A DNA stretch of 60,058 bases from an uncultured Porphyromonadaceae bacterium (GTDB taxonomy: Bacteria > Bacteroidota > Bacteroidia > Bacteroidales > Muribaculaceae), in the NCBI GenBank assembly GCA_947175205.1, contig CAMWLS010000009.1:1-60058 (forward strand), given 5' to 3'. The notes under the pieces were generated by a model. That model saw nothing but the letters and a program-made list of their open reading frames with translations, had not been told where the DNA came from and made no database searches. The number at the start of each line of letters is the position of its first letter. Position 1 is the stretch's first letter. Shown here piece after piece: positions 1-60,058 of this stretch. The position numbers were made by a program, and so were the translations under genes.

Positions 1-199
1 CTGCTATGCCACGCCTTAAGTAGAAGGTGGTCGGATTACCTTTGTATGCAGATGTGGAATGAACAGCTCCACGCTATATGCGTGGAGACAGTTAGGCCAA
101 CTTCTTGCATACATGAGTAAGTTTCCGACGCTTCTCTACTACAAGATGATGGGCATAACGCCTCTTATTAACAATGTCATGAATTAGTGCGCACCAATT
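1..199 (-). ncRNA. Putative rod-like structured transcript, runs off left edge
   Basis: No convincing protein is seen here. The sequence folds as one nested irregular hairpin: pairs 5-10/152-157, 19-26/131-140 (with bulges), 30-35/124-129, 43-50/107-114 (perfect 8 bp) and 67-73/81-87 (perfect 7 bp). A minus-strand -7 box lies at 205-212, so a transcript would start near 199 and leave the window at position 1. It could be a free-standing RNA (a rod shape like 6S RNA) or the leader of a gene outside the window. A minus-strand frame of about 32 codons without a clear start also crosses it and cannot be ruled out. The fold is symmetric, so strand is assigned only from the promoter. Confidence 0.35.
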
Positions 200-204
200 C
201 GTTG

Positions 205-236
205 CAAATATAATAATTTGTTTTGATTCTCTCCAA
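205..236 (-). promoter_or_regulatory. Bacteroidetes-type promoter
   Basis: Read on the minus strand there is TATATTTG (212 to 205), a perfect TAnnTTTG -7 box, with TTG (236-234) 21 bases upstream as the -33 element. It points leftwards into the structured element at 1-199. Confidence 0.5.
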
Positions 237-452
237 TAGCTTGATACTATTTTATTTTGTAAAGAAAATAGTTGCGGCAGCCAAATACATTACTCAAAGA
301 AATGTGAAAGCTTATCACGGCTCGGGTAATGAGAATCTCCTTTCACTTATTGCGGTAAATTATACATTTCATGTGTATACAATAATATTTAAGAATATAT
401 GAAAGCTATATTTATTTTTCATTAAGTCTACCATTGAAAAAAATACCTGTCT
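213..452. other. AT-rich intergenic stretch between divergent promoters
   Basis: No open frame of note. Small inverted repeats occur (304-310 with 341-347, and one around atacat/atgtgtat near 365-381), which may be operator-like or chance in AT-rich DNA. Nothing else is recognised. Confidence 0.5.
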
Positions 453-484
453 ATTGACGGAGTAAGAAATAATTTTTACTTTTG
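453..484 (+). promoter_or_regulatory. Bacteroidetes-type promoter for the 491-861 RNA
   Basis: TACTTTTG at 477-484 fits TAnnTTTG exactly, and ATTG ending at 456 sits 20 bases upstream as the -33 element. The expected transcription start is about 491, where the structured region begins. Confidence 0.65.
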
Positions 485-490
485 CAATTG

Positions 491-861
491 CAGTCCATGC
501 TGAGAACTTATAACGTCATAAGAGGTACAGAGACCTTTTCAGACTGTTGAAGATTAGGATGGGTAGTACCGGCCATTCTTTTGGACGGCCGAAATAAATA
601 CATAAGAAGCGTTTACTTTACGCTCTTTCTTGACAATTGGAAACTTCGCAACTTTCTTAGGTTAGTCAGGACAGAAGCAGCGGTAGATGCCTTGTGAATA
701 TGTACACTCAGGTGATTATTGGCGCGAGAGCGCCAGTAACTCTTACATATACATATTCTGCGTGAGGCTTCTGCGTTGCTCGTTCAGCTAACCGGGCAAT
801 GCGAAGGCCTCCAATTGTGGAACGAGTAACAAGTATAGCTCTCACGCTTTCTTTTTCTTTT
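491..861 (+). ncRNA. Large structured RNA / long leader, unknown class
   Basis: A non-coding stretch with exceptional self-complementarity. Nested helices: 570-574/587-591, 604-612/620-631 (bulged), 633-640/811-818 (8 bp perfect), 644-649/801-806, 660-665/788-793, 672-678/767-773, 696-704/750-758 (9 bp perfect), and 716-725/730-739 capped by a GAGA (GNRA) tetraloop. Two further helices cross these: 760-766/841-847 and 775-784/821-830, giving pseudoknots or an alternative fold. Small 5' hairpins lie at 507-522 and 523-536. A pyrimidine-rich run with T tracts (848-861) follows the last helix, as in an intrinsic terminator. It starts at a good promoter and ends about 40 bases before the P-loop gene, so it is either an independent RNA or a regulatory leader of the two downstream genes. 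I do not recognise the class. Confidence 0.7.
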
Positions 862-900
862 CTAAATAATGCCATGAGGGAGTAATGGCTATGTACAGAT

Positions 901-1335
901 ATGAAAGCATCTGCTATTTACGGAGAACAGAATGCCGGCAAGTCTACGGCGTGTTTCAAACTCTATGAAATGTTGCTGAAAGCGGGTGGGAAAGTTATAA
1001 AATCACAACCTGCTGTAATATGTAATCCTTCACAACCGCCAAAAGCTGATTTTATGGTGCTTATCGCTATAAACGGCAAAACTATACTGATTACCTCAGG
1101 AGGCGATTTCGGGAGTACGGTAGCTGCAAACATTCAGCATGCCATTAGTGTGCAGCCTGACTATTTCATCTTCACCATAAGGAAAGGAACGCATTATGTG
1201 GCAGCTGTAGGGCATCTCCAAAACATAATAAACAACAACGTAAAATATATTACTCTCCACAAGGCTCAGACACAACAAGAACAAGATAATAACGAAACTC
1301 AAATAGCAATTCAAATTTTCAATCAATTATTATGA
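901..1335 (+). CDS. Small P-loop NTP-binding protein, unknown function
   Basis: A 144-residue protein with a clear Walker A motif near the N-terminus (GEQNAGKST, residues 8-16), directly after a short beta-strand (ASAIY), as in P-loop NTPases. Hydrophobic strands follow around residues 51-63 (FMVLIAINGKTIL) and 86-91 (YFIFTI); no full Walker B with two acidic residues is obvious. There is no signal peptide, so it should be cytoplasmic. The C-terminal 30 residues are Gln/Asn rich. It begins 40 bases after the structured RNA, and its stop overlaps the start of the next gene (ATGA), so the two are translationally coupled. Binding of ATP or GTP is likely from the motif; the role is unknown, and the pairing with a secreted LRR protein is unusual. 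Confidence 0.8.
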   Translation: MKASAIYGEQNAGKSTACFKLYEMLLKAGGKVIKSQPAVICNPSQPPKADFMVLIAINGKTILITSGGDFGSTVAANIQHAISVQPDYFIFTIRKGTHYVAAVGHLQNIINNNVKYITLHKAQTQQEQDNNETQIAIQIFNQLL

Positions 1336-3380
1336 AACATTATAGATTAAAGTTTCTTACGCTTAGCATTATCTTAGGCACAGTATCTGCTGTTAATGCA
1401 TTTGCCTCTGATTTCCAGTACCAGGGCTTGAATTATACCATCGTTTCTGAAAGTAGGAAGATATGCCGTCTTGATAAAGCTCCTGAAGGAGAAAAATATT
1501 CAGGTGACATCACAGTTCCCGAAACAGTAGAAAACGAAGGGAGTACATACACAGTTGAGAGTATAGAGCAGGAAGCTTTCCGCTTTAGTGCAATTACCAG
1601 TCTCATTATTAACGCAAAAATATCTGTCCTACCTAAGCGGATTTGTTACAGTTGTAATAAGTTAGAAACTATAGAGCTACCTGATGGACTTGAGGAGATT
1701 GATGAAGGGGCTTTTTATAATTGCCATAGTCTTGTTACCGTAAATCTACCACAGAGTTTAAAAATCTTAAGAAGAGAATTATTTTATGCTTGTAGGTCTT
1801 TAAAAGAGATAATTATTCCGGATGGCGCTGAAATTGTTGATGCTTATGGGGTTTGTTATGGGTGTGAATCTCTTATGTCATTTCACTTTCCCGAAAACTA
1901 CACAAGTAAAGTACTTAATTATAATGACATGTTCAATGGTTGTGCTTCTCTTACTGAAGTTACCGGGTGTGAAAATATTAGAATTAATGCAATTAGAACA
2001 TTCTCTGGTTGTAAATCACTAAATAAGATAGTAATTCCACACCTATCAAGTAATATTGAAAACGAATGTTATTCAGGTTGTATAGGTCTTGAGAACATTG
2101 ACTTCACTTCTTTTATAAAGGATATTGAAGCGCAGGCGTTTGAGTGGTGTAGCAATTTGAAATCATTGACATTTGGGGAGAATTTTAAGGGAATAGGGAA
2201 TAAAGCGTTCAACCAGTGCTTTGACATACAAACCATAACCTGCAAGAATCCGGAACCGGTAGCAATCAGTGAATCAGCTTTTACAAATACAGTTTATAAT
2301 AACGCGGTACTTATAGTTCCTTGGAGATGCGCTGATAAGTATAGGAATTGTGCCGGATGGAATCTCTTCAAGAACATTGTTGAGACAGCAGATGTTGTTG
2401 AGGCCCGTACTATTTCTTTTGCGGAGAATCAACTGGAGATGGTTGAAGGTAAAAGCTTAAAAATCGAGGCGACTATCTTACCCGCTGATGCTTCTCATTT
2501 CCGGATTGAATGGTCTGCGTCAAGCGAGATCACTATTGAGGAAGAGGAAATAAATAAAAACATTGCCTCCTGTAAGGTAACTCCTACTAAAGAAGGGACT
2601 TATGTACTCACGGTAAAATGCATAAGTGATTTAACGGATGAGGTGCTTTGCCAGAACATGTGCGTCCTGACTGTAAAAGCAAATATACTCCCTACCTCTA
2701 TGTCAGTTGAAATATCTTCAACAGAAGTAGAGGTATACCAGCCAGTAATTATCACGTGGACTATATCTCCTGAAAACTACACTGAAAAATGTTATATCAA
2801 CATTGGTGACCATTATACAGGAATTGACCCTCGTATTCGCAGACTGAGTTTCTACGCAGAACATACCGGTACATATGATGTGGGAGTGTCGCTTGTATCA
2901 GCGGAAAGCGGAGAAACGCTTTTGTATGAACCTCTTGAATTAGAAGTGGTACACGCGGGTGGCATATTTGATTGCGGAGAGGGTGTAATTAAGGTATTGG
3001 TGAATTATAATGGCATAAAAGCATCCATTAAGGCGAACGAAGGGTATACACTGCATAGCGTTATGGAAAATGGCATTGACGTGACAGCTCAATTCGCTGA
3101 TGAAGCGCTGGTTCCGGTTAAGTCCTTCCCGAACTTTAAGATTGTATTTGAGAAAAAAGAAGAAGGCGAAATCCATGAGGCTGAGAATTCCAATCTTAAA
3201 GTATTGCACCATGGCAATGTAATAGAAGTGACCGGCACAAAGGATGAAAACAGCCCGGTTACTATCTATGACGAGCAAGGAAGAGTGTTAATCCAAACTA
3301 ACAGGCATGAAATCACCCTTACTACTAAAGGTGTTCACATTCTTTTGATAGAAGGACGTACCTTTAAATTTATAAACTGA
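1332..3380 (+). CDS. Secreted BspA-like leucine-rich repeat protein
   Basis: 682 residues. An N-terminal signal peptide (MKHYRLKFLTLSIILGTVSA, then NAFA) is followed by roughly residues 60-330 of LRR_5 (BspA/Treponema pallidum type) repeats of the form CxxLxxIxLPxxLxxIxxxAFxxC, rich in cysteine. Two Ig-like beta regions follow (about 355-450 and 455-540), the first with the MVEGKSLKIEATILPADA pattern of bacterial Ig-like group 2 domains. The last 65 residues (PVTIYDEQGRVL, then a KGVHILLI segment) resemble a type A T9SS sorting tail. It is probably exported and held at the cell surface, where such proteins bind host or bacterial ligands. The start at 1332 is supported by the signal peptide and by the 4-base overlap with the P-loop gene. 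Confidence 0.85.
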   Translation: MKHYRLKFLTLSIILGTVSAVNAFASDFQYQGLNYTIVSESRKICRLDKAPEGEKYSGDITVPETVENEGSTYTVESIEQEAFRFSAITSLIINAKISVLPKRICYSCNKLETIELPDGLEEIDEGAFYNCHSLVTVNLPQSLKILRRELFYACRSLKEIIIPDGAEIVDAYGVCYGCESLMSFHFPENYTSKVLNYNDMFNGCASLTEVTGCENIRINAIRTFSGCKSLNKIVIPHLSSNIENECYSGCIGLENIDFTSFIKDIEAQAFEWCSNLKSLTFGENFKGIGNKAFNQCFDIQTITCKNPEPVAISESAFTNTVYNNAVLIVPWRCADKYRNCAGWNLFKNIVETADVVEARTISFAENQLEMVEGKSLKIEATILPADASHFRIEWSASSEITIEEEEINKNIASCKVTPTKEGTYVLTVKCISDLTDEVLCQNMCVLTVKANILPTSMSVEISSTEVEVYQPVIITWTISPENYTEKCYINIGDHYTGIDPRIRRLSFYAEHTGTYDVGVSLVSAESGETLLYEPLELEVVHAGGIFDCGEGVIKVLVNYNGIKASIKANEGYTLHSVMENGIDVTAQFADEALVPVKSFPNFKIVFEKKEEGEIHEAENSNLKVLHHGNVIEVTGTKDENSPVTIYDEQGRVLIQTNRHEITLTTKGVHILLIEGRTFKFIN

Positions 3381-3438
3381 CCTCTGAATTGAGTCTATTT
3401 TATTGTTTCACTTGGAAATCATGAAACTCAAATAAGTT

Positions 3439-3478
3439 CTAAGAGCCTGTTCCCCAATTTTGGGAAACAGGCTCTTAG
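3439..3478. repeat. Long imperfect inverted repeat
   Basis: A 16-17 base stem (arms 3439-3454 and 3462-3478, one bulge) just after the LRR gene. It has no T run, so it may be a dispersed intergenic palindrome or a transcript-stabilising hairpin. Confidence 0.55.
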
Positions 3479-3487
3479 CTCCGAGAA

Positions 3488-3533
3488 AAAAAAGAGTTGA
3501 TGTCGTCTGTGGGTACGGCATCATCTCTTTTTG
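3488..3533. terminator. Bidirectional terminator between LRR gene and sodB
   Basis: The arms around 3489-3505 and 3515-3532 form a long stem beginning with an A run and ending with a T run, so it can end transcripts from both convergent genes. A smaller hairpin follows at about 3560-3581. Confidence 0.65.
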
Positions 3534-3665
3534 TTACATATCCACATGAACGAGAAAAAGAGGTGCTCTCCCGAGTACCTCCCTTTCCATTCATCACATT
3601 ATGCTTATTCAGTATATTATATATTATTCAGTAAATTATATATTAGAAAAGGTTTTTGATTAATT

Positions 3666-4247
3666 TCAGTTTTCGTATCTTTCTTCCACAATTTTCCAGT
3701 CTACGATATCCCATAACTTGTTCAGGGCATCAGCACGTCGGTTCTGATAATCCAGATAATAAGCGTGCTCCCAGACATCGAATACAAGTAAGGGCTGCAG
3801 CCCGGTGGTCAGAGGTGTGCCCGCATTGGGTCCCTGAGTAATGAATAATTTACCATCCTCATCACAGGATAGCCATACCCATCCTGAACCGAAGAGGCCT
3901 ACGCCGGCATCAACAAACGCTTTCTTGAAGTCCTCGAAAGAGCCGAAGGTATCATCTATGGCCTTACGCAGTTTTCCTTCCGGCTCACGCTTGCCTTCAG
4001 GATTGAAGGTAAAGAAATAAAATATATGGTTCCATGCCTGAGAAGCGTTATTAAACAAGGCTCCAGAGCTGTGTTTTATCACCTCTTCCAAGTCCATGTC
4101 TTCAAATTCTGAACCTTGGATGAGTTTGTTCAGATTATCAATATATGCCTTTTCATGTTTGCCATAATGATATTCTACAGTTAAAGCGGATATAGCCGGC
4201 TCAAGAGCGTCTACGGCATACGGTAATTCGGGCTGTTCGTATTTCAT
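3666..4247 (-). CDS. sodB: Superoxide dismutase (Fe/Mn type)
   Basis: Converts superoxide to oxygen and hydrogen peroxide in the cytoplasm. The 193-residue length is typical. The metal ligands are all visible: His27 (EYHYGKHEKAY), His74 (AWNHIFYF), Asp157 and His161 in the signature DVWEHAYY. The GSGWVWL motif is present. In Bacteroidetes this enzyme is often able to use Fe or Mn; the sequence alone does not settle the metal here. It stands alone, convergent with the LRR gene and preceded on its own strand by the metal efflux operon, from which a terminator (4295-4329) separates it. Confidence 0.97.
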   Translation of the reverse strand: MKYEQPELPYAVDALEPAISALTVEYHYGKHEKAYIDNLNKLIQGSEFEDMDLEEVIKHSSGALFNNASQAWNHIFYFFTFNPEGKREPEGKLRKAIDDTFGSFEDFKKAFVDAGVGLFGSGWVWLSCDEDGKLFITQGPNAGTPLTTGLQPLLVFDVWEHAYYLDYQNRRADALNKLWDIVDWKIVEERYEN

Positions 4248-4294
4248 GTATTTTGTGTATTATAGGTTATCAATTGCTTCTACCAAGAAAACGC

Positions 4295-4329
4295 AAGGAG
4301 ACCCGCTTAGTTCATAAGCGAGTCTCCTT
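4295..4329 (-). terminator. Terminator of the metal efflux operon
   Basis: A strong hairpin (arms 4295-4309 and 4316-4329, one mismatch) lies between the end of the outer-membrane efflux gene and the start of sodB. Confidence 0.6.
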
Positions 4330-4360
4330 TAATATTCTTTTAATACTCTTTTTAACGCAT

Positions 4361-5569
4361 TTAACGTTTTTGGACAAGAAGCTCAAGTTTTCCAACTGTC
4401 TTGTAATAGTCAGCGCGAAGATTATTAAGAGTAAGAAGGCTCTCAAGATAATAATTAATCTCTTGCAGATATGAGACCAGGGAAATCTGTCTTCCGTTAT
4501 ATGCCTTCAATAAGGTTTGCTGGTAATTTGATTCTTCAATAGCTCTCTGATACTGGCTGATTACTGTTTTGAAGTTTTCTGCCTGAGAGTAGGTCTGTTT
4601 GATATCGCTTAAAAGTTGTGTTGTGATAGCTTGCGCCTCAATAGTGGCCTGAGACAGGTTTTCATCGGCTATACGACTCTTACCTCTGTTAGAAAATAAA
4701 GGGATAGACATGCTTGCGCTCAGGCCATTAAAGGTCTCACCCATTTCCCTGTTGAAGACATAGCCTAATTTAAGCCCGGGAATATTGTCGCGCCTGGACT
4801 GTGCTTTCTCTGCGGCTGCAACAGAAATAAGAGCTTCACCCAGGCCATTGGCAAGACTTTCCTCTACAGCTGCGGTGTATGCATCTATAGTGTAGAAGTC
4901 ACACGTGGGTAATTCCTTGACGGATGTAAGCTCATAAAGCAACGGACTCTTGGAAGTCATAAACGCCAGCGCCTCCATTGCCTGTTCTTTGTTATTTGAA
5001 GCCTGACAGATACTTATTTTCAGTTGCGCTCTCTCAAGTTTTATCTTTGAAACGTCCAGGATGGTAACGTCACGCGCTTCAAGCTGTTTTGTAAGAATCT
5101 GTTCCATCACCATGAAAGCAGAGTCCTGTTGGGAAAGGATGCTGAGTTCTGCGTTAGCTGTAATAACATCACAGCATAGATTTCTGATTTGATTTCGCAC
5201 ATCAGCGGCATTCAGGAGGTATTCCCATCTTGCTTTCCCCACACGTTTTTCTGCTGCTGCTTTACGCGCAGAATATACTCCCGGGAGTCTGAATTCCTGA
5301 CTGATGCCGGCGGTAAGTTTGTTACCGCCCACAGATTTTGATCCCCATAAATGCTCAAATTCAATTTCAGGATCTTCATAGTTTGTACTCGTACGTTCTG
5401 ATGCTTCTAAGGCCGAAAGTGAGGCTCTGTTGGCTCGTAGAGTTGTGCTGTTAAGTTCAGCTGCCTGCATCAGCCCAGATATTACCTCATCGGGAGTAGC
5501 GGCATTGCTATTGCTTGCGGCAATTATAAGTGCTGATATAAGTAAAAGAAATTTATTTATAGCTATCAT
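4361..5569 (-). CDS. TolC-family outer-membrane efflux protein (CzcC/CusC-like)
   Basis: 402 residues with a signal peptide (MIAINKFLLLISALIIAASNSNA) and two OEP-type helical repeats: long amphipathic helices around residues 30-190 and 225-400, with Ala/Gln/Glu-rich heptads. It should form the trimeric channel through which metal leaves the cell with the RND pump and adaptor encoded just upstream. It is the third gene of the operon; its start codon overlaps the stop of the RND gene by 4 bases. There is no lipobox, unlike some CusC proteins. The substrate cannot be told from this subunit. Confidence 0.88.
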   Translation of the reverse strand: MIAINKFLLLISALIIAASNSNAATPDEVISGLMQAAELNSTTLRANRASLSALEASERTSTNYEDPEIEFEHLWGSKSVGGNKLTAGISQEFRLPGVYSARKAAAEKRVGKARWEYLLNAADVRNQIRNLCCDVITANAELSILSQQDSAFMVMEQILTKQLEARDVTILDVSKIKLERAQLKISICQASNNKEQAMEALAFMTSKSPLLYELTSVKELPTCDFYTIDAYTAAVEESLANGLGEALISVAAAEKAQSRRDNIPGLKLGYVFNREMGETFNGLSASMSIPLFSNRGKSRIADENLSQATIEAQAITTQLLSDIKQTYSQAENFKTVISQYQRAIEESNYQQTLLKAYNGRQISLVSYLQEINYYLESLLTLNNLRADYYKTVGKLELLVQKR

Positions 5570-8500
5570 TTCTGTTTCTTGTTATATAGTAAATAATACA
5601 GCGCAGGCACTACGTACATGTTAAGTATGGTGGAGGAAATGAGCCCTCCTAATATTACCACAGCAAGCGGTGACTGTATCTCATTTCCGGGTTTGTCTCC
5701 TGTTATGGCCAGTGGTATGAGCGCAAGAGCTGATGTCAGGGCTGTCATAATTATAGGCAGTAAACGGTCTCGGGACCCTGTGAAAATGCGTTCCATCAGA
5801 GGCATGCCTTCAGCTTCAAGAGTATTGTAGTGGCTCATAAGTAACATGCCGTTTCTTGTTGCAATTCCAATCAATGAAATAAAACCGATTATGGCAGGAA
5901 TGTTGACCTCAGCACCAGTAAAGAACAGAATCATGATTCCACCTATCAGCGCCAGCGGCATGTTTACCAGAATTACCAGAGACTGCTTAATGTTTTTAAA
6001 CTGATGGTATAGTAACATGAAGATAATTAACAAAGCTCCCAGAGAAGCCCAGATTAAAGTGTTTGATGCTGCCGCTTCATTTTCAAACTGTCCTCCGTAA
6101 CTGATGTAATAATCTTCCGGCAGCTTAACAGATGCGTTTATCTTCTGTGCAAGTTCATTTACAGAGCCTCTTAGATCGCGTCCTTCAATATTTGCGGAGA
6201 TTATTATACGACGGTTAACATTTTCACGGCTGACAGAATTAGGGCCGGTTACGGATTTAATTTCTGCAAGTTCACTCAGTGATGCCATCCCTGTTGGTGT
6301 TGAAATTGGCATGTCCATTATGTCTGTGAGTGAATTGCGGGCTTCAGGGTAAGCCACCACTACTACGTCATAGGGCTGACCGTTTTCATACATCTGTGAA
6401 ATGGTACTTCCACTAAGCAGAGTGTTAAGTGTTTGTCTGAAGCTGCTTAATGTCAGTCCGCGGGCGGCAAGTACTTCGCGCCTGGGGATAATGGAGAGTT
6501 CCGGACGTTCCACCTGCTGTTCTATGTTTACATCCTCAATTCCTTCAATCCCTGAAGCAATCTGTTTAATCTGTTGAGCCAGTCTATATAATTCAGTCAG
6601 GTCAGAACCAAAAATCTTTATTGCCACCTGTGCCTCAGTACCTGAGAGCATTGCGTCTATGCGGTGTGAAATAGGCTGACCTATCTCAACGTTCACTCCC
6701 GGAATCTGTGAAAGACGCTGCCTTAAGTCGGTGGCCAGCTCTGCACGGCTTCTTTTGTCAAGAATGTATGGAGCTTCAATCTCTGAGGTCTGGACTCCAA
6801 GAGAGTGTTCGTCAAGTTCTGCTCTACCGGTCTTGCGTGCGACTGTTTTTATCTCTGGCATAGACATTATTATACTGTCCGCTATTGAAGCAACTTTATC
6901 ACTCTCATAGAGGGACACTCCGGGTAGGGTGGAAACATTGATGGTGAATGACCCCTCATTAAATCTGGGAAGGAAAGACCTGCCCAGAGAGCTGAACAAT
7001 ATGCACGCTATGATGAACAGAGCACCGGTAACTATCAGGAGTGTGGTCTTATGTTGCATAACCCGTTCCAGAGAGTGTATATATCCTTTCTGGAGTATGC
7101 GGCTGGTCCATGGTAATTTTGATTCATGAGATGATTCATCTCCCTTATTGAGTAGGAAAGAAGATAGAACAGGAGTAAGGGTGAGCGCCACCAGGGTGGA
7201 CGCTGCCAGCGCTACTATGAAGGCTACTCCCAGAGGGATAAGTAACCGTCCTTCAAACCCGCTGAGGAAGAAGAGAGGTAAGAATCCGGCCGTTATAATA
7301 AGAGTGGAATTGAAGATGGGCATTCTGACTTCCGCTGAGGCGCTGAATACCACATCTCTGACGCTCTGACGCTCAGACTCGGGAAGTTTCCTGTTAAGCC
7401 TTAGACGTCTGTATACATTTTCAACATCCACTATGGCATCATCCACAAGAGAACCTATTGCAATGGCAATACCGCCCAGGGACATGGTGTTGATGGTAAA
7501 GCCGAGTGCATGGAGGATTATGATGGTGATGATTATTGACAGCGGGAGCGCAATTACTGAAACTGCTGTGGCTCGGATATTCATCATGAATATGAAGAGT
7601 ATCAGAATCACAAAAATTGCTCCCTCAAATAAGGCCTCACCCAGGTTACTGATGGAGTTGTCTATAAAATCAGCCTGACGGAAAATGTCTGTGTTGATTA
7701 CAAGACTGCCGGGGAGAGAATGTTTTTCGCTTTCAAGAGTGTGCATTATCTCCTCAGTCAGTTTTATGGTTGAGGCGTGGGGTTGCTTGGTAATGGTCAT
7801 GAGCACGGCTGGACTTCCGTTTAAAGCGGCGAGCCCTAACTGGGGCTGTGCACCGGCAATAGTAACCGTAGCCACATCCTCCACTCTGACCATTCCGTTA
7901 TCATCATTTTTTATTAAGGCTGTGGATATATCCTCAGTGTTGCGTGATGAGAACTGACCGCGAATAAGATATTCATTGCCATAATCATACACTACACCTC
8001 CCGTGACGTTATTATTTATGTTATCCAGTGCCTCCAGGACTTCGTTTACGCTCACATTCCTCTGCTTCATCAAGTCAGGATGAAGCTGAATTTGCATTTC
8101 TTTCCTCTCACCGCCAATGACGCTAATGGCAGAGACTCCGTTCAGAGCCAGCAGACGAGGTTTCAGAATACGCTCAGCAATATCGCGGATTTCCATTAAA
8201 GGAATGCTGTCAGATTGCAGACCAATTATCATCATTTCCCCAAGAATGGAACTCTGTGGGCCTAAAACAGGTGCTTCAACGCCGGCCGGCATATTCTCAC
8301 TTACAGAACTTAGACGCTCACTTACTATCTGGCGGGCCTGCAATATCTCTGTATCCCAGTCAAACTCAATCCATACTGTGGAGAATCCGGCAGTTGATGT
8401 GGAACGTACACGTCTTACTCCGGTGGAGCCGTTCACAGCAGTCTCAATGGGGTATGTAACAGTAGTTTCAACTTCCTGTGCTGTCATTCCCGGAGCCTCT

Positions 8501-8652
8501 GTCATTACCACCACAGTGGGAGCATTAAGGTCAGGGAAGATATCCACATCTGAGCGTAATGTGATAATCATTCCACAGAACAGAATTACGGCACTTAAAA
8601 TAAGAACCGTAATGCGGTTATCAAGGCTGAACTTTATGATTCTATTAAGCAT
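5566..8652 (-). CDS. Heavy-metal efflux RND pump (CzcA/CusA family)
   Basis: 1028 residues, the expected size for an HME-RND inner-membrane proton antiporter: N-terminal membrane helix, two large periplasmic loops (about residues 35-330 and 555-850) and helix bundles (about 335-530 and 860-1020). The helix-4 segment GSLVDDAIVDVENVYRRLR carries the acidic residues of the proton relay, as in CzcA/CusA proteins. It pumps metal cations (Co, Zn, Cd, Cu or Ag) with the adaptor upstream and channel downstream. The gap to the adaptor gene is 6 bases. Which metal is moved is not clear from the sequence. Confidence 0.92.
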   Translation of the reverse strand: MLNRIIKFSLDNRITVLILSAVILFCGMIITLRSDVDIFPDLNAPTVVVMTEAPGMTAQEVETTVTYPIETAVNGSTGVRRVRSTSTAGFSTVWIEFDWDTEILQARQIVSERLSSVSENMPAGVEAPVLGPQSSILGEMMIIGLQSDSIPLMEIRDIAERILKPRLLALNGVSAISVIGGERKEMQIQLHPDLMKQRNVSVNEVLEALDNINNNVTGGVVYDYGNEYLIRGQFSSRNTEDISTALIKNDDNGMVRVEDVATVTIAGAQPQLGLAALNGSPAVLMTITKQPHASTIKLTEEIMHTLESEKHSLPGSLVINTDIFRQADFIDNSISNLGEALFEGAIFVILILFIFMMNIRATAVSVIALPLSIIITIIILHALGFTINTMSLGGIAIAIGSLVDDAIVDVENVYRRLRLNRKLPESERQSVRDVVFSASAEVRMPIFNSTLIITAGFLPLFFLSGFEGRLLIPLGVAFIVALAASTLVALTLTPVLSSFLLNKGDESSHESKLPWTSRILQKGYIHSLERVMQHKTTLLIVTGALFIIACILFSSLGRSFLPRFNEGSFTINVSTLPGVSLYESDKVASIADSIIMSMPEIKTVARKTGRAELDEHSLGVQTSEIEAPYILDKRSRAELATDLRQRLSQIPGVNVEIGQPISHRIDAMLSGTEAQVAIKIFGSDLTELYRLAQQIKQIASGIEGIEDVNIEQQVERPELSIIPRREVLAARGLTLSSFRQTLNTLLSGSTISQMYENGQPYDVVVVAYPEARNSLTDIMDMPISTPTGMASLSELAEIKSVTGPNSVSRENVNRRIIISANIEGRDLRGSVNELAQKINASVKLPEDYYISYGGQFENEAAASNTLIWASLGALLIIFMLLYHQFKNIKQSLVILVNMPLALIGGIMILFFTGAEVNIPAIIGFISLIGIATRNGMLLMSHYNTLEAEGMPLMERIFTGSRDRLLPIIMTALTSALALIPLAITGDKPGNEIQSPLAVVILGGLISSTILNMYVVPALYYLLYNKKQK

Positions 8653-8658
8653 ATATTC

Positions 8659-9858
8659 TTAATGATGATGTGAGTGACCTTCCGGTATTGCACCGGATGC
8701 TTCTGCCAGACGCACGGTTATTGCCCCTTCTGTGACAATATCATCTCCGGGTGTAATACCGGTTGATATTGTAGCTTTTTTGCCATCTGATGACGCCACA
8801 GTAACAGGGAGTTTCTGATAGCAATCTTCATCCAGACGTTTGTAAACAAAGAAGTTACCTTGCTGTTCTATAAGGGCCGTTACCGGTACTGATATGCCCT
8901 TTGATATGTTATCTGTCAGCAGATAAACAGTAGTGGCCATTCCTGAGGTGAGACCCTGGGCAGAGGATGCGGGAAGTGACAGCCAAACGGGAATATATCC
9001 GCTTGTACCGGGGTTAGAGACAGATGTATTGGATGCAAGTATGGTGCCACCGTTCTCTTTAAGGTTAATAATATTTTCAGAATAAGGAATACAGATATTT
9101 GCATCTGTGATACCTGAGACGGCTGATGCATATTTAGCGGATAAATCAACCTTTACTGTAAGTGCTCCAGTTGAGGCTATATCACCTACTATATCTCCGG
9201 CATTTACAAAAGACCCCGATGATATATTAAGATTTGTAATCACGCCCCCTTTGACGGCTCTTACTGTGTTTCCGGCTGATGGACTGTATGAAGCCTGGGC
9301 CTGGGCGAGAGCTGCCACTGCAGCGTTATATTCTGATGCAGTAACCAGTTTCTCCTCATATAAAGGCTTGAGCCTTTCCACCTCTTTTCTGGCTGCCTCC
9401 AGAGCAGCTTTGGCTGCTTGGTTTGAGTTACCGCCACTGACAGCTGATGTGTTTATTGTGGCTATGGCCTGTCCGGCCTTTACTTGCGTGCCTACTGTGA
9501 TTCCTTTAGATAAAGTAATGACGCCTGATGTAGGAGCTACCATTGCTGACGCATTGTCTGCTGAAGATGTTATCATGGCTGAAGCTTTAATTGTCCGGCT
9601 GATGTTGTCTTCTGTAATTACTGTGGTCTTTACTCCCATACGTTCCGCCATCTCAGGTTCAAGTGTTATTACTCCGGCAGCCTCATGTTCTGATTCATGG
9701 TCGTGGTCGTGTTCATGTTCATGACCATGAGTATGCTCTGCCTCATGGTCATGGTTGTGTGCGCTCTCATCATGATCTGATGAATGGGTACTACAGGCGT
9801 TGAGACCAAGTAGCCATAGACATGCGGCTGTGACTGTAAATATGTTTCTTATCTTCAT
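8659..9858 (-). CDS. RND adaptor lipoprotein with His-rich N-terminus (CzcB/CusB-like)
   Basis: 399 residues, first gene of the efflux operon. A lipoprotein signal ends in LNAC with Cys22 as the lipidated residue. Residues about 24-60 are extremely rich in His, Asp and Glu (a dozen or so His, in HxH and HDHDH patterns), and the C-terminus ends HSHHH. The rest is a membrane-fusion protein: lipoyl-like halves around residues 95-130 and 200-225, a short helical hairpin between them, and a beta-barrel after 230. The His-rich parts probably bind metal in the periplasm and suggest zinc, cobalt, nickel or copper handling rather than drug efflux. Confidence 0.9.
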   Translation of the reverse strand: MKIRNIFTVTAACLWLLGLNACSTHSSDHDESAHNHDHEAEHTHGHEHEHDHDHESEHEAAGVITLEPEMAERMGVKTTVITEDNISRTIKASAMITSSADNASAMVAPTSGVITLSKGITVGTQVKAGQAIATINTSAVSGGNSNQAAKAALEAARKEVERLKPLYEEKLVTASEYNAAVAALAQAQASYSPSAGNTVRAVKGGVITNLNISSGSFVNAGDIVGDIASTGALTVKVDLSAKYASAVSGITDANICIPYSENIINLKENGGTILASNTSVSNPGTSGYIPVWLSLPASSAQGLTSGMATTVYLLTDNISKGISVPVTALIEQQGNFFVYKRLDEDCYQKLPVTVASSDGKKATISTGITPGDDIVTEGAITVRLAEASGAIPEGHSHHH

Positions 9859-10262
9859 TTGGATATATGGTTTTCGTTTATTTTGCGAAGTTACAATATT
9901 TATCTGAGAGTGAATAATTTTAAAGATAATGGAAAGGGATATACCCTTAAGAGGGTAGAGAACTGTAATTATGTATTTTGAATAAAAATTGATAAGTACT
10001 CATTGTGTAGTTTGTCTAATTTGGTGAAATGCGAAATTGAAATGATTGAATCTTTTAGATTGTATAAATTATGAAAAGTTTTCCAAAATATTTTTTAAAC
10101 GCCTATATGTTAGGGTTTTGAAAAATATGTATGCTAAAATAGTTTCCCAAAAATGGAGAGTTTTATGGTTATTGGAGGTTAAATATTTGCTTGTTTAGAT
10201 ATTTGTTTATAGTTTTGCCAAACCAAATAATACCATCACAAAGCAATATATACCTCAATATA
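9859..10262. promoter_or_regulatory. Divergent control region with nested inverted repeats
   Basis: A 404-base gene-free stretch between the efflux operon and nrdD. At 9934-9957 two overlapping inverted repeats share an arm: aaggg/ccctt (9934-9938 with 9944-9948) and taccct/agggta (9942-9947 with 9952-9957). They lie about 80-100 bases upstream of the adaptor gene and could be a metal-regulator operator. The rest is AT-rich; no clear TAnnTTTG box was found for nrdD and no coding potential is seen. Confidence 0.35.
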
Positions 10263-12470
10263 ATGATTCAGACAGTATTAAAGAGAGACGGACGTGTAGT
10301 GGGTTTTAATGAGGAAAAAATTAAAGCCGCAATTCGCAAGGCTATGCTTACCACAGAGCTTGGAGAAGATGAAGGTCTTATACATAAAATTACAGACCGT
10401 ATTGCACTCACCGGGGCAGAACAGATGACGGTAGAGGATATCCAGGACCGTGTGGAAGTGGAGTTGATGAAAAGCCCGAGAAAGGAGGTAGCAAAGAAAT
10501 ATATTGCATACAGAGACCAGCGCAATATTGCCCGCAGAGCTAAGACGCGAGATATATTCCTTGAGATAATTGAGGCAAAGAGTAATGATATTACCCGTGA
10601 AAATGCAAACATGAATGCAGAGTCTCCGGCCGGTATGATGATGAAATTTGCCAGCGAGACCACGAAGCCCTTTGTTGATGACTATCTGTTATCAGCTGAA
10701 GCCCGTGATGCTGTCAGAAATGGGTATATACACATTCACGACAAAGATTATTATCCCACCAAGAGTCTGACCTGTGTGCAGCATCCCTTAGATAACATTC
10801 TGCGGGATGGTTTTATTGCAGGTCATGGTGAAAGTCGTCCAGCAAAGCGTATAGAGACAGCCAGTGTCATCGCATGTATCTCGCTTGAGACAGCGCAGAA
10901 TGAAATGCATGGAGGTCAGGCAATCCCTGCTTTTGATTTTTACCTCGCCCCGTATGTCCGTTCTTCCTTTATAGAAGAAGTAAAGAATTTAGAAAATTTA
11001 TATGGGCAAGATTTTTCAGACCTATATGATATAGAACTGAAAGATTATATCACTGAACCCCTTGACGGACTAACGGGTAAAGACAGAGTCTTGCGACATG
11101 CGATAAATCGCACTGTGAGCCGCGTGCATCAGGCTATGGAGGCTTTTATTCATAACATGAATACCATTCATTCGCGTGGTGGCAATCAGGTTGTTTTCAG
11201 TTCCATTAATTATGGAACTGATACATCAGCAGAAGGCCGGTGTATTATACGTGAGCTTCTTAATTCTACCTATGAAGGAGTGGGGAATGGAGCCACAGCT
11301 ATATTCCCAATACAGATATGGAAAAAGAAACGCGGCGTGAGTTATCTTCCGGAAGATCCGAACTATGACCTATATCAGCTGGCCTGTAAGGTGACGGCAA
11401 GAAGGTTCTTCCCCAATTTTGTAAATTTGGATGCCACGTTTAACCAGCATGAGAAATGGAATGTAGAGGACCCCAAACGTTATCTATATGAAGTTGCCAC
11501 TATGGGGTGCCGCACGCGCGTATTTGAGAACAGGTTTGGAGAAAAGACTTCCGTAGGACGTGGTAATCTCAGTTTTACAACTATAAATATTGTGCGCCTG
11601 GCACTGGAATGTCGGAATATTGTGGATGAGAAAGAACGTGTAGAGGCATTCTTCCGCAAACTTGATTCTGTGCTTGAACTCACGGCAAGACAGCTATGTG
11701 ACAGATATGAGTTCCAGAAAACAGCGCTGGCAAAACAGTTCCCTCTGGTTATGTCCAAGTTGTGGAATGAGAGCGGGAAACTGGATTCTACGGATACCAT
11801 AGAACCTGTAATAAAGCACGGCACCTTGGGAATAGGCTTCATAGGCCTGGCAGAATGTCTGGTAGCCCTTACCGGAAAGCACCACGGAGAGAGTGACAGC
11901 TCACAGCAGTTGGGTTTGCGCATTGTCAGTCACATGCGTAGCAGAGCTAATGAATTCAGTGAGAAGTATGACCATAATTTTTCCATTTTGGCAACACCGG
12001 CAGAGGGCCTTTCAGGTAAATTCACCACAAAAGACCGCAAAACATATGGTGTGATTGAAGGAATTACGGATAAGATTTATTATACAAACTCTAACCACGT
12101 TCCGGTTTACTATCATTGTTCACCCAGACACAAGGCAAAAATTGAAGCTCCATATCATGAGCTTACCAGAGGTGGTCATATATTCTATGTGGAAATAGAC
12201 GGTGATGCCACTCACAATCCCCAGGCCGTCTGTGATATTGTGGATTTAATGGACAAGCATAATATAGGCTATTGCTCTGTGAATCACAACAGGAACAGAT
12301 GTATGTCCTGTGGCTATGAAGATGCATCAGAGAATCTTGAGGAATGTCCCAAGTGTCACAGTCATGCCATTGACAGACTCCAGCGTATCACGGGCTACCT
12401 TGTTGGAACAACTGACCGCTGGAATAATGCCAAATTGGCTGAGCTGAATGACAGAGTAGTGCATAAATAA
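10263..12470 (+). CDS. nrdD: Anaerobic (class III) ribonucleoside-triphosphate reductase
   Basis: Makes deoxyribonucleotides from NTPs without oxygen, using a glycyl radical set by NrdG. The start at 10263 gives 735 residues beginning MIQTVLKRDGR, the usual N-terminus with an ATP-cone domain (about 1-90); an upstream in-frame ATG at 10191 would add 24 unlikely residues. The C-terminus has the zinc site Cys680/Cys683/Cys695/Cys698 and the radical glycine, Gly711, in RITGYLVGT. nrdG follows after 3 bases, so they form one transcription unit. This fits an anaerobic gut organism. Confidence 0.97.
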   Translation: MIQTVLKRDGRVVGFNEEKIKAAIRKAMLTTELGEDEGLIHKITDRIALTGAEQMTVEDIQDRVEVELMKSPRKEVAKKYIAYRDQRNIARRAKTRDIFLEIIEAKSNDITRENANMNAESPAGMMMKFASETTKPFVDDYLLSAEARDAVRNGYIHIHDKDYYPTKSLTCVQHPLDNILRDGFIAGHGESRPAKRIETASVIACISLETAQNEMHGGQAIPAFDFYLAPYVRSSFIEEVKNLENLYGQDFSDLYDIELKDYITEPLDGLTGKDRVLRHAINRTVSRVHQAMEAFIHNMNTIHSRGGNQVVFSSINYGTDTSAEGRCIIRELLNSTYEGVGNGATAIFPIQIWKKKRGVSYLPEDPNYDLYQLACKVTARRFFPNFVNLDATFNQHEKWNVEDPKRYLYEVATMGCRTRVFENRFGEKTSVGRGNLSFTTINIVRLALECRNIVDEKERVEAFFRKLDSVLELTARQLCDRYEFQKTALAKQFPLVMSKLWNESGKLDSTDTIEPVIKHGTLGIGFIGLAECLVALTGKHHGESDSSQQLGLRIVSHMRSRANEFSEKYDHNFSILATPAEGLSGKFTTKDRKTYGVIEGITDKIYYTNSNHVPVYYHCSPRHKAKIEAPYHELTRGGHIFYVEIDGDATHNPQAVCDIVDLMDKHNIGYCSVNHNRNRCMSCGYEDASENLEECPKCHSHAIDRLQRITGYLVGTTDRWNNAKLAELNDRVVHK

Positions 12471-12473
12471 GAT

Positions 12474-12929
12474 ATGCGGGTACTGGATATCATAGCCGGA
12501 ACCTCTGTGGATGGTCCCGGCTTACGTACATCAATTTATTTTGCCGGTTGTCATCATCAGTGCTCGGGCTGTCATAATCCACAAAGTTGGAATCCTGATG
12601 GTGGGGTAGATATGACGGAGAAACAGTTGCTGGATGTGATAGAACGTGAAGGGTTTAATGTTACCTTCACGGGCGGCGACCCCATGTATATTGCTCATGA
12701 ACTATTACCCCTTGCGCAGGAGCTTAAGGAACGCGGCTATAATATCTGGTGTTATACCGGATTTACTATTGAAGAGTTGTATGGCCGGGAAGACTGTGCC
12801 CGGCTTATGGAGTATATAGATACCGTAGTTGACGGACCGTTTATTGAGAGTCTCAGAGATACCTCATTACCCTTCAGAGGTTCTTCTAATCAGAGAATAA
12901 TCCATCTTAAGGGTGGAGGTGGCTTTTGA
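12474..12929 (+). CDS. nrdG: Class III ribonucleotide reductase activating enzyme (radical SAM)
   Basis: 151 residues. The radical-SAM cluster motif CxxxCxxC is at Cys26, Cys30 and Cys33 (AGCHHQCSGCHNP), followed by the SAM-binding TGGDPM segment. It cleaves S-adenosylmethionine to place the glycyl radical on NrdD. The gene starts 3 bases after nrdD. Its last 23 bases overlap the 3' end of the convergent membrane-protein gene, so both proteins share sequence at their C-terminal codons on opposite strands. Confidence 0.95.
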   Translation: MRVLDIIAGTSVDGPGLRTSIYFAGCHHQCSGCHNPQSWNPDGGVDMTEKQLLDVIEREGFNVTFTGGDPMYIAHELLPLAQELKERGYNIWCYTGFTIEELYGREDCARLMEYIDTVVDGPFIESLRDTSLPFRGSSNQRIIHLKGGGGF

Positions 12930-13443
12930 TATAATCAACCATTTTATCCGGTTGCTTACACCCAAGAACATACTTGTCTCCGTTTTTGAGACGGATGAGA
13001 AAGCAGTCTGAAGCTTTGCCATAAAAGCCATAGTACCTGCCTATGTCACCCTCTCTAAATATCCCCCGGTAGCCCATAAATCCTCCGGATGCGCATATTA
13101 TTATTGCGCCCATCGTAGGTTTGAAAAGTTCAATACTTTTTACATTGCTTATGGGTATTCTCTTACTCTTAAGAATACTACCTAAGATAATATTTTGGTT
13201 ATCCGCCTTAATATATGCAGCCCCGTATATGAGCGCGTAATTTATGAGAATGAGATAAGATGCCAGAAACGGAAAAAATAGGTATTCTATCTTAACGGTT
13301 GCAATGCACCCTATAAACAGTACGGCAAATATTATAACCGTAATGCAAATGGTATATCGGCTGTAAGAGATGATTGACTTCACGAGTATATTATTTCGTT
13401 TCCCAAAATTACTTATTTGATTCAGAAATAACTCATGATGCAT
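12907..13443 (-). CDS. Membrane protein with bacterial PH-like domain
   Basis: 178 residues. Two adjacent hydrophobic segments (about residues 30-49 and 54-75) form a membrane hairpin, followed by a beta-rich domain with the PH-like pattern IPISNVKSIELFKPT, a later RGIFREGDIGRYYGFYG segment, and a final helix. This arrangement resembles the small bPH-domain membrane proteins of Bacteroidetes. No enzymatic role is suggested. It lies after the pullulanase operon on the same strand, but the terminator at 13467-13509 separates them. The C-terminal codons overlap nrdG. Confidence 0.7.
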   Translation of the reverse strand: MHHELFLNQISNFGKRNNILVKSIISYSRYTICITVIIFAVLFIGCIATVKIEYLFFPFLASYLILINYALIYGAAYIKADNQNIILGSILKSKRIPISNVKSIELFKPTMGAIIICASGGFMGYRGIFREGDIGRYYGFYGKASDCFLIRLKNGDKYVLGCKQPDKMVDYIKSHLHP

Positions 13444-13466
13444 AATAAATATGTTATGATTAAGAA

Positions 13467-13509
13467 TAAAAATGGAGACTGCACCATGAAGTTACGGTAC
13501 AGTCTCCAT
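13467..13509 (-). terminator. Intrinsic terminator after pullulanase
   Basis: Stem arms 13472-13481 and 13500-13509 with further pairing inside; on the minus strand the stem is followed by five T residues. Confidence 0.75.
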
Positions 13510-13534
13510 ATTGGGATGATTTAGTCTGCTATTT

Positions 13535-15544
13535 TTATCTATATAATATGAGCGCAGATGTCGGAGCCACACTAACCTGGCCACCCTTTGATGTTCCAAG
13601 TCCGTCAGGATTTATCATGCCGTCGTTTGCTACAATAGTCCACTGACCTTTAGGAATCTTTACTGTTACTGCTTCAGGATTTCCATTAAATATTACTTTT
13701 ATTTCTTTCCATGAATCACCGTTAGCATGATCTTTGAGGGAGTAAGAAATAACATTATCAGCTTTTACTTCATCAAAAACAAGGTGCTTGGCAATATCCT
13801 GGGCAGATGTCATACGGAAAGCCGGGTGCTCACGGCGGAGACGTATCAGATTCTTATAATAATTGAACTGGTCTGAATTGATGTTTTTGAGTTCCCAGTT
13901 TATGGCATTGATACTGTCAGGGCTCTTATATGAATTGTGGACGCCTTTCTTATCTCTGAAAACTTCTTCTCCGGCAAACATAAATGGAGTTCCCTGAGAA
14001 GTGAATACTATGGTCTGGGCAAGACGGGCTGCACGCTGACGTTCAGCTTCTGTACTGCCTTCCATTGACTTTGCAAGTTTATCAGTAAGCGTCAGGTCAT
14101 CATGACAGCTTACATAATTTATGATTTGTAAAGGTGATGTAGCATAAGCGAATTTTGAATTATTACCTTTGCTATAATCCACCTGAGGATGAGCTGTGGA
14201 TGCAACAATACCTATTTTGACAGTCTCCTCATTGCCAGGTTTTCCGGTGGCAAAACCACGGTCCTGCGCATTTGAGTAGTGACCCTTGACGGCATCGCGT
14301 ATATCATCACTGAATACTGCAATACCTTCCATCTTTGAAACATTCTCTTTCAGTGCGCGTTTCTCAACAGGCAGAGGTGAGTCGCCGGCCGTCCAGCCCT
14401 CTCCGTAAACAAATATATTGGGGTCAATTTCTTTTAACGCTGCTGCCACCTGGTTCATGGTCTCAATATCATGTATTGCCATAAGGTCAAAGCGGAAGCC
14501 GTCTATGTGATATTCCTTAGCCCAGTATTTAACTGAGTTTATGATATAGTCACGCATCATCTGACGCTCTGAGGCAGTTTCATTACCGCATCCAGAGGCA
14601 TCACTGTATGAGCCATCCTCGCGATGACGGTAAAAATATCCGGGTGCAGTGAGGCTAAAATTTGAATTGTCATTATTTGCAGTATGATTGTAAACTACAT
14701 CCATGATGACGGCTATACCCTGATCATGAAGGGATTTAACCATTTCCTTCATTTCTTTTACGCGCGTAGCCGGATTTGCAGGATCTGTGGAGTAACTGCC
14801 TTCCGGTACATTGTAATTCCATGGGTCATAACCCCAGTTATACTCATTAGCCGGAAGATTTGCCTCATCCACAGAGTTATAGTCGTATGACGGAAGTATA
14901 TGTATATGGGTAACACCTAACTCCTTCAGATGATCAATGCCTGTCTTATCTCCGTGACTGTTAGTAGTATAGGGTTCAGTCAGCGCCAGGAATTTACCCT
15001 TATGGGCTATTCCTGAACTGGGGTGAATGCTGAAATCGCGATGGTGCATCTCATAAATTACGGCATCATTAATATTACCCTTGAACGGATTGCTGTCCTT
15101 CTCCCAACCTTCAGGATTCGTAGTGCTGAAATCTATTATAGCTGCACGCTGTCCGTTTGTACCTGCGGCCTTAGCATATATACCCGGGGTTTCATCCAGC
15201 CACTTGCCGTTTACTTTGAGCCTGAAAGTGTAAAACTTTCCGTAAAGCTGTTCTGAAACAGAGGCGCGCCACACTTTATCCGCGCCTTGTGTCATGGGAA
15301 GGGTAGTGAATGGCTTGCCATTCCGATCTGTGTTATACAGCAGTACTTCAGCCTCAGTAGCTTCTGGTGACCAAACAGCAAAGTGGGTTCCGGATGAATT
15401 TACGGTAAGTTCCAGATCTGAACCGTTATAAGCAGTAAAAGAATCAAAGCGCTTATCAGAGGCTACACTCTCTGCAGCTGAACCGCAAAGCAAAGCACCC
15501 CAGAATAGGGCGCCGGCAGTGATTTTCATAAATTTTCTATTCAT
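13535..15544 (-). CDS. pulA: Secreted type I pullulanase (GH13)
   Basis: 669 residues, probably hydrolysing alpha-1,6 bonds in pullulan, glycogen or branched starch fragments. A signal peptide covers about residues 1-29. An N-terminal CBM48-like beta domain (about 45-140) precedes a GH13 barrel. Visible motifs: the pullulanase-type YNWGYDPWNY (235-244), region I DVVYNHT (282-288), region II GFRFDLM with nucleophile Asp353, region III YGEGW with acid/base Glu382, and region IV SCHDD (479-483) with Asp482. It is second in an operon with a short T9SS-tail protein 24 bases upstream. No lipobox is seen, so it is likely periplasmic. Confidence 0.93.
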   Translation of the reverse strand: MNRKFMKITAGALFWGALLCGSAAESVASDKRFDSFTAYNGSDLELTVNSSGTHFAVWSPEATEAEVLLYNTDRNGKPFTTLPMTQGADKVWRASVSEQLYGKFYTFRLKVNGKWLDETPGIYAKAAGTNGQRAAIIDFSTTNPEGWEKDSNPFKGNINDAVIYEMHHRDFSIHPSSGIAHKGKFLALTEPYTTNSHGDKTGIDHLKELGVTHIHILPSYDYNSVDEANLPANEYNWGYDPWNYNVPEGSYSTDPANPATRVKEMKEMVKSLHDQGIAVIMDVVYNHTANNDNSNFSLTAPGYFYRHREDGSYSDASGCGNETASERQMMRDYIINSVKYWAKEYHIDGFRFDLMAIHDIETMNQVAAALKEIDPNIFVYGEGWTAGDSPLPVEKRALKENVSKMEGIAVFSDDIRDAVKGHYSNAQDRGFATGKPGNEETVKIGIVASTAHPQVDYSKGNNSKFAYATSPLQIINYVSCHDDLTLTDKLAKSMEGSTEAERQRAARLAQTIVFTSQGTPFMFAGEEVFRDKKGVHNSYKSPDSINAINWELKNINSDQFNYYKNLIRLRREHPAFRMTSAQDIAKHLVFDEVKADNVISYSLKDHANGDSWKEIKVIFNGNPEAVTVKIPKGQWTIVANDGMINPDGLGTSKGGQVSVAPTSALILYR

Positions 15545-15568
15545 TTATTGGGAGTTTGAATGTTAATT

Positions 15569-15883
15569 TCAACGTATTATTATTCTTGATGATTTCTTTT
15601 CTGTTTTAACTATATAATAACCTGAAGGTAATTCACATGTTGTAGTCCCAGGGACCGCTTCAAATGATTTTACGGCTTGTCCTGTGAGCGCGTAAACATA
15701 TATAGGTTCAGATAACTCGCCGGTATTGTTAATTACAAGCTGATGCCCCTGAACTTTAATTTCAATTGAATTAATTTCAGTATGTATATCAGAAATCTCA
15801 GGCTTCTCGGAAACATTGGCATAAATACTTCCGGTAAAGCCCAACATAGATATTATCAGTATTATGAGTATTCGTATTTTCAT
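15569..15883 (-). CDS. Small secreted protein consisting mostly of a T9SS-type tail
   Basis: 104 residues. After a signal peptide (about 1-22, ending near SIYA) only about 80 residues remain, and these look like a Por secretion system type A sorting domain: IEIKVQGHQLVI, IYVYALTGQAVKSF and a final GYYIVKTEKKSSRIIIR. There is no cargo domain. It sits upstream of pulA with its own good promoter (15913-15943). It could be a remnant of a larger exported protein or a free-standing CTD-like factor. Confidence 0.75.
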   Translation of the reverse strand: MKIRILIILIISMLGFTGSIYANVSEKPEISDIHTEINSIEIKVQGHQLVINNTGELSEPIYVYALTGQAVKSFEAVPGTTTCELPSGYYIVKTEKKSSRIIIR

Positions 15884-15912
15884 GGTGTTTTATGTCAGTA
15901 AGTTAGCTAATA

Positions 15913-15943
15913 CAAAAATACAGAATTATTGTGTAAATGCAAA
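15913..15943 (-). promoter_or_regulatory. Promoter of the tail-protein/pulA operon
   Basis: On the minus strand TTTG (15943-15940), a 19-base spacer and TATTTTTG (15920-15913), a near-ideal Bacteroidetes promoter about 30 bases before the start codon. Confidence 0.75.
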
Positions 15944-16094
15944 ATTAAAATCATGTTATTAAACATATTATATCTTGATAAATTAAGTTTTAGTGAAGTT
16001 ATATGATAATGTCTTAAAAAAGTTTGCAAATCAAGGAAACTATGGCTATTTTAGCCCTCCCAACTATAACTAACATCCAATATAAAACTAAACC

Positions 16095-17597
16095 ATGAAT
16101 AATCCTTTCTCTCTCCATTGTAATCCGGTAATCCGTTTCTTACAGAAGAATCCCAAGGATATCACTCTTGATGACATAATTAGATATGTCGGTGAGAACG
16201 GTATAAAGATGATTAATTTTATGTATCCGGCGGGAGACGGACGTCTTAAAACGCTGAATTTTGTTATTAATGATTTGTCATATCTACGTACCATTCTGAC
16301 TCTTGGTGAGCGCGTTGATGGATCGTCACTGTTTGATTTTGTGAATGCCGGTAGTTCGGATCTTTATGTTGTTCCCCGTTACCGTACTGTATTTGTAGAC
16401 CCTATTTCCGAAATTCCCACGCTTACGTTCCTGTGTTCTTATTTCAATAAGGATGGAAAGCCCCTGGAAGGTGCGCCTGAGCGTACCTTACAGCGTGCAT
16501 GTGAACTTCTTACGGAAGATACCGGGCTGGCATTGCAGGCCATGGGTGAACTGGAATATTATGTAATCTCACAGGACACGGGCAATTTTGCCGCAACAGA
16601 CCAGAAGGGTTATCATGAATCAGCTCCATTTGCCAAGCATAACGAATTCAGAACCAGATGTATGATGGCAATTGCCGCCACAGGCGCAAAGATAAAATAT
16701 GGACATTCTGAAGTAGGAAACTTTACGCTTGCTGACAAAATATATGAGCAGAATGAGATAGAGTTCCTTCCTGTGGACGCATGTGATGCTGCTGATCAGC
16801 TGATGGTGGCTAAATGGATTATAAGGAATCTGGCGGCAAAAGAGAATCTTAATGTGACCTTTGCTCCAAAGATAACCGTAGGGAAAGCAGGTTCCGGGCT
16901 TCACATTCACATGCGTTTGCTGGACAAGAACGGGAAAAGCGTCATGCTTGAAGATGGAAAGTTAAGTGACACTGCTAAAAGGGCTATCGGGGGGCTGATG
17001 CTCATGGCGCCGGCATTGACGGCTTTTGGGAACAGGAACCCTACATCCTATTTCCGTCTTGTTCCCCATCAGGAATCTCCCACCAATATCTGTTGGGGAG
17101 ACAGAAACAGGTCTGTCTTAGTCCGTGTACCTTTGGGATGGACTTCTGACAGTGATATGTGCGCTGTGGCTAATCCTGGCTCTCATACTCCTGATGATAT
17201 GGATGCTTCACGTAAGCAGACAGTAGAAATCAGAAATGCTGACGGCTCAGCCAATATTTATCAGTTGTTAGCGGGACTGGCGGTGGCCATCAGATACGGA
17301 GTAATGCATCCGGATATCATGGAAACCGTGGAACGTACTTATGTGGACGTAAATATCCATGCACGTGAAAATGCTGAGAAGCTTAAGGCTTTGAGCTCAT
17401 TGCCGGCAAGTTGTTCTGAATCTGCTGACTGTCTGGAGCGCTCAAGGGAAGTTTTTGAACAGGGAGATGTCTTCCCTGCAGCAACCATTGATTCAATTAT
17501 CACCTATCTGCGTAGTTTTGATTCTAAGGAAACACAGGAAGCTCTTGAAAATACCTCTTTAATGTTAAAGATGGTGCAGAAGTACTTCCACTGTTAA
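16095..17597 (+). CDS. glnA: Glutamine synthetase (type I fold)
   Basis: 500 residues; joins ammonia to glutamate using ATP. A beta-grasp domain (about residues 20-110, with GSSLFDF) precedes the catalytic domain. Motifs include GELEYYVIS (metal-binding Glu), the GSGLHIHMRL ATP/His segment, NRNPTSYFRLVPHQESP and NRSVLVRVP (substrate Arg). The NPAPDLYKLPP-like adenylylation motif of enteric GS is not recognisable, so control is probably by another route. It is a single gene with a terminator behind it. It is clearly not the 730-residue type III enzyme also found in Bacteroides. Confidence 0.9.
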   Translation: MNNPFSLHCNPVIRFLQKNPKDITLDDIIRYVGENGIKMINFMYPAGDGRLKTLNFVINDLSYLRTILTLGERVDGSSLFDFVNAGSSDLYVVPRYRTVFVDPISEIPTLTFLCSYFNKDGKPLEGAPERTLQRACELLTEDTGLALQAMGELEYYVISQDTGNFAATDQKGYHESAPFAKHNEFRTRCMMAIAATGAKIKYGHSEVGNFTLADKIYEQNEIEFLPVDACDAADQLMVAKWIIRNLAAKENLNVTFAPKITVGKAGSGLHIHMRLLDKNGKSVMLEDGKLSDTAKRAIGGLMLMAPALTAFGNRNPTSYFRLVPHQESPTNICWGDRNRSVLVRVPLGWTSDSDMCAVANPGSHTPDDMDASRKQTVEIRNADGSANIYQLLAGLAVAIRYGVMHPDIMETVERTYVDVNIHARENAEKLKALSSLPASCSESADCLERSREVFEQGDVFPAATIDSIITYLRSFDSKETQEALENTSLMLKMVQKYFHC

Positions 17598-17627
17598 GAA
17601 ATAATCTCAGTCAAGTAAATAATAGTA

Positions 17628-17674
17628 AGAACTGCATGCTAAAAGTATTATGAAAACTTTTAATATGCAGTTCT
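17628..17674. terminator. Terminator shared by glnA and the MBL gene
   Basis: Arms 17628-17637 and 17665-17674 plus an inner pair 17641-17646/17656-17661; T-rich on the plus side. It lies between convergent genes. Confidence 0.7.
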
Positions 17675-17705
17675 CTTTGTTTCTAAAATAATTAGAAGCG
17701 TGTCC

Positions 17706-18353
17706 TTAGCAGACATATGGGTTGTGTTTCTTCTCGTAACCTATTGTTGTGGTGTCTCCATGACCGGGAATAACTGTTGTATTGTCCGGTAAAGTGAACA
17801 GTCCTTTTTTGATGGATTCAATCAATGTCCTGTGGTCTCCTCCTGGTAAATCTGTTCTACCAATAGATGTCTCAAAAAGGCTGTCTCCGCTAATTACAAA
17901 ATCCTGTTCCTTGCAGTAAAGTGCAAGTCCGCCGGGGGTATGTCCGGGAACGGAAATTACCTTAAGTCTGGAGTCTCCAATTTCAATTATGTCACCATTC
18001 TTTAGCTTTCTTGTGATTGACACTGCTTGTATTTTTGCGTCCGTGATTCCATAATGGCGCATTTGGCTTGGTAAATCTTTCCCATATATTTCATCTGCCT
18101 CTGAGGCTAAAACGGGAATACTATATTTCTCAGCCAGATAGGTGTCACTGAAGCAGTGGTCCAGATGCAGGTGTGTATTGATTATTTGTGTCAGCTTAAT
18201 TGAATGGTCAGAGATATAATTGTCAAATATTTCTCTTTCCCTATCACTGGACATGCCGGGGTCAACTACAGCGGCATCATGAGTAGCCTCATCCACCAGT
18301 AGAAGTGTGTTCTCGCTAAAAGGATTAAAGACAAAACGTGTAATCTTTATCAT
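17706..18353 (-). CDS. MBL-fold metallo-hydrolase (glyoxalase II-like)
   Basis: 215 residues with the metal motif THLHLDH (His61, His63, Asp65, His66), later ligands in SVPGHTPGG, a GDSLF aspartate and a final IPGHGDTTT histidine. This is the glyoxalase II/YcbL subgroup, which hydrolyses small thioesters such as lactoyl-glutathione or similar; the true substrate here is unknown. The start lies 3 bases after the stop of rsmG, so the two are cotranscribed. Confidence 0.9.
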   Translation of the reverse strand: MIKITRFVFNPFSENTLLLVDEATHDAAVVDPGMSSDREREIFDNYISDHSIKLTQIINTHLHLDHCFSDTYLAEKYSIPVLASEADEIYGKDLPSQMRHYGITDAKIQAVSITRKLKNGDIIEIGDSRLKVISVPGHTPGGLALYCKEQDFVISGDSLFETSIGRTDLPGGDHRTLIESIKKGLFTLPDNTTVIPGHGDTTTIGYEKKHNPYVC

Positions 18354-18356
18354 AGG

Positions 18357-18995
18357 TCACTTTTTTATGGGTATATAAATTATTTTCTTGCTATCAAAAA
18401 ATGGTTCGTTAAAGAACTCATTAATTCCATATTCCAATACGGGATATTTTATTCCCTCTGATTCCTCCTCTATATCTCCACCTTTGAGCGCAATAATTCC
18501 GTTGGAGTAGCGATTTTTGCACAAGGCGGGGCATGGGGCAACGTTTTTCGTGGTTAATTTCACAAGATTATTTAGGGGCATAACTGCACGAGATACTACA
18601 TAATCAAATTTCTTATGGCACTCTCCTATGTCTCCATGCTGAAGCGTAATGTTGGTAAGGCCCAATTCCTTTGCTATAGCTTCTGCCACGCGTAATTTCT
18701 TCCCTATTCTGTCTATAAGATGGAAGGTGCACTTCGGATATATAGTGGCAAGAGGAATAGCCGGGAAGCCTCCACCGGTTCCCATGTCAAGAAATGATGT
18801 CCCGGAATCCAACGGGCCCAGGAAGGAGGCTATGGCGAGGCTATGGAGTATATGATGCAGATAAAGATTATCAATATCCTTACGAGATATTACATTAATC
18901 TTTTCATTCCATTCAGGATAGAGTTTCCCCATGAGAATGAATCTTTCTTTTGTCTCAGGGTCAAGTGTCGGAAAGTATTTTTCTATTAACTGCAT
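18357..18995 (-). CDS. rsmG: 16S rRNA (guanine-527 N7)-methyltransferase
   Basis: 212 residues. The SAM-binding motif MGTGGGFPAIPLA begins at residue 71, preceded by HSLAIASFLG and followed by FHLIDRIGKKLRVAEAI, the usual RsmG (GidB) pattern. It methylates G527 of 16S rRNA; loss of this gene gives low-level streptomycin resistance in other bacteria. First gene of a two-gene operon with the MBL hydrolase. Confidence 0.95.
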   Translation of the reverse strand: MQLIEKYFPTLDPETKERFILMGKLYPEWNEKINVISRKDIDNLYLHHILHSLAIASFLGPLDSGTSFLDMGTGGGFPAIPLATIYPKCTFHLIDRIGKKLRVAEAIAKELGLTNITLQHGDIGECHKKFDYVVSRAVMPLNNLVKLTTKNVAPCPALCKNRYSNGIIALKGGDIEEESEGIKYPVLEYGINEFFNEPFFDSKKIIYIPIKK

Positions 18996-19059
18996 GTCAA
19001 GGCTTTCTGTTGTTCATAGAACAAGGACTGGTGTCAGGTTGTTCTCAAATTGTGATTCG

Positions 19060-19067
19060 CAAAGGTA
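19060..19067 (-). promoter_or_regulatory. -7 box for rsmG
   Basis: Minus-strand TACCTTTG, about 65 bases before the rsmG start. No convincing -33 element was found. Confidence 0.45.
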
Positions 19068-19112
19068 ACAATAATATTTTTTAAATTACGTTAATATATA
19101 AAGTAAACAGAT

Positions 19113-19952
19113 ATGGTAAAGATAGGTAACTATAATATTATGCGCGTTGAGCGTGATGTGGATTTTGGCGTTTATCTTGTAGAACCTGACGGTGATGGTA
19201 CAGAGATATTACTTCCGGCAAGATATGTGCCTGAAAATGTAACCGTAGGAACTGATTTACGGGTATTCATTTACACTGATTCTGAAGACCGTCTGATTGC
19301 AACCACTGAGAAACCTTTTGCAACAGTAGGTCAGTTTGCTTTCCTTCAGGTTAATGCAGTCAACAGAGTAGGGGCATTTCTGGACTGGGGCTTACCCAAA
19401 GATTTACTTGTGCCATTTAAGGAGCAGCAGTCTAAAATGGTATCCGGTGGTGTTTATCCGGTGTATGTATATCTTGATATGACCACCAAACGTGTGGCTG
19501 CATCAGCAAGGCTGGAAAAATATCTTGGAAATGTATTTCCGGATTATAGTGTTGGGCAGGAAGTAAATGTTCTTGTGTGGAAACAGACAGAGATAGGGTA
19601 TAAGGTGATTGTGAACAATCTTCATCAAGGCATGATTTATTTTAATGAGATAAAGCGTAATCTTGTGATTGGCGAGAATGTTAATGCCTATGTGCGTAAG
19701 GTGAGAGAGGACGGAAAACTTGATCTTACCCTTGCCGGCAGTACGCAGGGCAGGGTGGAGGACGTTGCCGAAAAAATAATGTCCATGTTGAAAGAGAAGT
19801 CACGGTTGAGTGTGCATGAGAGTTCTTCTCCGGAGGAAATTAAAGCTGTGTTTGACTGCAGTAAGAAAGATTTTAAACGTGCATTAGGGAAACTGTATAA
19901 AGAACACAAATTACTCATTATGGACAATGAAATAATTGCTGTAAGTGATTGA
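19113..19952 (+). CDS. S1-domain RNA-binding protein (CvfB/YitL-like)
   Basis: 279 residues. Three S1-like OB folds in tandem (about 1-65, 66-135 and 145-215; the second has the motif VNRVGAFLDWGLPKDLLVPF) and a C-terminal winged-helix (about 222-279). This is the CvfB architecture, seen in Firmicutes and Bacteroidetes as an RNA-binding post-transcriptional regulator. It is divergent from rsmG and monocistronic. Function is inferred only from the family. Confidence 0.88.
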   Translation: MVKIGNYNIMRVERDVDFGVYLVEPDGDGTEILLPARYVPENVTVGTDLRVFIYTDSEDRLIATTEKPFATVGQFAFLQVNAVNRVGAFLDWGLPKDLLVPFKEQQSKMVSGGVYPVYVYLDMTTKRVAASARLEKYLGNVFPDYSVGQEVNVLVWKQTEIGYKVIVNNLHQGMIYFNEIKRNLVIGENVNAYVRKVREDGKLDLTLAGSTQGRVEDVAEKIMSMLKEKSRLSVHESSSPEEIKAVFDCSKKDFKRALGKLYKEHKLLIMDNEIIAVSD

Positions 19953-20072
19953 TAGTGTGATGTTTTGGTTAACTTTTATCTCGGTGATATATAGCTAATA
20001 CGCTGTGTGTCAATTAATTGATGCTAAGTTTTGGAGAACTTTGGCTTTGTGGCTTAAAAACATGTGAATAAA

Positions 20073-20104
20073 TTTGTGAAACCGGATGGAGCTAATTATT
20101 TTTG
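20073..20104 (+). promoter_or_regulatory. Promoter of nrdJ
   Basis: TTTG (20073-20076), 20-base spacer, TATTTTTG (20097-20104). It lies about 40 bases before the nrdJ start. Confidence 0.75.
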
Positions 20105-20145
20105 CACCTGCAATTTTTTTTAGAAAGTAATTTACCATTCTATCC

Positions 20146-22686
20146 ATGTCAGACTCACATAAAAAGTATTCATATGATGAAGCGACTGAAGCTTCATTAA
20201 ACTATTTTGACGGAGATGATCTTGCCGCAAAAGTATTTGTAAGTAAATATGCCCTTAAAGATTCTGAAGGTAATCTTTATGAGCTTACGCCGCGAGATAT
20301 GCATAACCGTCTTGCAGATGAAATAGTCCGCATAGAAAATAAGTATCCCAATCCACTTACTCATAGGGAGGTTATGGATGTACTTGATGAATTCAAGTAT
20401 ATAGTACCTCAGGGGGGGCCTATGGCCGGAATAGGTAACAGCCGGCAGGTAGGCTCTCTGTCAAATTGTTTTGTAATTGGACTTGATGGGACACCGGACT
20501 CTTACGGAGGCGTCATCAGGATAGATGAAGAGCAGGTTCAGTTAATGAAGCGTCGCGGAGGTGTAGGGCATGACCTGAGTCATATAAGACCAAAAGGCAC
20601 ACCTGTGAAGAACTCCGCGCTTACAAGTACAGGTCTGGTTCCATTCATGGAGCGTTACAGTAACTCAACAAGAGAAGTAGCTCAGGATGGACGGCGTGGC
20701 GCGCTTATGATGACAGTGTCAATCAAGCATCCGGACAGCGAGGCATTCATAGACGCCAAGATGACACAGGGAAAAGTTACGGGTGCCAATGTCTCAGTAC
20801 GTATAGACGATGCCTTTATGAAAGCAGCCCTGGCCGGAGAAAATTATACTCAGTGTTATCCGGTTAGCGGTGAAGATGTTCTGGTGCAGAAAGATATTGA
20901 AGCAGCTGCGTTATGGAAAAAGATTATTCACAACGCGTGGCAGTCAGCAGAGCCTGGAGTCCTTTTCTGGGATACCATCATTCGTGAGAGTGTACCTGAC
21001 TGCTATGCAGATCTTGGCTTCCGTACTATTTCCACAAATCCATGTGGCGAAATACCGCTTTGCCCTTATGACAGTTGCCGTCTGCTTGCCATTAATCTGT
21101 ATAGTTATGTAAAGAATCCCTTTACCCTTCAGGCGGAGTTTGATTTTGAATTATTCCGTAAGCACGTGGGGCTGGCTCAGCGCATAATGGATGATATTAT
21201 TGATCTTGAGATGGAAAAGATTGACACTATCCTGGAAAAGATTAATAAGGATCCGGAAACAGAAGAAGTAAAGAGCGCTGAACGTCATCTTTGGGAGAAG
21301 ATTAAGGCCAAGACTCTTCAGGGGCGTCGTACCGGTGTAGGTACTACAGCAGAAGGAGACATGTTGGCAGCCATGAATCTGCGTTACGGAACTCCGGAAG
21401 CCACTGACTTTTCAGAAAAAGTTCACCGTGAGTTGGCTCTCTCCGCATATGCTTCATCTGTGAATCTGGCAGAAGAACGTGGAGCGTTTGAGGTCTATGA
21501 TGCTTCCAGAGAACATAATAATCCTTTTATCCAGCGTCTGAAAGAGCAAAAGCCGGAATTGGTGGAGAAAATGGAGCGTGTAGGTCGCCGCAATATAGCA
21601 TGTCTGACCATTGCTCCCACAGGAACCACCAGCCTTATGACACGCACAACTTCCGGAATAGAACCCGTTTTTATGCCGGTGTATAAAAGACGAAGAAAGG
21701 TGAATCCGGGTGACGCAGATGTTCACGTTGATTTTATGGATGAAAATGGAGATGCTTTTGAAGAGTATATAGTATATCATCCTAAATTCCTGGAATGGAT
21801 GAAGACCAGAGGATTAGAAGTCCATAAGAATATGTCCCAGGAAGAAATAGATGAACTTGTTAAAATGTCGCCTTACGCAGGAGCTACTGCCAATGATATT
21901 GACTGGTTGGAGAAGGTGCGTATGCAAGGACGTATTCAGAAATGGGTGGACCACTCAATTTCAGTAACTATAAATTTACCGTCTGATGTTTCTGAGGAAA
22001 CCGTTGCAGATCTGTATGCAGAGGCCTGGAGAAGCGGCTGCAAAGGTTGTACGGTTTATAGAGATGGTTCTCGCTCAGGAGTGTTGGTTTCCATAGAGAA
22101 GAAACCAGCAGAGCCCAAGTCGCCTGAGATAAAGCCCCATGTTGCTAAACGTCCCATAGAACTTGAGGCAGATGTGGTCCGTTTCCAGAATAATAAAGAG
22201 AAGTGGATTGCATTTGTGGGCCTTATAGACGGAGAACCTTACGAGATATTTACCGGTCTGGCTGATGATGACGATGGTATTTTTTGCCCTAAGAGTGTGA
22301 CCCATGGAAAAATTATCAAGGCTGTGGATGCAGAGGGGAATAAGAGATATGATTTCCAGTTTGTTAATAAACGCGGATACAAGACCACCATTGAGGGTCT
22401 CTCAGACAAGTTTAATCCGGAGTACTGGAATTATGCCAAGCTTATATCCGGAGTACTACGATATGGAATGCCCATAGATCAGGTGCTGAAACTTGTAGGA
22501 GGCCTTGAACTTGATTCCCAGAGTATCAATACGTGGAAAATGGGTGTGGAAAGAGCTCTTAAAAAGTATCTTCCCAATGGAATGAAAGCAAAGGGGCAGC
22601 GCTGTCCCAACTGTGGTAACGAGACCCTGGTATATCAGGAAGGATGTCTGATATGTACATCTTGCGGTACGTCTAAATGCGGGTGA
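20146..22686 (+). CDS. nrdJ: Adenosylcobalamin-dependent (class II) ribonucleotide reductase
   Basis: 846 residues; reduces ribonucleotides with a radical from vitamin B12 coenzyme, so it works with or without oxygen. Seen: SLSNCFVIGL with the first active-site cysteine, NPCGEIPLCPYDSC with the thiyl-radical cysteine, the phosphate loop APTGTTSLM, and a C-terminal zinc-like site CPNCGN plus CTSCG, ending in a CGTSKCG redox pair. Typical length for the Bacteroidetes enzyme. No cobalamin riboswitch is visible in its 193-base upstream region. With nrdDG the window encodes two oxygen-niche classes of RNR. Confidence 0.95.
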   Translation: MSDSHKKYSYDEATEASLNYFDGDDLAAKVFVSKYALKDSEGNLYELTPRDMHNRLADEIVRIENKYPNPLTHREVMDVLDEFKYIVPQGGPMAGIGNSRQVGSLSNCFVIGLDGTPDSYGGVIRIDEEQVQLMKRRGGVGHDLSHIRPKGTPVKNSALTSTGLVPFMERYSNSTREVAQDGRRGALMMTVSIKHPDSEAFIDAKMTQGKVTGANVSVRIDDAFMKAALAGENYTQCYPVSGEDVLVQKDIEAAALWKKIIHNAWQSAEPGVLFWDTIIRESVPDCYADLGFRTISTNPCGEIPLCPYDSCRLLAINLYSYVKNPFTLQAEFDFELFRKHVGLAQRIMDDIIDLEMEKIDTILEKINKDPETEEVKSAERHLWEKIKAKTLQGRRTGVGTTAEGDMLAAMNLRYGTPEATDFSEKVHRELALSAYASSVNLAEERGAFEVYDASREHNNPFIQRLKEQKPELVEKMERVGRRNIACLTIAPTGTTSLMTRTTSGIEPVFMPVYKRRRKVNPGDADVHVDFMDENGDAFEEYIVYHPKFLEWMKTRGLEVHKNMSQEEIDELVKMSPYAGATANDIDWLEKVRMQGRIQKWVDHSISVTINLPSDVSEETVADLYAEAWRSGCKGCTVYRDGSRSGVLVSIEKKPAEPKSPEIKPHVAKRPIELEADVVRFQNNKEKWIAFVGLIDGEPYEIFTGLADDDDGIFCPKSVTHGKIIKAVDAEGNKRYDFQFVNKRGYKTTIEGLSDKFNPEYWNYAKLISGVLRYGMPIDQVLKLVGGLELDSQSINTWKMGVERALKKYLPNGMKAKGQRCPNCGNETLVYQEGCLICTSCGTSKCG

Positions 22687-22821
22687 TACGGGATAAGAAT
22701 GTTGTATAACATGTGTGTGGAATGTTAAATTTAGCACTTAATATTTGTAACACCAGCTCATAATAAGTAATTTAGCACCAAAATTTGAATAACCCAATTA
22801 CAATAATTATACCAATATATC

Positions 22822-25497
22822 ATGAAGATAACATTCAGCGTGGATTATCGTACTAACTGGGGTGAAAATGTCTATATCATAGGCAACATTCCGCAGTTAG
22901 GAGATAATGAATTTAATCGCGCCGTACCCATGAGACTTGAAGGCGTTGAAACTTGGGTAGCAAGTATTGAGGTCCCAGATAATCAGCCCAGTTTTGAATA
23001 CCGTTACATGGTTAAACATGAGAGCGGAGCCGTCAAGAATGAATGGGGAAAGGGACATAAGTATGTTGCGGGGCGCTCAGCAAAGCCAGTTGCAGTTTAT
23101 GACCGCTGGCAGGACCAGCCCTGGGATAAGCCGTATTACTCTTCAGCTTTTACGGAGTGTATCTGTCACAGAACTGACCGTCAGAAGGAGCAGGCTCCCA
23201 AAGTGGGCTGTGTAAATATACGCATAAGCGCTCCCATGATAAAAGACAATCAGGTTTTGGCCGTGAGCGGCGCTACAGCTGCCATGGGAGAATGGGATGT
23301 GAATAAGGCTCTTGTGCTTAATGATGCTAATTTCCCAGAATGGGCCATCAATATAGAAAATAAAGATATAACACCTGAGACTGAATTTAAGTTCCTTATT
23401 CTGGACCGTGAGACCCGCGAGGTGGTTGCCTGGGAGGGCGGTAATAACCGCAGTATGGGTATTACGCCTGAAAAGGATGGGGTTACAGTGCTGGCAGGAA
23501 TGCGCTTTATCAATCCCCTTGCACCCTGGAAAGGTGCCGGCGTGGCAATTCCGGTTTTCTCAGTGCGTACAGAGGATGATTTTGGAGTAGGTGACTTTTA
23601 TGATCTCAAGAAAGTTATTGACTGGGCGTCAGAGACCGGTCAGACTTTCTTACAGATTCTCCCCATCAATGATACCACAATGACTCATACATGGACGGAT
23701 TCATATCCGTATAACGCTAACTCAACATTTGCGTTACATCCCATGTTTATGCGTCTTTCAGAGCTGGGCACACTGGATAATCCTGACCGTCAGGCTTATT
23801 ATGATAATCTTGGTAAAGAGCTGAATTCTCTGGCTGAAATTGATTATGAACGTGTAAATAACGGAAAGATAGAATTCTTCCGTGAGATTTTTGCACAGAA
23901 CGGACCTGCTGTTATCAATAGTAAAGAGTATAAAGACTTTGTAAAGCGAAACGCTGACTGGCTGCTGCCTTATGCTGCTTTCTGTGTCCTGCGTGATATG
24001 TATCACACACCGGACTTCAGTCAGTGGGGTGAATATGCACAGTATGATGCAGGAAAGGTTAAGGATTTTATTAGCCGGAATCAGAACGCAATAGATTATG
24101 TGTGCTACCTTCAGTATAATCTGGATAAACAGATGCGCCATGTCCGTGATTATGCACACTCAAAGGGAATAGCTATAAAGGGAGATATTCCCATTGGTAT
24201 CTCGCGTACAAGCGTTGATGCGTGGCTATCTCCGCGTCTGTTCAATATGGACTGTCAGGCCGGCGCACCCCCGGATGATTTCTCTGTCCTTGGCCAGAAC
24301 TGGGGTTTCCCCACTTATAACTGGGAAGAGATGAATAAAGATGGCTTTGCCTGGTGGAAAGCTCGCTTTACTAAGATGTCTGAATATTTTGACGCATACA
24401 GAATTGACCATGTGCTTGGATTCTTCCGTATTTGGCAGATTCCTATGGATGCGCTTCACGGTCTGTTGGGAGTCTTTAATCCGGCACTTCCTTTCTCGCC
24501 AGAGGAATTACGTAACAGTTATGACTTCTGGTTAGATGTTGACCTCCAGACAACTCCGTATATAATGGACCATTTCCTTGGTGATTTCTTTGGAGAATAC
24601 ACTGATGAGGCCCGAGACCGTTTCATGTATCCTGTAGGGTACGGCCGTTATAAGCTGAAGGATGAATTCTCAACCCAGAGGAGGGTGGCTGATTTCTTCG
24701 CAAATCAGGAGAAAGATGATAAGAACACTCGCCTGTGCAATGGCCTTCTGGGACTCATTGATGATGTTCTGTTTATAGAAGACCCGTATGAGAAAGGTAA
24801 ATATCATCCCCGTATCTCTGCTCAGTTTACCTATATATATAGGTCTCTTACAGATTATGAGCGCTGGTGTTTTGACCGTCTGTACAATGATTTCTATTAT
24901 CACCGTCATAATGACTTCTGGTATGGTAAGGCCATGTGGAAGCTGCCTCCTCTGATTGATGCTACAGATATGCTTGTCTGTGCAGAAGATCTTGGTATGA
25001 TTCCTGATTGTGTTCCGGCAGTCATGCACGCCCTTGAGATTCTTTCACTGGAAATACAGCGTATGCCAAAGGATCCCAGAACCCGCTTTGGCAATACATG
25101 GAATTATCCCTATTACAGCGTATGTACAACATCTACCCATGATATGGGCGGAATCCGTCAATGGTGGGAAGAAAACCGCGATGCTACACAGGACTTCTAT
25201 AATAATGTGTTGCATCAGCACGGGGAAGCTCCCTTCTATGCAGAACCTTGGGTATGTGATAAGATTGTTGACCTGCATCTTCAGTCTCCTTCCATGCTGT
25301 GCATACTTCCGTTACAGGACTGGCTCTCTACGGACGGAAAACTGCGTAGGCACAATCCTCAGGAAGAGCAGATTAATGTTCCTGCTAATCCCCGTCATTA
25401 CTGGCGCTATCGCATGCATCTGACCATGGAAGAGCTCTTGGCTCAGAAAGACTTCAATGCTCGTATGCAGGACAAGATAAGTCATTCAGGCCGTTAA
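22822..25497 (+). CDS. malQ: 4-alpha-glucanotransferase with CBM20 domains (amylomaltase)
   Basis: 891 residues. Two N-terminal starch-binding CBM20-like domains (about 1-100 and 130-235) precede a GH77 barrel. It moves alpha-1,4-glucan chains between maltodextrins in the cytoplasm; there is no signal peptide. Catalytic features: nucleophile Asp529 in AYRIDHVLGFFR, acid/base Glu722 in CAEDLGMIP and the 250s-loop region DWLSPRLFN-like segment (WLSPRLFNMDC). This longer CBM20-GH77 layout resembles plant DPE2 and is common in Bacteroidetes. It probably works with pullulanase in starch or glycogen use. Confidence 0.94.
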   Translation: MKITFSVDYRTNWGENVYIIGNIPQLGDNEFNRAVPMRLEGVETWVASIEVPDNQPSFEYRYMVKHESGAVKNEWGKGHKYVAGRSAKPVAVYDRWQDQPWDKPYYSSAFTECICHRTDRQKEQAPKVGCVNIRISAPMIKDNQVLAVSGATAAMGEWDVNKALVLNDANFPEWAINIENKDITPETEFKFLILDRETREVVAWEGGNNRSMGITPEKDGVTVLAGMRFINPLAPWKGAGVAIPVFSVRTEDDFGVGDFYDLKKVIDWASETGQTFLQILPINDTTMTHTWTDSYPYNANSTFALHPMFMRLSELGTLDNPDRQAYYDNLGKELNSLAEIDYERVNNGKIEFFREIFAQNGPAVINSKEYKDFVKRNADWLLPYAAFCVLRDMYHTPDFSQWGEYAQYDAGKVKDFISRNQNAIDYVCYLQYNLDKQMRHVRDYAHSKGIAIKGDIPIGISRTSVDAWLSPRLFNMDCQAGAPPDDFSVLGQNWGFPTYNWEEMNKDGFAWWKARFTKMSEYFDAYRIDHVLGFFRIWQIPMDALHGLLGVFNPALPFSPEELRNSYDFWLDVDLQTTPYIMDHFLGDFFGEYTDEARDRFMYPVGYGRYKLKDEFSTQRRVADFFANQEKDDKNTRLCNGLLGLIDDVLFIEDPYEKGKYHPRISAQFTYIYRSLTDYERWCFDRLYNDFYYHRHNDFWYGKAMWKLPPLIDATDMLVCAEDLGMIPDCVPAVMHALEILSLEIQRMPKDPRTRFGNTWNYPYYSVCTTSTHDMGGIRQWWEENRDATQDFYNNVLHQHGEAPFYAEPWVCDKIVDLHLQSPSMLCILPLQDWLSTDGKLRRHNPQEEQINVPANPRHYWRYRMHLTMEELLAQKDFNARMQDKISHSGR

Positions 25498-25521
25498 TGT
25501 CAGAAATGGACTGAATTTTAT

Positions 25522-25560
25522 AAACGCGCGACCAAGGCATCCAGCTTTGGCCGCGCGTTT
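25522..25560 (+). terminator. Terminator after malQ
   Basis: GC-rich stem with arms 25522-25530 and 25552-25560 and an inner ccaa/ttgg pair; ends in three T. Confidence 0.7.
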
Positions 25561-25614
25561 CATGATTTAACACATAAAATGGTTCCTGACAATCTATATG
25601 TCAGTAAAAATCAT

Positions 25615-25622
25615 TATCTTTG
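25615..25622 (+). promoter_or_regulatory. -7 box for efp
   Basis: TATCTTTG, a perfect TAnnTTTG match, about 42 bases before the efp start; -33 element weak. Confidence 0.55.
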
Positions 25623-25663
25623 CGGTCTAAAAGTGGAAAAATAAATATCTCATATAATAATTT

Positions 25664-26230
25664 ATGGCAACTACAGCTGATTTTAAAAACGGAATGTGCC
25701 TGGATATAGATGGCAACTATTTCTTCATTGTTGAATTCCTCCATGTTAAACCCGGAAAAGGTCCGGCTTTCGTACGTACAAAACTTAAGAATGTAAAGAC
25801 CGGCCGTGTAATAGACAAAACATGGAACTCCGGAGTTAAGGTTGATGAAGTACGTATTGAACGTCGCCCCTATCAGTATCTCTATAAGGATGATATGGGT
25901 TACAACTTCATGCATACTGAAACTTTTGAGCAGGTGGCTATCCCCGGCGAGAGTATTGACGGCGTTGAATTCCTTAAGGAAGGTGATATCTGTGAGGCTA
26001 TGGTACATGCAGCATCTGATACTATCCTTACTTGTGAGATGCCTACATCCGTAGTGCTTGAAATAACATATACAGAGCCCGGTATTAAAGGCGATACAGC
26101 AACAAATACACTTAAACCCGCTACTGTAGAAACAGGCGCTGAAGTACGTGTGCCCCTGTTCTGCAATATTGGTGATAAGGTTCGCATTGATACCCGTAAT
26201 GGTAGTTACGTTGAGCGCATAAAGGCTTAA
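25664..26230 (+). CDS. efp: Translation elongation factor P
   Basis: 188 residues with the KOW-like N-terminal domain and two OB domains. Relieves ribosome stalling at polyproline stretches. The tip loop of domain I reads KPGKGPAF, with Lys32 where Lys34 is modified in E. coli EF-P, so a modifying enzyme may exist elsewhere in the genome; none is in this window. Flanked by its own promoter and a strong terminator. Confidence 0.96.
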
Positions 26231-26250
26231 AGTCCTATACAAAATATTCC

Positions 26251-26293
26251 TGAGAGGGCGTGCATGAGAGTGATTTTCATGCGCGCCCTCTCA
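26251..26293 (+). terminator. Terminator after efp
   Basis: 17-bp stem, arms 26251-26267 and 26277-26293, one G-U pair, 9-base loop. Confidence 0.75.
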
Positions 26294-26433
26294 AGTATTT
26301 ATTGGACGCGAAGAAGAATGTTAGACCAGAATGCTTTTAGAAATGCGCGGTTAAAGATGTACTCCTGAAGACCAAATTTTTAGAGCTGGGATAAAAAATT
26401 TCAATTATAATTCATGGAATTAAAAAATAGTGT

Positions 26434-26441
26434 TATATTTG
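26434..26441 (+). promoter_or_regulatory. -7 box for gdhA
   Basis: TATATTTG about 95 bases before the gdhA start; no clear -33. The roughly 80-base leader is pyrimidine and A rich. Confidence 0.5.
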
Positions 26442-26535
26442 TCCTTTGAAGGTCGCCCTTTCCTAAGCGGCCCTAAACACAACTTGAAATCTAACTAAAC
26501 CAACTAAAACTAACCTTCTAAAGTACTGACCCATT

Positions 26536-27873
26536 ATGGACATTAACAGTATTATGACCTCATTAGAGGCTAAGCATCCCGGTGAGAAAGAATATCTGCA
26601 GGCCGTGAAAGAAGTTCTTCTCTCTGTTGCTGATGTTTATAATCAGCATCCTGAGTTTGAGCGAAATAAGATTATTGAAAGAATGGTAGAGCCTGACCGT
26701 ATTGTAACATTCAGAGTTACATGGTTGGATGATAAAGGTGAGGTTCAGAACAATATAGGATATCGTGTACAGTTTAACAATGCCATTGGCCCGTACAAAG
26801 GTGGTATCCGCTTCCACGCAAGTGTAAACCTCTCAATCCTGAAGTTCCTGGGATTTGAGCAGACATTCAAAAATGCTCTCACTACACTTCCTATGGGCGG
26901 AGCTAAAGGCGGTTCAGATTTCTCTCCCAGAGGTAAGAGTGACCGTGAAATCATGCGTTTCTGTCAGGCCTTTATCCTTGGCTTATGGAAGAGCCTTGGT
27001 CCGGACCGTGATGTCCCCGCAGGTGATATAGGCGTTGGTGGCCGTGAAGTAGGTTACATGTTTGGTATGTACAAGAAGCTTGTAAACAAACATGACGGTT
27101 CATTCACCGGCAAGGGTCTGTCATTTGGTGGTAGTCGTATACGTCCTGAGGCCACCGGTTTTGGCGCACTATATTTTGTTCAGAGTGTTCTTAAGAGAAA
27201 GAATCAGGAAGTAAAGGGTAAAACCATAGCCATCTCAGGATTTGGTAATGTCGCTTGGGGCGCTGCTCTTAAAGCGACAGAGCTCGGTGGTAAAGTTGTT
27301 ACTTTATCTGGCCCCGACGGCTATATCTATGATCCGGCAGGTCTTGACGCAGAAAAGATTGACTATATGCTTGAGCTTCGTGCTTCCGGTAATGATATCG
27401 TAGCACCTTATGCTGAGAAATTTCCCGGTTCTACTTTCTTTGCCGGTCGTAAACCCTGGGAACAGAAGGTGGATATAGCACTTCCATGCGCTACTCAGAA
27501 TGAGCTTAATGGCGATGATGCGAAGATGCTTATAGCTAATGGAGTGGAACTTGTTGCAGAAGTTTCTAATATGGGCTGTACTCCTGAGGCAATTGATACT
27601 TTCATTGAAAACCATGTCACTTATGCTCCCGGTAAAGCTGTAAACGCCGGTGGTGTTGCTACTTCCGGCCTTGAGATGAGCCAGAATGCAATGCACCTGC
27701 AGTGGAGCGCTGAGGAAGTGGATGAAAAACTCCACACCATTATGCGTGACATACATGAGCAGTGTGTAAAATATGGTGAAGAACCTGACGGTTATGTAAA
27801 CTATATGAAGGGAGCTAATATAGCAGGCTTTATGAAGGTTGCAGACGCCATGATGGGGCAGGGTGTAATCTGA
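26536..27873 (+). CDS. gdhA: Glutamate dehydrogenase (probably NADP-linked)
   Basis: 445 residues, hexameric small-type GDH; interconverts 2-oxoglutarate plus ammonia and glutamate. The substrate lysines Lys88 (GPYKGGIRFH) and Lys112 and the catalytic Lys124 in PMGGAKGGSDF are present, and the dinucleotide fold GFGNVAWGAA follows. The cofactor is inferred from close similarity to the NADP type. Its nearness to glutamine synthetase in the window shows ammonium assimilation genes, although they are separate transcription units. Confidence 0.95.
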   Translation: MDINSIMTSLEAKHPGEKEYLQAVKEVLLSVADVYNQHPEFERNKIIERMVEPDRIVTFRVTWLDDKGEVQNNIGYRVQFNNAIGPYKGGIRFHASVNLSILKFLGFEQTFKNALTTLPMGGAKGGSDFSPRGKSDREIMRFCQAFILGLWKSLGPDRDVPAGDIGVGGREVGYMFGMYKKLVNKHDGSFTGKGLSFGGSRIRPEATGFGALYFVQSVLKRKNQEVKGKTIAISGFGNVAWGAALKATELGGKVVTLSGPDGYIYDPAGLDAEKIDYMLELRASGNDIVAPYAEKFPGSTFFAGRKPWEQKVDIALPCATQNELNGDDAKMLIANGVELVAEVSNMGCTPEAIDTFIENHVTYAPGKAVNAGGVATSGLEMSQNAMHLQWSAEEVDEKLHTIMRDIHEQCVKYGEEPDGYVNYMKGANIAGFMKVADAMMGQGVI

Positions 27874-27901
27874 TAAGACCAGTTTAATCAATAAGTATTT
27901 T

Positions 27902-27946
27902 TAGTATTCCGTAAGACCGCGGTAACGGTGTTGCGGAATACTTTTT
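27902..27946 (+). terminator. Terminator after gdhA
   Basis: Arms 27903-27911 and 27934-27942 around a GC-rich centre, followed by five T. Confidence 0.75.
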
Positions 27947-28126
27947 GTTCCATTAAGGGCCGCTTTCAGTACTTATTGAGCTTGATGGATTTTTCAGCGT
28001 AAGATATATAGACCCATCTTCACAAAATAATGTAATTGCATAGGACGCTGATTTTATGAAATCGGGTCTTGCTTAACCACTCGGGTGATAAAATTGCATG
28101 AGGTCTAAAAAACAGAGGCAAAAAAC

Positions 28127-28157
28127 TTGCAAGCTCCGTTTTAAATATATAAATTTG
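28127..28157 (+). promoter_or_regulatory. Promoter of rpmH
   Basis: TTG (28127-28129), 20-base spacer, TAAATTTG (28150-28157); about 43 bases before the start codon. Confidence 0.7.
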
Positions 28158-28199
28158 CAGTCCGAATTGTGAACATAAAATAAAACTAAAAATAGAGCA

Positions 28200-28355
28200 A
28201 TGAAACGTACATTCCAACCCTCAAACCGCAAAAGAGTAAACAAGCACGGTTTCCGTGAACGCATGTCAACCCCTGATGGTCGCAAAGTTCTGGCTCGCCG
28301 TCGCGCTAAAGGGCGTGCGCGTCTGACCGTTTCTGATTCAATAGCAAGCAAGTAA
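28200..28355 (+). CDS. rpmH: 50S ribosomal protein L34
   Basis: A 51-residue gene. It encodes the universal L34 sequence: [18 protein letters not shown], then a [17 protein letters not shown] segment and a basic KGRARL stretch. Part of the large ribosomal subunit. In many bacteria it lies next to rnpA and dnaA; here it stands alone between gdhA and purL, with its own promoter and terminator. Confidence 0.97.
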
Positions 28356-28372
28356 TACGGCTACTGATAAGA

Positions 28373-28418
28373 AAATGAGAGTGCACTACAGATAAAATTC
28401 TGTGGTGCACTCTCATTT
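28373..28418 (+). terminator. Terminator after rpmH
   Basis: 14-bp perfect stem, arms 28373-28386 and 28405-28418, with a T-rich 3' side. Confidence 0.75.
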
Positions 28419-28516
28419 ATATAGATATTGTCTTATTATTGTACAGATTCTAATTTTCTGGAGAGCTCACTCAGGCTTAAGATGATTATTCCTCTGTCCC
28501 TTTAACAATTTTGGAT

Positions 28517-28547
28517 TTTGGAGGAACATAAATTTTCCTTACCTTTG
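28517..28547 (+). promoter_or_regulatory. Promoter of purL
   Basis: TTTG (28517-28520), 19-base spacer, TACCTTTG (28540-28547); about 60 bases before the start. Confidence 0.75.
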
Positions 28548-28606
28548 TGAACTCAGAATTATAGCTGATTTTATTTTTAAAATATTATTTTATCCAGCAG
28601 CACATT

Positions 28607-31600
28607 ATGGTTGTTTTCTTTAAAAAAAATTCATCAAGTGTCTATGCGGTAGGTACTAAAAATTCCCTCACTCAGAGTCAAGTGGACAGACTGGTGTGGT
28701 TATTTGATGGTGCCACTCCTTTGAAGGCCACTAAGGTAAATGGTATTTTTGTTGGCCCACGAAAGGAGATGCTTACCCCGTGGAGTACTAATGCCGTAGA
28801 GATTACCAGGAATATGGGTCTTGACGGCATTTTCCGTATAGAAGAGTATACTCGCAGTCCAAAGGAGAACCCGGAGTATGACCCGATGTTGCAGAGGGTT
28901 TATAATGGTCTGGACCAGAGCATACTTACAACAGATAAAACTCCGGATGAAATAGTATATATTGAGGATATTCATGCTTATAATCAAGCTGAAGGTTTAG
29001 CTCTTAGTGAAGAAGAGGAAAAGTATCTCTCAGACCTTTCAGAGCGTCTGGGACGTCCTCTTACAGACAGTGAGGTGTTTGGATTCTCTCAGGTTAACTC
29101 AGAGCACTGCAGACATAAAATATTTAATGGTACATTCATTATTGACGGCAAGGAGATGCCCATGTCTCTTTTCAAGTTGATAAAGAAAACGTCACAGGAG
29201 AATCCTAATGGTCTTGTTTCTGCATATAAAGATAATGTGGCATTTGTTAAAGGGCCCAGAATAAATCAATTTTATCCTGAAAATCCTGACCGTCCTGACT
29301 ATTTTACTGAGAAGAAAATAGATACAGTATTGTCCTTAAAGGCTGAGACTCATAATTTCCCCACTACAGTAGAGCCGTTTAACGGTGCGGCCACCGGTAC
29401 CGGAGGAGAAATACGTGACCGTCTGGGTGGAGGAAAGGCCAGTCTTCCGCTTGCGGGAACAGCTGTGTATATGACATCATATCCACGAATTGATATGCAG
29501 CGTCCCTGGGAGGCTATGATGAATCCCCGTGTGTGGTTATATCAGACACCTGCTGAAATACTGATTAAAGCGTCAAATGGTGCTTCAGATTTTGGAAATA
29601 AGTTTGGACAGCCTCTGATTTGTGGTTCTGTCTTGACCTTTGAGCATGACAATGATGGTACTCTATATGCATACGACAAGGTAATAATGCTTGCCGGCGG
29701 TGTGGGCTATGCCGCTAAGAAAGATGCAATTAAAGGTACTCCTAAGCCCGGTCAGAAGGTTGTTGTGCAGGGTGGTGATAACTATAGAATAGGTATGGGC
29801 GGCGGCGCTGTTTCTTCAGTTGCTACAGGTCAATACGCCAGTGGAATAGAATTAAACGCCGTTCAGCGTGCTAATCCGGAAATGCAGAAGCGTGTTTCCA
29901 ATGTTATCAGAGCACTTGCAGAGAGTAATAATAACCCTATAGTTTCTATTCATGACCATGGTGCTGGTGGACATCTGAATGCACTCTCAGAGCTTGTGGA
30001 GGCCACCGGTGGTGTCATTGATATTGATGCCCTTCCCATTGGTGACCCGACTTTATCCGCTAAGGAGATAATTGGAAATGAGAGTCAGGAGCGTATGGGT
30101 ATGATATTGCCCGCTAAGGATATACCTTACGTGGAAGCCATTGCGCAGCGTGAGAGAGCTCCAATGTATGTTGTGGGTGAAACAACGGGTGATGACAGAT
30201 TTGTTTTCAGAAGCCAGGACGGGACCAAGCCTATAGACCTTGCAATGAGCGACATGTTCGGCAGCTCACCCAAAACTGTAATGACAGATAAGACTGTTCA
30301 GGTGCATTTCAAGGATGTCGTTACAGAGGATGCAAAACTTGAGGAATATCTTAAAAATGTCTTGTCATTGGAGGCTGTGGCTTGTAAGGACTGGCTTACA
30401 AATAAGGTTGACCGCTCCGTAACAGGCAAGATAGCGCGTCAGCAGTGCCAGGGTGAGCTTCAGTTGCCGCTTAGTGACTGTGGAGTTGTAGCTCTGGATT
30501 ATCACGGAAAACAAGGTATAGCTACATCAATAGGTCATGCCCCTCAGGTAGCTATGGCTGATTCTGCAGCAGGTTCAGTTATGTCTATTGCAGAAGCTCT
30601 TACAAATATAGTGGGCGCTGACTTAAAAGACGGTCTCAAGAGTGTATCACTGAGTGCTAACTGGATGTGGCCCTGCAAGAATGAAGGGTTTGACGCTTCT
30701 CTTTATAAAGCAGTTGAGGCTTGCAGTGACTTTGCGTGTGCACTGGGTATAAATATACCTACCGGTAAGGACAGCTTAAGTATGACTCAGAAATACGGAG
30801 ACAAGAAAGTTTTTGCTCCCGGGACTGTAATTATATCTGCTGCAGGAGAGGTAGCTAATATCAGAAGAACGGTTAGCCCAGTGCTTCTTAATAAGCAGAA
30901 GACCACAGTGTATTATGTGGACTTCAGTGGTGACAGCATGAAATTAGGCGGTTCGGCTCTTTCACAGACTTTAGGGCTTGTTGGTTCTGATGTTCCAACT
31001 GTAAAGGACGCGGAGTCTTTCAAAATTGCTTTCAATACCATTCAGAAACTTGTCAGAGGGCGTAAGCTGGCGGCGCTGCATGACGTAAGTGCCGGCGGTA
31101 TGATAACAGCGTTACTTGAAATGGCATTTGCCAATACACGAGGAGGTATTAAGTTATATACAGACGGTTTCAAGATGGTTTTCAATGAACAGGATCTTAT
31201 AAAGATTCTCTTTGCTGAAAATCCGGCGGTGCTCATACAGGTGGAGGATTCTAAGAAAGAAAGTGTAGAACGTGCCCTTGATGACGCTAAGGTTAAGTAT
31301 TGTCCCATTGCAACCTATGCACCTGAAAGAGTAATACAACTTACTCATGGAGAAAGGGAATATCTGTTGGGAATAGATACTCTGAGAGATATATGGTACA
31401 AGCCTTCATATCTGCTTGACTCACTGCAGACAAATCTCGCATGTGCTGAAAAGCGTTATAAAAATTACGCTATTCAGCCTGTGAAATACACCCTGCCTAA
31501 AGGTTTCAGCGGGAAACTGTCAGACCGCGAACTTACTTTGGATCGTACAGAAAGAAGCGGTATAAAGGCAGCCATTATCCGAGAGAAGGGTGTCAATGGA

Positions 31601-32317
31601 GACCGTGAGATGGCTTATTCATTATACCTTGCTGGTTTTGATGTCAAGGATGTTCATATGACTGACCTTATGAGCGGCAGAGAAACTCTGGATGATGTTA
31701 ATATGATAGTTTTCTGCGGAGGCTTCTCTAACAGCGATGTACTTGGTTCTGCAAAAGGATGGGCAAGTGGATTCAGATGGAATGAGACTGCCCGGGAGAC
31801 GCTTAAGCGCTACTATAGTCGTCATGACACACTGTCACTGGGTATCTGCAACGGATGCCAGCTTATGATGGAGCTCAATCTGCTATATCCGGAGCATGAA
31901 AAGCCTGTTAAGATGTTGCATAATGACTCACATAAGTTTGAGAGTGAGTTTATATCTGTTGTCATACCTAAGAATAATTCCGTCATGTTCGGCAGCCTGT
32001 CAGGTGTTAAGACCGGTATCTGGGTAGCGCATGGAGAAGGTAAATTCAATCTTCCCATGAAGGCAGAGGACTATAATATAGTTGCTAAGTATGCATATAA
32101 AGAATATCCTGGAAATCCCAACGGTTCAGCTAAGTCAGTGGCCGGTCTTGCGTCAGCTGATGGCCGACATCTGGCAATGATGCCACATCTGGAACGCGCC
32201 ATATTCCCATGGCAGTGTGCATATTATCCGTACGCCCGCAGAAATGATGAGGTAACTGTGTGGATAGATGCATTTGTGAATGCACGTAAATGGATTGAGA
32301 ATAATACTGAAAAATAA
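28607..32317 (+). CDS. purL: Phosphoribosylformylglycinamidine synthase (large, fused)
   Basis: 1236 residues: the single-chain form with N-terminal domain, two AIRS-like ATPase halves and a C-terminal glutaminase. It makes FGAM from FGAR, glutamine and ATP, step four of purine synthesis. The amidotransferase triad is visible: nucleophile Cys1081 in GICNGCQ, with His1194 and Glu1196 in MPHLER. ATP/Mg motifs include ETHNFPTTVEPFNGAATGTG and HDHGAGG. It lies 83 bases upstream of the PurF-like gene and is probably cotranscribed with it. Confidence 0.96.
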   Translation: MVVFFKKNSSSVYAVGTKNSLTQSQVDRLVWLFDGATPLKATKVNGIFVGPRKEMLTPWSTNAVEITRNMGLDGIFRIEEYTRSPKENPEYDPMLQRVYNGLDQSILTTDKTPDEIVYIEDIHAYNQAEGLALSEEEEKYLSDLSERLGRPLTDSEVFGFSQVNSEHCRHKIFNGTFIIDGKEMPMSLFKLIKKTSQENPNGLVSAYKDNVAFVKGPRINQFYPENPDRPDYFTEKKIDTVLSLKAETHNFPTTVEPFNGAATGTGGEIRDRLGGGKASLPLAGTAVYMTSYPRIDMQRPWEAMMNPRVWLYQTPAEILIKASNGASDFGNKFGQPLICGSVLTFEHDNDGTLYAYDKVIMLAGGVGYAAKKDAIKGTPKPGQKVVVQGGDNYRIGMGGGAVSSVATGQYASGIELNAVQRANPEMQKRVSNVIRALAESNNNPIVSIHDHGAGGHLNALSELVEATGGVIDIDALPIGDPTLSAKEIIGNESQERMGMILPAKDIPYVEAIAQRERAPMYVVGETTGDDRFVFRSQDGTKPIDLAMSDMFGSSPKTVMTDKTVQVHFKDVVTEDAKLEEYLKNVLSLEAVACKDWLTNKVDRSVTGKIARQQCQGELQLPLSDCGVVALDYHGKQGIATSIGHAPQVAMADSAAGSVMSIAEALTNIVGADLKDGLKSVSLSANWMWPCKNEGFDASLYKAVEACSDFACALGINIPTGKDSLSMTQKYGDKKVFAPGTVIISAAGEVANIRRTVSPVLLNKQKTTVYYVDFSGDSMKLGGSALSQTLGLVGSDVPTVKDAESFKIAFNTIQKLVRGRKLAALHDVSAGGMITALLEMAFANTRGGIKLYTDGFKMVFNEQDLIKILFAENPAVLIQVEDSKKESVERALDDAKVKYCPIATYAPERVIQLTHGEREYLLGIDTLRDIWYKPSYLLDSLQTNLACAEKRYKNYAIQPVKYTLPKGFSGKLSDRELTLDRTERSGIKAAIIREKGVNGDREMAYSLYLAGFDVKDVHMTDLMSGRETLDDVNMIVFCGGFSNSDVLGSAKGWASGFRWNETARETLKRYYSRHDTLSLGICNGCQLMMELNLLYPEHEKPVKMLHNDSHKFESEFISVVIPKNNSVMFGSLSGVKTGIWVAHGEGKFNLPMKAEDYNIVAKYAYKEYPGNPNGSAKSVAGLASADGRHLAMMPHLERAIFPWQCAYYPYARRNDEVTVWIDAFVNARKWIENNTEK

Positions 32318-32328
32318 TAGTAATACAC

Positions 32329-32370
32329 GCACCGGCATGTGATTCCTTAAAGGAATTCAGATGTCGGTGC
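32329..32370 (+). promoter_or_regulatory. Hairpin between purL and the PurF-like gene
   Basis: 10-bp stem (32329-32338 with 32361-32370, one G-U) enclosing a second stem (attcctt/aaggaat). No T run follows, so it is more likely an mRNA processing or stability element than a terminator. Confidence 0.45.
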
Positions 32371-32400
32371 TGATTAAATAACAGGTATAAGAGAACAAAT

Positions 32401-33831
32401 ATGGGAGGTTTTTTTGGTATTGCCAAAATGGAAAGATGTGTAGAAGAACTCTTTTACGGAGTGGATTATAACTCACATCTTGGAACACGTCGTGCCGGTA
32501 TGGCCACTGTAAGCAGAGAGGGCCATTTCACAAGACAGATTCACAATATAGAGAATAATTATTTCAGGACCAAGTTTGAGGGTGATCTTGTTGATTTTGA
32601 TGGAGATATGGGTATTGGAGTTATATCTGATACAGATGCTCAGCCTATCATAATTAACTGTCACCTGGGTAAATTTGCTTTAGTTACAGTAGCTAAAATA
32701 AACAATATAAAATCATTGGAAAACGAGCTTCTTAACAAAGGCATACATTTCTGTGAACATGGTCATGATTCGCTGAATCCTACAGAGCTTGTGGGTGCGT
32801 TGATTTCAGAAGGGAAGGACTTCCTAGAGGGTATAGAGAATGTGTATAAGCGTGTACACGGAAGTTGCTCCATGCTGTTGCTGACTGAGGACGGTATTAT
32901 AGCTGCCAGAGATTTTCTTGGCCGTACACCAATAGCTATAGGAACTAAAGAAGGGGCAACTGCTGCAACATCAGAGACCTCAGCTTTCCCTAATCTTGGG
33001 TTTGAGTTGAAATATCAGTTAGGCCCCGGTGAAGTGGTACTGATTACAGCTGATGGTTATAAACAGCTACGTAAGCCGGAAAAAAGGATGCAGATATGTG
33101 CTTTCTTATGGACTTATTACGGATATCCGCCTTGCTCTTATGAAGGCAAAAATGTGGATTTAATGCGTTATGAGTCAGGTCTGTGGCAAGGTGAAAAAGA
33201 TGATACAGAAATAGACTTTGTAAGCCCTGTTCCTGACTCAGGTACGGGAATGGCCCTTGGTTATGCTGCCGGTATGAAAAAACCGTTCATGAGAGGTCTT
33301 GTTAAGTACACCCCCACGTGGCCCAGAAGCTTTACTCCGGGAACTCAACTCAGAAGAGAGCTTGTGGCAAAGATGAAGCTTATTCCTAACGGGGATTTGC
33401 TTAAAGGTAAGAAAGTCCTTTTCTGTGATGACTCTATTGTCCGTGGAACGCAGTTAAGGGACAATGTTACAGACATAAGAAATGCGGGTGCCAGTGAGGT
33501 TCATATACGCATTAGCTGTCCTCCTCTTATATACCCTTGTAAGTACATTAATTTTACATCCTCCAAGGGAGTGATGGAACTAATAGGGCGTAGAGTGATA
33601 TATAAGCTTGAAGGAGAGCAGGGAGATAATTACTTGTCAGAATATGCGCTTACAGGTTCTAAGAGATATAAAGCGCTTGTGGAAGAGATTCGTGAGCAGC
33701 TGAATCTTGATAGCCTGCAGTTCAGCCCCTTAGAAACAGTTGTAAAGGCCATAGGACTGCCCAAGGAATGCATCTGTACTCATTGCTTTGATGGAAGCAG
33801 CTACGATGTCTCAGACCTGCCTGAGAACTGA
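32401..33831 (+). CDS. PurF-like amidophosphoribosyltransferase paralogue lacking catalytic Cys
   Basis: 476 residues aligned along its length with PurF: an Ntn-type glutaminase domain (about 1-225) and a PRTase domain with an intact PRPP loop (FCDDSIVRGT, 341-350). Genuine PurF exposes Cys as residue 1 after processing; here the protein begins MGGFFG, so the nucleophile is Gly and glutamine hydrolysis should not work by the usual route. The rest is well preserved, including RDFLGRTP and the C-terminal CICTHCFDGSS cysteines, so it is not a pseudogene. It may use free ammonia, be a regulatory partner or have another role. Proteins with this start occur in other Bacteroidales as far as I recall. 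Confidence 0.85.
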   Translation: MGGFFGIAKMERCVEELFYGVDYNSHLGTRRAGMATVSREGHFTRQIHNIENNYFRTKFEGDLVDFDGDMGIGVISDTDAQPIIINCHLGKFALVTVAKINNIKSLENELLNKGIHFCEHGHDSLNPTELVGALISEGKDFLEGIENVYKRVHGSCSMLLLTEDGIIAARDFLGRTPIAIGTKEGATAATSETSAFPNLGFELKYQLGPGEVVLITADGYKQLRKPEKRMQICAFLWTYYGYPPCSYEGKNVDLMRYESGLWQGEKDDTEIDFVSPVPDSGTGMALGYAAGMKKPFMRGLVKYTPTWPRSFTPGTQLRRELVAKMKLIPNGDLLKGKKVLFCDDSIVRGTQLRDNVTDIRNAGASEVHIRISCPPLIYPCKYINFTSSKGVMELIGRRVIYKLEGEQGDNYLSEYALTGSKRYKALVEEIREQLNLDSLQFSPLETVVKAIGLPKECICTHCFDGSSYDVSDLPEN

Positions 33832-33856
33832 TTTTTTGCACATATATAATTAAAAT

Positions 33857-33890
33857 GGACCCCGGAGGCATATAGATGTTTCCGGGGCCC
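33857..33890 (+). terminator. Terminator after the PurF-like gene
   Basis: GC-rich stem (ggaccccgga with tccggggccc) followed by a pyrimidine-rich tract. Confidence 0.6.
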
Positions 33891-33987
33891 TCTTCTATTT
33901 GTGAGCCATATAGAAATAATAACGGTGCCGAGTAATTATTCAATATGACGCTACGCCTTTATTAAGTAGCATTAAATAGATTAATAG

Positions 33988-34377
33988 TTAAAAGGGTAAA
34001 TCTTCTTCAGCGTTACCTTCCATGGCTGGAGCCGGGGGAATATTGGCTGCAGCCTGTGCAACCGGCTGGAAGGGATCAGTGCTAACGTTGCTAACCGGGG
34101 GAGTATTGGTCTCAACAGGCATTGCGTCTATTCCGCGAACGTCTGTGTACCAGCGATTATTAAACTCACGGCTCTCCAGCTCAAAGGTTAGGCGAATGGT
34201 CTGACCGGGAGTAAGTGCATACTGGTCAGCTTTTGCGTTAAAGAAGTTGAACATTACCTTGCGGGGATATGTGTCCAATGTCTCAAGCACGTATTCACGC
34301 TTTTTCCATGCATTACCGGCTTTTGAGGTTCCGGAAACCTCAGGGAGTGCTAAAATAATTTTTCCTACTATTTCCAT
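33988..34377 (-). CDS. DUF3127 protein (OB-fold-like)
   Basis: 129 residues. The N-terminal 85 residues match the DUF3127 pattern: an initial short strand (MEIVGKIILALPEVSGTSKAG), WKKREYVLET, and the VRGIDAM segment. The C-terminal tail (about 95-129) is Pro/Ala rich and ends EGNAEEDLPF, an acidic and hydrophobic tip like that of SSB proteins. Such small OB-like proteins are found in Bacteroidetes and their phages; a role in single-stranded nucleic acid or SSB-like partner binding is inference. Single gene, convergent with the purine genes. Confidence 0.8.
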   Translation of the reverse strand: MEIVGKIILALPEVSGTSKAGNAWKKREYVLETLDTYPRKVMFNFFNAKADQYALTPGQTIRLTFELESREFNNRWYTDVRGIDAMPVETNTPPVSNVSTDPFQPVAQAAANIPPAPAMEGNAEEDLPF

Positions 34378-34493
34378 TGTTCAAGTATTATATTTTCTTA
34401 TTATTCTTGCGCAAAGATACTGAAATCTTTTTAAGATTAAAATACAAAACCAAGTTGGATTTTCCAGCAGATAAATGTATATCTTCAAAGAAA

Positions 34494-35183
34494 TCAGTTT
34501 AACTGGCGGTATAACTCATGAAAAGCCTTACGGGTTCCGTACACAGTGATAGTGTCACCTTTCTCAACAACCATTGAGGCATCATTTATGTCTATGACAC
34601 GCATGACATTCTGATTAATGCCAAGCACATTGGATTTTCCTTTTGGACGTGCTGCAGCAATTAATTCCAAACTATAATTTTTTTTGAGGTCAAGATGCTG
34701 GTAAGCGACTCCGTAAAAGAATTTTGGCGCGGCGAATTTGAGAATACGGAAATCATCATCAACCATCATGGATTCAACATCCGTACCCATTTCCATCTCA
34801 TGGGAAAGATCCATGGCCGCGCGTTGTTCCGGAGTCAGAATTCGCTGAATCTGTAACCCCTGAAGTATAGCCTCATGGAGTGGGTCACTGGCTCTGGCAA
34901 ATATATTCTTCTGTCCTAATTTTTTAAGTAATGCTACGGTTTTAACACTTGCTCCAAAGTTCTCACCAATGGCTACAATGGTAACATCAACATTCTTTAG
35001 CGGCAGTACAGAGAGTGCAGACTCTTCAGTGGAGTCTATCAAATAAACCGTACTAATATAGTCTTTTATATTATCAACATTTTGCTGGTGGTTGTCAGCG
35101 CCTATAACTTCATGCCCCATTTCCGTAAGATCCCGGGCAAGATTTGCGCCATATATACCTAATCCAATAATAAGATATCTCAT
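34494..35183 (-). CDS. trkA: Potassium uptake regulatory subunit (KtrA/TrkA, RCK domain)
   Basis: 229 residues. A Rossmann RCK_N domain (GLGIYGANLARDLTEMGHEV, about 6-25) for nucleotide binding and an RCK_C domain (about 145-229). It gates the membrane subunit encoded 3 bases upstream (35187-37040). The short, single-copy RCK length fits KtrA-type rather than the doubled E. coli TrkA. Last gene of a four-gene minus-strand operon. Confidence 0.9.
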   Translation of the reverse strand: MRYLIIGLGIYGANLARDLTEMGHEVIGADNHQQNVDNIKDYISTVYLIDSTEESALSVLPLKNVDVTIVAIGENFGASVKTVALLKKLGQKNIFARASDPLHEAILQGLQIQRILTPEQRAAMDLSHEMEMGTDVESMMVDDDFRILKFAAPKFFYGVAYQHLDLKKNYSLELIAAARPKGKSNVLGINQNVMRVIDINDASMVVEKGDTITVYGTRKAFHELYRQLN

Positions 35184-35186
35184 AAA

Positions 35187-37040
35187 TCAGTTAATAATTA
35201 TGTTTTCAGTGGGTAAATGAACAGAGGTATCTCGTGATGAGCCCCATAAACCTACAAGTATAGATATCAGGCCAACACGTCCCAGGAACATTGCAAGGCA
35301 GAGTAAAAGCTTAGAGCATATGCCTAACTGAGAGGTAATACCTAACGATGACCCCACAGTGAATACAGCTGAAACCGTTTCAAAGAAAACTGCCTTTGTT
35401 GAAAGCTCCGGTTCCAGTAACAAAAGAAGCACTGTAAAAATAATAACACTCAGTATGGAGATTGCAATTACGGCCTGAGCACGGCGAACTGAATCAGAGC
35501 TTATACGTCTGTGAAAAGCCGTTACTCCACTTTCTCCTCGGGCAATGGCTTTGAGGTTAAGTAACATTGTTGCGAAAGTATTAATCTTTATACCGCCGGC
35601 CAGGGACTGTGATCCGCCGCCAATCCACATCAATACCATTATTATCAGTAAGGTTACAGGCAGAAATCCGTTAGGGTTAACAGATGCGAACCCGGCGGAG
35701 CGTGGAACCATTACATTAAATAATGACTGATTAATTTTTTCCCACCATGTCATACCGGCAAGAGAATTATTAAACTCAAGACACAGGAAAATTAGCCAGC
35801 TTACAGCCGTAAGCATAACCGTTGTGTATAAAACCAGACGAGTATTAAGATTATAAGAATGAACCTGGCGCATGGGTCTAACGCCTGTATGTATGCGAAT
35901 CCACATGCAATGTAAGTGATTGGCTATGGCATCCTTGAAGTTTACGAGTATGGGGTAACCAATGGCTCCGGCAAAAATCAGTATGGAAGATATGAGATAA
36001 ATCAGCTGATTTCCCTGCATAAGGGCCGCGTTGGACATTCCTCCGGGGATGCTGCTGAAACCGGCATTACAGAAGGCTGAAAGGCTATGGAAAGCTGCCA
36101 TAATCATCTTCTCATCAGCATCCAGTCCAAGGGTGTCAGGTAAGGTGAAATATACTGCTACAGCACCCAGAGCCTCAACAGTAAGAGTAAATCCCAGAAT
36201 GTACAGAAGAGTGGGGAGCAGGGAATTCATGCTTTTGCTGTATACCATATCGCGAACCAACAGCTGATTGTAAATAGAGTTGGTACCGCTGAAGAAGAGA
36301 GCAAAGAAGCTTGTGAAAGTAATTACTCCTATACCTCCTATCTGTATCAGCAGAGCTAAAATCAGAAGGCCAAGAGGTGTGAATACCTCACTTACATCAA
36401 CAGGCGTAAGACCTGTAATACAAACGGCTGATGTGGAGACAAAAAGTGAATCCAAATAAGATATACTACCTACAGTACATTTGGGAAGCATTAATAATAC
36501 TGACCCAAGCAGAATGAAAAACAGGAAGCTGCCTGAGAGAAGTATGGAGGGATTTGTTCGTTTACCGGTTAGTCTGCTGAGTCCCGAACTGAGCGCCACA
36601 ACGGCATATGCCATAAGCACAATAAACAGGAACCGGAAACTTGAGATAAGCCCATATATCTTTGGCGCCCACCAGAAAGATTGAGGTGGGAAAATAAGAG
36701 GGACAAGGGTTAGAAGTATAGATGTGTCTACAATCCAGCGTAATACTCTTGCATCCCTAATGGTATCTCTGAAATTCAGCAGGAGGTTAAAAATAACATT
36801 AAATGCATACATCCCCTGCACAACTCTCAGCATATAGCGTATCCTGAGTGTTTCTGTGGCGTCATGATCAAATCCGATATAAACCATTATGCCCACCAGG
36901 CAGAGTACTGACATAATGAAGGTAACAACCGACAAAGCCTGCGACACGGACTTAATGATGGGTTGCCACTCCTGTCTGTATTGTCCTATACGATACTGGG
37001 AAAGCCGTAAATTATATTGAATCTGTTTTAACAGTTTCAT
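35187..37040 (-). CDS. trkH: Potassium transporter membrane subunit (TrkH/KtrB family)
   Basis: 617 residues, longer than KtrB because of an N-terminal extension of about 140 residues with four extra membrane helices. The four filter loops are seen: SAVCITGLT, SAFCNAGFSS, PRSAGFAS and FTVGSSLGIT, each with the conserved glycine. Imports K+ (or Na+/K+) under control of the RCK subunit that follows it. The N-terminal extension is a common Bacteroidetes variant. Confidence 0.92.
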   Translation of the reverse strand: MKLLKQIQYNLRLSQYRIGQYRQEWQPIIKSVSQALSVVTFIMSVLCLVGIMVYIGFDHDATETLRIRYMLRVVQGMYAFNVIFNLLLNFRDTIRDARVLRWIVDTSILLTLVPLIFPPQSFWWAPKIYGLISSFRFLFIVLMAYAVVALSSGLSRLTGKRTNPSILLSGSFLFFILLGSVLLMLPKCTVGSISYLDSLFVSTSAVCITGLTPVDVSEVFTPLGLLILALLIQIGGIGVITFTSFFALFFSGTNSIYNQLLVRDMVYSKSMNSLLPTLLYILGFTLTVEALGAVAVYFTLPDTLGLDADEKMIMAAFHSLSAFCNAGFSSIPGGMSNAALMQGNQLIYLISSILIFAGAIGYPILVNFKDAIANHLHCMWIRIHTGVRPMRQVHSYNLNTRLVLYTTVMLTAVSWLIFLCLEFNNSLAGMTWWEKINQSLFNVMVPRSAGFASVNPNGFLPVTLLIIMVLMWIGGGSQSLAGGIKINTFATMLLNLKAIARGESGVTAFHRRISSDSVRRAQAVIAISILSVIIFTVLLLLLEPELSTKAVFFETVSAVFTVGSSLGITSQLGICSKLLLCLAMFLGRVGLISILVGLWGSSRDTSVHLPTENIIIN

Positions 37041-37052
37041 TTGTCAGTTGGG

Positions 37053-37727
37053 TTACTGCCTTTTTAATCTGAATCCGGCATATATACCGTCATAAGACTC
37101 CAGAATACCGCTTACAGATTTAATAACGGAGCTATTAATAATTCCTCCCACTTTTTGAAGAATGGTCATGAGACGCTGGACATCAAATGTGACAGAAAGC
37201 TGATTCCCACTCTTGCTGGCCATTGCCTTAACGTTACCCAAAGTGACTTTCTTGAATGCCTTAAAATTAAAGAACAGTAGGTCACTTTCATCATCAGTCC
37301 CGCGAGTTACGGTACCTGATAGTTTAACTCCGCGGACAGACAGTGTAAATTCCATTGCCTGATTCACGGATAATTTAAGTGAAGTCAGCCCGGCACTATT
37401 ATAGTAAGGCGCTAACTTGTTTTCTATAGCAACTGAAGCCGCTGCACCGCCAATGTTCTGTAACGCATTGTCACTTCTGAAGGATACGGCGGGAGATACA
37501 TATGACCAGTTGCCTTCAAGTTGGGCTAAATCAAAGGTTGTACTCCCTGTAAGGTTGTTAAACAAGGATCCAATGGAGTTGGTTAGTGACGTATTATCAT
37601 TTTCGGAACCGGAATCAGCGCTCTTTTCCGCAAGTGTGTTTAGTGCAGATTTAAGGTCAAATGCCCAGATACCGGTGGCAGTGATGCATAAGCATATGCA
37701 GAGTATTATCCGTTTGCTAAGTTTCAT
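37053..37727 (-). CDS. DUF4923 family secreted protein
   Basis: 224 residues with a signal peptide ending near residue 22 (CITATGIWA). After a Ser/Asn-rich linker (about 35-60) a lipocalin-like beta domain follows: LEGNWSYVSPAVSF, then AMEFTLSVRGVKLSGTV and LSVTFDVQRL. The DUF4923 family is typical of Bacteroidales and of unknown function. Placed 12 bases upstream of trkH and 9 bases downstream of the FlaA1-like gene, in one operon. It probably sits in the periplasm. Confidence 0.75.
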   Translation of the reverse strand: MKLSKRIILCICLCITATGIWAFDLKSALNTLAEKSADSGSENDNTSLTNSIGSLFNNLTGSTTFDLAQLEGNWSYVSPAVSFRSDNALQNIGGAAASVAIENKLAPYYNSAGLTSLKLSVNQAMEFTLSVRGVKLSGTVTRGTDDESDLLFFNFKAFKKVTLGNVKAMASKSGNQLSVTFDVQRLMTILQKVGGIINSSVIKSVSGILESYDGIYAGFRLKRQ

Positions 37728-37736
37728 TTTATGCGT

Positions 37737-39701
37737 TTATACAGTTTGTACCTCTTTATCAAGTTGTTCAAATACAGAATTATTTGACTTGTATTCAGGA
37801 ACAATATTTTTCATCTCTTTTACAAGTTCAAATGGAGCGCCGGATATAAGAAGCTCATAAAGCCTTTCCAGATGTGCAAGGATATCATCATGATTGTATC
37901 TTCTTACTTTGGCAATCATTATCTTGCTGTGGTGCGTTGGTATGGTGTTTTCTTTATTGTTAAGAAGCTCTTCATAAAGTTTCTCTCCGGGGCGTAGTCC
38001 GGTTTCAACAATATCAATATCTTTACCAACCTTAAGACCTGCAAGTGAAATCATGCGTAAGGCTAAATCATAAATGCGGACAGGCTGTCCCATGTCAAAT
38101 ATAAATATTTCACCGCCATTACCCATAATACCGGCTTCAAGCACCAGCGAGCAAGCCTCCGGGATGGTCATGAAATAGCGGATAATGTCACGGTGTGTAA
38201 TGGTTACGGGACCACCTTTCTCAATTTGTTTCCTGAAGAGTGGTATTACAGAGCCATTACTACCTAATACATTGCCAAATCTGGTGGTTATAAAACGTGT
38301 GCCTTGAGACGCATTGCCGGCTCTGTTATAATAGAAAAGTGACTGAACGTATATCTCTGCAATACGTTTTGACGCGCCCATCACATTTGTGGGATTTACG
38401 GCCTTGTCAGTAGATATCATAACAAATTTGTCAGCCCCGTATTTAACCGCAAGATCGGCTATATTTTTTGTCCCGAAGATATTGGTCATCACTGCCTCGC
38501 AAGGATTAATCTCCATCATGGGAACGTGCTTGTATGCAGCAGCATGGAAGACATACCGTGGACGGTAAACGCTGAACAGATCCTCCATGCGGCGTTTATT
38601 AGTAATGTCACCTACTGCCATTACAATCTCAATATCAGGGAAAGATGCTGTCATCTGCAGTTGCAGGTCATGCATTGGGGTCTCTGCCTGATCCACTAAG
38701 ATTATTCTTTTTGCACCCAGGCTTGCAACCTGATTACTGATTTCGCTGCCAATGCTTCCGGCTGCTCCGGTAATAAGGACCACTTGCTCCTTAATGCCAT
38801 GACTTACAGCAGGGTTCTCTGTTTTGATAACCTCTCTGCCGAGCAAATCTTCAATCTTTATATCCTTTACGTATGTGGATACATTCTGATTATTGTTGGC
38901 TTTACCATCTATTTCCTCTATCTGATTGAGCATCAGAAGATGTATTCCATTCTTTAGAAAAATATCAGCAACACCACTACGAATGTAATCCATCTGAGTA
39001 GAAAGAAATAGCAGGCTGTTTGAGCGAAAACGGTGAAAAACCTCTTTAACCGTCTCGGGATTATATTCTATCACAGGTAATTGTCCAACAGCCGGTGGAT
39101 TTTTATGACCGCTCGGGCTGAGAAAAGCAACCGGTTTATAGCGTCCGTCAACCTCGCCGGCAAGAGCAGCGGCAAGTACAAAACTGTTCATTGCAGACCC
39201 GAATATGATGACTCTCTCCCTCTCGTGGTCCAATGCGCGGATACGGTTAAAGAAATATCTTATAGTAAGGCGTACAATCATCATTATGGCAAATGATATA
39301 ACGCCTATGGTGAATATATTCCATAAAGAAATCCATTCTGCATCTCGGACAAAGTACACTATAACACTACCAGCTCCTAAGATGAGAGAGGATAGTATTA
39401 CCTGAGTAAGAAGCCGATATACGTCTTCTATAGCGCTGAGGCGAACTATGTAACAGTATGTACGGAGAGCTATGCTAACTATACCATATGTAAAAGTTAT
39501 TAATGCAATTTGCAGATAGCTTGAAGCCAGAATACCAAGGTTGGGACTTTGGAAAGGTTTATTAAAAAGATATACAAGTAGACAACTGAATATTACTGTA
39601 CATACATCTGCTAAGAGTACCAGCCAACGGGGACTGGGAGCTGACATAAAGTGCATTACAGGTCTTGAGTCAGCTATACTTTTTAGTATCTTGTTAATCA
39701 T
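37737..39701 (-). CDS. Membrane nucleotide-sugar 4,6-dehydratase (FlaA1/PglF/CapD family)
   Basis: 654 residues. Four N-terminal membrane helices (about 25-150), a first Rossmann-like domain (about 160-280) and a catalytic SDR domain with the NAD motif TGAAGSIGSE at 311-320. The usual SDR tyrosine is replaced by methionine in MGASK (Met441, Lys445), as in PglF-type UDP-GlcNAc 4,6-dehydratases. It probably starts synthesis of a modified sugar for capsule, LPS or protein glycans. First gene of the operon leading to trkA; its promoter is at 39725-39755. No other glycan genes lie nearby. Confidence 0.9.
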   Translation of the reverse strand: MINKILKSIADSRPVMHFMSAPSPRWLVLLADVCTVIFSCLLVYLFNKPFQSPNLGILASSYLQIALITFTYGIVSIALRTYCYIVRLSAIEDVYRLLTQVILSSLILGAGSVIVYFVRDAEWISLWNIFTIGVISFAIMMIVRLTIRYFFNRIRALDHERERVIIFGSAMNSFVLAAALAGEVDGRYKPVAFLSPSGHKNPPAVGQLPVIEYNPETVKEVFHRFRSNSLLFLSTQMDYIRSGVADIFLKNGIHLLMLNQIEEIDGKANNNQNVSTYVKDIKIEDLLGREVIKTENPAVSHGIKEQVVLITGAAGSIGSEISNQVASLGAKRIILVDQAETPMHDLQLQMTASFPDIEIVMAVGDITNKRRMEDLFSVYRPRYVFHAAAYKHVPMMEINPCEAVMTNIFGTKNIADLAVKYGADKFVMISTDKAVNPTNVMGASKRIAEIYVQSLFYYNRAGNASQGTRFITTRFGNVLGSNGSVIPLFRKQIEKGGPVTITHRDIIRYFMTIPEACSLVLEAGIMGNGGEIFIFDMGQPVRIYDLALRMISLAGLKVGKDIDIVETGLRPGEKLYEELLNNKENTIPTHHSKIMIAKVRRYNHDDILAHLERLYELLISGAPFELVKEMKNIVPEYKSNNSVFEQLDKEVQTV

Positions 39702-39724
39702 AAGTGGACTACTGATTAGAAATA

Positions 39725-39755
39725 CAAAGATACGGATTTTAAATTACAATGCAAA
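39725..39755 (-). promoter_or_regulatory. Promoter of the dehydratase-DUF4923-trkH-trkA operon
   Basis: Minus-strand TTTG (39755-39752), 19-base spacer, TATCTTTG (39732-39725), 24 bases before the start codon. Confidence 0.75.
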
Positions 39756-39798
39756 GTTTGATACAATTATGTCCTGAAAGTTAAGAGCCGCAAACTTT

Positions 39799-40851
39799 CT
39801 ATGGTTCGCTTACCTGTTTAATTACTTTTATCAGAACGGATGCTTTGCTGGCTGTTTCCTCCCATTCTTTTTCCGGAGAAGAGAGAGCAGTAATACCGCC
39901 CCCAGAATACAAGCAGGCGCGAGTCTCACTCAACTGGGCACAACGCAGATTAACCACTCCTATCTGTCTCTCCGCAAGCTTTAATTCAACATAGCCAGCA
40001 TAGTGTAGCCTATTGTGACGCTCTACCTCTGCAATATCAGTCAGGGCATTTTCAATTGGAAAGCCGCATACCGCGGGAGTAGGGTGAAGTACTTTCCCTA
40101 TAATATGAGGTTTCTTGCAGACGGCTTTGAAGGGAGTGTGGAGATGTTGGATTCTGCCATAGTTCAAGTTTGTTAATGGGTACCTATGATACTCGCATCC
40201 CTGGATGGACTGCAGTTTATCCTCAATATAATCAGCCACCATCAGATGCTCATCTATGTTCTTTTTATCCCAAGGTTCTTCAGCGTTATTCAGGGACCGA
40301 GTTCCTGCAAGAGCCATGGTTCTGACATTATGTGAACAGGCATCATATAGACACTCCGGCGAAGCTGTAAGCCAGCATATACCGTCAGGTGTTAGATAAA
40401 GCAAAGCGTAAGCGTTGCTTATGATTTCAAAAAATGATTTAGCGACTGATGTTATGTCCTTCTTTAAAAGAGGGCGGGTAATGACTCGTGAGATAACAGT
40501 CTTGCCTCCTCTTGACCGCAGCCGTTGTATTATTTCATTTATACCGGTGGTATAAACCTCCTTAGATGTCTGCAGATTTTCAATCTCTTTTAGACAAGAG
40601 TTAACGGATGAAAACCCTTTATTGATAATTTCTTCAGCCGTATAGTGAGCGCTGATGGTTTCTTCCTTGCCTGACCAGGGATGAATTACCGCCTTATAAA
40701 CAGTATCCCGTGAATCATTCCTGCTGACATCGTGCGCCCAAAAGTAAAAGCTCCTTTCTCCCGGATGCCTGTAAAGAATGAAGGGTATAGCATAATCCAA
40801 GCATTTACCGGCAGCCGAAAATGCAAGGCCCTCATCAGTCAAATATTTCAT
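39799..40851 (-). CDS. menF: Isochorismate synthase / chorismate-binding enzyme
   Basis: 350 residues, chorismate-utilising fold. Recognisable segments: LTASPECLY, MALAGTRS, a VLHPTPAVCGFP motif, RLHYAGYVE and the final GGGITALSSPEKEWEE. It most likely makes isochorismate for menaquinone; no other men genes are in the window, so MenF is preferred over PabB by motif only. Its start overlaps the end of rimO by 4 bases. Last gene of ftsY-rimO-menF. Confidence 0.85.
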   Translation of the reverse strand: MKYLTDEGLAFSAAGKCLDYAIPFILYRHPGERSFYFWAHDVSRNDSRDTVYKAVIHPWSGKEETISAHYTAEEIINKGFSSVNSCLKEIENLQTSKEVYTTGINEIIQRLRSRGGKTVISRVITRPLLKKDITSVAKSFFEIISNAYALLYLTPDGICWLTASPECLYDACSHNVRTMALAGTRSLNNAEEPWDKKNIDEHLMVADYIEDKLQSIQGCEYHRYPLTNLNYGRIQHLHTPFKAVCKKPHIIGKVLHPTPAVCGFPIENALTDIAEVERHNRLHYAGYVELKLAERQIGVVNLRCAQLSETRACLYSGGGITALSSPEKEWEETASKASVLIKVIKQVSEP

Positions 40852-42158
40852 TTAAGGGTCCCGTAAAGTTCAAATGGAGCAGAGTCTGTTATCAGGACTT
40901 TGACCATGTCTCCAATTTTTAAAGATATATCTTTGTCTTTTTTAATCAGAACCTCAGGGTCAACCTCCGGAGAGTCATACTGTGTGCGTCCGATATAATA
41001 GTCTCTGTCTACTCTGTCTATTATAACTAACTGTTCCGTACCGACTTTAGCAGCGTTAAGTTCTTCAGAGATAGATTCTTGCAATGCCATCAGTCGGTCC
41101 AGTCGCTGCTGCTTAATATCTGCCGGGACTGAGTCTTCAAAATTCTTTGCGGCATAGGTGTCTTCTTCTTCACAGTAAGCAAAGGCTCCCATGCGGTCAA
41201 ATTTAATTTGATTTACAAAATCCAGAAGCTCTGAGAATTCTTTATCGCCTTCTCCCGGGAAGCCGGTCATAAGAGTTGTGCGTAAATGTATTCCAGGTAC
41301 ACGCTTCCTAATTTCCGATAACAGTTTTAAGGTTTGCTCTGACGAGATATGACGTCTCATGTTGGTGAGAACTGTATCAGAAATATGCTGCAAGGCAATG
41401 TCAAGGTATTTACATACATTCTCACGCTTTGCCATCACGTCAAGTACATCCAAAGGGAAGTCTGCAGGATATGCGTAGTGAAGTCTTATCCAACTGACGC
41501 CATCAATATCAGCCATGCGGTCTATGAGCTCGGCTAATTTACTTTTTCCGTATATATCCCGTCCATAACTTGACAGGTCTTGTGCTATTATATTAAATTC
41601 CTTGACTCCTTTTGCGCACAGCTCTTTTACTTCATTCAGAATATCCTCAATTTCTCTTGAGTGATGTCTTCCCGTAATAAGAGGAATTGCACAGAATGAG
41701 CAAAATCTGTTACACCCCTCTGAAATTTTAATATATGCGTGATGTCGGGGCGTAGTGATAATCCGGCCATAAGGTCTTCTACCCGGATTAGAAGCATTTA
41801 TATCTGTAATAAGTTTTTTCCAGTCATATTTCCCGTACCATAAATCAACCTCAGGAATCTCTTTCCTAAGCTCCTGAGCGTATCTCTGGGACAGGCAGCC
41901 CATGACGGCGATTCTCTTTATATTCCCTTCTTTTTTCTGCTGTACTGCATTAAGAATCATCTCAATGGACTCCTCTTTAGCGTCACCAATGAATCCACAG
42001 GTATTAATAACCAGCAAATCACCTTTAAAGTTATCATTTTCATGGGTGACTGTACAACCGCAGTCTGCAAGCATATTCATGAGCTGCTCTGAATCTACAA
42101 GATTCTTGGAGCAGCCCATGGTTATGATATTTACTGAATCAGATTTTGGCTTGGTCAT
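40848..42158 (-). CDS. rimO: Ribosomal protein S12 methylthiotransferase
   Basis: 436 residues. UPF0004 domain with cluster cysteines Cys16, Cys54 and Cys88, radical-SAM motif Cys149/Cys153/Cys156 (EGCNRFCSFCAIP) and a C-terminal TRAM domain (about 370-436). Adds a methylthio group to an aspartate of S12. The context, between ftsY and menF with 4-base overlaps on both sides, supports a coupled operon. RimO rather than MiaB is favoured by the general sequence pattern. Confidence 0.93.
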   Translation of the reverse strand: MTKPKSDSVNIITMGCSKNLVDSEQLMNMLADCGCTVTHENDNFKGDLLVINTCGFIGDAKEESIEMILNAVQQKKEGNIKRIAVMGCLSQRYAQELRKEIPEVDLWYGKYDWKKLITDINASNPGRRPYGRIITTPRHHAYIKISEGCNRFCSFCAIPLITGRHHSREIEDILNEVKELCAKGVKEFNIIAQDLSSYGRDIYGKSKLAELIDRMADIDGVSWIRLHYAYPADFPLDVLDVMAKRENVCKYLDIALQHISDTVLTNMRRHISSEQTLKLLSEIRKRVPGIHLRTTLMTGFPGEGDKEFSELLDFVNQIKFDRMGAFAYCEEEDTYAAKNFEDSVPADIKQQRLDRLMALQESISEELNAAKVGTEQLVIIDRVDRDYYIGRTQYDSPEVDPEVLIKKDKDISLKIGDMVKVLITDSAPFELYGTLK

Positions 42159-43120
42159 GCTTTACGGTCTGAAAACAAAGAATCAACAAATTCACGCTTG
42201 TTAAATACCTGTAAGTCAGAAATTTTCTCACCCAGGCCAATATATTTTACAGGAATATTAAACTGATCGCTGATCCCTATTACAACACCGCCTTTAGCTG
42301 TACCATCAAGTTTTGTAATGGCAAGGGAATTAACTTGGGTTGCTTCAGAAAACTGACGCGCCTGTTCAAATGCGTTCTGTCCGGTTGAGCCATCAAGAAC
42401 CAACATTACCTCATGCGGAGCACCGGGAACAACCTTTTCCATTACTCGTTTTATCTTACTTAGTTCATCCATGAGGCCCTTCTTGTTATGAAGACGTCCT
42501 GCTGTATCAATGAGAACCACGTCAATATCATTAGCGGCTGCTGAGCTTACAGTATCAAATGCAACAGCCGCTGCATCTGAACCTAATTTCTGTTTTATAA
42601 CCGAAACATCAGCGCGCTTTCCCCACTCGTCAAGCTGTTCAATGGCTGCGGCACGGAACGTGTCAGCAGCGCCTAAGAGAACTTTTTTACCAGCATTCTT
42701 GTATTGGGCAGCGAGTTTGCCTATTGTTGTAGTCTTTCCCACTCCATTAACACCAACCACCATAATTACATATGGTTTCTTATCAGCAGGCGTTTCAAAG
42801 TCAGGCAAATTTACTCCGCTCTCGTTTTCAGCCAATAACTTAGTTATTTCATCACGTAGTAGTTCATTCAGTTCATCAGAACCTGAGTAGCGGTCCTTTT
42901 TAGCGCGTTCGCGTATGCGATCAATAATTTTCAGGGAGGTTTCAGTTCCAATGTCGGAAGTCATGAAAATCTCCTCAAGCTCATCAAGAAAGTCATCATC
43001 TATTGTATTTTTGCTCAAGAAGGCATTCTTGATGCGCTGAAAAACATTCTTACGCGTTTTTTCAAGCCCTGTGTCAAGGGTCTGTTTTTTTTCTCGTGAA
43101 AAGATACTGAAGAATCCCAT
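42155..43120 (-). CDS. ftsY: Signal recognition particle receptor
   Basis: 321 residues with a short basic N-terminal region, helical N domain (about 25-95) and GTPase: G1 GVNGVGKTTT from residue 123, then DTFRAAAIEQL, DTAGR, TKLDGTAKGG, and the closing GLGEKISDLQVF. Receives SRP-ribosome complexes at the inner membrane. The long acidic A domain of E. coli is absent, as usual in Bacteroidetes. First gene of the operon. Confidence 0.96.
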   Translation of the reverse strand: MGFFSIFSREKKQTLDTGLEKTRKNVFQRIKNAFLSKNTIDDDFLDELEEIFMTSDIGTETSLKIIDRIRERAKKDRYSGSDELNELLRDEITKLLAENESGVNLPDFETPADKKPYVIMVVGVNGVGKTTTIGKLAAQYKNAGKKVLLGAADTFRAAAIEQLDEWGKRADVSVIKQKLGSDAAAVAFDTVSSAAANDIDVVLIDTAGRLHNKKGLMDELSKIKRVMEKVVPGAPHEVMLVLDGSTGQNAFEQARQFSEATQVNSLAITKLDGTAKGGVVIGISDQFNIPVKYIGLGEKISDLQVFNKREFVDSLFSDRKA

Positions 43121-43142
43121 TGTTAAATTTCTAATTAAATTA

Positions 43143-43150
43143 CAAAGTTA
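43143..43150 (-). promoter_or_regulatory. -7 box for ftsY operon
   Basis: Minus-strand TAACTTTG, 23 bases before the ftsY start. A TTTG lies only 16 bases upstream of it. Confidence 0.5.
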
Positions 43151-43234
43151 CAAACTAATCTCGGCTCAAAATTTGTTTAATTGTTAAAATATGTAAACAA
43201 GCTTTTGGAAAGAATAGATATATAGGATAAAAGA

Positions 43235-43266
43235 AAAATGGCAGAAATAAACCTTCTGCCATTTTT
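43235..43266 (-). terminator. Terminator after the coiled-coil lipoprotein gene
   Basis: 12-bp perfect stem, arms 43235-43246 and 43255-43266, with T run on the minus strand. Confidence 0.75.
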
Positions 43267-43277
43267 CTAAATCTATA

Positions 43278-44174
43278 TTAGTTTTGCTGTATTACCAGTA
43301 TATTGCTTCTTTGCCAGAATGCTGATGGATCTGTAATTTCCAGGATTGTTGAATTGCCTGATTTTGTAATAGTATAAGAACCTTCAGGATGTGTGGTGTA
43401 TATCTTGATATTCTTTGAAGGAACTGTAATGCGGTCAAGACTACGTTTATCTGAAGAAGTGAAGTTTGCAGTGTTCAGTTCTTCCTTTGTAAGTTTGGTC
43501 TTACTGAATAAACCTCCGCCATCAAGAATCTTCAAAGCTTTCAGCTCACTGCTTGTTCCTATCACATAATAGCACCGGTTAAGTTCATTAGCTGCGTCTA
43601 TTGCCTCCTGTTGTGCTATATTTCGCTCATCCGTAACGTTTGTAACTACGGTGTTCAAAGAATCTGTAGATGCTTCAAGTCCGGCAATTCTGTTCTGTGC
43701 GGCTCCCAGCATTGTATTGAGTCTCTCAATATCCTTTCTCTGGGTGTCTATCTGTGCCTGCAGGTCAGCAATTGTTTTTCTCATATTACTGTTTGCAAGA
43801 TTAGACTTTTTTAGTTGTTCTTCTAATGCTGCCAATCTTGCTTTACGTTCTTCAAGGCGCTGCTTTATTGTTCCAAGATCAGATTTAAGCTGGTCTTTAG
43901 CTGAAGGAGTCTCGCCCTGTGACGGATTGTTCAGAAGACCTTCTATATGTTTTATATCATTGACATCTTGATTAATTTGGGAAACAAGTTCAAGAAGCTG
44001 ATCGCGCTCCTTAACAGCTGCTTCAAGTTCTTCTCGGGAGGCCTTCTTTATTGTCTCATCATTAGTAACATCGCTTTCTGTCGCTTTTTTATCAGACTGA
44101 TCTGAACAGCTGATAATAATGCCACTCATCAGTAGGCAGACACCGGTGGCCAAAATTTTGAGTCTTTTTTTCAT
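43278..44174 (-). CDS. Coiled-coil lipoprotein of unknown function
   Basis: 298 residues. Lipoprotein signal with lipobox IISC (Cys23). Residues about 45-205 form long coiled coils (repeated heptads such as LEERKARLAALEEQLKKSN), followed by a beta-rich C-terminal domain (about 205-298) that begins CYYVIGTSSELKALKIL and contains KNIKIYTTHPEGSYTI. It is probably anchored in a membrane and faces the periplasm. The layout occurs in many Bacteroidetes envelope proteins; function unknown. It follows rsmI by 27 bases. Confidence 0.75.
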   Translation of the reverse strand: MKKRLKILATGVCLLMSGIIISCSDQSDKKATESDVTNDETIKKASREELEAAVKERDQLLELVSQINQDVNDIKHIEGLLNNPSQGETPSAKDQLKSDLGTIKQRLEERKARLAALEEQLKKSNLANSNMRKTIADLQAQIDTQRKDIERLNTMLGAAQNRIAGLEASTDSLNTVVTNVTDERNIAQQEAIDAANELNRCYYVIGTSSELKALKILDGGGLFSKTKLTKEELNTANFTSSDKRSLDRITVPSKNIKIYTTHPEGSYTITKSGNSTILEITDPSAFWQRSNILVIQQN

Positions 44175-44201
44175 AACACTTTATCACGGTTATATGATGA
44201 A

Positions 44202-44939
44202 TTAATCAATGTCTGTTTCCGTGTTTTCCGGATTCTTGAACTTATTCTTGTGTTCGCGAACCTCCTCCGGCTTACCACTTACAGCAATAACAATCTCTCC
44301 GCGCGGCTGGTTCACTGAAAAGTATTGATATAGCTCTTGAAGGGTACCCTTGTGATGGGTCTCATGGATTTTTGAAATTTCTCTACTGACACAAGCCTCT
44401 CTGTTTTGGCCACAAACTTCACATAGCTGAAGCAGAGTCCTTTGAACTCTCAGGGGACTTTCATAAATTATAAAAGTGCATGGAAGTTCTGAAAGCCATT
44501 GCAGTCTTGAGGCTCTTCCTTTCTTTGGAGGTAGAAAGCCCTCAAACATAAATCTGTCACATGGTAATCCGGAACTGACAAGCGCCGGGACAAATGCAGT
44601 TGGGCCGGGCAGTGCAATTACCTCTATACCTTGACGTCTACATTCGCGAGAGAGCATGAATCCCGGATCACTAATTCCCGGAGTTCCGGCATCAGAAATT
44701 AAAGCTATGGACTCCCCGGTAGATAATCTGTCAATTAAACCGTTAAGTGTGGAGTGTTCATTATATTTATGATGAGAGATAACGGGCGTTTTAATGTCAA
44801 GTAAATTTAACAAAACTGCTGAAGTACGTGTGTCTTCGGCCAAAATCAATGATACTTCATGCAAAACTTTCACTGCACGAGGTGTCATATCTTCCAGGTT
44901 CCCTAACGGTGTAGGGACTATGTAAAGAATTCCAGACAT
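44202..44939 (-). CDS. rsmI: 16S rRNA (cytidine-1402 2'-O)-methyltransferase
   Basis: 245 residues of the tetrapyrrole-methylase fold. Seen: IVPTPLGNLEDMTPRAVKVL at the start, LAEDTRTS, SDAGTPGISDPG and FEGFLPPKKGRAS. Methylates C1402 of 16S rRNA at the ribose together with RsmH. Ends with a short charged tail (residues 230-245). Eleven bases separate it from the helical-protein gene upstream. Confidence 0.94.
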   Translation of the reverse strand: MSGILYIVPTPLGNLEDMTPRAVKVLHEVSLILAEDTRTSAVLLNLLDIKTPVISHHKYNEHSTLNGLIDRLSTGESIALISDAGTPGISDPGFMLSRECRRQGIEVIALPGPTAFVPALVSSGLPCDRFMFEGFLPPKKGRASRLQWLSELPCTFIIYESPLRVQRTLLQLCEVCGQNREACVSREISKIHETHHKGTLQELYQYFSVNQPRGEIVIAVSGKPEEVREHKNKFKNPENTETDID

Positions 44940-44949
44940 AGATTCACTG

Positions 44950-45603
44950 TCAATCTTTATAATGTGGTGCTATAACTTCAAGGAACTCTTTTACTTCTTC
45001 ATTATCTGTATCCAGATAAAGATTATCCCTAAGATAGTTTTCTGCCTCCGAAATATGGGTGTAATTATTCAGCTTTTCAAGGGTACTGAGGAGTGATTCC
45101 ATGTTGCCGTTAAACAGCTCTCGGGCGTATCTGAATCTATCATTAATGGTAAACAGCTTCCTTAAATCTTCACCGGCTTTGCGGGCAAGCATCTGCTCAA
45201 CGTTCAAGTTGTGCTGTTCTTGAGCTTCTTTCTTTTCTTCATGTAATATAGCTTCCGATGCAGCATCCATCTCAGTCTCAACCTCAGCATCTACGGCTTC
45301 CTGATCTTTAACTTCTGCGGCTTCAGCTTTTGCAATTATTTCTTTGGCCTCAGAAAGTGCCATGTTAATGCTATTTGTTGTCTCCGGTATGGATGACTGG
45401 ATGTCATATATGGAAGAGTGTATCTCATTGTCATCTCCTTCGTTTAAAGCGATGTAGCTTTGAAAGGTCCTCTCAAACAATTTAAATTTCTCTTCAGCCA
45501 GTTTTCGTGCCTCCGCGTTATCACGATGAGAAAGGACTCGTAAAATGCCTTCAAGTTCCACATTAAGGCTTATAAGCTTATCAAGAGTTTCATTACTATT
45601 CAT
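44950..45603 (-). CDS. Acidic helical protein, unknown function
   Basis: 217 residues, almost wholly helical and strongly acidic, with coiled-coil stretches around 75-135 (Glu/Ala/Lys rich). The C-terminal part (about 145-217) has the pattern FTINDRFRYARELFNGNMESL followed by a helix pair. No signal peptide, so cytoplasmic. The gene lies between dacB and rsmI in a tight minus-strand series. Homologues seem common in Bacteroidales but I know of no function. Confidence 0.65.
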   Translation of the reverse strand: MNSNETLDKLISLNVELEGILRVLSHRDNAEARKLAEEKFKLFERTFQSYIALNEGDDNEIHSSIYDIQSSIPETTNSINMALSEAKEIIAKAEAAEVKDQEAVDAEVETEMDAASEAILHEEKKEAQEQHNLNVEQMLARKAGEDLRKLFTINDRFRYARELFNGNMESLLSTLEKLNNYTHISEAENYLRDNLYLDTDNEEVKEFLEVIAPHYKD

Positions 45604-45617
45604 GATATATAATTTTA

Positions 45618-46979
45618 TCAGTTACAGAATGTACGTTCAAGCAGTTGTTCAGCGGCTTTTCTTATTTGAGTGCGCGGACAGAAGAATCCGTTTATCATAA
45701 TTACGACTACATGAGTTGGAAGACCATCAGCGTTTAGTGCGTAGCCTGCATAGCACTGAACTGCACTTACACTACCGGTTTTAAGAGCCAGACGTCCGTT
45801 AAGTTCGCTATCAGCCAGGAAACTCTTGACTGTACCTTCTTTACCAACCTTAGGGAAGAAAGAGGTGTAAGTCTGGGACATGTCACTGTTTGCCATCCAT
45901 TCGAGCATGTCTCCCATGAAACGTGGAGATACACGGTTTGCGCGTGTAAGGCCGCTTCCATCATGTAAGATGGTGTACTGTGTGGAGATATTCCTCGCGT
46001 TCCAAAGCTCTTTCTCAATCTTAATGGCTTCTGCGCGGGTTCCTGCAGGTGCTATGGCTCTCAGCATACCTTCCGCAAACATATTGTCACTTCTTACCAT
46101 AAGGCTTCTTAGGATGTCAGAAGCGCATGGCGATTTGTGTACAAGTAGTTTGGTGTATGACGTACCTGCATTTGATTTCTGTCCGCCTAAGCTGATTCCG
46201 TTTTCAGAAAGGGTCTTTTTTAGCTCGTTTACAAATACAGCGGATGGGTCCGGCATTGTGGAACTTACCGTCCATTTCCTGTCTGAAGGATTACGAGCAA
46301 AAATTACGAGATTATCTGAGTATATACCTCTTAAAACGTCATTGGAAAGTCCACTCTTAACTGTAATCTTTAAGCCGGGGATTTCAGGAGTTGTTTTCTT
46401 AGTGGCCGGATGAACTGTGAAGATGTTATCCTTAAAATTCAGGCCAAACAGCCCGGCACCGTAACTCCATCCCAAATCTTCAACTTCCCATTGGGGCACA
46501 GGGCCGGCATCTTTTAAAGTTTCCTGAACAATTATTTTCCCTGTTATCTTGGTTATACCTTTCTTTTTAATAGCTGCTGCAATGTCTGATAGGAAACCGC
46601 AATTATTCTTAAAATTTGCGCTTTCAAGGGTGGGGTCTCCGGAAGAAACAATAACCAAATCTCCATTCCAGACGCCTGATGAACCCTGACTGCCACGGAG
46701 ACGAACTTCTGTCTCAAATCTGAAATCCTGCCCTAAAATGGACAAAGCTGTGGCAGAAGTGAGACTCTTGAGAATGGAAGCAGGAGTCAGTGCTAATTTA
46801 GAATTTACATCAACAAGAACTTTGTTCCTTTTAATGTCTTTAATATAGATACCAACTGAAGTAGCTTCTTCTCCGGCAATACCTAATGACTGACCAGAAA
46901 CATTAAAAACTGATGCCAGGCAAAGGCTGAAAAGTATAAAAAGCTTGAGGGGAATAAGTCTTAGGTTATATTTCAACAT
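45618..46979 (-). CDS. dacB: D-alanyl-D-alanine carboxypeptidase/endopeptidase (PBP4)
   Basis: 453 residues with a signal peptide (about 1-29). Penicillin-binding motifs: SILK with Ser68/Lys71, SDN in MVRSDNMFAEGML, and KTGS in LALKTGSVSAVQCYAGY. The insertion between the SxxK and SxN boxes is typical of the PBP4 class. It trims and cleaves peptide cross-links of peptidoglycan in the periplasm. First gene of the dacB, helical protein, rsmI, lipoprotein series. Confidence 0.92.
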   Translation of the reverse strand: MLKYNLRLIPLKLFILFSLCLASVFNVSGQSLGIAGEEATSVGIYIKDIKRNKVLVDVNSKLALTPASILKSLTSATALSILGQDFRFETEVRLRGSQGSSGVWNGDLVIVSSGDPTLESANFKNNCGFLSDIAAAIKKKGITKITGKIIVQETLKDAGPVPQWEVEDLGWSYGAGLFGLNFKDNIFTVHPATKKTTPEIPGLKITVKSGLSNDVLRGIYSDNLVIFARNPSDRKWTVSSTMPDPSAVFVNELKKTLSENGISLGGQKSNAGTSYTKLLVHKSPCASDILRSLMVRSDNMFAEGMLRAIAPAGTRAEAIKIEKELWNARNISTQYTILHDGSGLTRANRVSPRFMGDMLEWMANSDMSQTYTSFFPKVGKEGTVKSFLADSELNGRLALKTGSVSAVQCYAGYALNADGLPTHVVVIMINGFFCPRTQIRKAAEQLLERTFCN

Positions 46980-47051
46980 GGGTATGAAATCTTTATGGAT
47001 TATATTCCACGAAGATACAAAAAATACAATTATTCAGACTGTTAAAATGAA

Positions 47052-47777
47052 CTAATTCTGACCGGTGCTTTTTGCCGTCTTGTCAGAATCCTGGTTGAAT
47101 CCCCCTATGGCGTGTGCTATATATACGGTAAATACGGGGAACAGAATGAGACCTCCGCCTGAAAGTATTACAGATAATACACGCCCAACGGTGGTGTACT
47201 CATTAATATATGAGCCGGCTGTGGTCATGCACATCACAGCCCACCATAATGCCTGCCAGTAATCAGTAATATCAGGATTTATATCATATTCGGAAACATA
47301 GAACATCAGACTTCCAAAGTATAATACCACAACCAGAAGTACCAGATAAGCAGTAAGCATACCGGTAAAGCGGTCTGATCTTATGTTCCCGTTTACAAGA
47401 GCCAAAACGTAAGCGGCACGAATCATGGGTACTATACGGAGAAGGAATCTAAGCTCGCCAGTAAGATCTATACCTAAGTAATCAACAATATTAAGATAGG
47501 GTATGCTGACAATAAGGAATATTATCAGTTCTATGGTGTATCTCAGTGTTTTGGGAGAAAGGGTGAATTCAACAATCACGTTGAAAATAAAATAAATACA
47601 AATCCATAGTTGAATCTTTATATATAATGAATCTGTAAAATATGATACGTGCCTAAAGACATCAGCGGATATCATAAGTACTAATGCCAGTGCTCCGGCC
47701 AATACAAGCAAGCGCATGTAGAGTAAGAGTTTACTCTTCCATTCAGGCATTTTATCATTGGATCTAAGTTGTAGCAT
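47052..47777 (-). CDS. Ion-channel-like membrane protein with non-canonical filter
   Basis: 241 residues with about five membrane helices and a pore-loop-like segment WQALWWAVMCMTTAGS before the last helix. The layout is that of a voltage-gated-like K+ channel: helices at about 17-40, 52-72, 78-97, an arginine-bearing helix (RFLLRIVPMIRAA, 110-122), 140-160, pore loop 172-190 and last helix 198-222. The selectivity filter should read TVGYG, but the protein has TTAGS (185-189), so ion choice is uncertain. No RCK domain is fused. Confidence 0.75.
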   Translation of the reverse strand: MLQLRSNDKMPEWKSKLLLYMRLLVLAGALALVLMISADVFRHVSYFTDSLYIKIQLWICIYFIFNVIVEFTLSPKTLRYTIELIIFLIVSIPYLNIVDYLGIDLTGELRFLLRIVPMIRAAYVLALVNGNIRSDRFTGMLTAYLVLLVVVLYFGSLMFYVSEYDINPDITDYWQALWWAVMCMTTAGSYINEYTTVGRVLSVILSGGGLILFPVFTVYIAHAIGGFNQDSDKTAKSTGQN

Positions 47778-47975
47778 AACTGTATAATGAATTTACATTT
47801 ATAACACATGGGATAATCAGAAGTTCATACTAAGATTAACATAAGTTATAGCGGCGGTTGTTTTCTCAAAAATTATATTAATACTGTTAAAACCATTTAA
47901 ATGAGACATCCTTACATCAAAGCATATTGTTTCATGTATAAGCAATATTCAACTAACCTATGATGTAATAAGAAT

Positions 47976-48479
47976 ATGGGAAACAAAAAAATAGAAAGCC
48001 AGTTAGTGGCACTGCAGACAAATCTACTGAATTTTGCATATTCACTTACGCTAAATAAAACTGCGGCGGAAGATTTACTTCAAGATACCACACTGAAGGT
48101 TCTTGATAATGAAGACAAGTACACTCAAAACGTAAATTTCAAGGGATGGGTCTTTACAATAATGAGGAACCTGTTCATTAACAATTACCGTAAGGAGATG
48201 CGCTCAGGAAGCTTAGTAGACAGTTCAGAGGATTTATACCTGATGAATTCAAACGCAGATCTGTCTCCGGAGACACCGGAGGGATCTCTATCTGTCATTG
48301 AGATTACAGGTATGATGGAACAACTTCCCGCGGAATTACGGAAGCCATTCAGAATGCATATTGCAGGCTATAAATATGCAGAAATAGCAGAGTACACGTC
48401 TCTCCCGGTTGGGACCATTAAGAGTCGAATATTCTTTGCGCGTAAACGTTTACAAGAAATGTTATCAGATTATAAATAA
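47976..48479 (+). CDS. ECF-type RNA polymerase sigma factor
   Basis: 167 residues. Sigma region 2 (about 20-85, with AEDLLQDTTLKVL and FKGWVFTIMRNLFINNYRK) and region 4 (about 110-160, with EIAEYTSLPVGTIKSRIFFARKRL). Directs RNA polymerase to a special set of promoters, often for envelope stress or nutrient uptake. No anti-sigma gene (FecR or zinc-binding type) is adjacent on its strand, so it is an orphan here. Monocistronic. Confidence 0.92.
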   Translation: MGNKKIESQLVALQTNLLNFAYSLTLNKTAAEDLLQDTTLKVLDNEDKYTQNVNFKGWVFTIMRNLFINNYRKEMRSGSLVDSSEDLYLMNSNADLSPETPEGSLSVIEITGMMEQLPAELRKPFRMHIAGYKYAEIAEYTSLPVGTIKSRIFFARKRLQEMLSDYK

Positions 48480-48497
48480 AAAAGGGTGTGTAAATAG

Positions 48498-48593
48498 GTC
48501 AGAAACAAGGCACTGAGGATAAGGCTGCCGGGAGCAAACATATGTTACCGAAGCTGGATTCCGAAAGTAACGCCGCAGATGGCCTGTTATGAC
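48498..48593. other. Nested inverted repeats downstream of the sigma gene
   Basis: Pairs 48498-48501/48590-48593, 48504-48511/48582-48588 (bulged), 48525-48528/48575-48578 and 48544-48548/48567-48571 nest into a rod about 95 bases long. No protein is encoded. On the minus strand a T run follows some 10 bases after the stem, so it may be part of the DUF695 transcript end or a small RNA. Individual helices are short. Confidence 0.3.
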
Positions 48594-48652
48594 ACATCGC
48601 CTCTGTTATGTTGTCCTTAAGTATGCCAACAATCAGAAATACTCACAAAAAG

Positions 48653-49078
48653 TTAGTCCTCTTGCTTGCTTAGTGTGCACATCTCATGGTATTCTTCCCA
48701 TGAAGAGTCATTCTCTGCTGTTATTTCCAATGGGAGTAGGGGAAGTGTGCTGAATGCTTCATTAAGTTTCTTATTAAAGATATTTGTACTTAAAGTATAA
48801 AATACCCAGTCTCGGCGACCGGCGCCGGTATATATTCCTGTCATAACGGCCACCGGATCTTTGGTTAAGATACTGTGGAAAGCATCAGTCGCTATCTCCA
48901 TAGTTTTTGCATCAGTTTCTGATGGCATTCCGCAAGAACCGTACTGCCAGCTCACGGTGACACGGATATGGAAACGCGGGTTATTGCGGAACGTACTGAC
49001 ATCGTCCCTGCCTGTTACCATAATTAGCTCACCATTTTCATCTTCAAGTGGGGTTGTCCACCAATGCTGATTATCCAT
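48653..49078 (-). CDS. DUF695-like protein
   Basis: 141 residues, no signal peptide. Segments resembling DUF695: WWTTPLEDENGELIMVTGRDD near the N-terminus split by a beta strand (HIRVTVSWQY), then GIYTGAGRRDWVFYT and a final EITAENDSSWEEYHEM. The function of the family is unknown. The start codon lies only about 12 bases after the 3' end of rnpB on the same strand, so it may be transcribed by read-through from there. Confidence 0.65.
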   Translation of the reverse strand: MDNQHWWTTPLEDENGELIMVTGRDDVSTFRNNPRFHIRVTVSWQYGSCGMPSETDAKTMEIATDAFHSILTKDPVAVMTGIYTGAGRRDWVFYTLSTNIFNKKLNEAFSTLPLLPLEITAENDSSWEEYHEMCTLSKQED

Positions 49079-49089
49079 GATATAAAAAA

Positions 49090-49480
49090 GAGACAGCTGG
49101 CCTGATTTAGATTGCTTGTAAGCCGGGTTATGTTCCGGGGAAAGCCCCGGAATCCGTCATTTATCTATGTGTATTGTCACCAACACACTAAAGCAGTCTA
49201 CCCCTCGGCAAGAAGCGAGCAGCCTCATGCGCCGATATACTTGACCTTGCAACCCATAGGTAGTGCGGCAGCATATGTCACCATATGCTCCGGTGAGCTC
49301 TTACCTCACCTTTTCACCCTTACCACATGCGTGGCGGTTTTTCTCTGTCACCTTAACCTTACCGTTTCCGATAACTTCCGGTTAGGAAATATAGTGCTCT
49401 GTGTTGCCCGGACTTTCCTCTTGCCTCTTAAGTCTTAAAACTGAGACAAGCGACGGATCCACATTCATTTCAGGCCAGCT
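49090..49480 (-). ncRNA. rnpB: RNase P RNA
   Basis: Catalytic RNA that trims tRNA 5' ends. On the minus strand the conserved P4-region sequence GAGGAAAGTCCGGGCAAC is present near the 5' part (around 49422-49405), together with the later AGACTGCTTTAG-like region and the 3' CCGGCTTACAAG. The first and last bases form a perfect 11-bp P1 helix (49470-49480 with 49094-49104), which fixes the ends; a T run follows the 3' arm as terminator. About 385 nt, bacterial A type. It lies 27 bases downstream of lpxA. Confidence 0.95.
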
Positions 49481-49507
49481 AATCTCCTGTATGTTACTAA
49501 TATAAAA

Positions 49508-50302
49508 TTAAATTCCTGCTCTTAGAATTCCTCTCTTGGAATTACGTATAAAATCCACAATTTTATCTCGCTCCGGAGTATCGGGAAGTTCGTCTATAAC
49601 ATGGGGAATAGCATCTGTTATATTCCATCGGGACAGATAAAGATATCTGTATACTTCCTGTATATCACTTATCTGCTGATCAGAAAACTGGTGTCTTCTC
49701 AAGCCTACTACGTTAACGCCGGCATATGAAATAGGCTCTCTGGCTGCTTTAACATATGGAGGTATGTCCTTATTAATCAGAGCGCCTCCCTGAATCATTA
49801 CATAAGAACCAAGATGACAGAATTGATGTACGAGGGTACCCCCGCCAATTACAGCAAAATCATCTACCTGTACTTCACCGGCAAGCTGAGTAGAGTTAGA
49901 CATGATGACATTGTTTCCTACTTTACAGTCATGTGCAACATGGCTGTATGCCATAATAAGACAGTTAGAGCCCACACGAGTTTCACCTTTGGAGGCTGTA
50001 CCTCTATTCACCGTAGCACACTCTCTGATGGTGGTGTTATCGCCTATTATAGCCAGGGTTTCTTCTCCCCTGAATTTAAGATCCTGTGGTACACCTGCTA
50101 CTACGGCTCCGGGGAATATTTTGCAGTTAGCACCTATGCGTGCTCCGGGGAAAATAACAGCTCCGGAACAAATGTAAGTCCCTTCACCTATCTCAACATT
50201 GCCGTGTATAGTGGCAAAGTTCTCAACAATGACACCGCGGCCTAATTTAGCATTCGGATGAACTGAAGCTAATGGCCCTATTTCGGGATTTCCTTTTTTC
50301 AT
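49508..50302 (-). CDS. lpxA: UDP-N-acetylglucosamine O-acyltransferase
   Basis: 264 residues of left-handed beta-helix hexapeptide repeats (LGRGVIVENFATIHGNVEIGE begins the series), with the catalytic-His region VAHDCKVGNN, GGGTLVHQFCHLGSY, and a helical C-terminal domain (about 195-264). First step of lipid A synthesis, attaching a hydroxyacyl chain to UDP-GlcNAc. Its start overlaps the end of the lpxC/fabZ gene by 4 bases. Confidence 0.96.
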   Translation of the reverse strand: MKKGNPEIGPLASVHPNAKLGRGVIVENFATIHGNVEIGEGTYICSGAVIFPGARIGANCKIFPGAVVAGVPQDLKFRGEETLAIIGDNTTIRECATVNRGTASKGETRVGSNCLIMAYSHVAHDCKVGNNVIMSNSTQLAGEVQVDDFAVIGGGTLVHQFCHLGSYVMIQGGALINKDIPPYVKAAREPISYAGVNVVGLRRHQFSDQQISDIQEVYRYLYLSRWNITDAIPHVIDELPDTPERDKIVDFIRNSKRGILRAGI

Positions 50303-51681
50303 TTATTCTTAATTATCTGTGCCATGAACTCACACTCACATACCACCTTCTCTCCAACAAAGGCAAGTCCCTTCATAACGGCCATACCTCTACGCATTTC
50401 TGTAACAAAGGAAACATGGAAGAGAAGTGTGTCGCCGGGAACTACCTTCTGGCGGAATTTCACATTGTCTATCTTCATAAAGTATGTGGAATAACGCTCA
50501 GGGTCTTCAACGGCGCCTAATACTAACAGGCCGCCGGTCTGTGCCATAGCCTCAACCAGTAATACTCCGGGCATAACCGGTTCCTGTGGAAAATGCCCCA
50601 TGAAGAAAGGTTCATTGGTGGTAACATTCTTGACACCTACTATGTAGTTAGTACCCTTGTCAATAATCTTATCCACAAGTAAGAACGGATAACGGTGAGG
50701 AAGCAGCTCGCGAATACGATTGTTATCCATTAGCGGGGCTACGTTGGGGTTATAGATAGGGGCCTGAACGTCCTGTTTTTTGATATCATTTCTGATATCT
50801 TTGGCAACCCTTGTATTAATGGCATGACCCGGGCGCGTTGCAATAACTTTACCTTTGAGAGGTCTGCCTATCAGCGCTAAATCACCTATAACATCCAGAA
50901 GTTTGTGCCTTGCGGGTTCGTTATCATGATTCAAGGGAAAATCATTGATATAGCCGAATGAGTCAACATGACGGCGTGCCACTCCCAGCTCATCGGCAAC
51001 CTGATCAAGTTTCTCTTGTGACATGGGAGCATCATATATAACTATGGCGTTGTCTAAATCACCACCCTTGATAAGCCCGGCTGCCAAGAGAGCCTCAACC
51101 TCGCGTGCAAAAACAAATGTACGGGATGAAGCTATCTCCTGATTAAATTCAGTCATATGCTCCATGGATGCATACTGATTGGAAAGAACCGGTGAGTCAA
51201 AGTTTATTTTTACCTCAACAGAAAACTCATCATCAGGTAAAATAATAATTTTTGAACGAGTCTCAGGATCAGTATGCTCAATTTTATGCTTTATATAGTA
51301 AAAGTCCTTATCATCTTTCTGTTCCTGAAGGCCAACCTTTTCTATTTCTTCAGCGAAAGCCATAGCGCTGCCGTCAAGAATAGGAATCTCTGGGCCGTTG
51401 ACTTTTATAAGTACATTGTCAACACCTGCAGCATAAAGGGCGGCTAACGAGTGTTCAACAGTACTAACGGTAATATCTTTTTTCCCCAGAACCGTTCCTC
51501 TGTTTGTGGCAACTACGTTTTCAGCGAGAGCATCTATAACGGGAGAGCCTTCAAGATCTGTTCTCATAATCTTGTAGCCATGATTATCCGGAGCCGGTAA
51601 AAATTCTGCCGTTACTTCCCGTCCGGTATGTAGACCTTTGCCGGAGACAGAAAAAGAGTCTTTTAGTGTTAACTGTTTCAT
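50299..51681 (-). CDS. lpxC-fabZ: Bifunctional LpxC deacetylase / FabZ dehydratase
   Basis: 460 residues, a fusion typical of Bacteroidetes. The LpxC part (about 1-300) has zinc ligands His77 (TVEHSLAAL), His259 and Asp263 ([10 protein letters not shown]) and catalytic His286. The FabZ part (about 315-460) has HRYPFLLVD and the active-site His363 ([12 protein letters not shown]) and Glu377. It commits lipid A synthesis and dehydrates hydroxyacyl-ACP, tying lipid A to fatty acid flow. Middle gene of lpxD-lpxC/fabZ-lpxA. Confidence 0.96.
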
Positions 51682-51700
51682 CGTTATTGTTAAGAGAGGA

Positions 51701-52738
51701 TTAATTATCTTGGTTTATATGTTTTTCTATTGCTGAAACTCGTTTGAAAAGTCCAGAAAGGCGTTTAATTAGTACAGTATTTCTGGCAAATTCTCCGGCA
51801 TTAACAGCGGGATAGCCCATTATACGACTATTGTTGTCAATGTTACCGGGGATTCCGGTTTGTGCGCCAACAGTTACATTATCACCCACGTGAATGTGGC
51901 CGGCAACCCCAACCTGGCCTCCTATCATGCCATGAGAACCAATCTTAGCCGATCCGGCAATACCAGTCTGTGCTGCAATTACAGTATGCTCTCCAATCTC
52001 AACATTGTGAGCTATCTGTATCAGATTATCCAGTTTAACGCCTCTGTTAATTACTGTAGCACCCATGGTGGCTCTATCTACTGTTGTGTTGGCTCCAATT
52101 TCAACATTGTCCTCAATGTTTACAGCTCCTATCTGAGGAATCTTATTATAAGTTTTATCCTCAGTGGGTGCAAAGCCAAAGCCATCCGCACCGATAACAA
52201 CGCCGGCGTGAAGTATGCAGTTTTTTCCAATCTTGCATCCATGGTATACCTTAGCTCCAGGATAGATAATGGTATTGTCTCCTATCTCAGTATTATGGCC
52301 TATGTATACCTGTGGGTAAATCTTAACATTCTTCCCCAGCTTTACATCTTTCCCTATATAGGCAAAGGCACCAATGTAGCAATCTTCATTTACATGAACT
52401 CCTTCAGCCACATATGATGGCTGTTCGATTCCAGAGGGCTGGGGATTGAGATAGGTGTCTATCAATGTAAGCAGAGCGGAAAGTGTCTGGTAAGGATCAT
52501 CCACTTTTATTAAGGTAGTGTTAAGGTTTTTGTCGGAATCAGGAACAAAATCTTTTCGCACAAGAACTATAGATGCCTTTGTATTATAAAGGTAGGGTGT
52601 ATATAGTGGATTGGCAAGAAACGTAATGGAACCGGGCATTGCTTCCTCAATTTTGGAAAAAGTGTGAACCTTTGCCTGAGGATTACCTACAATATCACCA
52701 TTAACGTGAGCCGCTATCATTTCAGCTGTAAATTCCAT
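51701..52738 (-). CDS. lpxD: UDP-3-O-acylglucosamine N-acyltransferase
   Basis: 345 residues: an N-terminal uridine-binding domain (about 1-100), a hexapeptide beta-helix (about 105-300, with [19 protein letters not shown], which holds the catalytic His), and a C-terminal helix. Third acylation step of lipid A. First gene of the operon; the next gene starts 19 bases after its stop. Confidence 0.96.
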
Positions 52739-52758
52739 ATCTCCTTTTCAGTTTTGTG

Positions 52759-52789
52759 CAAAGGTCGTAAAAAAATATTGTTTCACCAA
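52759..52789 (-). promoter_or_regulatory. Promoter of the lpx operon
   Basis: Minus-strand TTG (52789-52787), 20-base spacer, GACCTTTG (52766-52759), one mismatch from TAnnTTTG, about 20 bases before the lpxD start. Confidence 0.55.
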
Positions 52790-52899
52790 GTACTATATAT
52801 ATAGTTACTATGAAAAACATCTATTATGCCCTAAACAGGCATAGTATGTCAGTGGATTAAAGTTGTTAGAGGAGTGGGGGAATTAATTGCTTTCAGAAA

Positions 52900-53355
52900 T
52901 TATTCTAAAATCTGCGCAGCATGATTAGAGGTCTTTATCTGTTTCGGAAGTATTATTCTGCTTATTCTGCCATCAGGTTCTATGATAAATGTGGTACGGA
53001 AAGTACCCATGTACTTTCTGCCATACATGCTTTTTTCTCCCCATACACCGAAATCCTCTACAAGTTTATGATCAGTATCCGAAATTAAAGGGAAGGGAAG
53101 CGAGTTTTTTGCTTTAAATTTCAGGTGAGATGCAGCGCTGTCTACACTAACACCTATAACCTGAAATCCCACATCTTCAAGATCTGTATAGTTGTCACGT
53201 AGATTACACGCCTGTGCTGTACATCCTGAAGTCATATCCTTAGGATAAAAGTACAAGGCAATTCTTTTTCCTTGGTAGTCACTGCGTTTTACCTCTTTCC
53301 CGTTTTCATCCAGGCCTAATACATCTGGAACAAAATCTCCTATTGCGTAACTCAT
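52900..53355 (-). CDS. bcp: Thioredoxin-dependent thiol peroxidase (Bcp/PrxQ)
   Basis: 151 residues. The peroxidatic Cys45 and resolving Cys50 are in DMTSGCTAQACNLRD, the atypical 2-Cys pattern. Reduces peroxides in the cytoplasm with electrons from thioredoxin. Together with SOD it gives the cell oxygen tolerance. Single gene. Confidence 0.95.
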   Translation of the reverse strand: MSYAIGDFVPDVLGLDENGKEVKRSDYQGKRIALYFYPKDMTSGCTAQACNLRDNYTDLEDVGFQVIGVSVDSAASHLKFKAKNSLPFPLISDTDHKLVEDFGVWGEKSMYGRKYMGTFRTTFIIEPDGRISRIILPKQIKTSNHAAQILE

Positions 53356-53572
53356 TTTGTATGAATTTTATGCGGTTTTATCTATTTTTTTATATAATAC
53401 AATAACTGAAAAGGATGAAGCCTCCTTACAGACTACAAAAATAATAATTTTTAATACAAACCTGAAAAAATGACATGTATTATTATTTTGACCAATCTTT
53501 AATTCTTCTTAGCGCAGAATATTCCAATCTTTTTGTAAATTCGCGGTTGATATTAATATTAATCTGATAATT

Positions 53573-54640
53573 ATGAGAAAAGGAGTCTGCACAATATTTC
53601 TTATTACCGCACTTACAACATCTTCTCAAAACATGACTGATTTAAATACAAACACATCTCTTGCTCCGCTGGAGCAGTTAAACTTAGTACAAGAGTGGGA
53701 TAAAGTTTTCCCCATAAGTGAAAAAGTTGACCACCGCAAAGTAACCTTTGTTAATCGCTACGGTATAACTCTGGCCGCAGACATGTATATACCTAAAGAT
53801 AATGAAGGTAAACTCCCGGCAATAGCAGTTAGTGGGCCGTTCGGAGCAGTAAAAGAACAGAGCTCAGGTCTTTATGCGCAACAGCTTGCAGAACGAGGTT
53901 TTCTTACCATAGCTTTTGACCCGTCATTTACCGGAGAAAGCGGAGGTATGCCGCGGCGTGTGGCATCGCCTGATATTAATACAGAAGATTTCTCCGCTGC
54001 CGTTGATTTTCTCTCTGTACAGCCCAATGTGGATTCAGAGCGCATCGGTATTTTAGGAATATGCGGGTGGGGCGGAATTGCCATTCAGACAGCAATTAAT
54101 GACCCGCGTATTAAAGCTACATGCGCTTCTACAATGTATGACATGACTCGTGTGAGTGCCAATGGCTATTTTGATGCGGATAACACCATAGAAAAGCGTA
54201 ATCACATGCGCGCATCACTTGCTCAACAGCGAACAGAAGACTATACCGGAGGTCAGTATAAACGTGCAGGTGGAGTAGTGGACCCGGTCCCGGATAATGC
54301 TCTGCAGTTTATTAAGGATTATCATGCATATTACAAAACACCGCGGGGGTTCCATCCGCGGTCAGGTAACTCAACTGATGGATGGAATGTGACATCAGTC
54401 TTACCCTTTATCAACTTTAAGTTTTATGATTATGCCGATGAGCTTGAAAGTGCGGTACTGATAGTACACGGAGACCAGGCGCATTCATATTACTTCGGTA
54501 AAGATACGTTTGCAAAGCTGAAAGGGAATAATAAACTGATGTTGACAGTAAAGGGTGCCAGCCACTGTGACCTTTATGATCAGATAGACATTATACCCTT
54601 TGATGAGATCACAGCTTTCTTTAATGAGTATCTGAAATGA
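53573..54640 (+). CDS. Alpha/beta hydrolase with unusual nucleophile elbow
   Basis: 355 residues, DLH/YcjY-like. Strands and loops are recognisable: a PAIAVSGPFGAVKEQ oxyanion-side loop, AFDPSFTGESGG, acid region VLIVHGDQAHSYYFG and catalytic-His region KGASHCDLYD. The nucleophile elbow reads GICGWGG (162-168); in related proteins (GICGSGG, from memory) a Ser stands where Trp166 is, while Cys164 could in principle act as in dienelactone hydrolase. The N-terminal 20 residues are hydrophobic and may be a weak export signal. The next gene overlaps by 4 bases. Confidence 0.8.
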   Translation: MRKGVCTIFLITALTTSSQNMTDLNTNTSLAPLEQLNLVQEWDKVFPISEKVDHRKVTFVNRYGITLAADMYIPKDNEGKLPAIAVSGPFGAVKEQSSGLYAQQLAERGFLTIAFDPSFTGESGGMPRRVASPDINTEDFSAAVDFLSVQPNVDSERIGILGICGWGGIAIQTAINDPRIKATCASTMYDMTRVSANGYFDADNTIEKRNHMRASLAQQRTEDYTGGQYKRAGGVVDPVPDNALQFIKDYHAYYKTPRGFHPRSGNSTDGWNVTSVLPFINFKFYDYADELESAVLIVHGDQAHSYYFGKDTFAKLKGNNKLMLTVKGASHCDLYDQIDIIPFDEITAFFNEYLK

Positions 54641-55203
54641 CAACTGCGGAATTTATAGCAATCATGAACTCCGGAGCTCTCATACCCGGAGGTGCCCCTG
54701 TGCATCAAAAAATGCATGAGCTAAGTCAGGAAGCTATCAGAATCACTATGGAGTTGAATAATTCATATCATACTCATGAAGAAATTATACAACTTATGTC
54801 TGAACTTACAGGCACAGAGATTCATGAAAGTTTTACCCTTTTCCCTCCTTTCTATACTGACTGCGGTAAGAATATCAGAATAGGTAAACGGGTTTTTATT
54901 AATTCAGGATGTAAATTCCAGGACCAAGGAGGAATTATAATAGGTGATGATGTCCTGATTGGTCATAACTGCGTTATAGCAACGCTGAATCATTGCATGG
55001 ACCCGGATAAGCGAGCTGATATGTTTCCTGCCCCGGTAAGAATAGGGAATAAAGTTTGGATGGGTTCAAATGTTACTATTCTGCAAGGTGTTACAATAGG
55101 AGATGGAGCCGTTCTGGCTGCTGGTTCAGTTGTAAACAAAGATGTTCCACCACGAACCGTTGTTGGCGGAGTCCCAGCAAAAGTCATAAAGACTCTGGAT
55201 TAA
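54637..55203 (+). CDS. Hexapeptide O-acetyltransferase (Maa/NodL/LacA family)
   Basis: 188 residues. An N-terminal Mac-type helix region (about 1-60), then left-handed beta-helix repeats with the catalytic His segment (ATLNHCMDPDKRADMFPAP) and the C-terminal GSVVNKDVPPRTVVGGVPAK signature. Transfers acetyl groups from acetyl-CoA to sugars or related acceptors; the acceptor is unknown. Coupled to the hydrolase by an ATGA overlap, suggesting a shared small-molecule pathway. Ends before a strong terminator. Confidence 0.9.
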   Translation: MTTAEFIAIMNSGALIPGGAPVHQKMHELSQEAIRITMELNNSYHTHEEIIQLMSELTGTEIHESFTLFPPFYTDCGKNIRIGKRVFINSGCKFQDQGGIIIGDDVLIGHNCVIATLNHCMDPDKRADMFPAPVRIGNKVWMGSNVTILQGVTIGDGAVLAAGSVVNKDVPPRTVVGGVPAKVIKTLD

Positions 55204-55245
55204 AACACAGATATTAAGTCCCCTTAAAATGGGCTGAGTCAAAAT

Positions 55246-55290
55246 GAACTGCGCTCCAAAAGTTAGATAAAAACTTTTGGAGCGCAGTTC
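55246..55290. terminator. Bidirectional terminator
   Basis: 19-bp perfect stem (55246-55264 with 55272-55290), 7-base loop, between the convergent acetyltransferase and S41 peptidase genes. Confidence 0.8.
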
Positions 55291-55340
55291 ATAAATACGT
55301 CTTTGCCTAAACAAAGCTAGGTCATATATACCCGGGTATA

Positions 55341-56627
55341 TTACTGTAACAACTTCAATGCCTCTTCAAGTACATTATCTTTGCCAAATAAAATGCTTTC
55401 TGATTCTTCAACTACAACGTCAGGCTGAATTCCGATTCCTATAAACCGGGTGCCATCTGGCAACCATTCATCACGTGCGCATATCCTTGCCATATAGCCA
55501 TACCCAAGTTCTATAGTAATAGGCTGGCCGGTACTGCCTCCTGTTGAAGTGCCTATTATTTTACCTCGTTTAGCTGCTCTGAAGGTAGCTGCAAAATCTT
55601 CTGCAGCTGAGAATGTATTGTTGTTTACCAGAAGCACCACAGGAATTTCAAATTTGGGGATCTCTGCGTGTTGTGATGAGAAAGGAATAAGTAGATCCCC
55701 TTTTTCAATATATGGCTCTACTGCCTTACCCCATGCTTTCATCACCGGAATATATTTGGGTGAAGACCATTCAAGAGCCGGGATAGTATCAGGGCAGATA
55801 AGTCTCAAAATAAAATCGCCATAAGTAGAGTTGCCGCCTTCGTTATCACGAATATCTATCACTAACGATGATACATTTTCAAGCGAATCAAGTACTTCAA
55901 TAAATTTTTCATGATCAAAAAGGCCCTGCTGGAAAGAAGGGATTTTTATATATCCTACATTCCCGGGAAATTTTTTGTGCGAAATAACCCGTTTGCCATA
56001 AGGATTGTATTGCCAGTTCATATCACGCTCCACGTTCAGTGTGAAAACACTGTCCGGTGCGTTTCTGAACTTAACTTTTACAGATTTGTCAGCAGGACCA
56101 TATGACAACTGACCGCCGAAAAAAGCAGCAGATTGCGACCACTGGGGAGTTGAGGAAGGGAAATACGGAATAACGTTTTTTTCACCGTATTCAATAACCT
56201 GCAAGTCATTTATTTCAAGTATCTCGGTCCCGATTTTTAATCCTGACGCTATCATTGCATCAGTAATGACATCAGTTACAAAAACGCGATTGCCAAATCT
56301 TTTTGTAAAGAATGGAAGTGACCAGTCTTTGACGGCCGGCGTATTACACCAAACAGCAGTATGGCCGTCCTTAAGTTTAAAACACAGGTGTTTCAGACTG
56401 TCAAGAAAAGCTTCATCAGTTGGAGTGTCTACAATTTTGGGCAAATGCGCCATGTAGAGGCTATCCCAGTTGCATGGCAGTTTATCAAGGTGTGCGAAAT
56501 TATACTTTACCTCCGTGCCAAATTTTGTAACAATAGAGGCTTTTTGGGCAGGCGTTAACTTACTGGCCGCATTCAGATTAAATGCGGAAAAAATCAGTCC
56601 TATAAAAAAACAGATAAATTTACTCAT
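55341..56627 (-). CDS. S41 family (C-terminal processing-like) serine peptidase
   Basis: 428 residues from the start at 56627, chosen because it begins a good signal peptide (MSKFICFFIGLIFSAFNLNA); an upstream in-frame ATG at 56708 would bury the signal. The S41 core is at about 220-428: NVGYIKIPSF, SSLVIDIRDNEGGN, and the catalytic Ser340 in NNTFSAAEDFA, followed by GTSTGGSTGQP. A PDZ-like stretch (about 110-200) precedes it. Exported to periplasm or surface; substrate unknown. Confidence 0.9.
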   Translation of the reverse strand: MSKFICFFIGLIFSAFNLNAASKLTPAQKASIVTKFGTEVKYNFAHLDKLPCNWDSLYMAHLPKIVDTPTDEAFLDSLKHLCFKLKDGHTAVWCNTPAVKDWSLPFFTKRFGNRVFVTDVITDAMIASGLKIGTEILEINDLQVIEYGEKNVIPYFPSSTPQWSQSAAFFGGQLSYGPADKSVKVKFRNAPDSVFTLNVERDMNWQYNPYGKRVISHKKFPGNVGYIKIPSFQQGLFDHEKFIEVLDSLENVSSLVIDIRDNEGGNSTYGDFILRLICPDTIPALEWSSPKYIPVMKAWGKAVEPYIEKGDLLIPFSSQHAEIPKFEIPVVLLVNNNTFSAAEDFAATFRAAKRGKIIGTSTGGSTGQPITIELGYGYMARICARDEWLPDGTRFIGIGIQPDVVVEESESILFGKDNVLEEALKLLQ

Positions 56628-56942
56628 ATTCAAGTTATTATAGTGGTTTGTTTCTTTTCTACAAAGCTGTTCCCACTGGCTTCTGTCACAATGGGGAAAA
56701 GTACTCAATATTTTGCATCAGTCTAATATATGACGCAAAAATGTAGCTATTGTGACAAAATCTTCAACAAATAATTCAAGTGCCTTTGTTACTGTTTTAC
56801 CGCAAGCTTATGGGTTTGTCTGAGTTATCTTCAGAAACAAGGCCATATCTTTGCGCGAAAACAGTAAGAATAATTCCGGTTGTTCGGATTATTTCCCATA
56901 TACATTTTATCAATTGTTTGATGAGCTAAAGGTTATCCGTTT
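56628..56942. other. Gene-free stretch upstream of the S41 peptidase
   Basis: About 315 bases with no coding potential and no clear promoter box or conserved structure that I can support. Confidence 0.4.
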
Positions 56943-56985
56943 AAAAAATGGGCTTTAACGCACTACGAAAGTACGGGAAAGCCCA
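56943..56985 (-). terminator. Terminator after the small secreted protein
   Basis: Arms tgggcttt (56949-56956) and aaagccca (56978-56985); on the minus strand the stem is followed by a run of six T. Confidence 0.7.
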
Positions 56986-57007
56986 CTATGCGGTAAAGTA
57001 AGTTGTT

Positions 57008-57451
57008 TTATTTACGTTTAATATAGCTCTTACCCTCGGCTTCTGTTCCGACAGGAAATATATCTTTGAATTGAAGTTTGCCATCGTTATCGACTGCTTG
57101 CACCACAATCCAAGTGTAATCGCTTTCAGGCGACCATTTGTATTTAACCATATAGCCGTCCTCTGACCCTAAAGGTTCAACTACAAGAGACTCCATACCG
57201 TATTTGGAAACATCTTGGGCATGAATCATAGCGTCAGCATCATATTGAGCTGTGTATTCAGCGACTTTGGCGATGAGCTCAGGCGACATATGATTTTTCA
57301 TAAGCTCAACATTTGAGCTATCGTTTTTTTCAGCATTTTGCATATAAGCAATATAGAAGTCTTTTATTAAGGCTTCACACTGTCCGAATGCCTCCGCGGA
57401 GAAAAACGCGAAAACGGCAACTACAAGAAGTCGAAATATTTTATTTGCCAT
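57008..57451 (-). CDS. Small secreted protein (possibly DUF3828-like)
   Basis: 147 residues from the ATG at 57451. That start gives a clean signal peptide (MANKIFRLLVVAVFAFFSAEAFG) and fits the promoter at 57476-57505, whose expected transcription start (about 57468) lies downstream of the other in-frame ATG at 57478. The mature part is helical at first (CEALIKDFYIAYMQNAE), then has a beta-sheet region (YMVKYKWSPESDYTWIVVQA), reminiscent of DUF3828 or NTF2-like periplasmic proteins. Function unknown. Confidence 0.7.
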   Translation of the reverse strand: MANKIFRLLVVAVFAFFSAEAFGQCEALIKDFYIAYMQNAEKNDSSNVELMKNHMSPELIAKVAEYTAQYDADAMIHAQDVSKYGMESLVVEPLGSEDGYMVKYKWSPESDYTWIVVQAVDNDGKLQFKDIFPVGTEAEGKSYIKRK

Positions 57452-57475
57452 AGTGATTTTTGTCTTATTAGGCTG

Positions 57476-57505
57476 CAAATATACGAAATATTCTTAAAAT
57501 GACAA
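57476..57505 (-). promoter_or_regulatory. Promoter deciding the start of the 57008-57451 gene
   Basis: Minus-strand TTG (57505-57503), 19-base spacer, TATATTTG (57483-57476). Confidence 0.65.
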
Positions 57506-57599
57506 TATTAGGAGAAGTAACATGCCGCTTCTTCTCGTTTCCGTACACCTACGGGGCTAATTGACATGTCGCTTGCGGAGTAATAAATAACGTCTCAAT

Positions 57600-57728
57600 T
57601 TATTTGCCGTTGATGAAGCGTAGTGAGTTGTCCGCCTTATGATACTCCTCATAAGATACAGCATTAAGCCGAATGAAGATGCTTACTGATAGCGCACTCA
57701 GCCGAGCCATTATCATTTCCTTGGCCAT
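57600..57728 (-). pseudogene. Protein fragment in decayed region
   Basis: A 42-codon minus-strand frame (MAKEMIMARLSALSVSIF, ending KADNSLRFINGK) with coding-like composition; in-frame codons AFGRFVR continue upstream to a stop. It looks like the end of a lost gene, but the parent family is not recognised. Confidence 0.35.
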
Positions 57729-57837
57729 TCTAACAAAGCGGCCAAAGGCCTATTATCCCGTTGCTGCTCCTGAGAATATACTATAGGCTATTGTCTACAA
57801 CAGTAGGCTCAATATCAACCTCTTAGCGGAACACTGA

Positions 57838-58029
57838 CGCGGAATTGACGGAATCAACGCGAAGCGCTTTGCCATGGCACAGAAAGGCTGCGCGAGCCTC
57901 AAAGCCGGGCAGGTCCTCTATGCTTGGAGGCATAGCGACGTTGTCGGTTACAACCGAGTTGAAACTAAGGTCGGAAAAAGAGAAGTCCATAACTTGCTGA
58001 TTTATGCAGCGAAGTTAAGGACCTTATGA
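57838..58029 (+). pseudogene. Protein-like fragment overlapping repeat copy 1
   Basis: A 63-codon open stretch with a late ATG only (GINAKRFAMAQKGCASLKAG, then a YAWRHSDVVGYNRVETKVGK part). The second repeat copy has two stop codons in the same frame, and only 3 of 10 differences between copies fall at third positions, so it is not under protein constraint now. Most likely a remnant. Confidence 0.3.
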
Positions 58030-58045
58030 CGGTTGCGAAAAGACG
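57887..58045. repeat. 159-bp direct repeat, copy 1
   Basis: About 94% identical (10 differences, no gaps, by eye) to 59262-59420 in the same orientation. Contains hairpins ctatgc/gcatag, a gttgt/acaac pair and a cataactt arm facing gaagttaa. Ends 5 bases before the stop of the minus-strand oxidoreductase gene, so it forms that gene's 3' flank. Confidence 0.85.
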
Positions 58046-58049
58046 TGGA

Positions 58050-58712
58050 TTAGTATGCTACTGTGAAACGTTCCTTGTGATGTTTCGGATTTTCAAGTTC
58101 ATCAATCATTGCTACTGCGAAGTCTTCAACTGAGATGAAACTATCACCCTTCTCATCTACGAGAAGATCATCTTTACCGACACGGTATTTTCCAGTCCGC
58201 TTGCCATATTCAAGATTACCGAGATTGGCAGCAGGAGACAGGAATATCCAGTCAATGTCGTTTTCCTTTACCAGAGTATTTAAATAGAACTCACCCAAAG
58301 ATTTTACTCCGGGAATCCATGCTTCGGGAAGCGTACCGGTGTCTACGAGACGAAGACCCGGCTTCACGAACAATGTTCCTGCTCCGCCGACGATAAGCAG
58401 TCGGGGAACTCCTGATTTCTTAGCTCCTTTGAGAATCTTCGGATAGTTTTCTAAAGTTTCCTCATAGATATTGGGATTAGCCCATCCCGGATTATAGGCA
58501 CTGATGATTGCGTTCTTACCCTTAGCGTATTTTACAATCACGGCAGGGTCGGTAATATCACCCTCTACCACTTTAAGATTGGGGTTGGTTACATCTTTAA
58601 GTTTTTTGGCATTGCGAACAATTGCTGTCACTTTCTCACCTCTTTCAAGGGCCTCATTCAGTAGGGCGCGACCAACATACCCGGTTGCCCCCAAAAGAAC
58701 AATATCTTTCAT
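58050..58712 (-). CDS. NAD(P)-binding oxidoreductase (NmrA/YwnB-like SDR)
   Basis: 220 residues. N-terminal dinucleotide motif GATGYVGRALLNEALERG (8-25), then ITDPAVIVKYAKGKNAIISAYN and the atypical-SDR pattern VPRLLIVGGAGTL; the C-terminal part ends with ISVEDFAVAMIDELENPKHH. Such proteins sense or reduce small electrophiles with NAD(P)H; the substrate is unknown. It is divergent from an HxlR regulator across a palindrome, which suggests it is the regulator's target, as in redox or aldehyde responses elsewhere. Confidence 0.88.
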   Translation of the reverse strand: MKDIVLLGATGYVGRALLNEALERGEKVTAIVRNAKKLKDVTNPNLKVVEGDITDPAVIVKYAKGKNAIISAYNPGWANPNIYEETLENYPKILKGAKKSGVPRLLIVGGAGTLFVKPGLRLVDTGTLPEAWIPGVKSLGEFYLNTLVKENDIDWIFLSPAANLGNLEYGKRTGKYRVGKDDLLVDEKGDSFISVEDFAVAMIDELENPKHHKERFTVAY

Positions 58713-58722
58713 AAAGTTTACG

Positions 58723-58754
58723 TTTAATTTATTAGTTACTTTTTGTTATCTTTG
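58723..58754 (+). promoter_or_regulatory. Promoter of the HxlR-type regulator
   Basis: TTTA (58723-58726), 20-base spacer, TATCTTTG (58747-58754). It faces a minus-strand TATATTTG (58762-58755) for the oxidoreductase, directly adjacent. Confidence 0.6.
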
Positions 58755-58764
58755 CAAATATAAC
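58745..58764. promoter_or_regulatory. 20-bp palindromic operator candidate
   Basis: gttatctttg followed by caaatataac: ten-base arms complementary at 9 of 10 positions with no spacer. It covers the -7 boxes of both divergent promoters, so one bound dimer could block both. The adjacent HxlR-family gene is the obvious candidate. Confidence 0.6.
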
Positions 58765-58870
58765 AATCAAATTCAAGATATGGTTCTCATTGATTCTGCT
58801 GTAAATCAGTATCATCAATGTTACTTTTACTCAAAGTCAAATAGTTTAGAGAAAAAATTTTTTCAAAAAA

Positions 58871-59236
58871 ATGAAAAGAACTTCACTTGTAGATGCATTT
58901 GATCCCAAATGTCCTATCCGTAATATACTTGCTCGCTTTTCGGAAAAGTGGGGGTTACTGGTAGTATATACCCTGACACTCAAACCTAAGACACGTTTCA
59001 ACGAACTTAAAAAAGAGATACCCGATATATCTGCTCGTATGCTAAGCGCAACATTAAATACGCTTGTAACAGATGGCTTAGTGGAACGACAATCATATAA
59101 TACGGTTCCTCCAACTGTGGAATACTCTCTCAGTTCAATAGGACAGACATTGGTGCCATATTTGGAAAGTCTGATAGGATGGGCAGAAGAATATAGCGAC
59201 CAAATTATGAGTCATAGGCTCAATGCAACAAAATAA
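58871..59236 (+). CDS. HxlR-family winged-helix regulator
   Basis: 121 residues. Typical HxlR pattern: DPKCPIRNILARFSEKWGLL at the start, then FNELKKEIPDISARMLSATL (recognition helix), LVTDGLVERQSY and the wing PPTVEYSLSSIGQTL, ending in a dimer helix. Cys14 is at the position used for thiol redox or electrophile sensing in YodB/HypR proteins. Likely represses the divergent oxidoreductase and itself. Confidence 0.93.
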   Translation: MKRTSLVDAFDPKCPIRNILARFSEKWGLLVVYTLTLKPKTRFNELKKEIPDISARMLSATLNTLVTDGLVERQSYNTVPPTVEYSLSSIGQTLVPYLESLIGWAEEYSDQIMSHRLNATK

Positions 59237-59261
59237 ATTTTAGAGTTTATGAATTCTTGAC

Positions 59262-59420
59262 GCTGCGCGCGCCTCTAAGCCGGGCAGGTTTTCTATGCTT
59301 GGAGGCATAGCGATGTTGTCGGTTACAACCGAGTTGAAATTGAGGTCGGGAAAAGATAAGTCCATAACTTGCTGATTTATGCAGCGAAGTTATGGACCTT
59401 ATGACGGTTGCGAAAAGACG
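59262..59420. repeat. 159-bp direct repeat, copy 2
   Basis: Second copy of the 57887-58045 element, same orientation. Its inner hairpin (tccataactt with aagttatgga, 59361-59370/59387-59396) is perfect. It ends 1 base before the stop of the minus-strand gene at 59422-59697, the same position relative to a gene end as copy 1. Confidence 0.85.
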
Positions 59421-59421
59421 C

Positions 59422-59697
59422 TTATTCAATCTGAGAATCTAACGAAAAATGGAATGTATAATCTTCAATGTATAAAAATGCACCGTATTGTTCAACTACT
59501 TTCCAAATATCTTCAGTTACCTCTTTAGACCACTCATTCCATTTTTCTTTGAGCATAGGGTTTCTAAACTGGATTGTAATATCAACACAAAATTCTCTAT
59601 ATTCATTTCTGAATACTCTTTTTGAGAAGTCCCAATCTTGCAAGACCTCTTCAATATCATTTACAAATTTTTGTCGTAACTGAGAATAATAATCCAT
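59422..59697 (-). CDS. Small hypothetical protein
   Basis: 91 residues, rich in charged and aromatic residues (EEVLQDWDFSKRVFRNEYRE, FRNPMLKEKWNEWSKEV). No signal peptide or membrane segment; mixed helix and strand predicted by eye. I do not recognise a family. It has a repeat copy at its 3' end, like the oxidoreductase gene, and lies in an accessory region with decayed fragments. Confidence 0.55.
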   Translation of the reverse strand: MDYYSQLRQKFVNDIEEVLQDWDFSKRVFRNEYREFCVDITIQFRNPMLKEKWNEWSKEVTEDIWKVVEQYGAFLYIEDYTFHFSLDSQIE

Positions 59698-59886
59698 AGG
59701 AGCATTTTTGCTAAATTACGAATAATCCGCGAGTTATCAAAGGAATACTTCAAGGTCATTGACTTTGAAGATGCAGCAGTCGCGGATTTTGCGACATTCG
59801 CCGGAGGAAAGCAACTTGACGTTGCGCCGACCTCTGTAAAATCATTTTTCTTTGACAAAAAATGTAGTGGATATTATTATAAATAA
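59680..59886 (+). pseudogene. Possible C-terminal gene fragment
   Basis: Open plus-strand frame without a start codon; the part from about 59731 (RELSKEYFKVIDFEDAAVAD, then a GGKQLDVAPTSVKSFFFDKK stretch) has protein-like composition and ends in YYYK and a stop. The beginning overlaps the 5' end of the small minus-strand gene. Could be the tail of a lost gene or chance. Confidence 0.3.
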
Positions 59887-60058
59887 ATTGATAAAACAGG
59901 TCTTAGAATGAATTATAACTTGGTATCCAAATATTTTAGTTTGCACAGGGAAATGAGGGCAGAGAGCGGGGATTAATGTTAAACTTTATTAAATATTGAT
60001 AATGGGTAGCTGATATGCTAAAAAATGTTGCAAACTTTGCATCATGTATAATGAATTA
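59887..60058. other. AT-rich end of window
   Basis: No coding potential or recognisable signal seen up to the window edge. Confidence 0.4.

Follow-up and report, generated by a model that had tools for sequence, protein, structure and literature searches.

Among described systems, the structured cis-regulatory leaders (for example, the c-di-GMP riboswitches), the processive antitermination RNAs put and EAR, the JUMPstart/ops leaders, which stand before mixed or accessory gene sets, and 6S RNA, a free RNA that forms a long rod with internal loops, come closest to the element reported here. To our knowledge, few leader RNAs that are both large and conserved occur in many copies per genome. In the accessible part of PMC2864571, the Bacteroidota RNA motifs Flavo-1 (RF01705) and Bacteroidales-1 (RF01693) are tabulated without known function.

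Here, we describe an element at positions 491 to 861 (plus strand) of a 60,058-nucleotide stretch of DNA, hereafter the window (contig CAMWLS010000009.1 of assembly GCA_947175205.1, from an uncultured Porphyromonadaceae bacterium). Judging from its sequence and that of its relatives, we regard the element as probably the 5′ leader of a P-loop/LRR operon and a member of a new, phylum-wide and signal-responsive family of cis-regulatory RNAs.

The element resembles riboswitches and other structured leaders in its 5′ leader position, its own promoter motif, its covarying fold with loop-loop pairing and its many copies per genome before varied, often surface-related genes, but it differs from them in having no Rfam match, no known ligand, a large core (~250 nt in the window's genus) and restriction and BREX targets. 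Like the put/EAR RNAs and JUMPstart/ops leaders, it is a leader RNA close to a promoter with mixed or accessory gene sets, although it is larger and has no Rfam match. The long rod with internal loops recalls 6S RNA and 6S-Flavo (RF01685), whereas the multiple copies, the leader position and the lack of a match to the Rfam model do not. From Flavo-1, Bacteroidales-1 and the other catalogued Bacteroidota motifs it is set apart by the failure of their Rfam models to match the scanned copies. The literature searched, including the accessible parts of PMC8040213, PMC2864571, PMC9723704 and PMC7160235 (the supplements of PMC8040213 lay outside the search), held no recognizable description of the element. 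As far as its accessible part goes, PMC8040213 reports thousands of candidate RNAs, some in Bacteroidetes, and unnamed fragments of the element may be among them. We judge this widespread RNA family to be new and uncatalogued in Rfam 15.

The element in the window

A sequence-only reading of the window had proposed a large structured RNA at this place, of an unknown class, ahead of a P-loop/LRR gene pair. The proposal was borne out by a folding energy far below that of shuffled sequence (491 to 861, −133.3 kcal/mol; mean of 100 shuffles, −97.1; sd, 5.6; z, −6.46; none as good), by abundant homologues with covarying helices and by a P-loop open reading frame (ORF) and an LRR_5 ORF directly downstream. 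The longer segment 491 to 900 folded with a z of −6.72, and the minus strand of 491 to 861 likewise beat chance (z, −4.89), as is expected of a long rod. Scanned over the whole window, Rfam 15 gave no match at gathering score at the element. With E values up to 10 allowed, positions 380 to 920 gave four sub-threshold matches (best E, 0.066, a 20-nt HIV-1 hairpin), which were judged to be chance, and 30 homologue loci scanned with E up to 0.1 gave only tRNA, Flavo-1 and one sub-threshold match, all off the element.

Protein coding, named beforehand as an outcome that would count against the RNA, was not seen: no plus-strand ORF of at least 40 amino acids (aa) was listed across 491 to 861. A coding reading was rejected on this ground and on the strand-specific G-U pairs described below; one 55-aa ORF lies on the minus strand (708 to 875). 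A tmRNA was also considered and rejected, as ARAGORN found none in the window.

Several structural details of the sequence-only reading were recovered in part or in full (Table 1). Its 14-bp composite closing helix (633 to 649 with 801 to 818) is paired, as the two helices P2 and P3, but is not the closing helix of the element, which is P1. The GNRA-capped hairpin (GGCGC-GAGA-GCGCC) is present, within the part that is most variable among homologues. Crossing helices are present as well, since P3 crosses the small hairpins HP1 and HP2 and the strand before the 3′ side of P1 can pair beyond the T-rich tract. A TAnnTTTG promoter had been placed just upstream, and the motif and its TTG fit a start near 491. 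The T-rich tract is found where the element was thought to end, directly after P1, but conserved structure extends past 861, to ~889.

Table 1. Promoter, RNA parts and genes at the element (window positions)
Feature	Position	Strand	Basis or remark
Promoter	454–484	+	TTG 454–456 and TACTTTTG 477–484, TAnnTTTG type
5′ domain of leader	491–604	+	Own-copy complementarity in relatives
Conserved core	605–851	+	Covariation; match to model R2
P1	607–612/844–849	+	Conserved core, closing helix
P1b	622–625/824–827 and 628–630/819–821	+	Conserved core
P2	633–639/812–818	+	Conserved core, strong covariation
HP1	640–643/653–656	+	Conserved core
P3 (loop-loop)	644–650/800–806	+	Conserved core, strong covariation
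P4	660–666/787–793	+	Register permitted by the window's own bases
P5	677–680/776–779	+	Conserved core
P6	683–687/770–774 and 689–691/766–768	+	Conserved core
Variable tip, including GNRA-capped hairpin 721–734	692–765	+	Sequence; poorly conserved in alignment A1
HP2	795–797/807–809	+	Conserved core
3′ module	839–889	+	Own-copy complementarity; T-rich tract 848–863 in between
P-loop-like gene, 144 aa, first of operon	901–1335	+	ORF list, Pfam
LRR_5 (BspA type) gene, 682 aa, second of operon	1332–3380	+	ORF list, Pfam

Homologues and conserved fold

A blastn search with the element gave matches in 32 of 61 genomes (its own included), frequently several per genome. Eighty of 115 further blastn places were fetched with flanks, 71 of 81 oriented loci were kept (score of at least 130, near full length) and 38 of the 71 were chosen by identity and aligned with MAFFT (alignment A1). 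In most of the copies in an alignment of 22, the promoter, 5′ domain, core and 3′ element followed one another in the same order.

A covariance model of the core (R1), built from 38 of the 71 good copies, matched 38 of 41 genomes of the window's genus, with 0 to 17 copies each; the window's own genome holds at least nine copies by R1, and a second model (R2) adds one. In a class-wide sample, R1 matched 14 of 296 genomes, and in seven of these the only match spanned 154 to 175 nt; the compact form of the element measures ~155 to 220 nt. R2 was built from sixteen distant R1 matches in families other than that of the window. It matched at least 75 of the 296 sampled Bacteroidia genomes (49 of 166 genera), though no Rfam 15 model matches the element, and at least 31 of 247 genomes of the phylum, including eight from outside the class that scored less well (E, 1e-5 to 8e-9); these genome counts are lower bounds, because 9 or 11 candidates per genome were scored. 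The window copy was recovered at 54.3 bits. None of 11 control genomes outside the phylum matched R2, and one of three further Bacteroidota genomes run beside that control did. The two models are not independent, because R2 was trained on sequences that R1 had found.

A pattern scan of named genomes gave at least 114 stretches, of which 79 were tested; 64 matched R1 at an E value of 7e-8 or better and one matched weakly (E, 9e-4), among loci that were preselected, since the scan pattern is part of the R1 model. The 14 misses comprised 11 stretches labelled as other phyla (e.g., Pseudomonas and Streptomyces) and three labelled as Bacteroidota. Three confirmed loci lay in bins labelled Firmicutes, Lachnospiraceae and Erysipelotrichaceae, labels that we take for binning errors. 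Named culturable carriers were Paraprevotella xylaniphila YIT 11841 (12 copies), Segatella copri iAQ1173 (10 copies) and Prevotella sp. P5-50 (5 copies). The element was also present on three IMG/VR contigs, and blastn of window positions 470 to 900 against phage and plasmid collections gave no match.

A second, diverged member, cut by the contig start, is probable at window positions 1 to 165 (minus strand; R1, 17.7 bits, E 0.0048; R2, 19.8 bits, E 0.0054; fold z, −7.0); the sequence downstream of it falls beyond the end of the contig. Elsewhere in the same genome (contig C51), a partial second copy (locus L039, 3760 to 3927) closely precedes a full one, both on the same strand. One IMG/VR contig holds a short G+C-rich match to R2 only (L334, 7425 to 7555, plus strand; 34.8 bits), with the next gene opposite in direction, and a Flavo-1 RNA (RF01705; L286, 1049 to 1124, plus strand) lies ~380 nt upstream of a compact copy.

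Core length was near-constant (230 to 261 nt in 71 copies), internal loops were strongly conserved in A1 and RNAalifold run on the homologues gave a rod-shaped fold. A1 was not fitted to the hand-written structure (P1, P1b, P2, HP1, P4 to P6, HP2 and the crossing P3), the pairs of P5, P6, HP1 and HP2 having been picked after inspection of A1. Over 54 pairs, 93.4% of 2,027 cells were paired versus 33.7 to 45.9% with the partners slid, and the covariation score was 0.447 versus 0.067 to 0.104; because the structure was derived from the A1 sequences, the slid control flatters these values, and the 281 cells changed on both sides of a pair are the stronger point. None of 500 shuffles equalled the observed result on any of five measures. 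A lack of covariation, which the sequence-only reading had set beforehand as an outcome speaking against it, thus did not occur in the homologue alignment.

In a compact alignment (A3), fitted to a model that already included P2 and the larger part of P3, all 37 sequences formed five of the six P3 pairs, with two to four pair types each. One HP2 pair outside the model was UA in 18 sequences and CG in 10; the remaining HP2 and HP1 pairs were less regular and competed with model pairs, so P3 may represent contact between two loops or, instead, one stretch of an uninterrupted rod. The weakest of the helices is HP1, whose first pairs compete with the end of P2, and the automatic R2 structure pairs three HP2 columns elsewhere. 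In helix cells, G-U stood far above A-C (214 versus 42; compact set, 12 versus 4), which, as far as comparison of sequences can tell, shows that the plus-strand RNA fold is under selection.

Flanking motifs and downstream genes

TAnnTTTG, which we take to be the promoter type of Bacteroidota, was found within 140 nt upstream of 68 of the 71 cores (shuffled mean, 4.5; maximum, 12) and upstream of 27 of 33 compact cores (shuffled mean, 2.9; maximum, 8). A TTG stood 16 to 26 nt further up in 55 of 72 such sites, whereas in the compact set it did so at only 10 of 30. The 5′ domain, ~114 nt long in the window versus ~60 nt in the usual copy, contains one helix in relatives, which is of the GACCG/CGGTC type in some and gives way to ATATCG/CGATAT in others. 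Its own-copy complementarity was 12.10 versus 10.48 when shuffled (sd, 0.30; 0 of 500 as high), as measured in those aligned copies whose start could be read (46 of 60), a set that did not include the 5′ domain of the window itself.

Runs of at least four T followed P1 in 67 of 71 copies and 30 of 36 compact copies, compared with A runs in 1 of 71 and 0 of 36. Bases before the 3′ strand of P1 paired with a segment 12 to 75 nt further on in their own copy better than with the segment of other copies (71 copies, 14.77 versus 12.35 shuffled, sd 0.26; 36 of the 37 compact copies, 14.01 versus 12.01, sd 0.35; 0 of 300 as high in each), and conserved structure therefore runs past the T-tract. In the window, CTCTC (839 to 843) is able to pair with GAGGG (876 to 880), giving 5 bp including one U-G. 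GAGGG sits in the loop of a hairpin (871 to 875 with 885 to 889), also present in the predicted fold of 491 to 900 and shortly followed by the ATG at 901. P1 and the 3′ pairing are compatible and can form together; a clear mutually exclusive alternative was not found.

The two ORFs behind the window copy overlap by 4 bases. The best Pfam match of the P-loop-like protein was nSTAND3 (E, 0.0025, below the cut-off), and it had two relatives besides itself; the LRR protein matched LRR_5 at E 1.1e-41 and, by eye, has a signal-peptide-like N terminus. The P-loop gene was rejected as a constant partner, tblastn having found no other copy in 81 loci; another small P-loop-like ORF does stand before an LRR gene behind copy L094, but the resemblance is weak (E, 0.024).

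The first downstream gene (at least 110 aa) was co-directional with the element in 70 of 77 copies, with upstream neighbours 39 plus and 36 minus, and in 108 of 113 cases in a further set. This comprised 119 loci, with at least two sites present in duplicate (L116/L293 and L127/L295), and its upstream neighbours were 66 plus and 36 minus. The exceptions were 7 of 77 and 5 of 113. Thirty of the 77 first genes start 25 to 55 nt past the estimated core end, and distances above 200 nt are also frequent in that set. The position of the element is shared between related genes of different genomes (e.g., L035/L037 and L061/L077).

By a simple hydrophobicity test of our own, 45 of 67 first downstream genes of the genus set looked exported versus 4 of 37 upstream neighbours (Fisher P = 1.5e-8), rising to 53 of 67 when the first or second gene was counted; BspA-type LRR proteins make up the main part of this enrichment. 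In the compact set, the test was applied to the longest ORF that began within 420 nt, and 14 of 29 such genes looked exported; on this count, and given the DNA methyltransferases among the targets, the idea that all targets are exported was dropped. Pfam families among 83 downstream proteins of the first set (A4; of 115 listed) included 19 LRR_5, 2 TerB, one HaeIII-type nuclease and one cytosine methylase, and among 133 of the wider set (A5; of 177 listed) 7 LRR_5, 4 TonB plug, 4 type III methyltransferase models and 3 BrxP (one site counted twice). No shared downstream pathway that would name a ligand was seen in the top 25 families of each list (LRR, TonB receptors, methyltransferases, BrxP, TerB and others). 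The other eight copies of the window's own genome stand before a further P-loop/LRR pair and before genes that, on inspection by eye, encode exported or lipoprotein-like proteins, a Sel1-repeat protein, a type III methyltransferase-like protein and, at a distance of 396 nt, a glycosyltransferase.

Two near-identical lipoprotein-like N termini occur in that genome, each behind its own diverged RNA copy (L232 on contig C4 and L233 on contig C2). On IMG/VR contigs, the RNA lies ahead of a BrxP (BREX) operon (L324) and, by eye, ahead of an operon with a translation-factor-like GTPase first and an Hsp70-like protein (L323).

Readings of the element

Comparison of the copies showed a conserved promoter motif, selection on the plus-strand fold, a co-directional leader position, a T-tract after P1 and pairing near the start codon, all of them properties of sequence. 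Its apparent 5′ position before a co-directional gene, with a promoter of its own, and its covarying conserved fold are those of a leader, and a cis-acting leader is what we consider it very probably to be. It looks like the leader of the operon rather than a free RNA of ~370 nt. A free-standing small RNA of that length, ending at the T-tract and acting in trans beside a gene that is a mere neighbour, would account for the T-rich end and for the resemblance of P1 and the tract to an intrinsic terminator, but own-copy pairing continues beyond the tract, which makes this reading less likely, and neither the shared direction of the first genes nor the start of many of them so soon after the core agrees with it; we hold it to be improbable. 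More improbable still is a DNA-level feature, a mobile hairpin (MITE or attC-like) inserting before genes. Many dispersed copies per genome, a rod-shaped and partly palindromic form and presence on the three IMG/VR contigs would suit such an element, yet the excess of G-U over A-C is strand specific and thus argues for a plus-strand RNA, the promoter motif and gene orientation are conserved, the phage and plasmid collections gave no match and related genes in different genomes carry the element in the same place.

As the downstream genes have no pathway in common, the main rival is a constitutive leader without sensing, which would aid the expression of accessory genes either as a put/EAR-like processive antitermination RNA or by acting on translation or stability. 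Promoter-motif distance is similar in most copies, and unrelated targets, restriction and BREX operons among them, are easier to reconcile with a general-purpose element than with a metabolite switch. The strongly conserved internal loops and the complex fold, however, seem beyond the needs of such elements, and a T-tract so regularly placed directly after P1 looks regulatory; we consider the constitutive reading rather unlikely. Conditional regulation by a ligand or protein is what we lean towards, if only slightly. That the family forms a new riboswitch-like class reading one cellular signal, be it an alarmone, a second messenger or a cue from the envelope or from infection, and jointly setting surface-protein, lipoprotein and anti-phage operons is a tentative and somewhat doubtful extension.

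Under the favoured reading of a signal-responsive leader, the core would act as the sensor. In one state, P1 directly followed by the T-tract would favour a transcription stop, and/or the 3′ pairing would keep the start region shut. Expression of the downstream gene would follow once a signal or a bound protein shifted the balance. In this way, a single signal might govern surface proteins, lipoproteins and some defence operons through the dispersed copies. Counted against this are the mixed downstream genes, which suggest no ligand, the window's 3′ pairing of only 5 bp with one U-G, the ability of P1 and the 3′ pairing to form together, the share of exported-looking genes in the compact set and the genes that are distant or not co-directional. 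The element is not filed as a riboswitch, because no clearly exclusive switch was found among its pairings and any ligand is putative.

The phylum that carries the element includes many gut bacteria, and its targets are often surface proteins and sometimes anti-virus proteins. If it is a true switch, it would offer a way into the control of surface proteins and some defence operons in gut Bacteroidota. Even with the ligand left aside, annotation can be extended to the family, and the many natural copies form a mutational series for structure work.

Elsewhere in the window, the Rfam scan gave RNase P RNA only (class A; 49103 to 49469, minus strand; 231.9 bits). Positions 3666 to 9858 (minus strand) hold what we take, by eye, to be a superoxide dismutase-like ORF and an efflux set, presumably consisting of an outer-membrane factor, an RND pump and a membrane fusion protein with a His-rich N terminus.
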